A stretch of 64,000 nucleotides of DNA from Sphaerolaimus hirsutus (lineage: Eukaryota > Nematoda > Chromadorea > Monhysterida > Sphaerolaimidae): contig OZ038451.1 in the NCBI GenBank assembly GCA_964036195.1, forward strand, positions 13,892,529 to 13,956,528. Direction: 5' to 3'. A program made the translations under genes and the position numbers. The notes below the pieces were generated by a model. The model worked only from the letters and a program-made list of their open reading frames with translations, did no database searches and was not told the DNA's origin. Below are positions 1-64,000 of the stretch, one piece after another (position 1 is the stretch's first letter; each line of letters opens with the position of its first letter).

Positions 1-491
1 AGATTGCGTTCCACATTGTGCACTTGTGACTTCATGCCGTTGCCGTGCTGGGAAGTTTGGAACCTTTGTTCCTGCCAAGATACCTGCCCGGGCTGGGCAC
101 CACCTTGTGGCTGTGATGCATATTGCATACACGGTCGAATTACATCTGTGCGCTTGTTACATACTCTCGTTTTTACATGTCTGTAGTGCTGTGCGCATGT
201 ACCATATTTATAGTATCGATTAAGCCTTGCGAGAAGTTGTTTCATCAGACTTTTTAGTCAAAATTTATGATCGAATTGATGTATGTCAAAATTTATGCAA
301 AATATGTTAATTAGCCTATTTTTATTCAACTGAGGGAACTGAAAATTAATATGTAGACTTATCCTAGCATAAAAGTTTCATCAATTTGATATGCATGCAT
401 TGCATCTTTCTGACTGTATGGATATATTTACATGTCATACTTATTTCTGATGGGGAAGTTTATCTATTGCAGTGTTTCCAGATTACCCATA

Positions 492-595
492 TACCGTATT
501 TCCTTGGATTACCCTCTGGGCAGTTTTTTTCATAGTGTAAATTTTGAGGGGACTTAAACGAGGGGGTGGGTATTTCAAGGAAATGTGGTAGGTAT
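492..595. repeat. Degenerate copy of the TACCGTATTTCCTCGAAATA repeat
   Basis: The left end reads ataccgtatttccttgg and the right end gtatttcaaggaaatgtggta, a diverged inverted pair of the TACCGTATTTCCTCGA... family seen more clearly at 38.2, 41.5, 53.5 and 55.2 kb. Confidence 0.4.
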
Positions 596-1313
596 GCCAG
601 CATGCATCTAATACATATGCTTTCAAAAATTTCATTACATTCAAGGGACATTTCATGAGAATGGGCAGTTTTTTGGTGGTTTCAAGTTTTGATTTGGACC
701 TTAAGTCAGTATCATGTGGGACACAAACTATCATTCTTCCATATAATTCTATATAGGATGGCATCAGTCTTATTCATATTCATCTCCTTCCCATTTAATT
801 AGCTGAAATTAAAATTTGTTACAAAAATCATTTCAAAATAATAATCAAAATTCTATTTGATGGTAAAAAAACAAACATTTTATCAGTCATCTGTAAATCA
901 ATCAAACATGCTGTAAAGCGCATCTGGCATGTAATAAGTGCGCATATGTAATATGCACAACATAAATATATAGAAAAAAGCCGAAATCACCAGCACCTAT
1001 GTCCTCTCGGCGGCGGGCGCTTCCAGGCGCACTACCTGTGCAAAATGGTCATGCTTCCGCTATCTTTTCACTCGATCTGGCCGCGCAGCGGGCCGGCCGC
1101 TTATTTACGCTTTGTTTCCGGCCAATGTGACTGTTTCATTGTCATTTTCGACCGGTGCGAGCGCATGCAATGCAACGAGCCGGTGATCGGTTAGCGCCGC
1201 CGTGTCGGCCCTGCAGATTGCATCGTGTGAAAGCGATTTCTCATGCGTTTAATAGCCCACGCAAGATTTGCCGTGCCCGACACGCGTTTTCGGGCAGCCC
1301 GATTCGGTACTCT

Positions 1314-1491
1314 GGGGGCAGTCCCAGACCCTGTAAAATGTGAAATGTCATGCAATGAGTCAAAAGTCATGTAAAATGTCCTGTAAAATGGCAACCGGGT
1401 TGCCATTTTGCAGGGTATTTTACATGACTTCTGACACTCTGCATGACATTTGACACTTTACAGGGCATTTTACAGGGTCGGGGATTGGCAC
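1314..1491. mobile_element. Hairpin (MITE-like) element, intergenic copy
   Basis: Starts ggggcagtcccagaccctg and ends cagggtcggggattggc, an inverted pair. The interior repeats CCTGTAAAATG on the left and CATTTTACAGGG on the right, so the whole copy can fold back. No coding capacity. It belongs to the family that also interrupts exons at 48.8-53.2 kb. CGGGCAGCCCGA-type sequence lies on both flanks. Confidence 0.75.
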
Positions 1492-2886
1492 GAGATGTTG
1501 TACCCTGCCCGATTGAACTGTTTGTGGTTGGCAGTTGTTGATTAGAATGTGGTTCATGTTGGGCTAATAAAATTCCGGACCAGCTAGCGGCGCGCCGACT
1601 GACCGCGGTTCATGTGCCCTAACGATCGGTTGAAAGTTGAAAAACTGCCGCCGCGCAACTTTTATTAATGATAATGGTTCTTCCGACTGAATTGTCTCGG
1701 CTCGATTCGCCCATTTTCGAGCCTTTAGATGACAAATTTGGTAGTAAAATTCTGCCGCCGCGAAAATGACTGAATAAGATTGCTATCAGTTCGATGGCAA
1801 TTTTCTAAATATAGCGCATGCTGTGGGTGTCAAATTGTAAAGTGAATCATGGTCGATGTCATTGTAAACTAAGCCGCCAGTTTAGGTCAGGATCGAGTTC
1901 CTCTCTTTGTCAAGTTTCAAGAAAAATGTCAAGCCACAAGAAAGGATACACGTTAACAAGCTGCTAGAATCAATTATTTAATGAAAAACATTTGTCACGT
2001 ACATTTTTGTTACCACTAGAGACTTTTCCCCCTTCTAGAAACATGTCACTTTACAGTATATGGAATTGGCCCCAGTGTGAAAATTTCGATCAACTTCCAA
2101 TGCTGCCGCGTGGTCAGCTGGTTGAGTAATGATCACCAGTACGGTGGGCCACCTTGTCGCGCCGCTGATACGACGTTTTCGATGTAGCATCCTTACGAGA
2201 GATTAATTTAACGACATTACTTCGAGCAGCAGATGGCTGGCTGGTTTCCAGAATTTTTTTTCGTTGATTTATTTCTCGAGTCGGCACATTTGTGTGAAAC
2301 TGAGGTGGGCAGCTATTTGTCATTGCGGCGCCACCACAACGCTCATAAGGTTGTCCACACCAAACACGTGGTTATCGGTTTTATTATACCCACTTATTCA
2401 AGTTGAACTTGGTGCGTGTTTCTCCGTCAACTGGTTTTCTACATGGACCTATCATTAGGTTGCATCGGCTTTATAAAATGTCTATGTGAAGGCGAAAGTC
2501 CCATACACAAACATGCCTCCGCGCACATTTCACCAACTTGTTTGAGAAGCGTGTAATTTATTCCCAGTGATGCGACCTTGTCCCTCACCTGTTTCGAGGT
2601 GTCTCACAGTTGACACTTTTTGACTATTTATTGCAGCGCGGTTTGCTTCCCTGCAGCGGCTTCCAAGCCGCGCGGCTAGATCGTGGATAGTGCCGCTTGC
2701 CATATGGCCTCCCTCCCTATGAACTCGGCGCCACCGCGAACTGTGAGAAAGAGGCATTTTTACGGCCGCCAGCCGGCGGCGGTGAGTCAAACTTTAAGCC
2801 GCCGCGCCGCGATGACAGGTAGCCTGACGCGCGTGTCGACAACCGCTGCACGCTGCGCGCCCGTAAACTCGCGTTTGCATTTCCTG

Positions 2887-3074
2887 GGTGCAGTCCCAGA
2901 CCCTGTAAAATGCCCTGTAAAATGTGAAATGTCATGCAATGGGCCAAAAGTCATGTAAAATGCCCGGTAAAATGGCATACATGTTTTCTATTTTACCGGG
3001 CACTTACATGACTTTTAACACTTTGCATAACATTTGACATCTTGCAAGGCATTTTACAGGGTCTGGGACAGGCG
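2887..3074. mobile_element. Hairpin (MITE-like) element, intergenic copy
   Basis: Left end ggtgcagtcccagaccctg, right end cagggtctgggacaggcg; the arms pair through repeated CCTGTAAAATG / CATTTTACAGG units. CCTG is found on both sides (2883-2886 and 3075-3078), a possible short target duplication. Non-coding. Confidence 0.75.
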
Positions 3075-3086
3075 CCTGTAGCTGTA

Positions 3087-3310
3087 CAGCCATCGAGCCT
3101 GTTTAGCCCGACACTGTTTTCGGGCAACCCGATTTATTGTCTAAGAAAAATGCATTTGCTGTCGTATAAATGTGATTCTGTCTAGCAAAGAAGCTGTCAT
3201 TCCAAATCAGTAAGAATAGGGCTGCATAAATATCAGACAAGTTCAGACAGCAGTGAATCGGGCAGCCCGAATAAAGAAAGTCAGGCTAATTAAATCAGGC
3301 ACCCGACGAT
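3087..3310. repeat. CGGGCAGCCCGA-type inverted-repeat element
   Basis: The left part contains agcctg, then ttttcgggcaacccgattta. The right part contains gaatcgggcagcccgaataa and then caggctaattaaatcaggc. The two halves are roughly inverted copies. Partial relatives lie near 1290, 4742, 4977-5035, 7105-7195 and 7405. Probably an old MITE; a regulatory motif is an alternative. Confidence 0.45.
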
Positions 3311-6300
3311 GCCCACTCGTAACCACCCGCTAATTTACTACAACAACCACGACGTGTTGATGTAGTAAACTTCAGTAGTGAATGGCCCGTTTACACCAGG
3401 AAACATATTTCACAGGTGTTTGTGAACCAAAGCACGAAGATACCGTGAAAATTATACTCACCGACCTTGAAAACATCGTTGAGGATGAGTAATGAAACGT
3501 CGTTTGAGATAAACGCGTGTTTACCTCTATACACTGTCCTGTGCGTTCCCACGGTCGTGTTGCATTCACGTTTTCAGTGTTTCACGATTTGAGCGGTCGC
3601 AAAATGGTCATTTCGTTTAAATTTATCGCCGAACTAAATACACTGCAAGCAACTATGTGCAATTCGGTTTATGGGATCATTTTTATTCACCTACTAGCTA
3701 AGTTTTTGCGGCCGCGGCCGATTTTTGTCGCCGCGGCGCCCGTAAAGCCGCTGTAATCAACCGACCATTTTTGTAACAGTGCTTATTACCATGCTCACAC
3801 TCGACTACCTGTTATGTGGTCACACCAGCGACGCACCGTAATCATACACAAAGTCGGCCTGGGTGCTTTGTTCTTTTTGTGCGCGCTCCTGTAAAACGTT
3901 GCATGACAGGTTGATAGCGACTGGAGCTGGTTCTTACTTTTGTCAAGTTATTATACGGGTGTCAAGAACGAATGGACCATGATATTGTATTTTAAGAGTG
4001 CAAACAGCAGTAGCACGTTGCCCTTCTTTTGACAATTAACATGCGATTGGGTTGTCAACTTCATTTGACACTGGACTTGACAAACTTGACAATCTTTGGG
4101 ATCGAGTCCCGCGCGAGCGGCAGCAACAGGTACAAGCAGTGCGACTGTCAGTTCGAGCCGCCGCTGCGATCATTCTGCGGCGCGGCGCTGCGCAGCCGTG
4201 ATCGCATGCGCCGCCGGCGGCCCGGTGCTTTCATGATAACGCATTTGCTGTTCGCTCGCGCCAACCTTTTGCTTCATATTGACATGGTTGACAAGCATTC
4301 CAAGTGGGCCCCCGACTATGGCAACAGTACAAGCGACGTGCGAGCCCGTATTTTATTCATGCGTTTATTTATCTGGTTTGCAATGCGTTCAATTCCTAGA
4401 GCCTTTGATCTAGACACCAAATCACTGATTTCGAATACGCGATTTCCGCTGTTTTACACGTTTCGAATGCCCCAGTACCGAATGGACATTCAAGCTTTAT
4501 TATATTCACGTGATAAAGCTGAAATGGCAATGTACATTTTTATACCTGCCGCGAATGCTTGAACCAGCTTGATCTTGCACTCGTGGTGTCTGCGCGGCCT
4601 ATAAATCGGCGCCGACGCCATGTGCTCGCCGTCGTAAAGCTGCACATGCTGCTGCCGGTGCTGTTTTATAGCGCTCGACAGGCGACAATTGTCGCTCGCC
4701 GCCGCCCACCTACTGTACCACTTGGCACGAGGAGTGCATCTCGGGCAGCCCGATAATTTGGGTTAGTAAATTATACGCTGTCTAACACAGGTGCGGTTCT
4801 GGTTTATTGGCATCATACATTTATGCGTGTAGTCACACTTTCCATTGACATCTCCAATATCCAATCTGAATTTTCCTCACAATTTATTGTAATACAGGCG
4901 GATCTTGGCATCATTTTTTCTGGCACACGTTACAATTTTCCCCATTTACCAGGTACGTCAGTCAAAGAAATTAGTCGGGCAGCATAAAATCAATTTCTGA
5001 TACAATTCGCAATTTGCCCGACAAACTGTCGGGCTGATTGGATCCAAAGCTTGGTCACGCTTTATTAGGTTATCGCTGTTGTTCACTTGACTGTCTTATT
5101 TGGTGCACGCAATGGTGCACACACACATGCGCGGCATCTACACTCTTATTCATGTGCCTTATGTCTGCAAAAGCATGAGATTGTGAAATATAATACGCCG
5201 TAATGCGGTCAGATTTGTAAAATGCGTGCTTACCTGCGGGTCCCGTCGAATTTACGCAAACAAGCTAGAGCAATTAGACTCGAATTATGACGTATGGTTG
5301 TGCAATTTACGCATGACGCACTTGTCTCCATCGAAGTGTGAATGATTGCGCCATATGGACGCCCTGGACGTACGATCTTCCCTCCGGTATTTTGAGCCCA
5401 TTAAAAACAGTGGTTAAGATAAATAGCGTGGACATAAGTGGGTGGGCGCCAATGGAGGCTGAAATTCTACTCCATGATTTCGCGGGCCGCGGCCGATCCG
5501 TTGTGCAAAGCCTTCACGCATTTCCGAATTTGCTTGCGACACGGCTCGAATTTCATCTTTCAGGTACACAAAACGAAGGCATGTGCATATGCATGCCATT
5601 TCTTCGTGTTTTGGCGCCCGTGCGTGCTATATATGTTGGTTCTTGATTAGTTCCCCTTTTGAATTACTCACTTGAACAAATCCACTGACTAAGCGAATTT
5701 TGGAAGATAAAAAAACAGTGAGCCTTGAATAACTCCACCCTGTTCGTTACTTGCCAAAAAATATGTCCCATTTGAATAACTCCACCCGTAGAAAGATATT
5801 CGGAAAAGAAGCTGACTGATTTTCCCGCAAAGTTTTTAAATATGTTCACTCAGTCTGCAACATTTGTGACTGAATTAGTTGGTGGACTAATTAAGTTGGC
5901 GTTTTACTCAAAAGACAGTAGGTAAAATACCTTTGTCATTCTCCTGAATTTCCTGTGGACATATTCAAGAATCTACAACATGACATTTTGGACAATTTTT
6001 TAGCAGAACCACGCCTTTCTCAGCATGTCATTTTTATGTGCACAAGGGATGTCAGGGCGTAAAGAGCCACGCCTTGTTCATTTCACGCTTGGATGAGTCG
6101 ATTGGAGTCAATGGCGTGTGACATGCGTTTCTTCTGGCTTAAGCATGAAGCCAGTGCGTTGTGCTAAAGCCAGAGCTTGTCGAATTACTGCCATCTTAAT
6201 GGGTGTAATGTAGCCCAACGTTGACGTGTGCAGGTGTCGACTTGTCTGTGCAGCAACGTCTACATGCTGCCGTGCGTGTTGCCGGGACAAAGACCGCAGC

Positions 6301-6710
6301 ACCTTCCCACACGTAGAGCGAGGTGCCATTCTCGCGCTGTGGCAATCACTCGGGCGGCGAGATCTACTGACCCTGATAAGCGCATGCATAATAAAAAGCA
6401 CATTCGGATTGCGGCCAATTATGCAGCGTGACGACGATTTGCGCCTGCCCTACGCAGATACTAGATAAGCAAGCGGTGGCATGCAAATAGCCGGCGATGG
6501 GCGCGCGTCCCCTCTTGGCGACCGCTTGGCAGTCTGATTGAATCAAGTCGGTGATGTGACGCAACAAGGCGCTCGCAGCTCGCCGCTTGCTAGTCGCCAT
6601 CGATACATGACAATTGTGCACATGCGTGCGCTCCAATTGACTGGCGCCGCCGCAGCCGCAGGCGCCCGTTTTCGCGCCGCGCCGCCGCAATAAACGTCGC
6701 CCCGTTTTTA

Positions 6711-6725
6711 CCCCCCCCCCCCCCC
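6711..6725. repeat. Poly-C tract
   Basis: A run of 15 C. Such a tract is prone to length error in sequencing and assembly. Confidence 0.9.
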
Positions 6726-7205
6726 GTAATATTTATAATAACAACGAAGTATCTACGCGTAAATGGATACCAAATAGGCATGAAGGGCGTAAAAAATACG
6801 CGGAGCGTAATTCATCAAATTGCTTCGGTTGGGCGACACGCAGACGGGCCGCGCGCATGCCTCAAGCCCGCAAGTAAATATATTTACATGCACCCTTCCA
6901 CTTACTTATATTTCCGCATTTGCGTGTAACGGTCGCCTAATTGAGTGCACAGTAAATGAATATGTAAATGTTCAGCGAGAATTTTATCAGCGATATCGCA
7001 TCGATATTCCGCGACGATTGGCGATAAAAGATGCATGACCGTGTCGCAATCAGTATGACAGTGTGTCGCGCGCAACGGGGAAACTTCGTTGATAACTTTA
7101 GTGACCGAATTAAATCAGCCTGACACTTTTTTTTCGGGTAGCCCGATAGATTGTGAATGTGGTTCAGGCTGATTAAACTAAACATTGCCCGATTCATGTG
7201 TTTCT

Positions 7206-7390
7206 GGGAGCAGTCCCAGACCCTGTAAAATGTCCTGTAAAATGTAAAATGTAATACAAAGTGTCAAAACTGATATAAAATGCCGGTAAAATGGAAAACA
7301 CGTTTTACCGGGCATTTGACCGGGCATTTTACATGACTTTTGACACTTTGCATGACATTTGACATTTTAGAGGGTCTGGGACTGCCCCCT
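7206..7390. mobile_element. Hairpin (MITE-like) element, intergenic copy
   Basis: Left end gagcagtcccagaccctg, right end gggtctgggactgcccc, with internal TGTAAAATG / CATTTTACA repeats forming the stem. Flanked on both sides by CGGGCWRCCCGAT-type sequence (about 7105-7195 and 7405-7425), suggesting insertion into or beside that older repeat. Confidence 0.75.
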
Positions 7391-8156
7391 AATTAGCAAT
7401 CAAGCTGGGCTACCCGAAAAACGCGTCGGACTAATCGAATCTGATTCCAGGCGCGCCGCAGGTGATATGTCTATCATGTGGCAATGGTGGTTTTGACGCG
7501 CCTCCGACCAGTCACTCTACTCAGTCGGTCGGTCGGTCGCCGTCGGGCGTGCACAAACTGTCGTCGCACGCAAACCCGGCGCGTGTGCACGAGCGCCACC
7601 GGCAGCCGCGGCGACAGCGGCGACGGCAAGCGTTTCAGTCGCGCCGGCCTGGCCCCGCCCACCCGCGCGTCCATTGGTCAGCCGAGCGGGCGAGTGCGCA
7701 GCGCGCCTCTGTTCTACTGCGCGCAGATACGACGCACTTGCCGCCTCGCTGCGGGTAGTCTTTGCACCTGAAGTCGACTGTTTATGTGATGATCGCGTTT
7801 ATTTTGCCACCAGCCGCGCGGCCCCACCGCAGCCAGCGGCCGGCAGCCGTTTTCACGCCACCTGTGCAGCTGATGCGATTAGTCCATTTCCCCATCGGAG
7901 TGCATGCGCCTAAAAAAGTCTACGCTTGGTCAGCGCTCGGGTGTGGCGACTGAAATTAGTGCGAATTTGAATATGTGTACCTTCTCATTTTAAACCCGTT
8001 AGCGCCTTCTAAACTGGATCTTTAATCCATTTTCACCTTCACTCTTCACTCTATCGCAGGTATCGCGTCTACTGGATGAAGAATTCAACTGGACCTACGC
8101 GCGTCGGCATCTAGCCACACATTCCCTAACACATAACAATTACGGCGGCACATTCG

Positions 8157-20628
<12,472 letters not shown>

Positions 20629-21660
20629 CACGTCGCGACACTGGTGCCCGGCGTTCGATCGCCGTTGACTCACTGCGAGACTGTGATTTCTATTTGAGTG
20701 TCACGTTTTTTTTTATATTGAAACGCCACTGTGGGCTCACACACACTAGTTCACAGCAAAATTTGTGTCAACTAAATTCAACCCAATTTTTGTTAATTAT
20801 GTGATTTCAACTTTCGTATGTGTTAGAGGATAGTTAAGTTTCCTTCGTGACATTTAATTTTTATTTTTTCTGTTAAGTGTCATGCTTGTGTTTTTTAGTT
20901 GACATTCAGTTGACACGAATTTGCGGCGTCAACTAGTGTGTGTGGGCCCTGTATCACGCATATCATAAGTTTGTTCGAGTCTAGTTGGGAAGCTACGTGG
21001 AGAAAACGTAATGTGCAATTCGCTTTATTCGAATCACAGATATTATCACTTGGGTATTTTAGAGTTATTTGTTTCGTGGTAGATGCTACCAGCCAGTTCG
21101 CATAGCTTTACCTATCACCAGTCGTGCACGGACGTCACACAATTTTGATGCTACACTTCCATTAAATGATTATATTTACATATTTATTTATCCAAGTATT
21201 GTAGTCTTTGCGAAAATTTTAATTAAGTATAATAAATCATTGCCTGCCATTTCAGTCAGTTTTTTTAATTGATGTTTTGCGAATATTTGTGCGTTCGTTG
21301 AGAGTTATTTGCATTGCCTGTTTTTCGCCGCTGAGTTTTTCTTCTCGTTTTCTTCTCATATTTACACATACATACATACTCCCAGATTACAAGTGATATT
21401 ATTGTATTTTGGTTCACAATTTGCTGGTACAAATTGAGATTTCTTTCTGAATACTTATCATACTTATTATTGTGTGCATCTATGTATTATAATTTATAGG
21501 TATATGTATTTATTGGGTTGTAGGCAAACTTTGTTAAACCACAGAATTTCAATAGGTTGTTAATGTTTAGGTGAAGCATATGTACATATTTTTTTGCGTT
21601 CACATATTTATTTAATACTCGAGTGCTACACAATTGTTATTATAAATACAACCCAATAAT
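20629..21660 (+). other. Probable 3' UTR of the T-box gene
   Basis: AT-rich sequence directly after the TGA. A candidate AATAAA lies near 21228 and further A/T-rich stretches to about 21.65 kb. The UTR end is not determined. Confidence 0.5.
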
Positions 21661-24600
21661 GCAGTTAAGCTTTCAATTACTCATTTCGATAAATTTATGC
21701 GCCATTGAAAATAAAGCTGCATACAGACAAAACCTATCTACGCTCGTATACCTTTACCGTATTTTACGACGGTCGAGTGGTGTATCGCAAATCGACACGG
21801 ATAAAGTGATATTTATCACAAAATGTGCATTGCATGCGAAGCGGGCGAGAACTTCCGCAACGCTGGGGCCGCACGGCCGCCGGTCACATGCCGCCCGGCA
21901 TCGGAAACAAAGTGGCAATGATTGCGGCAGCGTGATGCATGAGCAGCCGGCGCTTGACAAAGCTGCCGCGGTTATCGGCCTGACGCCCAGCCATTTGCTA
22001 CTTCGGCCACACGTTTTGTGTGTAAACGCTTTCGGTGGATAATTAGTAACGCTGCTTTAGAGATCTCTAGAGATTTCTCGGTGATGTTGATTCAATCATC
22101 ATTCGTTTTGCTTGCTGGCTGTCGTTTGTGTGAGGGGACACGCGCATGGACTGCATGCACAGTGTTGTGACTGCGGCTGCAGCTAGCGGCGACTTGCCTC
22201 TAGACTGCCGTGTGCGCCGCCGCCGTTGGCGCTGGTCGCGTCAAAGCCGCCGCTTTTGGCCAGGCCGCGGCTCGACGGCCACGCGTCCGGCATCAATCTC
22301 ACTCACGCGGGCGCGCCAAGCGGCGACGCGCCGCCGCCGCTCCTGCCGCCTCGTTTCCGTTCCCGGTTTCAGTCGCATTTTCATCTATCATCCGCGCGGC
22401 GGCGGGCGGCGGCTCAGGGTGCCCCGTCAAATCCGGCACGTAAATCAACGGGCGGCGGGGCCGCGGGCGCCAGGTGAAGCTCTACCATAAATGGGCGCAA
22501 TGCATGCGCCCGCCAGCTAACATGTTCGTTTGCCTTTGACCGCGCCGACGCGGCCCGCGCGCGCGCAGGTGCAGCATTCGGCGCGGCTTCATGTCACATC
22601 AGCTGCAAATGTGTCCGGTCGCCGGTCGCGCGCGGCCCCCAATCGCTTTGCCGCGCTTTTTGCAACTTACATCAATCTAAGCCGCGCTGCGAATGGACCG
22701 CCGCGGCCGAAGCGTGGGCACCGGGCGGCTATTTCGAGTGTCCCACTCTCGCCGCTACCGTACATGTGTTATTGCGGCGCGACGGGGCAAATTATGGCGT
22801 CGGCGGCGCGGCGCGCGCAGCTGGAACAGTTGTCGCCGGAGCCGATTTAGCTGTCATGTAAAGACAAATGTTTCTGTACGCGGCTAAACGACCGAGCGCC
22901 TGGTTCCGATGACCGGTCGCTGGCCAAAGTTGCTGCAATTTGGCGCGCCGCAACTAAATGCGTACTTTGGTGCACCGAGGCAGCCCATTAACTTGTCGTC
23001 GCAGGCGCCTCTGAGCCCATTACCGGCTGCCGCGGCCTAACTTTGAAGCGTCAACAAGAAGCGCCGCCGCGCCGCCGAGTGCCCGAACCGACGGCCAAAT
23101 GGCGGGCGAGCGTCGCTGCTACGCTACAAGTAGGTATATGTACACAACTACGCATCGAGCGCGGTAGACACAAAGCGGACCCGGCCCATTTACGCGGCTA
23201 AATGGCTATGTAGCCTATTAGCCGGTTGTTCTGCTTACAAGCGGGTGGAAATGTGCCGCACCGCCGCGCACGCCATCAAGTGTGCTCGTTTGACGGGCGC
23301 GCGTGCCTGCTTGTCATTGAGCGCGCGCGCCCGCTGTCCGACTCTGCGGGCCTGTGTCGGTTCGGCTGGCTGTGCGAGCTCTACATCGCGTTATGAGATT
23401 GAGTGGGCGTGCTTTCGTGATGAAAGATCAATTCAAAGCTGCTCATTGGTTGCCGACACGTTTTTCTCAGTTTAAAGCTTCAAACGTCCAATTTTATACA
23501 CTCTACTACCGATACATTAGGTAACGCTTTTCTGTTTGCGCATCTGCAATATTTAGCGCAACTCGTCAGTCGATTAGCTGAACAATCTTGACAGAAGTTT
23601 AACTTTCCGTCACCGTCTCCGCTGTGTGCAGTTTGTGTGTTTAAATTTTCAAGTGTTTTTTTTTTCAAAATAACTTTTCGTATTTCTTCCACAAATACTT
23701 GTCGAATTTTCGAGTTTTTCTAGATATTTTTTTCAATTTTATAGTGTTTTTCTAGTGGTGAAATAAAAATTCGATTGTTTGCCATCGTTATTTGTGGGAC
23801 GCCGCTGCGGAGGCAATATGCCGACAGCCGGAGCGGAGAAACTTGCGGCCGGCCGAGGCGTCGGCCCAGTGTAAACTTGCGCACTCACGAGCGGCCAGCC
23901 GTAGGCCGTGACAAATCCGATAGCTTTGCACCCGTTTTGACTGACGGCTCGTCACATTGCCACCCGTAACAAACTGCACCGTGCGTTTCGAAAGGATGGT
24001 CTTAATTCCGCCAGCAGCGGGGGAACGTACAATCCGAAAATTATCTTTAATTTTTATGTGTCGAATCCGTGACGAAAATGACGTCAAGCATGGTATTACG
24101 AGCGATTTTCGCTTTTCATTCCAGACATGAATTTCTGTAGGTGACAACAGGGATTTCACGTGCTGCTAAAGTGAGAATAATCTCCACAAACTGATCCATT
24201 TATGCTATCCACTATGCCCATTATTTTCACCTAATGTTTGTATGCACAGGCAATATAAACACTGATGACTGTAGCAGCTATTAAGTCCTTTTGTAGTAGC
24301 ACTCTTTGAATCTAAGATTTGTCCAGAAAAATGCATTTCATGAGCCTTTCATTGTGACAAATAAAAATACAAGCATGTAAAATCAGGCATAATCCAAACA
24401 GTTTTGGACCATAATTCAAGCACTTCAGGTGCAGGGACTAAAAAACCTTTTGTACCACAAACTGCAGCATAATCCAAGCAAATTTATGCAGAAATGCAAG
24501 CATAAGTACAAACACATGTATGGTCTAGTCCAATTTATGTGTTTTTCATATTATTTATGTGTAATATTATTACATGTAGATTACTAAATTGGATTTTTAA

Positions 24601-24890
24601 AGTTCAAGTACATGACATTAGCTAGCAACACTACAATCATGCAAATAATTCATTGATATATAGAAATCTTATGAGACAAAAACCAGAAATAAAAGAAAGC
24701 AGAAACTCTGTACACTAGCATTGCCTCGGTGATTACTGCCACAGTTGCTAACTGACACCATTGACATACAGGGACAAATGCAATTGAATGGCAATGATTG
24801 AATGGCAAAAACTGAATGAGGCAGTCAGTTACTTCGAAGCTGAGAATTGGCACTTTCCTACATGACCCTAAGTTTGTGTTATCCACCTGG
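21661..24890. other. Intergenic DNA, GC-rich island then AT-rich
   Basis: About 21.8-23.45 kb is GC-rich with CpG-dense text. From 23.5 kb it is AT-rich. I see no splice-linked coding exons, known domains or RNA genes. Confidence 0.5.
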
Positions 24891-25037
24891 TGCCAGTTCC
24901 AGACCCAGTAAAAGAAACTGTAAAGTGTAAAAGACCCTGTGCAATAAAAAAATGAAAATGTCATGTGTCATATAAAAGACACTGTAAAGTGTCAAATGTC
25001 ATGTAAAAGACACTATAAAGTGTCATGTGTATAGAAA
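24891..25037. mobile_element. Hairpin element fragment next to a tRNA-like relic
   Basis: The left end is CTGGTGCCAGTTCCAGACCC followed by repeated GTAAAAGA and CTGTAAAGTGTC units. The expected right end is missing; the tRNA-like sequence begins about 12 bp downstream. Probably a truncated copy of the subtype at 26220-26597. Confidence 0.55.
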
Positions 25038-25049
25038 GAGTGCAAAATT

Positions 25050-25120
25050 GCCTCAGGTGGGAATGGAACCCACACCTCTCATAAAGAAAACTAGTGCTCT
25101 AACCACTAGACCACAGAGGC
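25050..25120 (-). tRNA. tRNA-Glu-like pseudogene or SINE head
   Basis: Read on the minus strand, the 71-nt segment begins gcctctgtggtctagtggtt and ends ccattcccacctgaggc. It has an A-box (TGGTCTAGTGG), a B-box-like GGGTTCCATTCCC, and pairing GCCTC/GAGGC outer arms. The loop contains TTTTCTT at the anticodon position (UUC, Glu) but the anticodon stem pairs poorly. I take it as a tRNA-derived relic, not a working tRNA. Confidence 0.55.
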
Positions 25121-25396
25121 GGCTGGGCTCTAGGCACTATAAGAGGCTGACATGCTGTGATGGCAATGCCCTTAACACCTCAGGGGTTGCAGGGGGTGCA
25201 GAGATGTCATCCCTGACATCTTGTTGATGAAGGGGTAAGCAGTGGATTGTGGTCCGTGATGTTTAAAGACTGTGTGTTTGGACCACACTCGGCCAGCCAT
25301 GTGCAATGGTCAGGCGTCATTGTATGATCCATGGTCATGGCACCAGAAAGAATTTACACACCATGGTTGCAAACACACAGCTGTCCTTCATCCATA

Positions 25397-25923
25397 AGGC
25401 CGGAATTAGAGCTCAGCGTCGATTCGACGTGAAATGATGACGTGAAATGTTTTCGTGAAATTAATTACATGAGTGTGGATCATGCTACGGGTCTACAATT
25501 TTCTAAGGATAATATATGAATCAATACCTTAATCGTGTCCAATACTGAGTGTTATCAGCCACAACTTGAGCGAATTGAAAAATTCAATTTTTATCATTCC
25601 ACGTCATCATTTTACGTCAGGGAACAACTTGACATTTCACGTCAGACTATTGCAAGCAGCAGTCCGACGTGAAATGTCAAGTTGTTCCCTGACACTGTGA
25701 CGTGAAATGATGATGACGTGAAATGATAAAAATTGAATTTTTCAATTCGCTCTAGTTGTGGCTGATAACACTCGGTATTGGACACGATTAAGGTATTGAT
25801 TCATATATTATCCTTAGAAAATTGTAGACCCGTAGCATGATCCACACTCATGTAATTAATCTCACGAAAACATTTCACGTCATCATTTCACGTCGAATCG
25901 ACGCTGAGCTCTAATTCCCGCTT
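25397..25923. mobile_element. 527-bp foldback element, TA target site
   Basis: Near-perfect arms of about 240 bp. Outer ends are aggccggaattagagctcag and ctgagctctaattcccgctt; the centre is a short loop near 25651-25670. Arm text includes GACGTGAAATGATGACG repeats. TA lies on both sides (25395-25396 and 25924-25925), fitting a TA-targeting (Tc1/mariner-like) MITE. It interrupts the left arm of a larger palindrome. Confidence 0.85.
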
Positions 25924-26219
25924 TATAGTGAATATGAAATCAGCAAAAATCAAAAAAAAATTGTTTGTAAACAAGTATGCATTCATTATACTTTTTTTAC
26001 ATATTCATATTCATGAAATAACATATTTATTTGCAGCTGATGTTCACTGTACAATCTGTTTTTGGCACCATACATATGCAATCTGTGTTTGGCAATGGTC
26101 AATTATCAGCACATATGTGTAATATTAGCCTTGTGCAATACAGCAAAAAATATGTGTGATTATGTGCAATATGCAGTATGGGCAATACATAGGGTCTTGC
26201 ATATCTTATTGTACCACAA

Positions 26220-26597
26220 GGGGCAGTCCCAGACCCTGTAAAAGACCCTGTAAAGTGTAATGTAATGTGTAATGTAATAGACCCCGTAAAATGTCATGTA
26301 TCATGTAACAGACACAGTAAAGTGTCAAATGCCACGTAAAAGACCCTGTAAAGTGTCATGGGTATCCAAATTTTATTTTATCATATTCAAATATTATGTT
26401 TTTGTATCAAAATCTTACTTTTTGACATAAGATTGGGATATCATAATATAAGATTTGGATACACATGACACTTTACATAGTCTTTTACATGACATTTAAT
26501 ACTTAACAGGGTTTGTTAAGTGACACATAACATTCAACAGGGTCTTTTATATGACACATGACATTTTACAGGGTCTTTTATGGGTCTAGGACTGCCC
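26220..26597. mobile_element. Hairpin (MITE-like) element, long-loop subtype
   Basis: Left end ggggcagtcccagaccctg, right end gggtctaggactgccccct. Left units are GTAAAAGACCCTGTAAAGTG; right units are CTTTTACATGACA. The loop holds gtatccaaattttatt and inverted aagatttggatacacatgac, the same loop type as the copy inside the SMYD4-like gene (51524-51871). It sits at the centre of the large palindrome. Confidence 0.8.
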
Positions 26598-26959
26598 CCT
26601 CCGTTGCAATATACAAAACCCTATGTATTGCCCATACTGGATATTGCACATGGGAATTAATCACACATATTTTTGCTCTATTGCACAAGGCTAATATTGC
26701 ACATCTATGCTGACAATTGCACAGTGCCAAACACAGATTGCACATGTATAGTGCCAAACACTGTTGCACAGTGAACATCAGCTGCAAATAAATATGTAAT
26801 TTTTAATGAATGCATAGTTCCATATTTACAATGTTTTTATTGATTTTCGGTGATTTCATATTTACTATTATGCAGGCAATGAAAGGCAGCTGTGTTTGCA
26901 GAAAAAGGACAATTGCAGACACAGACAATCACACATATCAGGGGGCAAACTTCGGTATA

Positions 26960-27386
26960 GAGCCGGAATTACAGCTCAGCGGCGTTTGACGTGAAATGAT
27001 GACTTTGTAAAATTGATTACATCAAAATAGACAAAGGTACAGCATTGAAATTTCAGAATTAGATAGTTCTAGTAATTGTGTGTAATGTCCCAAAAAAATT
27101 TTTACCAAATACTCATTATTCAAGTAGTTATTAATTTAACGTCAAAATTTTTTGGTGACATAAATTGTTTGACATGAAATGTTGATGTAGAATGTATAAA
27201 TTTTGATGTAAAATTAATAACTTATTAAATAATAATTATTTTCTTAATTTTTTTTGGACATTACACACAATTACTAGAACTATCAAATTCTGAAATTTCA
27301 ATGCTGTACCTATGTCTATTTTGATGTAATCAATTTTATGACGTCATCATTTCACGTCAAACGCCGCTGAGCTGTAATTCCGGCTT
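26960..27386. mobile_element. 427-bp foldback element, TA target site
   Basis: Same terminal family as 25397-25923: ends gagccggaattacagctcag and ctgagctgtaattccggctt. TA flanks it (26958-26959 and 27387-27388). The inner arms differ (ttgattacatcaaaatag and its inverse), so the copies share ends but not interiors. Confidence 0.85.
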
Positions 27387-27389
27387 TAT

Positions 27390-30300
27390 GGCAAATTGAT
27401 ATCCATCTTTGTCAACCATGGGTCATCTTATGAATTCATGTGCAATGAGTTAATTTGTGCAAAGATCAGCATGTATGGGAGGTTAATTACAATGTGCAAT
27501 AGACGGTTTTGTTAAATATGTGTTTTACAGTGTTCCCGAATATGCATCCACACGCCATGGGGCTTATCTCTTTAAATTTCAGCATATTTGGGATTTATTT
27601 CACGTAAAAAGCGAATTCAGAATACATTGGACCTCATCAGATGAAAGGTGCTTGGAGTCTGTGGCAGTGCTTGCATTATGCCTGATTTTGTTTTGGATCA
27701 TGCTCAACTTGGAGTAGACGAAAACTGGATTTTGTGGTACTTTGTTTTTGGATTATGCATTCTTGAATTCTGATGAAGACTTCTTTCGTTGTGGGCATGC
27801 GATTTGCAACGTGGCACACGAATGCAAGAAAAGTAGCTTCTATTTATGTACATTCACAGCATTTATGGCAGTGGCTCAAACGTGCGCCCGGCAACTCAAA
27901 TCGCATTTTGTGGGAATTGGGCGCCACTGCGTTTGGCGTGCCGGTGCGCCGTGTTTGCGCCCAAAACCATTTGAGAAGCTATTTGCTTTGGGACGGCCGC
28001 CCGTTCGTCGGTGGGTTTTGTAGCAGCTAAGATGCCACTAGCTGAGCCGCAAATGAAGTAGACAACATTGGGCCGCCGCGTGTGAGCAGCGCGAAACCGC
28101 ACGCTGCCACTGTTGTCAATCTGCCACTGCTATGCGACTGAGCAGTTCCACACTCGATGAGGGGGGCCGTTTCCAGCAAGTGGCAACTATGCAGTTGTGC
28201 AGTCGCGCTGCGACATTCAAATTGGACACGCCGCGCGGCACTCGAACTTTTGCGCTAAGTCGTGATTTTCGCCCCACCCCAAACCGCCGCGGGCTTTTTT
28301 CACGCTCGTAAACTCAAATTCAATTGTCAATCATTGTAGTCGATAAGTGCCTTCGACATTCGTACTTGAAATGTGAAATTGTCTGTTTGTTGGTGCGCGG
28401 GGCGGCGCGCCGCCGCGACGACGCGAAGGATCGGCCGTACAACATCGACGGCAGATAGACGCGCCGCGGCGGCAGCCGGCCACAATGGCAATCAATGGGC
28501 GCTGCGAATGCGCGCTCGGGGGCGGGCATGCACGCGAACGGCGACAATCGGCCGGCCCGGTGATGCGGCCGGCCGCCGCGCCGCTACAGTAGGCGCTCGC
28601 GGTCGGCGTCAACCAGCGGCACTAGCTGCGCCGACGCCACCGACAGGTCGTAAAGCGTGCCGCGCGACGCAACGCCGCGCGCCGGCTGATTCGCGCCGCC
28701 CGCGCTGCTAATAAGACTGCATCCATGCGTGCCGCTCGCTTCCCTACACCTAGACATGGCTCAGCTGAGACACAACTTTCGAGAGAACGTGAAAATAGCT
28801 AAGAATGCATGGCAATGCGATTAGAAACACTAGGCAAGCTAACGAAACCAAAACAAGCTGTTCCGATGCAACATTAACTGACAAAAATCACGAATTCGAC
28901 CAGTGTAACACAAGATAACCCATGATGTCTAGCGGGTCGGTGTCGTTGGCGCGCATGTTCCAGCTAACCGCTTGATAGCGAGCCGGCGCCGCCGCCGGCA
29001 GGAGATGGGCTAATAAAAAGCGTCGCGCGGCGCGCGAGGCAACACTTGCACGCGAGCCGGGGCAGATAACGCGACCGGCACCGGGCCCCGCTAGCCCGCA
29101 AACCGACCGTGCCTAATTGATTCGAAATTGAACGGGCGCCATCGGCCTTTTGTGGCGCGCGCGCACTTTTACGACTGTTTTAGTGGCAAGCGCCGGGGGC
29201 CCCCCGGTTTGGTTACAGTCGATTCGTCGAGATGGGCCGACGGAAGGCAGAGGCGCCGCGGCCGCGCGGCACCCAGGACGAGATGGGGGCAAATACGGCC
29301 GGCTGGCCGAGGAAATACGCGAATGCCAGCCGCCGCACGCATTCGATATTTCGACGTTACCTGCGGCGGCCTTGGCGCGCCGCAGCGGCCATTGTTGTTT
29401 GACGGCTGGTCGCCGCTCGCCGGGCAGATACTAAACACCTTGATTGATGACGTCCGCAAATCAAATCAACCAGGTTCAAATCGTGTGCACGCGCGCCGGG
29501 CGGCCGGCCGGCCAACAAGCACGGCGACACATCGATCTGGCCAGTCGGCTAGTTGTCGCCGCTGCGGCGGCGGCAGGAAGCGCGCCGCACTTTTACGGTT
29601 GCGTGCTGACCAATTCGAGCCACGCCGACGCTGTCCAGCTCGTTATAGGCTTCGAAGGCGTCACCACGCTTGGCGAGCTCTGCCGCTTTGCATTCTTTCG
29701 TTCTGATGGGGATGTACACGTTTACCTAAATGTTATATTTTTATGTCGTTTTGTTTGCGTCGCATGCCGTGTGTTGATGTCGATTTGTTCGGACGTCACA
29801 AGTTGGGTATTTCGGTTAGAATTTACATAAGCAGTCCCTCAATACTTTCTTCAGTACCTCAGATAAAAATTTACAAGTTATTTTAAGCACGCCGCGGTGC
29901 AATTACGTACAACTAAGAAGGAACCATTTCCCAAATGTCTGCATCCAAAGTGACGTCATTTCCACTTTTCACTTTCCTGCTTAAATATGAGTGAAATCGG
30001 TGCTGCGGTTGAGAATGTATGAGTTTTATTGTGAAAATTCCTTATGCTGCGTTATCTAATGACCGTAATTGCGAAATTTACCGTAAAATTGATACAAGCA
30101 AAGCACTGGACGGATTTCGTTTGTCACTGAACACACAAGGTGTTTTCCCAAAAACAATTGGTAATTGTACGGTAATTGTATTTTACGTGACACGTTCTGA
30201 TTTTGACTAGGTAAAAAATTACCGTGTACGCGTCAATGGACGTTTTTTCATCAATTTGTGGACGTTTAAACGTCGAAACTGTAAAAAGTTTATTGGTGTC

Positions 30301-32712
30301 ATTTACACAAAGTCCCGATTTTTCGATCATACTGGCACTAAAGTTCAGAATAAAAGGCGCAATCTTAAGAAAAACAACTGTGACGGCAATTAAGTGCAAT
30401 TTGCACTAACTACGCGTCATCAAACTTGACTTTATTTAAAGGAAGGCCGCGTCGCGGCAGTGTGATATCATAATTCACGCTGAAAAATCCATGCAGTCAC
30501 GGCAATTAAGGACCACCCAAAATTCAGCGACAAAGATTTTCGCGCAAATTCGTTTTTCCATGCATTAATCGCCATCATATTTGTTTTTCGGAGGTAAAAA
30601 AATACCCGAAAGTGTGCATTTGGTCGCTCGATTCCGCTCGGCTCGAATAAAACTCAATTACGCCCATGGAGAAATGCGAATTGAAAAAGTACGACGCTAA
30701 AACGGGGTCGCGTGCGACTTCGAGAACGGCCATTTGTCATTTAATTATTTTCGACGAAACCAAAATTATGCGGCCAGTTCGAGGTATGAAATCAGCACTT
30801 CAGTTGACGCAGGAAGTTTTCACCTAAACTCGGGATTAAAATAAAAAGTGAGGGGTTAAGTCACGTTACTTACGATTCAGCTCAACCCCAAAAATTACCC
30901 TGGAAATAAACGAACATTGACGTCGTGAGGGGGGTTCAAATGAACCCCCCTAATCAGCACTGTAATGCACCAAGGACTGCTCAAATTTGACACTACCGTC
31001 TCAGAGTCTCGTTAAGCCCAGACAGTCAAGGACAGGGCATAACAACAAAGCGCCAGTTTCAGCCATTTACAGCTTCCTATTGAATCAGCAATGCGCATTT
31101 GCGCTCTCGCCGCCGGCACGCGCACGTCGGCGTCGGTGCACTTTCTCGCGCCGGCAGAGGTGAGATTTCGTTAGCCGAGGTGGGAACGGGCCGTTTCCCA
31201 GCGAGCGCGCGCGGCAGGAAGGCGCCGGCGCGGACACAATGCACTGCGGCGCGGCATTCAGGCGCGCGGCATGAAAAGGGCAGCGGCGGCGGGTGCGTTG
31301 AGGCTGACGCGGTCGGACAAGCACGCGGCGCACAGCCGACACATTAGCTCGGCGCGATGCCGCCGCCTGCAGGTGGCGCATTTAGCCGCCGCCGCCGCCG
31401 GCACCGGCAAATCGGTTACGGTGGTCGCGCCCGGCCCGCTTTGACAGTGCACTTAGGCAAATTAGCGGCCGCACTGCACCGCGCGCCGCATTCAGCCGCG
31501 CCGCCGGCCGTGACAAATCGCGGCCTTGTTACCAAGGCGTCAAAGTGGCCCAACTTGGTCCCTGGCACAAAGCGGCGGCTCGCCGGCGTTCTAATGGATT
31601 AAAGGCGCTAAATGTGAAAAGGACACGCGCCGGCGCGCCTGACGCATGACTTTTATGAGCGCTGCCGCATCGCGCTTTGAGCAGCCGAGAAGGGCGCTGA
31701 GCGAACGGCTGGGGGCCGGCGGCCGGTGCCTGGCGCTGGCACTGCTCAGCCGCGCGCCGCTTGATCACTGCCGCGTTCGCGCCGCCGCCCTGGCGACGCT
31801 TGCCGCGCGGCCTCAAGTTTTTGCCACCGTGCCATTCGCGCTAAGCGATCGCTTACAGCCGGCTCGTTTAAGCGCGCCCATTCGTTAAAATAACGGCCCG
31901 GCGACACGAGGAAGCAGTGAACACCGCGCCGCCGAAAATGTGCCGCGAAGAAATGTGGCACAAAGTTTTCGCTGCCGAGGCACTGCGTGCGTGCTTGGAA
32001 AAGAAACCCATGAACGTGACCGAGCAGAGCACGCGCAGCGACCCAGCTTAAAGATCCATTTAAAATAAATTTAATCGACGGGAATGCATCATATTAACTT
32101 CCGCCAAATCTGTGATAATCGACAATTGATTGTAAACCATCGACAGTAAATTTTCAACCCATGTTCCAGGAGTTTCAGTACTGCCAGAAGCACATAGAAA
32201 ACACGGCAGCGTTTACCACAATCATTAGGACAGGGGTCGACACGACTCTACCAATTTATTTTTTTCAAAGTTGGAAGCTGTTAAACGTGACGTGAGAATG
32301 CCAACTTATTAATGTGGCCCTGCCAATAAACTCCCCGTGTTTAAGTTGTCCATTTACCAAATGCATCAATGTACCATACAGGCATGAAATTTACCATACA
32401 CAATGGACGATTCAGCCACACTGAGAGTACCAATTTATCTTAATGCAGAGTATGCATTGCATGCCTGTACATACTGAATTGATGCTTTTTATTCACCATG
32501 GTATTTGAATGGAAATTGATCCCATTGATTTTCAAATATCAATGACAGATTATCGTCTGTACTTACACACGCATGTCTCTTATATGGCATGGAAAATATG
32601 TTTTTAATGACCGTGTTTAGAAAGCTCCCCGATATGGTTATGAATCAACATACACAGGTATATTGAGTGGCAGAATTTGTGATGTTATATATTGCAAAGC
32701 AACGGGTGTGGG
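27390..32712. other. Intergenic DNA with GC-rich islands
   Basis: GC-rich blocks at about 27.9-28.7, 28.9-29.65 and 31.1-32.0 kb alternate with AT-rich DNA. Open frames reach about 190 codons in GC-rich parts, but their predicted products are Arg/Ala/Pro-rich without domains. No gene or RNA supported. Confidence 0.45.
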
Positions 32713-33356
32713 TAGGGTGTCAAAAAAAATTTTTTACGGAAAACGGAAACGGAAACGGAAAATTTTTTTCAGCAGCCGGAAAACGGAACGGAAAAAAATT
32801 TGCACTTGGCGGAAAACGGAAACGGAAACGGAAAAAAAAATTCAGCGGCCGGAAAACGGAAAAAGAGGCTGGAAAAACGGAAACGGAAAAATCAAATTTG
32901 CACGGAAATGGAAAAACTTGCTGAAATTTTGCTGGAAAACGGATAAAATTTGCTGAAATTTTGCTGGAAGGAAAAAATTTGCAGTAATTTTGCTGGAAAC
33001 AGACAATTTTTCACATCATTGACAATCTGCATGAATTTTTGCCAGTTTGGCTGATCAGAAAACAGAAAGTTGAGCCAGAAAAAGATAAAATGAGGCGGTA
33101 AAATGGAAAATTAAGGCGGAAAATGGAAAAAAGGTGGAAAAACTGGAAATTGAGGCGGAAAACGGAAAAAAGGCGGAAAAACTGAAAATTTAGCCGGAAA
33201 ATGGAAAATGAGCCGGAAAAACGGAAACGGAAAAAAAGTGGCCGGAAAACGGAATGGAAAACGGAAAAAAAATTTCAGCAGCCGGAAAACGGAACGGAAA
33301 ACGGAAAAAATTTGCCTGCGGAAAACGGAAACGGAAAACGGAAATTTGACACCCTA
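32713..33356. mobile_element. hAT-like element carrying a GGAAAACGGAAACGG array
   Basis: Ends TAGGGTGTCAAA and TTTGACACCCTA are inverted. The exact 8-bp duplication GGTGTGGG flanks it (32705-32712 and 33357-33364). The interior is an array of CGGAAAACGGAAACGG-like units in one orientation, broken by short spacers. Non-coding; long open frames in it reflect the array. Confidence 0.85.
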
Positions 33357-33369
33357 GGTGTGGGGTCAT

Positions 33370-34872
33370 AAAGGTTTTTATTTCTGCCAAAAGAAACATT
33401 TTTATGCTGGCTTGTTACATATAAATATCACCTTTTGTCAAAGGTTCATCACTTCAAGTGTAGTTGGGCATGAAATAGTGCTTAAAACGTTATAAGAGAA
33501 CGCTAATACATTGAGAGTGATGTTTTACACTGTGGAAATATGTGGAAGCACATTGGCTGGGTATTTTATACACTAACATATCACAGCTTATGGAAGGTTT
33601 GTCACAAAAAATAAAACAAAACCGATGAAAACAACACCCAGAGTTTAAAATTATGTTTATTACACCTTTTCAGGGTGAAAAGTTTTTTTTACATTTTTCT
33701 TCAGTAAAAATACAATTATATTTATCACATTTATTTTCACCAGATACCTTTACATTTCTTCATGAGTTGTGAAACCATATTTACATTTACCGAAATACCA
33801 GGTATTTGGGTAGTTTTACTTATGCTTACAAAAATACTCATTCTCCAAAATACTAGAGACTGGGAAAGTGTAAAACTTGTAGCACAGTGAATAAGTCAAC
33901 AGTAAGTAAACAGGCAGTCTTGAGAAAGCGTAAAACAGGGTCGTGTACAAAAAATACGTACACCAGTGCAATTATGCACTGAAGAGGTACATGTATAAAG
34001 TTGTCAGTGCATACAATTCATCAAGTATTTGGTTGTTGTGGAATTTGTGGAATGGATTCTGATGTCATCACAGTTTAAAGCACAAAGTTTACAGAGCAGA
34101 GTTAGAAGATGCAAAAACAGCAGACTTGTGACGTTGCCACTGAAATTCCACCAAGATTCAGATCAAGATCTAATGGCAGATTGCCAGGTGGGAGTCCAAG
34201 CAATGTAATTTCAAAAAAGTATAATTTTTAGATAAGTTGTATTGTTGATTTATGTAATTGTGTCTATGTTATTGTTGTTCTAGATGATGAGCTTGTGGGT
34301 TATCAAAATATAAAATAATTCATGGAAACGATAAATTAATTAATTTAAAGTGAAGACTATCATTTTTCCGATGCTCAACAGTGCGAGCACTTAATACAAT
34401 TTCTTTACACATTCTTCAATATTTAAAAATACCTTACACTTCGATATAAATAGGTACTCAAAATTTAGTAAGGGTATTTACGCTTAAACTTTCCAAAAAC
34501 GCCAGTATTTTAACAATTGTGATTTCTACTATGCTTTGCCACGTGAAAAACATTTACCGTATCTGCGTGAATAATCCTACAGGGAATTATTTTTTAGTCA
34601 GACCTTTTTTTGAAGGGGGAACTATTCGTGCAGGAATTATACAAGGGGAGGGATTTTTATTTCGTCAAGCATGTGTCTATCCACTCATTCCACAAAAAAA
34701 TGCTGAGTAACACAATAAAATGCCACTTTTTCGTTCGAAATTGAACACAAAAAATCGATCATATACCTTGACGGGGGGATTGTTCAAGGGGGAATTATTT
34801 TTACTCAGTCATCTTACAGGGGAAACTATTTGAGGGGGGAATTGTTCAAGGGAGCAATTATTCAAGCCAATC
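33370..34872. other. AT-rich intergenic DNA with degraded repeats
   Basis: Contains weak pieces of the TACGCTT-array element (about 33780-33860 and 34370-34520, the latter ending tattttaacaattgtg). It also holds partial TACCGTAT...GGGGGAACTATTC repeats near 34555-34860. No gene seen. Confidence 0.4.
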
Positions 34873-34873
34873 A

Positions 34874-35359
34874 CAGTTGTTAAAATGTACGTACATTTAC
34901 TCGAAAAATACGCGTACGCGAGTACGCGGTAAATACATTTACATATACTTTAAACAAGTAATGTACTCACTTTTACGTGTACATTTTAAAAGTACACGCG
35001 TACAGAGAAAATGTATTTTTTTTGCTAAAATCACAAATTTCTGTTGCTAAAATAAGAAAATTTTGAAGAAATCATATAATTTTATGAAAAATGACATTCA
35101 TTATGTATTCCAGTGAAAACCTCACTCTCACATGTAAAAATAGTAGCATTTACGTTTTCTGGAGGAAATGTACTCGCTTTTACATTTTCCTGGGAAAAAG
35201 TATTTTACTCACATTTACGCATGAGTATGTCATTTTAGAGAGTAAAATTTTTACGAGTAAAAAATAGATTTGACATTTTCTATACTGTTTGGTGAGTAAA
35301 AAATAAATACTTACATTCACACATACTTTTTTAAACGTTCGGTAATTCTGACAACACTG
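34874..35359. mobile_element. Array-bearing element, ends CAGTTGT / ACAACACTG
   Basis: Left end cagttgttaaaatgtacg, right end attctgacaacactg, inverted. The interior repeats TTTACTCG, TTTACG and GTACGCG-like units and their complements. Possible imperfect duplication AAGCCAAT / AAGCAAAT at the borders. Confidence 0.55.
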
Positions 35360-35470
35360 AAGCAAATACGGTACTTTACGTTTTTGGAACTAGGTCTGAG
35401 TAAATTTGAAAATCTTCCAGTTTTCGTATACATTTGAAAAAGTTATATGCTCTCAACAACAGGAGGCATG

Positions 35471-36208
35471 TAGGGTTGGAAAAAAATCGATTTTTTTTAA
35501 CGACCCCGATTTTTTTTTAAAAAAATCGATTTTTTTTAATAAAAATCGATTTTTTTTAATAAAAATCGATTTTTTTAAATAAAAATCGCTGGGGTTGAAA
35601 TTAGCCCCAATTCTCTCTAAAGTCGCCTCTAAAGGTAAGAAAAGCCATATAAATTGATAGGGAGTGCAAACTTATGCTTTCTGTTGTAATACAAGTACTG
35701 TAGAGCTTTAGAAAAGCTTGAAAGTCAGTTATTTTTAAGTTTCAGAGAAATTATCTAGTTATATTTGCAGCGTGGATTACACCTCATCAATCATTTGCGA
35801 TTTTGTTTGCAGAAATTGCACGTTCTTGCTGAGAACAAAGTAAAAATCATCTTGGGAGTGAACATGGATGCATTTGCATAAATGTTTGATGTTAAAACAC
35901 ATAGCATAACTATGAATACTTTCCGAAATGATTCATAGCCTATCTTACATGCTTAAAAGCACACAGAAATGGGTGCTACACCACCAAATTAGTTGAACAA
36001 GTAATGAAAAAGCAAATGATGGATTGCTTGCATGAAAATGCGCGCTTGCGCGCAAAAAAAATTTGCATTTTACCTAGTGCAAGAGTACCAAAAATTTTCG
36101 CCAGCGATTTTTTTTAAAAAAAATCGGTACGGGTGCTGCGATTTTTTTTAAAAAAAATCGGAATTTTTTTAAAAAAAATCGCTTAAAAAAAATCGCTTGC
36201 CAACCCTA
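35471..36208. mobile_element. hAT-like element with AAAAATCGATTTTTT arms
   Basis: Ends TAGGGTTGGAAAA and TTGCCAACCCTA. Both arms are made of AAAAATCGATTTTTT-type units that are self-complementary. Flanks share AGGCATG on each side (7 of 8 positions of an 8-bp duplication). The middle 35.6-36.1 kb is unique AT-rich sequence, non-coding. Confidence 0.75.
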
Positions 36209-38202
36209 GGCATGATACAATTGCGACTACCATCGAAAGAATCGTCCATCGCTCGATGGAGCCAAGAGAACGGGGAAAAAACAAACTGAAAGTTATTCTA
36301 GCACCGCATGTCTTACTTGTGATGATCTGTCAAGGCCCCTCACCCATTAGATTCATAAAATGCAATCGCATGAGCGGGTAAAAACGCGACCAAATCATGA
36401 ATTACGTCCGGTCCGATTACAGTAAACCGTCCATTTGTCGGCGGCAGAGGCGCGTGCAGCCGGCAGCCGGCCGGCCGTGACACCCCGCCGTCGAGGGTAT
36501 CATTCAATCGACTGCTGCCAATTGAAATGGACTCAAAACGCGGCGACAGGTAGAGAGGGCAGCGACGCGAGAGCCATTGTGCCCACCGGCCCGAACACTG
36601 GGTGATAGATGCGTCGGGCCGGCCGGGCGTAATTGCCCGTGTGTCAAGAGCGGCGCCGCGGCGACACAATGCGACGTGCAGCGGGGCGGCGCTCGTCGCG
36701 GCCGCCGCCGCCGCGCCCCAAACACGACAAAACCATGCGACGCCCGGCGCGACGAGGCCCAGCCGGGTGGGCAGCGCGACGCATTGTTAACGCCCATCAA
36801 ACGCGCATCACTCCACCTGCCACGGTCCGTCTACCTCGCGAGCGCCCTTTGCAACAAGGTGAAACGAGCAGAGTCTATCGCATGCGGTGTAGAAGTGCGT
36901 GCGCGGAATTATTTAAATCTTTTTACGGCACTGTAGATTTGAAATTTGAACATGTACTTTAAATGGGTACAGAAGTTGAGCCCACACAGAAATGCCCATC
37001 GGAACAGAAGAATCAACGGTACCGCATAAATACGCACATTGGTTGCTGGACGCAAGTTGCGAGTCATTTTGTTCAGGACAGTGACGTCGCCGAACACGTG
37101 GGAGAGCGCGAACTCGGTCACGCCGCGGCGGCGCGAGCGTGAGACCAATTTGCAGCGGCGCCAGTGGCGCGGCCTACCGTAGCGCAGTCGAGCAGCGCGG
37201 CGGCGCGCCGATGGCCGGCGACACGAGGCGCTTCCTGCCCGGCCGCCCGGCCACCAGAGCGGCCGCACTTCAAAAGGCGCGCGCCCAGTGCCAGCCGCGC
37301 GACCACGCAGAGGTGCTCGCTTGGCCCCTTTTACGAGGTGCAGCGCGGCACAGCTTCCTATCCTCACGGGTGCAATTATCGCACGCTGATCGGGCACGGG
37401 AGCGGCGTGGCGGCGGCGCGGCACTGAGCCGATTGTCGCATGTGACGAGCGGCCGGCGGCCGGCGCTGATATATGCGTCGGGCGGCGCGCGTTTAGCGAG
37501 TTATGACTGCGCACCTGCGCCGCGCCGCTCCGACCAGTAGATTTTGAGGCTGTTTTACGACCGGCCCGGCCATATGGCTGGCGCTGCACGTGGACACGGG
37601 CTGAAATTAACGATACAGTGGCCGCCACACACATCTGAAATCGGTTATTGCGCACATCTTTCTTTCGCCATGGAAAGCTATAAAAATGGGGTCCGACTAG
37701 GTGCTGAGCAGCGGCACTTCACACGCCATATACGCCACCCGCACGTCACATCGGCTAGGCCATTGCAATAAAACACCGGGTTCGAATTGAAATAAAATAT
37801 ACATTTCTGATCCATTTGTGATCGAGCTGCGGGGAACCGAATTTGAAAGGGCGCGTCGGTTTTCCATTTTGTTATAAAATTTCAAACAAAAGACAACAGT
37901 GTGAGGAGAAGAACGGAGTTCATTCACACTTACTCACCCACACTCATTCACAACTGGCACCATTCACATGATAAATTTCGGAATGTTCTCAATTCGCAAG
38001 AGGCTTTTACTGCACACGGTTAACAATATATGGCTGGTTCAGGGGGTTGTAAGGGTAATTTTATGCCTCGTGAATTCGAGAAAAATGCAAGAATCGAAAC
38101 CGTTCATCAATCACCACAATTACAGAGGTTTTAACAAAAACGTTTTATAAAGATGCGTCATTTAAAAAAACGTTTTTTTTTCATCTCCATTCGAGAAAAA
38201 TA
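36209..38202. other. GC-rich island and flank without a supported gene
   Basis: 36.4-37.55 kb is GC-rich. The longest open frame in the window apart from genes (minus strand, 36909-37655, 248 codons) lies here, but its product is Arg/Ala-rich with no recognisable domain and no splice partners. Confidence 0.4.
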
Positions 38203-38466
38203 TACCGTATTTCCTCGAATTACCCCCCGGGGGTTTATTTTTTCAGAGTGAAAATGTAGAGAGAGAATAAATGTAAAAATAAATAAAAATGTAACAATAA
38301 CCACCATTTATAAGTTTTTACAGCCTTATATAAGGATGTAGTTGGTTTAAACGATGCTCTAACGTAACACAGTAAGTGTTTTGAACGTCTGTTATGCATT
38401 TCCCGGACCACAAATTCATAGTGCTCATTTTGAGGGGGGGGGGGTATTTCGAGGAAAGACGGTATA
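38203..38466. repeat. TACCGTATTTCCTCGAAATA repeat copy
   Basis: Begins taccgtatttcctcgaatta with a CCCCCGGGGG stretch and ends gggtatttcgaggaaagacggta, inverted. The same family recurs at 41511-41923, 53517-53970, 55166-55589 and in fragments elsewhere. Confidence 0.65.
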
Positions 38467-38534
38467 CATCGAACGCGGAGCAGGTCTGGGATACTTTGAT
38501 AGGTGGAGCTTTGGGGGAAAATTGACCCCCCAAA

Positions 38535-39322
38535 TAGGGTGGCAGACGGTACGGCCTTGCGGTAAACCGTACGGTACGGTAAATTTTCTATTTTGCGGTA
38601 AATGGTACGGTACGGTAAATCTTCAATTTTGCGGTAAACGGTACGGTACGGTAAATCTGAAAAGTGCGGTATGCGGTACGGTACGGTACGGTAAATTTCC
38701 GATTGTCAGAAATGTATCAATGCAGGACTACAGACAACTTTTACTTCATAAATTGACACCAAATTCAATTACACAATTTGATAAATGGACTTAAGTACAC
38801 AATAACAGTATGATGACATAAAATTCCATTACCCACAATGTAGGGGCTCAATATATAGGTTGATTCAAGGTGTAGAAGGAAGAAAAGGAAGAAAAATTGC
38901 TAAAAGTGGTGAAAAATTGCTAAAAGTATGTGAAATTTACACTTTAAGAGCGTGTTGAAGCACATGGCTTGATTTTATAAACACTTTATACCAATGTAAA
39001 TCATGAATTATATCAATGAAATGAAAGGGCTTCAAATCAGGAAAACAATGTTGTGAAATTTGCGCGCTTGCGCGCAAAAAAATTCAAAACACCACATTAA
39101 TTGTCATAAAGAAATTGCCATATTTAAGGTCAATCTGAGTCAAATTTACCGCATTTACCGCGGTAAATGAGTGCGGTACGCGGTACGGTACGGTAAATTT
39201 TGGAAAATGCGGTACGCGGTACGGTACGGTAAATTTCCAAAAGTGCGGTAAACGGTACGGTACGGTAAATTTCCCAAAAATGCGGTACGGTACGGTACGG
39301 TACGGTAAATTCTGCCACCCTA
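38535..39322. mobile_element. hAT-like element with CGGTACGGTAAA arrays
   Basis: Ends TAGGGTGGCAGA and TCTGCCACCCTA. The exact 8-bp duplication CCCCCAAA flanks it (38527-38534 and 39323-39330). Arrays of CGGTACGGTAAAT lie near both ends in the same orientation, with about 400 bp of AT-rich sequence between. Non-coding. Confidence 0.85.
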
Positions 39323-40426
39323 CCCCCAAACCCACCCTTTGCTAGACCAATGCCGTGGCCTGCCAGTTGCATACTACAGGTGCACGCACCCACCACACAC
39401 AACTGCTCATGTCCAAAACGGGACCTCGATTGCAAAAATGAACATTGAGAAAAAGAAAAGCGCATTAATAAAGGACTCGTTCAAAAACAATTATGTTATG
39501 CCTTTGTGACACTTTAGAGGAAGTATACTTAAGTGTGATTTGAAGATATTAATAGGGTGCTATCATCTCAAAACTTGCTGTGAATTATTGCATTCGTGTT
39601 CACTTCCGAGCTGATTCAGCCACCATTCTTAACAGGAATGTCAATTGCCACCAACAAAACGGTTCAACAAAAAGTGATGCAACCAACAAAGTCGACACAC
39701 CTAAATATAAATTGATTATAAAGTGTAAAAAACGTTTTATCATGCTATTCCGTGAATTCAGTGATTATAATTTTAAAGAAAAGTTCATATTTATCTTGTA
39801 AATCGCTCCTACGGGGGGTAGATAGCTGAACCATTCCCTGGGGGGCTGGGGGGTTCGGGGGGAGGTTCGCGGGGCTTCAATACATAGGCTTTTTCAAGGT
39901 GTAACAGGAATTAAATGGGAAAATAACTAAAAGAAAGTGAAAAATTATTAAAAAGTGGTGAAAGATAGTTAAAAATAGACATTTATGCATGACCAAAAAT
40001 AGTTGAAAATATAAGGCACTTGCACTGTTGACTTAGTGAGGAGAAGGCGTTACCGTTTCTCTGAAGGAGAAAATGTAAAAAGGATGTAAATTAGCGAGTT
40101 TTAGTTTAGTCTTAGTGAAAATGGTCTAAAATTACTTTAAAAACTCACTCTACAAAGATAGATAGCTGGCCGATTCGGGTGTGGGCTTCACGGGACAGCG
40201 ACAACATTTTTTCCCTTGGAATAGATAATAAAAGGTTAAAAGCTGAGCTTTTAAATAAATAGCTGAGCGGCCCCGGAAACGATTGACAGCTGAAGCGTTT
40301 GGGGGGACGCCCCTACTAGACCACTGACCCCAGCTGATTTTCAGGGAAAATAGGTAAATAGAATTTGCTGAAACAGGTCTTCGTAGAAATCAGGTAGCTT
40401 AAAGATCTATTACATTTCCCACCTAT
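39323..40426. other. Intergenic, 3' side of HGH1
   Basis: AT-rich, no supported gene; probable 3' UTR and flank of the minus-strand HGH1 gene near its right end. Confidence 0.4.
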
Positions 40427-43400
40427 TTACTTTGCACCATCCAAAGGTATAGATTTCAAGTTGTCAGCGCCCATCTCGTCCTCAGTTCTGATCAACACGT
40501 TGATCACGTCGCCGAGCAGCTTGTCCAGGGTGGGCTCGATCTCGTGCTTGTGCCACTCGCGGAGAATGTAGTAGGCGCCCAGCGAGCGGCAGTGCTCTCG
40601 GCCCACGGCAGTGGCGCACAGCTGTGTTGGGGAGACAAGACAGTACGCAGGATTTTTTGAGCGGGGGAGGCGGATTGTACATGGGGCCCGGCGGCACCCC
40701 CCGTAAAATGTGGCCGTATAGTCAAGGAATGGAGCCATGGCGATGGCGCCATTTGTAGGCGCAAGTTCCATGGCAGTATTGGCGTTGGCGCCAGCGTCTA
40801 CAGTATAGGTATCTATTTATACCTATATATAGTACTAAGACCATGTTGGGCACTTTTGTAATGCTGTTTAGACTCCTGAAAATACAGGGGTGGGCATCTT
40901 CAGTTACCGCTGAAAAAACGCGATAGCTTGAGCTACGGTTGAGCTATCACAATGAAATTTTAACACAATAGAGTAGACTCCAGAGGAAACCTATTCTGAA
41001 GTTTGCAACCCAAACGGCCAAATTTTGGGTGAGTTGTGGAACACACAGTTTTTAGTGTAATTTTTTGACTTGGCGTCACCCATAGGATAAATCGAGGGTG
41101 GCATTTGAGGGGGGGGCACGAGATAAGGGGGGGTCAAGTCACAAAATTACACTAAAAACTGTGTGTTCTACAACTCACTCAAAATGTGGCCGTTTGGGTT
41201 GCAAACTTCAGAATAGGTGTCCTATGGAATCTACTCTATTGTGTTAAAATTTCACTGTGATAGCTCAACCGTAGCTAAAGCTATCGCGTTTTTCCAGCGG
41301 TAACTGAAGATGCTCACCCCTGTACACCAGAGTTGCGAAAGCGTATTTACGCTTACCCGAAATACCCGGGTAAATGGGTATTTATACTTACGCTTACGCT
41401 TACGCTTTCGTAAAATACCCGTACGCTTTTTTACGCTTTCCCGGCCGAATTACCCGGGTACTGAAAGCGTAAAAAAAACGTTTCACACGGTCCAGTTTTA
41501 TGCTTTTGAAATACCGTATTACCTCGAAATACCCCCATGGGGGTTTATTATTTCGCCAGCAAAATTTTAGGGGGGTTAATTCGAGGGGGGGGTTTATTCG
41601 AGGGGGGGTTTATTATTTCGTCAGAAATTCTCGTGAAATTCATAGTAAAGAATACGCTTTTTCATACACAAAAATGGTAATAAACGTGAGAAAGTAAGTC
41701 ATATTTGGGCTATAGGTGTACATCTGTACACAAATGAGCGTATAAGTGTAACTGCAATGCAAGTTAGTAGTAATAAATACATCATGTACATTGCATATTT
41801 GCATCATTCAGGAGGGGGGGTATTTCGAGGGGGGGTTTATTATTTCCCCAGCCCATTTTGAGGGGGGTTAATTCGAGGGGGGGTTAATTCAAGGGGGGGG
41901 GGATAATTCGAGGTAATACGGTAGTGTAAAACAACAAAAAAGGAAATTGAACGAAAACGCGTACAAAAAAACTGACTGCGTGTGTGCAGTATCATCACAC
42001 TAAAAACAGCAGCAAATGTACAAATTCTGTTGAAATACAAATGACTCGTTAAAATTGTCTTGCCTAACAATATCGTAGCTTCAGATTAGGAATTTTTGGG
42101 CTGAAAATGGATTCCGAAATGTGTCGCTGAGAGCTTTATTTTGAAACAGTTCACTGAACAAAAACAGACAGAATCCGGGATGCATTACCTTTGCCGCCAC
42201 TCTATGTGAGTAAATATTCACCTGGTATGCATATTTACTTGATTGTGAATGCATACATAAACTTAATGCATATTAAGTATGCAACTGTGTACTAATTTAA
42301 TGTGAAAATATGAATGACAATGGTGTATAAATTCATCTAATAGTGAAAGCAAGGGTGTTTTCTGACGCTCAAAAGCAAGAGCACTTTCTAAAAGAAATTT
42401 ACGCTTACACTTTATTTTACGCTTTCCTAGGTATTTTAAAAATACCTTACGCTTACAGTATCCATACTCAAAATTTGGAAAGTGTATTTACGCTTACGCT
42501 TACGCTTTCCAAAAATACCGGTATTTTAACAACTCTGCTGTACACATTAAACAGAGGGCTGGGGATTTGCGCGCAAAAATTCGTAGAAGTGCCTACAAAT
42601 CATCGTCATCATCGGTTGGTAAAAACCTCGCAAATCATTGCGCAACGAACCTGATAAATAGCCTCTAAAATAGTCTGTCTAAGCTCAGCATCCTTTTCTC
42701 TGCTTTTTTCCTCTGGCAAGTACTGCAGCTCGGCGACGATATCTTCCATTTCTGAGTCGTTGATTACCATGTTGCCGGCGGCGACGGGCCACAACAGGGA
42801 CAAGGCCACATTGTTGCTTTGTGTCAGCTTCGAGTGCAAGTCTGAGTATTATGCACAGTGGAAGAAAGTGTCAATTCACTACAGGTTTCATAATTAAAAA
42901 TATATGTAATTAGGCTTCAAATGGGATTGACTTTTCAGGATCGGGATTGTTTTTTTTAGTTTTCGGAATCGGGATTGTTTTTTTGAGATAACGGGATCGG
43001 GATTCGTATGTTTTCGGGATCGGCATCAGGATTTTGGACCATGTTCTGGTATTGTGGGTTTTTCTCTGAATTTACACAAAAAGGACGAAAAACACACTTA
43101 GCTATCAGAGAAGTGGCATAAAATGCTTCACAGGGTATTTCCGTACACATTTCTTGGCACAAAAAAGTTGGAAAAAATTGTGGGATCGGTATTGGGTTTT
43201 AAAATGTTTTGGGATAGGGTTTTTTGAGATTTTGGGATCGGAGATACGGGACATACCGAGATAAATACATCCTACAAATGAAGTAAACGTAACCCCAAAA
43301 CCATTTGGAGATGTAAGCATGGTGGCAAAATTTACGGTACCATACTAGGGTTGGAAAAAAATTCATTTTTAAACGCCTTGATTTTTTAAATTGATTTTTA

Positions 43401-46400
43401 AATTAACATCAGATTTTTTTAAAAATCAGTTTTAAAAAATCAATTGCCAACCCTATACTATACTGCAAATTTTGAAAATTTACCGTACCGTACCGTTTAC
43501 CGCAATTTTAAGAATTTACCGCACCGTAAGATCTGCGGGACTGACCCATAGGAACACTGCTTCAAAGAAACCACGTACAGACCCACTCACCAGTATCGAA
43601 ACAGCAATTTCTAATAATACCCAGTGCTTGTCCCCTTCTTTTTCTGGCACCATCATCTTCCAAAAGGACGATAGCACATATTCGATTCAACTTGGCATTT
43701 TGCCCATCCGCAATCAAACATCCTCGAACGCGCGCATTTGAAGTGGCATTTGTGAGGAGCGCACCAGCCAAGTTCCAATGTTGCGAAGAAGTGGAGAGAA
43801 ATGTGTCTGGAATATGGTCGACCAATAAGATACTGGCTTCTCAGTACAGTAGTTATCAAGCAAGTTAGCCGAACCGAAATGTTCAATACCAATTGCTAGG
43901 TATTTTACTTCAACAGTCAACATTTCACTCAAAAAAAATACCTTCGTACTTTTAATTTGTTTTCGTTGTTGTGACCCTTTTGTTTTATGCTTTACATAAC
44001 GGAACATAACTTTACATTACAGAATGAGTATATTTGCTCACGGGATTGCTTTATACCCTCAAAAATGTGTCGTTCAAAATAGCAAAATGAACAACCATTC
44101 AAATCCCAAACCACACGACAATACAAATGCATTCATCGACATCGCTTCAGTCATAAAACCCAAACCCAACAGCCAACACAAAACAATTCTGTCACAAAAA
44201 TCACCACAAAAACCCACGTAAACCCTGCACCGACCGACCCATCGATCGAGCGTCTGCTCCAGCTGCTCGTCGGTGGCCTTGTCGAACAGGGCGCTGCACG
44301 CTGGCTGGCTGGCCGTCACGTTGACGCACAGCCGATGCAAGTCCACCGAGTCTCGCAGGCATGAGCTGTGGACGTGTTTTATGATTGAGGGGAACTCAGG
44401 GAAAATGACATTTAAAAGATTTAAGTATTAGAACGATTTTACATTTGACATGAGCGTTTACACTTGAAGTTTTACACGGACTGGGAGTGGGAGAGCCACA
44501 GGGGTTTTGTAGATTTGGACCCCTCAGGCAAAATAGGCAATGAAACACAAACTAGTAATTTTGGAAACGAAAAACTATAAAATGGTATCAAAATCAGGGC
44601 AAAAGTGCTCAAATATCGCTTCAGATAGGATGATAGCTAGGTAGATATTTGCCTCATTGCCTTAGGTAGGAAATATGGGGTTTCATTCCAACAACGCATA
44701 TATCCACAATTTTCAAAATCGCATTTTAAAGTTTGACGGTGGCTCGACGGCGCTATGTTTGGGCGACAAAGCTTGTCCTGCACTTTTCAGATAGATCCGA
44801 CATTTCTCTACAATTTTTGTAACCACAAATTTTGTTGGCCGGGAAATATTCAGGGAGTTATGTGAGATTTCGTAAATCACCCAAAATTGGGAACAAATCT
44901 GAATATTTGAAATTAAATGTTTAATAACTTCTTAACGGTGCATCGTATGCAAAAACGAATTACACGACTTCAAAGCCCGTGTGTAAAAGTACCTCTACCT
45001 AAATTTTCAGATCAATTTATACCCGCATATTTGATTCAAGGACGTAGCCAGGGGGGTGGGGGGGCGGCCCCCCCCCTTCCCGGGTCGGACAAAAAAATAT
45101 GCCAGAAATGGCACTTCCGTAAAGCGATTTTGTAGGCAGTTCGAAAAAATGTTTGCGCGCAAGCGCGCATTTCGTTACCGCACAGTGTTTTACGTTTGTA
45201 CCTATACTAGTTTAGGACAAAAAACGACTCAAAATGGGTCCCCGTCTCTGTCTATGCATGTAAAATACATACATGTACAGCAGTATTTGGCACTAATGCC
45301 AACGCCAATGGCGCCATGGCGTGGCGCACCAAATGGCGCTGGCGCCATTCCTTTACCACAGCAGTCAAATTTTGGGGGGGGGGCCTGTAAAGTTTCACAC
45401 AAATTACTGTTCAGTTTTCCTGCATTTGCAGTGTGATAACTTCAGCTGTTGTCTAACACTTTATTCAAGTTTCTTCCAGTATTTATACTTTATTTAATCT
45501 GATCAAACAAAGAAATCATAAAATCAGAAATCATAAGTCGTAGACTGGGGCCGTTCTTTGGCAAGAACAGCCCTACGGACAATTTAACCTTCAAAATGCA
45601 AGCAAACTGCTTATTTTGTCTACTTTAAAGCAAATATCAGGTTTTTCACCTGTCGCATGTTGTTAGAATCAGGTTGACATAAAGAATCATAAAGACTAAT
45701 AAAAACATAGATAAAATACAATAAATGTTGTTACTTTTATCATCCGTTGTTTACAGCAGGCAAGAAAGGCAAATATTCTAAGTGAAATGGGAATTATTTA
45801 AGTGATGTAAAAAATGTGGGTTACGACAAATTAGGCGGAACCGCACAGGGCCCCCGTTCGCCAGGCTCCGTATACAATCCACTCCCCCCGCTCAAAAATC
45901 CTGGCTACGTCCCTGATTTGATTTATAGTGCAAAATAGATTTGGAAATTCACGTGTGCATTTTTGGAAATGAAACTTTATTTTGTATGGGAATTCCGGCC
46001 GACTCTTCGCGACCGCTCCGAAGCATGTGTGCATTTTTGGAAATGAAACTATTTTTTTGGATATGTGCATTTTCGATATGAAACTCCGGCGGTCTGAGAT
46101 GGATTTATGCGTTGTCGATATGAAAGTCCTGTTTTTCATAGGGGACTGGTCATGGATATGTGAACTTTCGATCTGAAAATTGCAATTTTTTTGAAAATCG
46201 GTACCACTGTATCTCGGGAACGAAATGGACTATAACGCTGATTTTTTCTCTAAAATGTGAAAAACTATACGTGGACGTCAAATCCACGGTTAACTCAAAA
46301 TTTTCTGGATTTGGCGCTTGTGAACTTTTGGAATGGAACTCCCCATATAGGAAGTTCATCGAGAGTACCAATATAATAGATAAAATGAGCCACTCTCTGA

Positions 46401-47844
46401 GCTAGATCCGAGAACCCAGTCCCATTTACACAATAGCACAAACCCGTGCAGCAACAGGCCGCGGCCGAGCTGGCTGGCGGCCAACAAGCGAGCCACGGAG
46501 GGGTTCTCTGCGCACGCGTTCGTCAGTGCTTGCACAGCCACCCGTCTTTCGCCGAGGGAAACGCCCGATCCCGATTCTGGGGCACCTGCCAGCGCAGCTA
46601 GGGTGATTGCCTATGAGGATATTTGGTGGGATAAAATTGAAATTAATTGTGAGAGTGCCACGTAGGGTTCAAACGATATCACTTTTCGATATCGATATTC
46701 GATATTCGACATTTTTTCAAAATTTTTGATATCGATATTCGATATTTTTTCAAAATTTTCGATATCGATATTCGATACGATATGGACCCTCGATATCGAT
46801 ATTCGATATTCAATACTAAAAAATGGTCAATATTTGATATCGATATTTTCGATATTCGATATTTAGCTTTTGGTATAGCAAGGCATATTTCAAGCAGCAT
46901 ATTGTATTTTCATATGGTTCCAAACAGGGTTGATTATCTCTTTACTGAAAAGTACAATTGATTTTAACAAGGTTTACAATGGTCAGAATGATAAAATCAA
47001 AGAAAAAACATGACAAATCAAATTGTATCAGACAAACTAAAATTGGTAGATATTACAATTCATACTTTTAACCCAATTGTTTAAGGGCATGTTGCAAAAA
47101 AGCAGCATATCAGCATTTTCTGGCTTCAAATTTGAGGTAGGTAGTTCAGTAGGTATGTGGCCAAACCAAATACAAGAAATGTGGAGCAAGCACTCCAACC
47201 AAGATGACATTAAATACTTTACTTTTACTCATCAACTTAGATACTATAAGCAAATCAAATTAATCACAAATATCTCAAAACAAAAATAATAACTTAAGGA
47301 CATTATACAGGTTCGATATATCGAAAATATGGTCGATATTCGATATCGATATTCAATATTTTTTCAAAATTTTCGATATCGATATTTGATATTTTTTCAA
47401 AATTTTCGATATTCGATATTAAAAAATGGTCGATATCCGATATTCGATACGATATATCGTTTGAACCCTAGTGCCACGGGATACATTAGTCATGTGCTAA
47501 GGTAGGTAGTTTAAACACAACCAGCTTTTGTTCAAACAATGCCGTGCTATGGGTGTGTAGAGTTTCTATAAATCAGAAAAAAAGCATATTTTATTGTCGA
47601 ACGGATACAACGCGCACTACACGTTTTGTTCGCAGCTATAAGTAACTAAACGCAAACTTGGCCAAGTGCCAAAATAGTCACATTCAAAACGTACTAGCTT
47701 GGCACCATCCCTCGCGAACTCCTGCACACCCTCAAGGCTGGCAGTGGTGCCGAGCAGATGTTGCAAAGCCGTGCGACGCACATCAGGCCGGGCTTCGATG
47801 CCCACAAACTGCACCAGGTCGGCGAAATCGGACGGGGACAACAT
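40427..47844 (-). CDS. HGH1: Protein HGH1 homolog, eEF2-folding cochaperone
   Basis: HGH1 is a cytosolic armadillo-like adaptor that helps the TRiC and Hsp90 chaperones fold elongation factor eEF2. Exons on the minus strand, 5' to 3': 47844-47691, 46597-46444, 44365-44235, 43806-43591, 42841-42651, 40621-40427. All introns are GT-AG and phases close: 1041 nt, 346 residues, close to the family length. Family-typical stretches: RRVAVQALTNAC (exon 2), LIRNCCF-like GIIRNCCFDT (end of exon 4), EMEDIVAELQYLPEEK (exon 5), and LCATAVGRE...LGAYYILREWHKHE...LIRTEDE (exon 6). The start is MLSPSDFADLVQF, the first ATG in frame. Introns are full of transposable elements. It is divergent with the SMYD4-like gene, 584 bp between start codons. 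Function is transferred from the family. Confidence 0.93.
40885..41322. mobile_element. 438-bp foldback element in HGH1 last intron
   Basis: Arms of about 200 bp: left end caggggtgggcatcttcagt, right end actgaagatgctcacccctg. The arms carry the matching text ccgtttgggttgcaaact / agtttgcaacccaaacgg. TA lies on both sides (40883-40884 and 41323-41324). The centre is G-rich, near 41090-41140. Confidence 0.85.
41328..42537. mobile_element. hAT-like element with TTACGCTT arrays in HGH1 intron
   Basis: Ends CAGAGTTGCGAAAGCG and TTTTAACAACTCTG. The exact 8-bp duplication CTGTACAC flanks it (41320-41327 and 42538-42545). It inserted at the very edge of the 40885-41322 foldback. Arrays of TTACGCTTACGCTTTC lie at both ends. 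A TACCGTATTACCTCGA repeat is nested inside (41511-41923). Confidence 0.85.
41511..41923. repeat. Nested TACCGTATTACCTCGAAATA repeat
   Basis: Left end taccgtattacctcgaaata with CCCCCATGGGGG, right end gataattcgaggtaatacggta. Contains several GAGGGGGGGTTTATTATTTC units. Inserted within the TTACGCTT-array element. Confidence 0.7.
43346..43455. mobile_element. 110-bp hAT-like element in HGH1 intron
   Basis: Ends TAGGGTTGGAAAA and TTGCCAACCCTA. Border octamers are TACCATAC and TACTATAC (7 of 8 identical). The interior resembles the AAAATC...TTTT arms of 35471-36208. It lies in a short relic of CGGTACGGTA-type array (about 43330-43525). Confidence 0.75.
45039..45913. mobile_element. Element with ends GGACGTAGCCAGG in HGH1 intron 2
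   Basis: Left end ggacgtagccagggggg, right end ctggctacgtcc, inverted. Both sides share TTTGATT in the flank. No coding potential. TIRs of this kind are common among animal non-autonomous DNA transposons. Confidence 0.6.
46663..47470. mobile_element. hAT-like element with ATCGATATTCGATAT arrays
   Basis: Ends TAGGGTTCAAACGATAT and ATATCGTTTGAACCCTA. The exact 8-bp duplication GTGCCACG flanks it (46655-46662 and 47471-47478). Arrays of GATATCGATATTCGATATTT lie at both ends, with about 430 bp of AT-rich text between. Located in HGH1 intron 1. Confidence 0.87.
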
Positions 47845-48428
47845 TTCTCAACAATTTTTCCTTTTTTCAATTCACAAATTTCGACGTATGAATTGGATAC
47901 ATTAGATGGGTCTGAAATCCGGGCCAGTTTCGTTTCCTTAAAAATGTCGGCTTACTCTAACTGTAAGAGCAGTAAAACTTTTAACGACTAACGAAATTTC
48001 ATTCACGCATTCGTGCATTAAAAAAGCATTTCTGAGGAAATATCACGGTAGATGAGAGTATAATTTTTTCATTTTAAATACCTACCTAAAATATTTGAAA
48101 TAAAACAATCTTATCACAAAAAAAGCTCAAAACAATATTTTCAGCCTCTGTAACGCGGGTAAATATTCCCTCTCTTTCAGGTTGGTAAACTTCCGGGCAG
48201 ACGCTGCACTGCGAAACTTTGCGTTCAACGGGCTAATGCACTTGGTGTAAAATGGTCAAACATTGGCTAAGTGCTCTGCATTAACCTACTTTAGATGCTG
48301 GTCGGCTTCTATTTCTGTCTCATTTTACAAATAATTCTTGACGGCCCACATTCGCTTTACTTTTCAACTTGACATAACTTTCAACTTCAACCGTAAAGTT
48401 GGTTCCGAACAAGAAAAACTCACCTGAA
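47845..48428. promoter_or_regulatory. Shared divergent promoter region of HGH1 and the SMYD4-like gene
   Basis: 584 bp separate the two start codons, transcribed away from each other. The region must hold both 5' UTRs and at least one promoter unless far upstream exons exist. No TATA box or other element is identified with confidence. A pyrimidine tract ending in ttcag at about 48171-48180 could be an acceptor for a 5' exon of the plus-strand gene. Confidence 0.5.
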
Positions 48429-51400
48429 ATGAAAGGAAAAACATTAAAAAATCCCACGGCCTCATCGCCAACAGGTGAAAATAACATCGCAGCCAGTGGC
48501 GAACTTTATCTGGGTGAAAACGCCAATGTCTGCGGATTGAGCGCAGCCGCCGCAGTCAGATACTCGCAGAAAAAGGGTAGATGCGTAGTTGCCGAGCGAC
48601 AAATTCCAGCGGGAGCGTTGATTGTTTGGTAGGCCACCAAAAACCAACCATTATAACAAAACAGGTCAATTAAAAATCCAAAAAAACCTTTCACATCGTC
48701 AAGCGAGAGCGCCTACGCGGTGGGCATGGGGCCACAGTGCGTCGAGTGGCTGTGTGCTAGCTGTTGCAAACCTCTGCCGCAAAAATGGGTCATATGTGCG
48801 GATTGCCGTGGTGGTAAGATGACCAGGGACACTCACAGACCCTGTAAAATGACCTGTAAAATGCCAAATTCATTGTAAAGTGTCAAAAATCATGCTTTAC
48901 GTGACATTTTACGTGGCATTTTACAGGGTCTGGGACTGGCACCAGATACTGTGGCGAAAAGTGCAGGCAAATCGATTGGTGTGAAGCGCACAGATTTGAG
49001 TGCAACAATGTAAGTATAAAGCACAGGACAAACCCTGTACTCATTATGGGTGCCTCCTACTGTCTGCCCCCTTGCAGGCTGACCCGTATACAGGTTTTCA
49101 GCTCGGTGACAAGGCTGATCAACTGCTGCTGGTGCCAGTCCCGGACCCTGTAAAATGTCATATGTCATGCAAAGTGTCAAAAGTCATGTAAAATGGCCTG
49201 CAAGGGCATTTTACATGGCTTTTGACACTTTGCATGACATTTGATACTTTACAGGGTCTGGGACTGCCCCCTGGTTGGTCTGTCGCTGCAGATGCGCATC
49301 CTGTGGCGCGCTTCACCGCAGCAACTGATGCAGTGTGATCCAATTAGCAATACTTATTACACGCTACACACGCGTGGCGTTTCTTTGACCAATGGCGAAC
49401 GCAGTTCAGATTTTGGCTCAAACTTTATCTCAGTTATGAGTCTTAGTGGCGGAGAGTTGATGGAATGTGAAGGCGAAAATGAAAAATTTACATTTCTTGG
49501 CGATGCTTACTTCAAGCAGGTAATATGCCACTTCGCGTGTAGGTAATTTTTGAACTTACTTTTGTAAGTACTTAAGTCGCAGTAGGTACTTTTGTAAAAA
49601 AAAATATTTCTCAAATCTCACAATTTTTTTTGACAGAAACAAACTCCATCCGATTATTTTCCTAGGTAATAAATTTTTACGTTAATTTACAAGAACTTCC
49701 GGAAGTTAATCGTAAATACAGTTTCCCAGCAGTTCAGCAATTGAACTAAATTGCCATTGAACCTTATTTGCTTCCATCCAGAGCGGTTGGCCCGCATCAA
49801 TGCGGCAGCAAGAGCGCCGCGCGGTTGCCCAGCGGTGTTGCAGCGTGCTGAGCGGCAAGATCTCACGCAACGCGCACTCGGTGCTGCCGCTGGTCGACCG
49901 AAGTTCGCCACACTATCAAATCTTGCGACACTTTGGTGAATCCGGCGGCCAGTTGATCAAAGGGATATTTCCGGTGCAAAGCTTGATTAATCACTCATGC
50001 GAGCCGAATTGCAGGTTCTGGGCACTACTGCATTTTGTATGGCTGTGGTAGACACCCAGAAGAATCTTTGGAAATTAGGATAATTTTAATTAGGAAATTA
50101 GGAAGCGGTAAAGACAGCAAGTTGGTATATATATACCTATTATATTCACCTACAATTTCTATATTTATCTATGTAAAACTCAATATCAAATCGCGCACAC
50201 CACAACACGCAGGTATATCTTCGATGGACGTCGTATTTTGACACGTACAACGGATTCTATATCAGCGGGTACGGAAATTGTTGCGTGTTATGGGCCGCGC
50301 TTTGGCAAGCTGCCAACAGCAGTGCGTCGAGCAAAATTACTTACACAATACAATTTTGTTTGCGACTGCGCCGCATGCACCATGCCGGCGTATGCCAAAT
50401 TGGAAGCGAATATGACAGCATTTAGGTGTGTTTTTTTCGAGAGTTGTTAAAAGTACTAAAGTTTTTCAAGTAAACGTATACGTAAAGTATTTTATTTTTA
50501 CTCACCCCCGAGTACAGAAAACGTTAAGTATTTTTTATACTTAAACACTGCGTAAAACTTGAGTAAACGTAAATACCGGTATTTTTACTCAGGGAAAACT
50601 TAAAAGTAAGGGTATTTTTCGATTTTGTACCCAGGAAGACGTAAAAATGAGCAAAAGTGAAAGCGAAAGTCGTCGCTTTCCCTACCCACCGCAACTTCCA
50701 TAATTTCTGCTGCCATTTTTGCAGCCATTTCAATTCGTTTGAGCGGTTTTTGCTTTCAAAAAGTACGCGAGTAAGTGAGTACCGGTATTTTTTCGGGAGG
50801 AAACGTAAACGTATTTATGCAGTACTCGAGTATAAGTATTTATCGAGTAAACGTAAATACGTTTGACCAACTATGGCCTTTTCCTGCTATAATCGTATAA
50901 AATGAAGAAAAAACATCTATGGACAAAACAGAACCTACTTGCGGGGCACTACTTTCCAGATGTGAAGGTTGTAACAACAGCGTGTACACTAATCCAGACG
51001 CAGACAAGTTGGTGTGCACGCAGTGCGACCACGTTCAAAGTTTATGTTCGTCTGGTGTTGCATGGGCTCTGAAGTGTTTAACGGACGCCATAGCCGCGGC
51101 CAAGCTGAAGAAAATCGGAGGCGATGGTGAGATTGTTTTCTTTATTTGACGAACTCGATACCGAAAAATTACCAAAAAATTATTTGTGTAAAAACGCAGG
51201 GGGTTCTCTAAACAAGTGTGTATAGGTAGTGGCATTTTAACACAAAACATTGTAGACTGAGAACACCATTTTTACACTCAAAACACTGGACGCTTTCCCC
51301 AAAAAGCAGTTTGCACCACAGCATCTACCCATCCCAATGGCAGGTGAAGCACTACTGAAATCACTGCATCGCTGCACCGCACTGCTGCACAAGAATAACG

Positions 51401-52134
51401 TGCAGCTGCACAACTACGAACTGCAAGCGGTCGACTTGCTGCTGTGCCGCCGGCCTTGTGCCGCGCTGCCGCTGCTGCGTCGCCGCTTGGAAATAGCTGA
51501 CTTGATTTTTGGTTCCTCGTCAGGGGGTAGTCCCAGATCCTGTAAAATACCCTGTAAAGGGTAAAAGACCCTGTAAAATGTCATGTGTCATGTAAAAGAC
51601 TCTGTAAAATGTCATGTGTCATGAAAAGACCCTGTAGTGTAAAGTGTAATATGTAATGTAAAAGACCCTGTGTAAGTGTCATGTGTATCCATATCTTATT
51701 GTATCATATCCAAATCTTATGTTTTTGTATATAAATCTTACTTTTAAACAAAAGATTTGGATACCAAAACATAAGACCTTGATACAATGCAATAAGATTT
51801 GGATACACATGACACTTTACAGACTCTTTACACTTAACATGGTCTTTTACAGGGTCTGGGACTGGCACCAGATGAGTCAGAAGCCATTTTGGCGCGACTG
51901 GCACTGGCTTCCGTGCTGGGATACGGGTGAGGAGTGGCTGTTTACCATACCGCTTTTGTAATCGATTTGTTTCAATCCTTCAGGGTGCGAGACAAACGGA
52001 CACAAGCGGCTGTGTTGAAAGCACGCGATGCCGCCATTGTGCACTTTGGAAGGGAATTTTATGGACGCGTTTATGCCATGAGATTTGGTCAGAAAGCTAT
52101 GCCGTTGCTAAAGATGATGAGCGAAATTTCCTGA
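48429..52134 (+). CDS. SMYD4-like SET and MYND domain protein
   Basis: Putative protein-lysine methyltransferase family member. Exons used: 48429-48628, 48704-48826, 48946-49009, 49078-49128, 49271-49519, 49782-50014, 50213-50425, 50960-51126, 51344-51523, 51872-51926, 51984-52134 (1686 nt, 561 residues). Before the MYND lies the split-SET start (KGRCVVAERQIPAG). The MYND zinc finger spans about residues 84-127 (C-ASC...C-ADC...YC-GEKC...H-RFEC). The SET core has SLINHSCEPNCR (about 296-306) and ACYGP (about 331-335). The post-SET cysteines are CDCAAC and CEGC...CTQC. Order and motifs match SMYD4; the N-terminal TPR part is short or missing, so an upstream exon is possible. Three junctions (48826/48946, 49128/49271, 51523/51872) are occupied by hairpin elements. 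I joined those by removing the element plus one direct-repeat copy; the true splice sites need RNA evidence. Other introns are GT-AG. Confidence 0.85.
48827..48945. mobile_element. Hairpin element in the MYND-coding region (site 1)
   Basis: Left end ggacactcacagaccctg, right end cagggtctgggactggc. ACCAG repeats at both borders (48822-48826 and 48941-48945). Interior TGTAAAATG / CATTTTACG units fold back. Removing 119 bp gives ATG ACC AG|A TAC TGT, reading CRGGKMTRYCGEKC across the zinc finger. No GT lies in the phase needed to pair with the CACCAG end. The in-frame GT-AG alternative is GTAAGA at 48814 with ttacag ending 48926, which retains 19 nt of the element end. Confidence 0.75.
49134..49270. 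mobile_element. Hairpin element between SMYD4-like exons (site 2)
   Basis: Left end gccagtcccggaccctg, right end cagggtctgggactgcccc, the opposite orientation to sites 1 and 3. CTGGT is duplicated at 49129-49133 and 49271-49275. Precise removal yields QLLLVGLSLQMRILWR in frame. The GT-AG alternative is GTGCCAG at 49132 with ctgcag ending 49291, which drops six residues (VGLSLQ). Confidence 0.75.
50441..50876. mobile_element. Array-bearing element in SMYD4-like intron
   Basis: Ends gagttgttaaaagtac and cgtttgaccaactatg, loosely inverted. The interior repeats GAGTAAACGTAAATAC and complements. It lies within the GT-AG intron 50426-50959 and resembles the CAGTTGTTAAAA element at 34874-35359. Confidence 0.5.
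51524..51871. mobile_element. Hairpin element between SMYD4-like exons (site 3), long-loop subtype
   Basis: Left end ggggtagtcccagatcctg, right end cagggtctgggactggcaccag. CAG lies at both borders (51521-51523 and 51869-51871). The loop (atccatatcttattgtatc ... aagatttggatacacatgac) matches the intergenic copy at 26220-26597. Removal gives SSSDESEA in frame. Here a canonical GT-AG pair at the element ends also works in frame: GTAGTC at 51527 with caccag ending 51871 (adds one Gly). Confidence 0.8.
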
Positions 52135-52380
52135 TATTTCGTTCTTCTGTCTATTTTTATGATGCTGTTGTAACAAGTGCAAACCCATGCGAATGTTATT
52201 ACCACATTCCACATATCGGTAATCTCAGCTTGCAAAATGTATTTACACGTACGTACCTACATTGTTTACAAGTTCTGTATATCGCACATGTAATACGGTC
52301 CAGCGCATAATATCAGTAGTAATCACGGACAATAGGTATATCAGTTTTCCACAAGCAGCGTTTACAACAAGACCTTTTAC

Positions 52381-53277
52381 ATGGCCATTCCAACCAGAAA
52401 TCATAATCAAGCCAAAGCTCTCCCAAACCTCATTCTTTTATCACTGATAACACAAGTATTTTCACCAATACGTGCCGCCGTGCACCGACTGCCGCTGCCA
52501 GCCGCGCCGCAACGGATGCGTTTCGTCCGCCCGCCGCCCTACGAAACGCAGCGGCCGCAGCTAGTGGACTGGGAGCAGTTCTCGAACGGCACTGTGGCTG
52601 GGCGGCAGTTGACGCCGGTGGATATTGGCCAGTTGAGATATATGGGGGCCCCTGCGTCGTGAGTTTTGGGCGTTCCAGTCGATTGTCCAGTATCCAGCTA
52701 TTTTAACTCAACTTGATTTCCGATATACTGTCATCAAAAATGTCATGCAAAAATACATGATAAATACAAGAAATAAATATTAAGAAACTATCCATTCAAT
52801 TCTTGGTGACCTTTCACAAACTTCAACTCGATAACTAGGTCGCACAGTACAACCCCCGCCTCAGTTGGCAAGTGCGGCACATGTGGTGCGTGCGCGACTG
52901 CCGCGACCACTCGTCGACGCTGTGCTACGGCTACAACTTCTGGCGGCCGCTGCTCCAGGGGGCACTCTCAGACCCTGTGAAAGAACCCGTAAAATGTCGA
53001 ATGTTGTGCATGTAGAAAGTGTAGAAAGTCATGTAAAATGCCTTGCAAAATAGCAAACGTACATCTGCCATTTTGCCGGGAATTTTACATAACTTTTGAC
53101 ACTTTGCATTGCATTTTATTTACATTTCACAGGGCATTTTACAGGGTCTGTGAGTGGCCCCAGCTGCCCGGCAACACGACGTGGCTGGAGTCGTGCGGCT
53201 GCGTGCGACATTGCAGCGATTGCGCCGGCTGGCCGCACCCGGCGGATAGCGTTTGCGCCAGTAGGTGCTGCTATTAG
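52381..53277 (+). CDS. Putative secreted Cys-rich protein, structure incomplete
   Basis: Not recognised. The first exon (52381 to about 52658) begins MAIPTRNHNQ and includes a hydrophobic stretch LILLSLITQVF that could be a signal peptide, then a Pro-rich region; it ends at a good GTGAGT donor. The second part (52839-52958 joined to 53164-53277) encodes a Trp/Cys-rich segment: MWCVRDC, LCYGYNFWRP, SCGCVRHCSDC, and ends SRCCY. It has ten cysteines and strong GC at third positions, which supports it as coding. A hairpin element (52959-53163) splits it. The phases of the first donor and the 52839 acceptor do not match, so a small exon is missing or one boundary is wrong. Extracellular function is inference only. 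Confidence 0.55.
52959..53163. mobile_element. Hairpin element inside the Cys-rich coding region (site 4)
   Basis: Left end ggggcactctcagaccctg, right end cagggtctgtgagtggc. CCAG is found at 52955-52958 and 53160-53163. Removing 205 bp joins CTG CTC CAG to CTG CCC GGC (WRPLLQ-LPGNTTW) in frame. The in-frame GT-AG alternative is GTGAAAG at 52977 with ccccag ending 53163, which adds GALSDP. Confidence 0.75.
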
Positions 53278-53516
53278 AGGAGTGACTGGCTTTGGGTTTA
53301 GTGATCGTTTCTCTGAAAAATTAACCAGACTAGACTTTTTTCTCGATAAAATGAATTAACTTTGGGTATTATCATCTCCTATATCGTTCCGCATTTCAAC
53401 TTTATTGTTGCATTTATAAATATTTACTATATCCGACGGGACGTTTCTGTCACATTGTGTATCTTTATTTTTATACCGATAATTTGATTATTACGTTTAC
53501 TTCTGAAAAGTTTACC

Positions 53517-53970
53517 TACCGTATTTCCTCGAAATACCCCCGGGGGGTTTATTGTTTCATAGTGAGAATTTTGAGGGGGGTAAACGAGGGGGGGGGTATT
53601 TCGAGGGGGTTTTTTTTTCGCCAGAAATTTTTTGAAAACCAAGTACTAGATTGTCGTCTGAAACGTACGCAGACGTCGAAAATGCAACAAAAATCGCCAT
53701 TTATAAGACTCTAAAGACTTGTATAAGTGTGTAGACGTTCTGTCGAATCACTGTTCTCACACAACAGAGTCATCGTTTTTAACGTGTGTTTTGCATTACC
53801 CAGATGACAAACCGCAGCCTTTGTCATTTATGTTCTCTATACACTAAATTGGGGGGGGGGGGTATTTCGAGGGGGGGGGGGGTTTATAAGTTCATAGTGT
53901 CCATTTTGAGGGGGGTATTTCGAGGGGGGGGTATTTCGAGGGGGGGGGGTATTTCGAGGAAATACGGTAC
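53517..53970. repeat. TACCGTATTTCCTCGAAATA repeat copy
   Basis: Left end taccgtatttcctcgaaata followed by CCCCCGGGGGG; right end gggtatttcgaggaaatacggta. Interior G-runs repeat as GGGGGGTATTTCGAGG. Confidence 0.75.
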
Positions 53971-54387
53971 TTTACTTTTGGCTTCCATCGTGAGATCCCA
54001 TGGGTGATTTTATAGTTTTGTCGCATGTTGCGACCGTACATACCTAAATAAAGTAAATAAATATATGAAATGATGATGAGAATGATTTTCTTCCGTGAAT
54101 GGCTTCAAAGCGCTGAATTTTATTCAAGCTAGCCCTAGATATTTCGTTCCCCATGCCCATTATTTATGACAAGCGATTCCCAAGCTAGCTTGAAACAGCC
54201 ACATCACCATGGCACAGCCCAACGAAAAACCCAAATGCCTAAGCTGTCGCCTCAAAGCCTATTGTTCTCCTGAATGAGCTATTAGGCAAAGCTGTAACTT
54301 TTTCTAAAAATACATTATCGAGACCAAAGACGCAGCAATGAATTTAGTGTCGCGCAATCTCGAAAGTTTGAGCAAAAACCGGTAAGC

Positions 54388-57359
54388 ATGGGCGATAACC
54401 TATTCAACACGTTCAGTTTCAACATTTGGAAAAAGCACAAAGTCGACTCGACGCTCGAACTCAAGAATAACACCAAGCGGCGGCGGGAAATCGCCAAATT
54501 GAAACGTGCTTTGAAGGAAAAACGACTGGGCAAGACGAGAACGGTGCACGTGAAAGGCGTGAGCGACACAAAAGAGGGCCTGGAAAATGCACTTGAGAAG
54601 GCTGTTAAGAAGGCAGAGAAAGCTGGGGATAAGAAAGCTGGTGAGCTATTTTTGTTGGTTGCATGTAATTGATAATAAGGTTCCATTTGAAGGAGTCTGA
54701 TCACTCTGACATATACCTAGTCTATTTACTCTAACATAAAGAGAAACTGACAGAGCCAATGGTAAAACTTACATGTCCAGCGAGAAACTGACATGCAAGG
54801 TCAACCTGGGGGCAGTCCCAAGCCTTGTAAAGTGTAAAGTAAAGTGTCAAATGTAAAGTAAAGTGTCAATCAAAACAAAAAAAGAAAATATTTTATTACT
54901 GAGATTTGCATGACAATTGACAGTTTACTTTGCATTTGACTTTACATTTGACACTTTACTTTGCATTTGACTTTACATTTGATACTTTACTTTACACTTT
55001 ACAGGGCTTGGGATTGCCACCTGGCATGTGCAGTATGAAACTGGCATGCCCTCCACACGCTACAATAAATCCTCAAGGCGTGTGGGACATAAATTAATCT
55101 GTCTGTTTAATAAAACTATCTGTTTCAATAAAATGATAAAATGATTTCATTGAACTTTTTATTTCCCGTATATCCTCAAATAAGACCCCAGGGGAGTTAT
55201 TATTTCATCAGAAGTTTTGGAGGGGGAGTTATTCAAGGGGGGATGTTATTCAAGGGGGGATGTTTTTCAAAAGGGAGTTTTTTTTCTCTCAGAACTTGCA
55301 CTTTATTCATTGTATAAATGCATTCCATCAAGTCGTGTAATCCACATATTTTACAGTTCAACAACAACAAAAACAAGGTACCTATTCATATTAAAATTCG
55401 TGTTCAACAGCATCCAAATCATTCAAATACACATTGTGGATGCACATATCAAACAAGCAGGTGGGGAGTTATTCAAGAGAGGGAGTTATTGAAGGGGAGG
55501 AGTTATTTTTTCCTCACTTGGCCAACAGGGGGGGGTTACTCAAGGGGGGATGTTATTCAAGGGGAGGACTTATTCAAGGATATACGGTATACTTTTTTAA
55601 GGTAAGCAGCATTGTATACCGTATTTTCTCGAATAGTTCCCCCAGGGAATTATTTTTCCTCAGACTTTTTTGAAGGGGGGAACTATTCAAGGGGGGAACT
55701 ATTCAAGGGGGGAATTATTTTTTTTGTCAAAATTTTCAAGCACAGTTCTTTCAATTTATTTCGCACAACATTCATGTTTAATGAAACAACATGCTATTCT
55801 TGTTCAAATTCAACCAACAATTTATCATGTGCCTAAAATTCAGTGTATACACAAATGGAATAGCGTATACACAACATATAAATACACGTGTCCCCCAATG
55901 CCTATACCTATGCCCTTTCCCATCGGTAGTGCATATTCCATTGTATTTTTGCACACCGGACGCATTTGCATGGATGACGCATTCAATGCCCAGACGTAGC
56001 AGCTCTTCTGCTTATGCATGCGTGCGTCATCAATCGCTTTTAAGTACCGTATTTCCTCGAAATACCCCCCCCCCCCAAATTGAGTGTAAAGGAACGTACA
56101 TGACAAATACTGCAGTTTGTGTTCTGCGTAGTGCAGAACACACGTGAAACAATGTCGGAATCACGTTAGAACAGTGTTTACAAGTTTTCTTATTTTTACC
56201 CATTCTGTACGAATATACCATAGTGACTTTGTGCACTGTGCATGTTACAGACCGCCTGTGTCTTAGCAATTCAATTTTTGTATAAATGAATGCACTTACA
56301 AGCCTTTCAGCTTAATGCGTGTGTAGGGCATGTCAGTTTCACTTTCAGGCATTAGCAAAAAAAAGCAACAAAAAAAAGCATGTCAGTTTCACCACTGGGA
56401 ATGTCAGTTTCACGTGATGTCAGATTCCCATGCGTGGCATGTCAGTTTCACTTCATCTTCTGCTATTCTGGAAAAGCCTCTCTCAGACTGATAGCTCCCT
56501 CCAGACTGTCAGTTGCTGCGAGAACCGGTATTCGATGGGGTGATTTTTCATTAAGCAGCGTTTACACGCTTTCGTGTGCCGACAAAAAAGTTTGGTGGAA
56601 AAGTTCCATAATTCTGGAATTAAGTTTCATATATACAAGAAAAAACGGTGAATTGTGCTCACTAGTTATGTGTACACACATGCCAATTTGCAGATGATTT
56701 GAGCATGTCGTTCAAGAATTATAGGCATTTGAAAATTAATTTTAGTTGTCGGTTCGGTTTTCGTTTTGAAACCGAACCGACAACTGAAATTCATCTTCAA
56801 ATGCAAATAAGTCCTGAACGACAGGCTCAAATTATATGCAAATTGGCATGTGTGTAAACTTAACTAGTGAGCATACTTCACTGGCTTTTCCCGCAGATAC
56901 GGAACTTTATTCCGGAATTATGGAACTTTCTCGCTTAACTTTTTTGTCGGCACACGAAACCGTGTAAACGACCCTTAAGGTGTTCAAGGTGTTTCGACCT
57001 CATAACATACTACCCCCATCACACACACAATCATAAATCAATCCACCGTTCGCGCAGCGGCCGACGGTGCTCGATTCTTGGAGCGTAGTCGCATGGGCGC
57101 CGAGGGCCACAGCGTGGACGTGTCCTCCGAGGACAGCGACCTGGACGACGACATGTTCGCCGAGCTGCGCAACAGCGGCCAGCACCAACGCGATCACTTG
57201 GCCCCGCCCCCTGGCGGCACCGGGCAGACCGATCGGAATGGGAAAAACAAGTTTGATTCCGACAGTGACGATCGGCAAAGTGATTCCGACTCGGATTCCG
57301 ATTCCGATGATATTGGATTTATTCAGTGGAAATACAACGCGCAACCGGGCATGTTGTAA
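54388..57359 (+). CDS. Unrecognised 184-residue protein, basic N-half and acidic C-half
   Basis: Two exons, 54388-54640 and 57058-57359, joined by a GT-AG intron with matching phase (555 nt). Residues 1-85 are Lys-rich and look helical: FSFNIWKKHKVDSTLELKN, KRRREIAKLKRALKEKRLGK, then EKAVKKAEKAGDKKA. The C-half contains SVDVSSEDSDLDDDMFAEL and an Asp/Ser repeat (DSDSDSDSDD) before the end IQWKYNAQPGML. The composition suggests a nuclear or nucleolar protein, but I do not recognise the family. The start is the first ATG in frame; the frame is open further upstream, so the N-terminus could be longer. It is convergent with the V-ATPase c gene, 241 bp between stops. Confidence 0.7.
54810..55020. 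mobile_element. Hairpin element in the intron of the 184-residue gene
   Basis: Left end gggggcagtcccaagcctt, right end cagggcttgggattgccacc. Interior TGTAAAGTGTAAAGTAAAGT units pair with ACTTTACTTTACACTTTACA. The loop tcaatcaaaacaaaaaaaga matches the copy at 9824-9998. It lies wholly inside a normal GT-AG intron. Confidence 0.75.
55166..55589. repeat. TACCGTATATCCTCAAATAA repeat copy
   Basis: Left end cccgtatatcctcaaataag, right end tattcaaggatatacggta, with GTTATTCAAGGGGGGA units inside. A one-sided relative starts at 55617 (taccgtattttctcgaatag) and another at 56046. Confidence 0.65.
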
Positions 57360-57361
57360 AG

Positions 57362-57367
57362 TTTTAT
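57362..57367 (-). terminator. Candidate poly-A signal of the V-ATPase c gene
   Basis: TTTATT on the plus strand is AATAAA on the minus strand, 234 nt past the stop. A plus-strand AATAAA for the convergent gene lies at 57419-57424, so the two 3' ends probably overlap. Confidence 0.4.
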
Positions 57368-57600
57368 TGGTTTAGCATACATAAATGACGATAACAATGA
57401 TTATGGGATGAATTAAGAAATAAAAAATAAATACTCACACCGCACAATTAAATACATGTTCGTATACCTAATATCAAAGCGTAGTGCAGACATAACAAAA
57501 TTATGTAGAACTAAATCAGTGACTACAGTACAGCCATTGCGACAAAATTGGAGCAATCCATCAGTTAAAATATTTAGAAGTTTTTTGCAGTCCACAATTT

Positions 57601-58899
57601 TTACTTTCCTGTGAGCACCAACGCAACAATCATGCCGTACAGTCCGAGCACCTGCAATGAAGCAAATTATGATCTGATCAAACAGACAGAAGTCAAACCA
57701 AGTGACAGAAAAGTGACTGCGCTGCAGTGAAGTGAAAAGCACTGCGCCCTAACCACCAACTTCCCAATTCCTCCCAAACCCACCTCTGAGAAGATCAAGA
57801 TCAAAATCATGGCCACAAAGACGCGCGGCTGCTGCCCCGTCGCCCTGACGCCCGCGTCGCCGGCGATGCCGATGGCGTAGCCGGCGCCGAGGCCGCACAG
57901 GCCGCACGTCATGCCCGCCGCCATTTGTGCGAAGCTCCTGTGTTTTTTTGGGGTTGTGACGTCATTGTGTGGCCAGTGACGTCATGGTGTGGCTGCGCAA
58001 GTGCGCCACACGTAGTGATGGAATGGCGCCATGATGCTATTGGCGCTTGACGCCCCTTTTCTGTGGAATCAGACGATTTTAGACGGTGGAAGTTTTTACG
58101 ACAGTCATGTCACTATGATCAGTATCAACTATCTGATAACGATCAAAAACGGAAGGCACGAAACGCGCCAGATCAAAACTATGCACAAATCAGGCAATAT
58201 TTGTCGATTGCGGATACTAATTGAATATGTACCCAGGCGCTAAATTTTCTACGCTTACCCGTATCATCCAAAATCCCACAAAAACGAACTTAAACAGCGA
58301 CTGCTTCTCCTCGATGGAGCTGACCAGCACAAAGCCTACAACGAGGCCGTAAATGGCGATAATACCGGCCATGATGACCGGGATGATGGACTTCATCACC
58401 AGCTCGGGCCGCATCACCGCCATGGCGCTGATGCCCACCGCCGACTTGGCCGTGCCGTAGGCAGCGCCCATCACTGGTGGGAAGGGTGATAAGGGGTGTT
58501 TGAAGAATGGTTGAGGGGGAAATAACAGCGATATATTCTTGATTAAGTACCCGCTTGAATAATTCCCCCCGTGTAGGCGAAGTGGGAGGAAAGCCCCCCA
58601 CTCCGGGTATAAATCACCCGTCTGACACGAATGAAAGCCCGATGATAAAAGTACAACCGATGTGTCTAAAATGTAGAATATGAAGCAATCAAGCTGCACA
58701 CACACTAATCAACTGTTCATCGAATAACCCCCGAATCAAATTATCCTATGGGGAATAATAACCCCTCGGGTGCCTTACTCAAGAGTATACGGTATCATGA
58801 ATTGATGGATAAATGGTCACCAGTGAAAACCATGGCGCTCATTGCACCCAGGAAGCCGAACAATGAGGAATATGAGGGATAGTCGGGAGTGTCCGCCAT
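57601..58899 (-). CDS. Vha16: V-type ATPase 16 kDa proteolipid subunit c, copy 1
   Basis: Membrane ring subunit of the V-ATPase Vo sector; carries protons across vacuolar, endosomal or plasma membranes. Exons 5' to 3': 58899-58821, 58473-58290, 57937-57784, 57651-57601. GT-AG introns, phases close: 468 nt, 155 residues, the usual length. Four membrane segments are visible: [20 protein letters not shown] (1), [16 protein letters not shown] (2), [20 protein letters not shown] (3), [20 protein letters not shown] (4). The proton-binding Glu is residue 139 (LIFSE), the last codon of exon 3. GDAGVR and [12 protein letters not shown] are conserved. The second luminal loop is diverged ([11 protein letters not shown]). 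A tandem paralog follows downstream on the plus-strand scale. The gene symbol is by family. Confidence 0.94.
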
Positions 58900-59588
58900 T
58901 TTTGAAGATTTTTTAGTGTTAAAATTGATCGGCTGCCGCGCGCGCCCACTATCCTGAGCGTGATTTTTATTGAGACAAATGTTTTTTTGAGAAAAATGTT
59001 TTGAAAAATTTCGTTCAGCACATTACAGCGTCAATAAAACAATGCGCTAAAGCAAAACACGCTTTACACTAAAGTGGTGATAACAGGCTGATAACAAGTA
59101 AAATTATTTCGGTGCTACCCGTGAATCTCTGTTTGAACATTAGTAGCACGCACGTTTCTGTTTTCTGGCGCCAGCGCCAATATCACCTCTAAACCAATGG
59201 CAGCCTCAAAGTTTCATTTGTGATTAAAACATTTTTCACATTATACCGCAATTTGTAACCAAATGCCATCACTCAACAGAGTGCACAATTTGTACAAAGC
59301 GGTGCCAACAGTGTTCGGAAAATTTTTATGGCTAAATATTTCTGAAATGTGGCACCAGGAGGTCCAATGCCGTGATAAATAAATATTACCACGCTTCTGT
59401 GCAAGTTATTACGGGGAAAAGGATGATGCGTTGCTGCGAAGTCAAAATAGTGGAGCCATCGTGTACACACGCTCATAACCAGGGTTGGCAAAATTTCAGG
59501 AAATAAACAAAAAGTTAATGGAAAATTGATTTATAAAATAAAACATGAATAAAATTAAAATAAAATACAATTTTAATACAATTTTACT

Positions 59589-60941
59589 TAGGGTTGGCCG
59601 ATGTTTTTTTTAAACGTTTTTTTTATTTTAAAAAACGTTTTTTTTTTATTTAAAACATGACGTCCAAAATGTTTTTTTTTTAAAAAAAAACATCGGCTGG
59701 AATTTTTAGTACTAAGCACTAGGTATTTTGCAAAATTTTTGCGCGCAAGCGCGCAATTTCACACACAAATTGACATTGGTGGTTGTTTTCATTGGTTTTG
59801 TTGCATTTTTAGTATCAAAACATTCATTTCTATGTGCTACCATGGGTGAATAAGCCGACATATGTTGCTGTAATATATAATATTGAGGTAATGTGCTTCC
59901 ATGTACCTCCACAATGTGTAACTTCACTCCCAAAGTAACAACCTCCTTTTATAACATTGTTTGATCACCATTCCGTGCCAAACTTTACCTGAAGTCACGA
60001 ACATTCGACTATAAGGCAATATACGAACGATATGTCGACGAAAAATGGATATTTTTGACACAAATCACCACTTATAATGCTATCCCATGGCTCCACAGCC
60101 ATTATATGGTCATATTTAACATCACAGAGTATTGCCAGTGTCTGATATACCTATATATGAAGGGTGTGCTTCTAAAAGTACCGATCTACAAAAAATCGAT
60201 TTTGAGATAATCGCGATTGAAAGTTTGGAGCATGCAATACCCATACATGGGTATTGGGTATGGGAATTTTGGGTAAGGGTATTTCGGCCATATTGTTGGG
60301 TATCCACATGCATGGGTATAATCATTGATTATACACATAACACTAGCTATATAAAATTTAGGGAATTGTATTTTTGTAGTACAGTACATTTTAAAGGAAC
60401 AAATTGGTAATAGCGTGTAGATCGGTATTTTTTAAAGCACAAAATCAGAACGCTGTAGATCGGTACTTTTACCCATAATAAAAAAGCACAAAATGAGTTT
60501 TTGCGCAAGCGGACGCCGATCTGACATCGGTACTTTTAGAAGCACAAAAAATAATGTGCAGATCGGTACATTTCAAAGAACACATTTGAAAAAAGTGTGT
60601 AGATCGGTACTTTTAAAGACACAAAAGCTGAAAAAGCTTGTAGATCGGTACTTTTAAAATTTCAAAAACTGTAATTTGCGATTTTTTTGCTTTTTTCGAC
60701 CCCCCATATCTCAAAATTGAATTTCGCACCCCCCACATATTATATATATTTTTGAAGCGCATTTTTATGGGGACCCCAAAAATGGTCCTAACTCAAATTT
60801 GAAAAATTTGTAGATCGGTACTTTTAGAAGCACACCCTTCATATGTTGACACTAGGTCATATCTGGGAGCTTTTAAAAAAAAACGTTTTTTTTAATAAAA
60901 AAAACATCGAGTTAAAAAAAAACGTTTTTTTTCCAACCCTA
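59589..60941. mobile_element. Inner hAT-like element with AAAAAACGTTTTTT arms
   Basis: Ends TAGGGTTGGCCGATG and TTTTTTCCAACCCTA. The exact 8-bp duplication ATTTTACT flanks it (59581-59588 and 60942-60949). Arms are AAAAAACGTTTTTTT units. It contains a further element at 60159-60840. Confidence 0.82.
60159..60840. mobile_element. Innermost element with AGATCGGTACTTTTA units
   Basis: Ends gaagggtgtgcttctaaaag and cttttagaagcacacccttc are perfect inverses. Inside, GTAGATCGGTACTTTTAAA recurs about six times with 30-60 bp spacing. ATAT lies on both sides. Third level of nesting at this site. Confidence 0.75.
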
Positions 60942-61523
60942 ATTTTACTACAACTTAAGTCAAATGAATTTTACAAAATCCAATCCTGGTCGCGAACTAA
61001 ACTAGAAAATAAAATGGAAAATTTAAGTACAAAAATAGAATGGAAAATTTAAGAATAAAATAAAAATAAAATACAATTTTACTACAATTTTTGTAAAAAG
61101 AATTTTACTGAAACCAACCCTGCCCATAACCCAATCCATATGTATTTTGTAAAGATGTTCATTGTGATATATTTTTCACAGGACAATCACAGTAAAAACT
61201 TTTTCAGGAAAAACTGAAGCGATAGCTGATGATAATTGCAACACAAAATGTGAATGGAACGCATAGTTGAATAATATATCCCAGACCAAACTTATTTACA
61301 TCACCGCATTACGGAATCACAAGAATATGAATTTTCTTAATCGATACAATACAGAGATAGGGAAATAAATATAAATATATGTTGCACTCAATGTGAAATA
61401 AATCACTGTCAGATATCGTCGTTTGCAGTGAAAAGGGTGGCATTCACTGCTGATAGCGAGGACTAGGTACCATCACAACACGATCTTCCTATAGAAGACA
61501 GTAGGACATTTTCTACATCGATA

Positions 61524-63694
61524 TCACTTGCCACTAAGTACCAGTGCAACAATCATGCCATATAATCCCAAAACCTGCGACAAATTACACAATTTGCTTT
61601 AACCAAATCAAAACCAGAAAGAAATGGAGAATGAAATGAATCATGGATATCAGGGGTATCCCACATTCTGACCCTATGGGTAATTGGATAGATAGCAAAT
61701 CGCGCATTTTGCAATATTTTTGTGGTAGGGGGTTGCGGTGGTTGTGGGTGTTTTCAAGGTGTAGAAGACAGAAAGGTGGAAAGCGCAACTAATGGGTGAA
61801 AAACTAAAAATAAGTAAACTGGTGGCACATATAAATGAGAAATCAGGTACCTCATTTTTCACAACAATCTCACAGGGAAACGTGCAGCCCAATATGGCTG
61901 CCATTTGTTGTGGGGGTGCCCACAACATTTGTCTACATAAATGTCAAGTGGCACCCCATGGCACCCCCCTGTTCTGCTGTTACAGATTGATGAAGGTTTT
62001 TTGCCAATTTTTTCCCGGAAAATATAAATGAGAATTTTCAAAAAACCACACAAAATATAGCTGCGGTTAAGTGTGCAGCCATTTTTTGGTGTGCTGACAA
62101 CATAAGTAATGAATACACTTGTGTTGGTGCTTTTTCAAAAAATAAAAGTTCCTTGTGGCTTGCCAAAAGCCATATTTTGACCCGCTGATCATTTGTAGGT
62201 ATATTTTGACCCCCATTCCACTACCCACACATAAAAATGGCCCCCAATATGCAGACATGTGCTATGAAGCCAGCTCAACAATTCGTTGGAACTTTGTGAT
62301 AATCCAAATTGCGATTGTTATTGAAAAACCATGATTTTCAACTTTCTGGACATGACCTAGTTTTTTGTCTGGCCCATTCAAACTAGATACATGGCACATT
62401 GCCCATTGGCCCCGATAGATTTTTTACAGATAATTAGTGCCCACATTAAATTGGCACAATAATTTTGTGATTTGTCTGGCGACATTGGAGGCGTCGGACA
62501 CGCTGGCACCCAAGTGCTCTCTTTACACAGGGCCATTTTTATCATTTGCTTTAAAAAATATTTGAGCGCAAAAACGGGGCCCAGGAGCAGTCATATGTTG
62601 CCCCTGACACCGAACAAGCCAATTCTGGCCCCAATGTGCTCTATGAATAGCTTGGGATAGTGGATTATCCACTTTGTAAAACCTAGGTTTTATTCCAAAA
62701 TTTTTTTCAGTTTGATCAACAATGCCATCATTGTGCGGGGATTCTGGGGGTTCTGAGGGGGTGGAAAAGTTGTACATACTGTGAATATACCAATGTTAAA
62801 AAAAACTTTTTGGGCTCAAATGTCCAGAATAAAAATTATTAAAAATTTAAATTTCATCGGGAACAAAAATTTGTATGGATTTCTCATTTATATTTTCCAG
62901 AAAAAAATGTGAAAATTTTTTTTTCTGGACCAAGGGTGGCCTGAAGGGGGTGCCCCCTAGGGTATATATAGTAAATACTTGGGGGCCCCCTCACACATAA
63001 AGAAAGCCTAACAGCTTGCATGTGGGATTTGTAAAATACAATTAAGTGATTTTCTCATTTATATTTTCCACCAGTTTATATAAGCACAAACAGTGTAGAA
63101 ATAACTTAAAATAGGCAATAAGGAACATAATTTAGTGATTTTGAAGGTGAAAATTTAAGAAAGATATGAAAATTAGCGAGTTTGAGCCAAAATTTCTTTA
63201 AAAAATCGCTGCAGATAGGTAGATAGCTGGCCGGTTTTAGGGGTCCACGGGACATAAGACGAAAAAATAGCCTTCGGGATAGATACATAGCTGGGCGATT
63301 TGGGGGGTACCCGCTTCGCACCCCCGGGCTATATTGAAACTGGTTAATCTATTTTAAATTCCGCTGCCATCATTCTCAATTTATCAGCTGAAAAATCTTG
63401 TCGGTCGGCCAGGCCAGGCAAACCCCAAAAGAAAGCCCAAACCTCAACTCACCTCCGCAAATATCAAAATAAGCACCATTCCAACAAAGAACTTCTGCTG
63501 CTGTGCTACCGCCCTGACGCCCGCGTCGCCGGCGATGCCGATGGCGTAGCCGGCGCCAATGCCGCACAGGCCGCACACCAAGCCGCTGGCCAACTGCGCG
63601 AAGCCCTTGTACACGGTGTAGTCCTCGTCGGCGGACGATTTGAGACCACCGCCCAGGATCACGGCTACTACTAGACCGTAGATGGCTACGATAC
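61524..63694 (-). CDS. Vha16: V-type ATPase 16 kDa proteolipid subunit c, copy 2 (3' part)
   Basis: Second proteolipid c gene on the same strand, only the last two exons inside the window: 63694-63453 and 61574-61524. They encode [66 protein letters not shown] and [15 protein letters not shown]. The proton-carrying Glu is in IFAE. Splice positions at the last intron equal those of copy 1, and the exon starting at 63694 fuses what copy 1 splits at 58290/57937. The loop SSADEDYTVYKGF is closer to ordinary c subunits than that of copy 1. The 5' exons lie beyond the window's right end. Confidence 0.92.
61575..63452 (-). other. Last intron of V-ATPase c copy 2
   Basis: GT-AG intron of 1878 bp. 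AT-rich with short G-runs (for example near 62750 and 62940-62995) and no recognisable element with clear ends. Confidence 0.7.
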
Positions 63695-64000
63695 CTGTGG
63701 GTACAGTGTGCGCAGATATTTTGCTTTGCATGCGGCGGTCAGCGTAAGCTCCGCCCACTTTCGTGTAAATGCCCACTAGCGCTAACCCCAAAAATCACGA
63801 ACGTTCCGTCAGGCTCGCCTTTTTTTGTGTGTGAGCTCAATAACGACAGTTAAATTTCTACGATTTTTTACATCTGACAGAGAACGGACATAATTTTAGC
63901 CCCCTGTGCGCACGCTAGACCCACAATTCCCATTTTCAAGCGCGTGGTGGGCCTCGAAAGGTTCATAAAAATCACAAGTTTGTATAGGGAAAACGGGGCG
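63695..64000 (-). other. Intron sequence of V-ATPase c copy 2
   Basis: Upstream of the acceptor tacccacag. No further proteolipid exon is visible up to the window end. Confidence 0.6.

Follow-up and report, generated by a model that had tools for sequence, protein, structure and literature searches.

Few introner families are, to our knowledge, known in animals. In C. elegans the inverted-repeat transposon Tc1 is removed from mRNA by SOS splicing, and in human genes TG is said to act as the 3' end of U2-type introns, as an alternative site in 36 genes. The introners surveyed by Gozashti et al. (2022, PMC9860276) are transposon families, many with terminal inverted repeats (TIRs) and short target duplications, that make introns in coding sequence, some of them taking one splice site from the element and the other from the target duplication; in the part of that survey drawn on here, introners among animals and land plants occur in only two groups, both animal. 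Hairpin-forming inverted repeats, border direct repeats of 3-5 nt and non-GT-AG ends characterise the non-canonical introners of Amoebophrya (PMC7789003), while in the tunicate Fritillaria 95% of introns are non-canonical and U2AF is duplicated (PMC13326754). The nonconventional introns of Euglena show terminal base pairing, lack GT or AG, and have been proposed to derive from transposons (PMC11170887).

Here we analysed a 64-kb window (the whole stretch of DNA under study), in which the first-pass annotation had placed four hairpins of one inverted-repeat family inside two adjacent genes, with relatives elsewhere. Both the locations and the kinship of the four were borne out, and seven more copies were found in the window. 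In the list below, A orientation means that the GTGCCAG end comes first on the coding strand, and B that the GGGGCAG end does.

48429..52134, + strand: SMYD4-like methyltransferase gene, 561 aa, carrying three hairpin elements and seven introns that were read as GT-AG
48827..48945, - strand: element e1, in B orientation (GGACACTC..CTGGCAC on the coding strand); 116 nt, with a CAG duplication on its right
49132..49273, + strand: element e2, in A orientation (GTGCCAG..CTGCCCC); 139 nt (49132-49270), with a CTG duplication on its right
51524..51871, - strand: element e3, in B orientation; 345 nt, with a CAG duplication on its right
52380..53277, + strand: second gene, for a short, secreted-looking, cysteine-rich protein, broken by e4; approximate bounds, set by eye
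52959..53163, - strand: element e4, in B orientation; 202 nt, with a CAG duplication on its right
1312..1494, no strand assigned: further family copy, coding context not recognised
2884..3076, no strand assigned: another copy of the family, flanked by CTG on either side
7204..7388, no strand assigned: further copy of the same family
9891..10008, no strand assigned: diverged or partial family copy
24887..25040, no strand assigned: part of a longer-subfamily copy, resembling e3
26220..26600, no strand assigned: longer-subfamily copy, resembling e3
54809..55030, no strand assigned: another copy of the family, flanked by CTG on either side

Small hairpin-shaped mobile elements of this kind number well over a thousand in the genome. 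Their inverted ends, CAGTCCCAGACCCTGTAAAATG, gave 2,158 exact matches (1,091 + 1,067) and none with the reversed control, and the copies, short, numerous and below transposase-coding size (median 183.5 nt for the 22 A-oriented copies in coding sequence, 171 nt for 91 others), carry terminal inverted repeats. The duplicated target triplet is CWG, either CAG or CTG; it is identical on both flanks in 67 of 117 oriented copies, and insertion sites show a flank preference for ACCWGGT. On these features the elements classify as MITEs, that is, non-autonomous DNA transposons, which would insert at an ACCWGGT-like site and duplicate its central CWG. The short direct repeats noted earlier thus hold as far as the CWG duplication, while the longer forms ACCAG, CTGGT and CCAG amount to CWG plus chance or element-end letters. 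Among the 67 clean copies the orientation/target types are balanced at 32:35, indicating that insertion itself is unbiased.

In the SMYD4-like gene, removal of the three elements (48827-48945, 49132-49273 and 51524-51871) and the seven introns yields a single 561-aa frame from ATG to TGA, with Pfam matches to SET (residues 50-334, E 5e-11) and to zf-MYND (84-127, E 0.004), the latter below its cut-off. The proposed rebuilding of the frame stands, and that of the MYND region stands less firmly; the finger is split by e1, and its match spans the joined site. Exact removal would mean GG..AG ends for e1 and GT..TG ends for e2, whose predicted hairpin (-105 kcal/mol, z -16) holds both GTAAAA (5/6 bases) and TTTACAG paired within its stem. 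In e3 a GT three bases inside (GTAGTC) permits a GT-AG intron at the gain of one codon, and in e4 a GC three bases inside permits a GC-AG intron, again with one codon added. The intron borders of this gene were chosen by eye with GT-AG in mind, so that TG ends are neither shown nor excluded by them. As to the second gene, the position and family of e4 agree with the annotation, while a Pfam search gave no match and the coding status comes from the frame alone. Restoration of frame, although seen, is weaker evidence than had been claimed, since any clean transposition into an exon restores the frame on removal and frame alone is thus no evidence of splicing.

Elsewhere in the genome, copies lie in conserved coding sequence and interrupt genes for BCKDHA (twice), AMPK-gamma, a muscarinic-type receptor, a Na/H exchanger, OSCP1, a TBC protein and others. 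A Pfam domain spans the joined site in 14 copies, each read individually, of which six end in CAG (Oscp1, RabGAP-TBC, E1_dh, AA_permease, CHGN, KxDL) and eight in CTG (CBS, zinc finger, Srx receptor, E1_dh, Xan_ur_permease, CHGN, Na_H_Exchanger, 7tm_1); similar elements thus interrupt coding sequence in many genes, and their likeness extends to the presumed splice borders. At three of the CTG sites (AMPK-gamma, BCKDHA and the muscarinic receptor) the joined product aligns without gaps to solved structures. Several of the 22 coding assignments come from our own recognition of the protein and not from a spanning Pfam match. One receptor matches the nematode-type Srx model; in the mitochondrial sequence COX1 is translated by code 5, Ser sites having AGA and Lys sites AAA, and ND1 and ND2 (named by eye) lie on the opposite strand.

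These copies are biased in orientation. When the best 60 joined ORFs of each strand were compared with Pfam, 13/60 matched for A and 0/60 for B (p=1.2e-4), or 13/57 against 0/50 when counted by distinct element, and the difference persists when the misframed e1 and a second copy, L060, are added as B matches (13/57 vs 2/50, p=0.005). L060 and three of the window's own four copies are B-oriented; these three, e1, e3 and e4, stand in an orientation that is rare elsewhere and are the least explained copies. Excision guided by the hairpin only, or from DNA, should ignore the coding strand, yet the bias is seen, implying that GT serves as a 5' splice site. The earlier proposal of introner-like intron gain finds support outside the window, in conserved genes that hold the element in frame and mostly in one orientation.

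At the 3' end no comparable preference appears, the right end of the 22 coding A copies being CAG in 11 and CTG in 11 (after correction of two end-calling offsets). Element age was rejected as a distinction between the AG and TG groups, the median end divergence being 3 of 52 in both (p=0.79). On removal the A-oriented CAG copies are perfect GT-AG introns, and over the ranges scanned their cheapest in-frame GT/GC-AG alternative costs 0 nt in 5/5, whereas for the CTG copies it costs at least 18 nt in 9/11, the other two having milder options (L113, -6 nt; L092, +9 nt). With no cheaper canonical option, those nine CTG copies look like GT..TG introns.

The best explanation, which we consider probable from the sequence, is that MITEs which insert into an exon in A orientation become introns, the 3' cut falling after the second CWG whether this is CAG or CTG. 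Such copies would become introns at once, with the junction CWG/GTGCCAGT..(hairpin)..CTGCCCCCWG/ (slashes mark the cuts) and the first GT serving as 5' splice site; the spliceosome would take them out of the RNA at precisely these points. The long stem may mask the stronger-looking internal sites GTAAAA and TTTTACAG, the joint use of which would leave 37 nt (consensus, hand count) and break the frame, and by drawing the element ends together it may render a terminal AG dispensable. It is close to an even call whether, in this protostome-type animal, introns made by the single family require GT at the 5' end but can do without AG at the 3' end, the hairpin setting the 3' cut and GT..TG being tolerated like GT..AG in conserved genes.

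Unlikely, though the strongest competitor, is the possibility that all coding copies are spliced at some GT or GC and some AG, with small in-frame gains or losses for copies whose ends differ from GT..AG. The A-oriented CAG copies fit it fully; GT/GC-AG options in e3, e4, L060, L092 and L113 cost only 3, 3, 6, 9 and 6 nt; and a GC donor at +2 with a TTTTACAG-type site would add 21 nt in frame in L072, L074, L075, L042, e2, L117, L113 and L092. There is also precedent in the introners of Aureococcus, which add 12 bp to the transcript (PMC9860276). Against it, the minimum change in the nine CTG copies would fall in conserved blocks, including the WTPY of the muscarinic-type TM6 and the first CBS strand of AMPK-gamma, and CTG and CAG copies are equal in frequency and divergence.

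Less likely again is RNA excision driven by the hairpin regardless of splice-site letters, like SOS splicing or the euglenid nonconventional introns. It would account for the very strong hairpins, for a 3' end that needs no AG and for the B copies in the window's own SMYD4-like gene; the coding copies also fold slightly better per base (p=0.016), a measure confounded by age and rejected here as evidence. The hairpin is, however, identical in both orientations, and the independence of orientation that this SOS-like alternative, raised in the first-pass annotation, leads one to expect was contradicted by the prevalence of A-strand ORFs.

Recent disruptive insertion, in which the genes are broken or have intact alleles and nothing is removed, we regard as very improbable. 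A clean insertion restores frame by definition once element and duplication are removed. The ends of coding copies are also less diverged than those of others (medians 3 vs 4 of 52, p=0.03), a possible sign that insertions in coding sequence are younger and purged, and one of the 22 agrees with the end consensus at every position. The host genes are nevertheless conserved metabolic and signalling genes with intact surrounding frames, the ends of their elements depart from consensus at a median of 3 of 52 positions, and a duplicated receptor gene carries the element in both copies, the joined ORFs differing at 4/137 codons. An intact second SMYD4-like gene, named beforehand as evidence for a pseudogene, was sought in the genome, and the search returned this locus only, apart from a 41% match to the MYND part at one other place; nor would disruption predict an orientation bias. 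Programmed elimination from somatic DNA, as with ciliate IESs, would suit the clean direct repeats, the mobile origin and the copies in and between genes, yet a DNA cut is blind to the coding strand, we know of no animal case, and we consider it extremely unlikely.

Several further indicators were tried and rejected. Conservation of the GT as a sign of selection failed, as 22/22 coding A copies against 80/91 others is not significant (p=0.12; counted with L103, for which L082 was afterwards substituted). Internal splicing at /GTAAAATG..TTTTACAG/ as a general rule would leave 36, 37, 37 and 37 nt in e1-e4 (hand count), out of frame in 3/4. ORF length across the junction was uninformative against +1/+2 frame-shift controls (44, 45 and 50 of 56 with at least 80 codons), and a codon-usage model trained on long ORFs separated weakly and was set aside. 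The genome holds at least two U1 classes, neither pairing evidently better with GTGCCAG (by-eye reading), which gives no sign of an adapted U1. Duplication of U2AF2 was not seen in an exon-wise search, where one U2AF2-like locus in several pieces lies on C6 and other matches are weaker, none reaching the family cut-off.

The origin of introns is a long-standing question, and the present family is abundant and still near its consensus. It offers a natural experiment, as both orientations and the CAG and CTG targets give four boundary combinations, and survival in exons reports which splice-site letters matter. If the CTG copies are spliced exactly, structure can replace the 3' AG in an animal, and introners would be linked to introns that structure aids in Amoebophrya, Euglena and Fritillaria; if the AG-free reading is true, the birth of an intron requires one splice site only, brought by the element itself.

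Our verdict is that the elements are a putative introner family of an animal, with relaxed demands on the 3' end. It resembles the introners of PMC9860276 in being a TIR transposon family with a short target duplication that interrupts coding sequence, and differs in that, in the part of that survey drawn on here, rare GC and GA 5' sites and no non-AG 3' ends are noted, whereas TG would be the 3' end of roughly half the coding copies described here. Amoebophrya, a dinoflagellate, shares the hairpin inverted repeats, short border repeats and non-GT-AG ends, but its borders are described as very variable with no family-specific inverted-repeat motif detected, as far as the relevant part of PMC7789003 goes, in contrast to a single animal family whose 5' GT is fixed and whose orientation is biased. 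Fritillaria is likewise an animal with many non-GT-AG introns, and its fixed YAY splice-site triplet is similar to the CWG here, but U2AF is duplicated there against one U2AF2-like locus here, and the mitochondrial code here is non-tunicate (PMC13326754 for Fritillaria). The Euglena introns have pairing ends, depart from GT/AG and have a proposed transposon origin, but their removal is presumably independent of the spliceosome, as proposed in PMC11170887, whereas the GT-first bias argues for the spliceosome here. Finally, the human TG 3' sites are alternative, while the recurrent class described here seems to have TG as its main 3' end, and SOS splicing of Tc1, which likewise takes an inverted-repeat element out of mRNA, as we infer here, differs in that it is expected to be blind to orientation.

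The four hairpins read as interrupting coding sequence in the window are members of a single short inverted-repeat transposon family, as the first-pass annotation had proposed, with common ends and copies genome-wide. In the 348-Mb genome containing the window, the outer repeat CAGTCCCAGACCCTGTAAAATG has 1,091 forward and 1,067 reverse exact matches (0 in the reversed control), which at up to two matches per copy gives more than 1,000 copies with an exact end, while the variant end CWGGGGGCACTCCCAGACCCTG has 373 and 416 (control 0). The two ends of the element are distinct in their outer four bases (GTGC-CAGTCCC versus GGGG-CAGTCCC). The fetched loci and the window provided 140 copies, 123 of them distinct and 117 with assignable orientation, of which 67 are flanked on both sides by an identical CWG (CAG or CTG) within a preferred context of about ACCWGGT. 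Since the combinations of orientation and target letter among these 67 are equal (32 versus 35 copies), no preference is evident in insertion itself.

Features of the window
48429..52134, forward strand: SMYD4-like gene, interrupted by e1, e2 and e3
48827-48945: element e1
49132-49273: element e2
51524-51871: element e3
52959-53163: element e4, in the second gene
46668-47460: ATCGATATTCGATAT-type simple repeats in two clusters, no genes recognised here
53540-53970: recurring GGGGGGTATTTCGAGG runs, which may be a further tandem or mobile repeat

Removing e1, e2, e3 and seven other introns, whose borders were set by eye as GT-AG, leaves a 561-aa frame from the ATG at 48429 to the TGA at 52134. 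Its protein carries a Pfam SET domain (E 5e-11) and, in the order found in SMYD proteins, a MYND match that in the full protein stays under its cut-off (E 0.004); we, like the first-pass annotation, read the gene as SMYD4-like. Across the e1 junction, in the corrected frame, zf-MYND matches at 1.2e-4. With 162 aa of this protein as query, a genome search (7 of 7 candidates scored) found no second intact gene: besides the gene itself, the sole other match, at 41%, lies on contig C14 and covers the MYND part. For the second gene the Pfam search gave no match, and it is the frame restored around e4 that suggests it is coding.

The first-pass annotation had argued mainly from in-frame removal. Since any clean insertion regains its frame when the element goes together with one duplication, this argument shows insertion and does not show splicing; comparing ORF lengths with those at shifted junctions gave no discrimination. 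To find conserved proteins, the element and one CWG were deleted exactly from sampled copies and the flanking sequences joined. A Pfam domain spans the joined site in 14 copies, each read individually.

Copies with a Pfam domain across the joined site (domain, locus, right end)
Oscp1, L026, CAG
RabGAP-TBC, L031, CAG
E1_dh of BCKDHA, L074:2206, CAG
AA_permease, L050:3193, CAG (left CTG)
CHGN, L042:437, CAG (left CTG)
KxDL, L082, CAG
CBS of AMPK gamma, L045, CTG
zinc finger, L059, CTG
Srx-type receptor, L072, CTG
E1_dh, L074:1423, CTG
Xan_ur_permease, L075, CTG
CHGN, L042:1481, CTG
Na/H exchanger, L113, CTG
7tm_1 receptor, L117, CTG

Of the residues to the left of the L045 site, the Pfam match takes in only some three; the alignment of this protein to human AMPK gamma-1 runs ungapped across the site, and the alignments at the other two CTG sites tested, to BCKDHA and to muscarinic receptors, are likewise ungapped. 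For L015, L018, L039/L040, L051, L063, L092 and L110 the assignment is by eye or from a domain that abuts the site without crossing it, and 13 of a set of 30 ORFs submitted to Pfam had no match at E 0.05. L113 (C16:12614954-12615807) and L114 (C4:24665609-24666462), identical over 854 of 854 bases on two large contigs, are a recent duplication or a locus assembled twice, and were counted once. The BCKDHA-like gene, with one copy ending in CAG and one in CTG, offers a natural internal comparison. In the duplicated receptor gene L072/L073 the element occupies the identical site in both; read by eye, a few substitutions separate the two stems, and the loop has been rewritten. The joined ORFs differ in 4 of 137 codons, three changing the amino acid. 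Most simply, the insertion would predate the gene duplication, with the frame preserved since.

A hairpin cut out of RNA, as in the SOS splicing of Tc1 in C. elegans, or out of DNA would be blind to the coding strand, which a splice donor is not. Amino-acid composition served to rank the junction-spanning ORFs, from which we took the top 60 of 159 with the GTGCCAG end first on the coding strand (A) and the top 60 of 123 with GGGGCAG first (B) for single scans against Pfam (threshold E 0.001). In A there were 13 member matches, from 11 families and 11 genes (L074 and L042 each twice), and in B none (Fisher p=1.2e-4), or 13/57 against 0/50 per distinct element (p=1.5e-4). The B list had e1 misframed through an end-calling offset and L060 in the wrong frame; correctly framed, e1 matches as described and L060 has zf-H2C2_5 (1.4e-6) right of the site, and adding both gives 13 versus 2 (p=0.005). 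In the A list L045 was misframed, L031 was without an ORF and L059 fell below the top 60; in the correct frame both L031 and L059 match Pfam, and they were left out of the A count. At the 5' border GTGCC.. provides a GT and GGGG.. none, so the bias points to the donor.

At the other border the 22 coding A copies divide equally, 11 with CAG and 11 with CTG on the right (L031 and L045, whose end is shifted by an indel, were reassigned). CAG makes a perfect GT-AG intron with the protein unchanged (5 of 5 copies checked); CTG yields GT..TG. In L042:437 and L050:3193, CTG on the left and CAG on the right would fit a mutation of the right copy that gave a proper AG end. For the 11 CTG copies we searched in-frame GT/GC-AG alternatives; the left-hand range ran from about 30 nt upstream of the border to 60 nt into the element, the right-hand range from about 70 nt within the element to 60 nt beyond it. 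The cheapest adds or loses at least 18 nt of coding sequence in nine (L045, L059, L072, L074, L075, L042, L051, e2 and L117) and is milder in L092 (+9 nt) and L113 (-6 nt). These positions fall in conserved blocks (the TM6 motif in L117, for example, or the first CBS strand in L045), and such changes would probably not be tolerated. Nor are TG copies merely younger than AG copies, since their end divergence is the same (median 3 of 52, p=0.79). A 3' cut placed after the second CWG irrespective of its middle letter would cover both. The predicted e2 stem, with -105 kcal/mol and z -16, is extremely stable and pairs TTTACAG and all of GTAAAA except one base; it may hide these sites and bring the element ends together.

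Four coding copies are in the B orientation (e1, e3, e4 and L060), each with a right-hand CAG and so an AG end; none with CTG was recognised among the copies examined. Every tolerated case seen thus keeps at least one proper end, small as the number of B copies is. A GT or GC three bases inside e3 and e4 would add one codon, a GT option in L060 two codons between zinc ligands, and the cheapest option in e1 costs 32 nt. Ends of coding copies are less diverged than those of other copies (medians 3 versus 4 of 52, p=0.03), a pattern that younger or purged insertions would explain as well as constraint would. An exon-wise search of the genome showed just one U2AF2-like locus, scoring below the family cut-off. 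Of 26 U1 copies listed (25 above the cut-off), 12 were fetched (L120-L131; C1, C2, C3, C16, C637): five begin with ATAAACTTACCTG and six with ATAAACTAACCTG, so that the two differ within the stretch that recognises the 5' splice site; the below-cut-off copy on C637 begins with TACATACCTG.

Overall, the presence of an introner family in an animal is well supported, removal by the spliceosome that requires the 5' GT is likely, and the odds that half of the coding copies are removed exactly as GT..TG are about even, judged from sequence. In the literature searched, which takes in few subscription papers, we met with neither a GT..TG introner family nor protostome introners of this anatomy. Introners are a known kind, and PMC9860276 names copepods, which are protostomes, as carriers; the comparison also took in the nonconventional introns of Euglena (PMC11170887) and TG 3' splice sites in human genes (PMC2374985). 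Non-canonical hairpin introners are already known in Amoebophrya (PMC7789003). COX1 on contig C762 reads under the invertebrate mitochondrial code, AGA standing for serine and AAA for lysine, and the host is therefore not a tunicate; Fritillaria is an animal already known for relaxed splice ends (PMC13326754).
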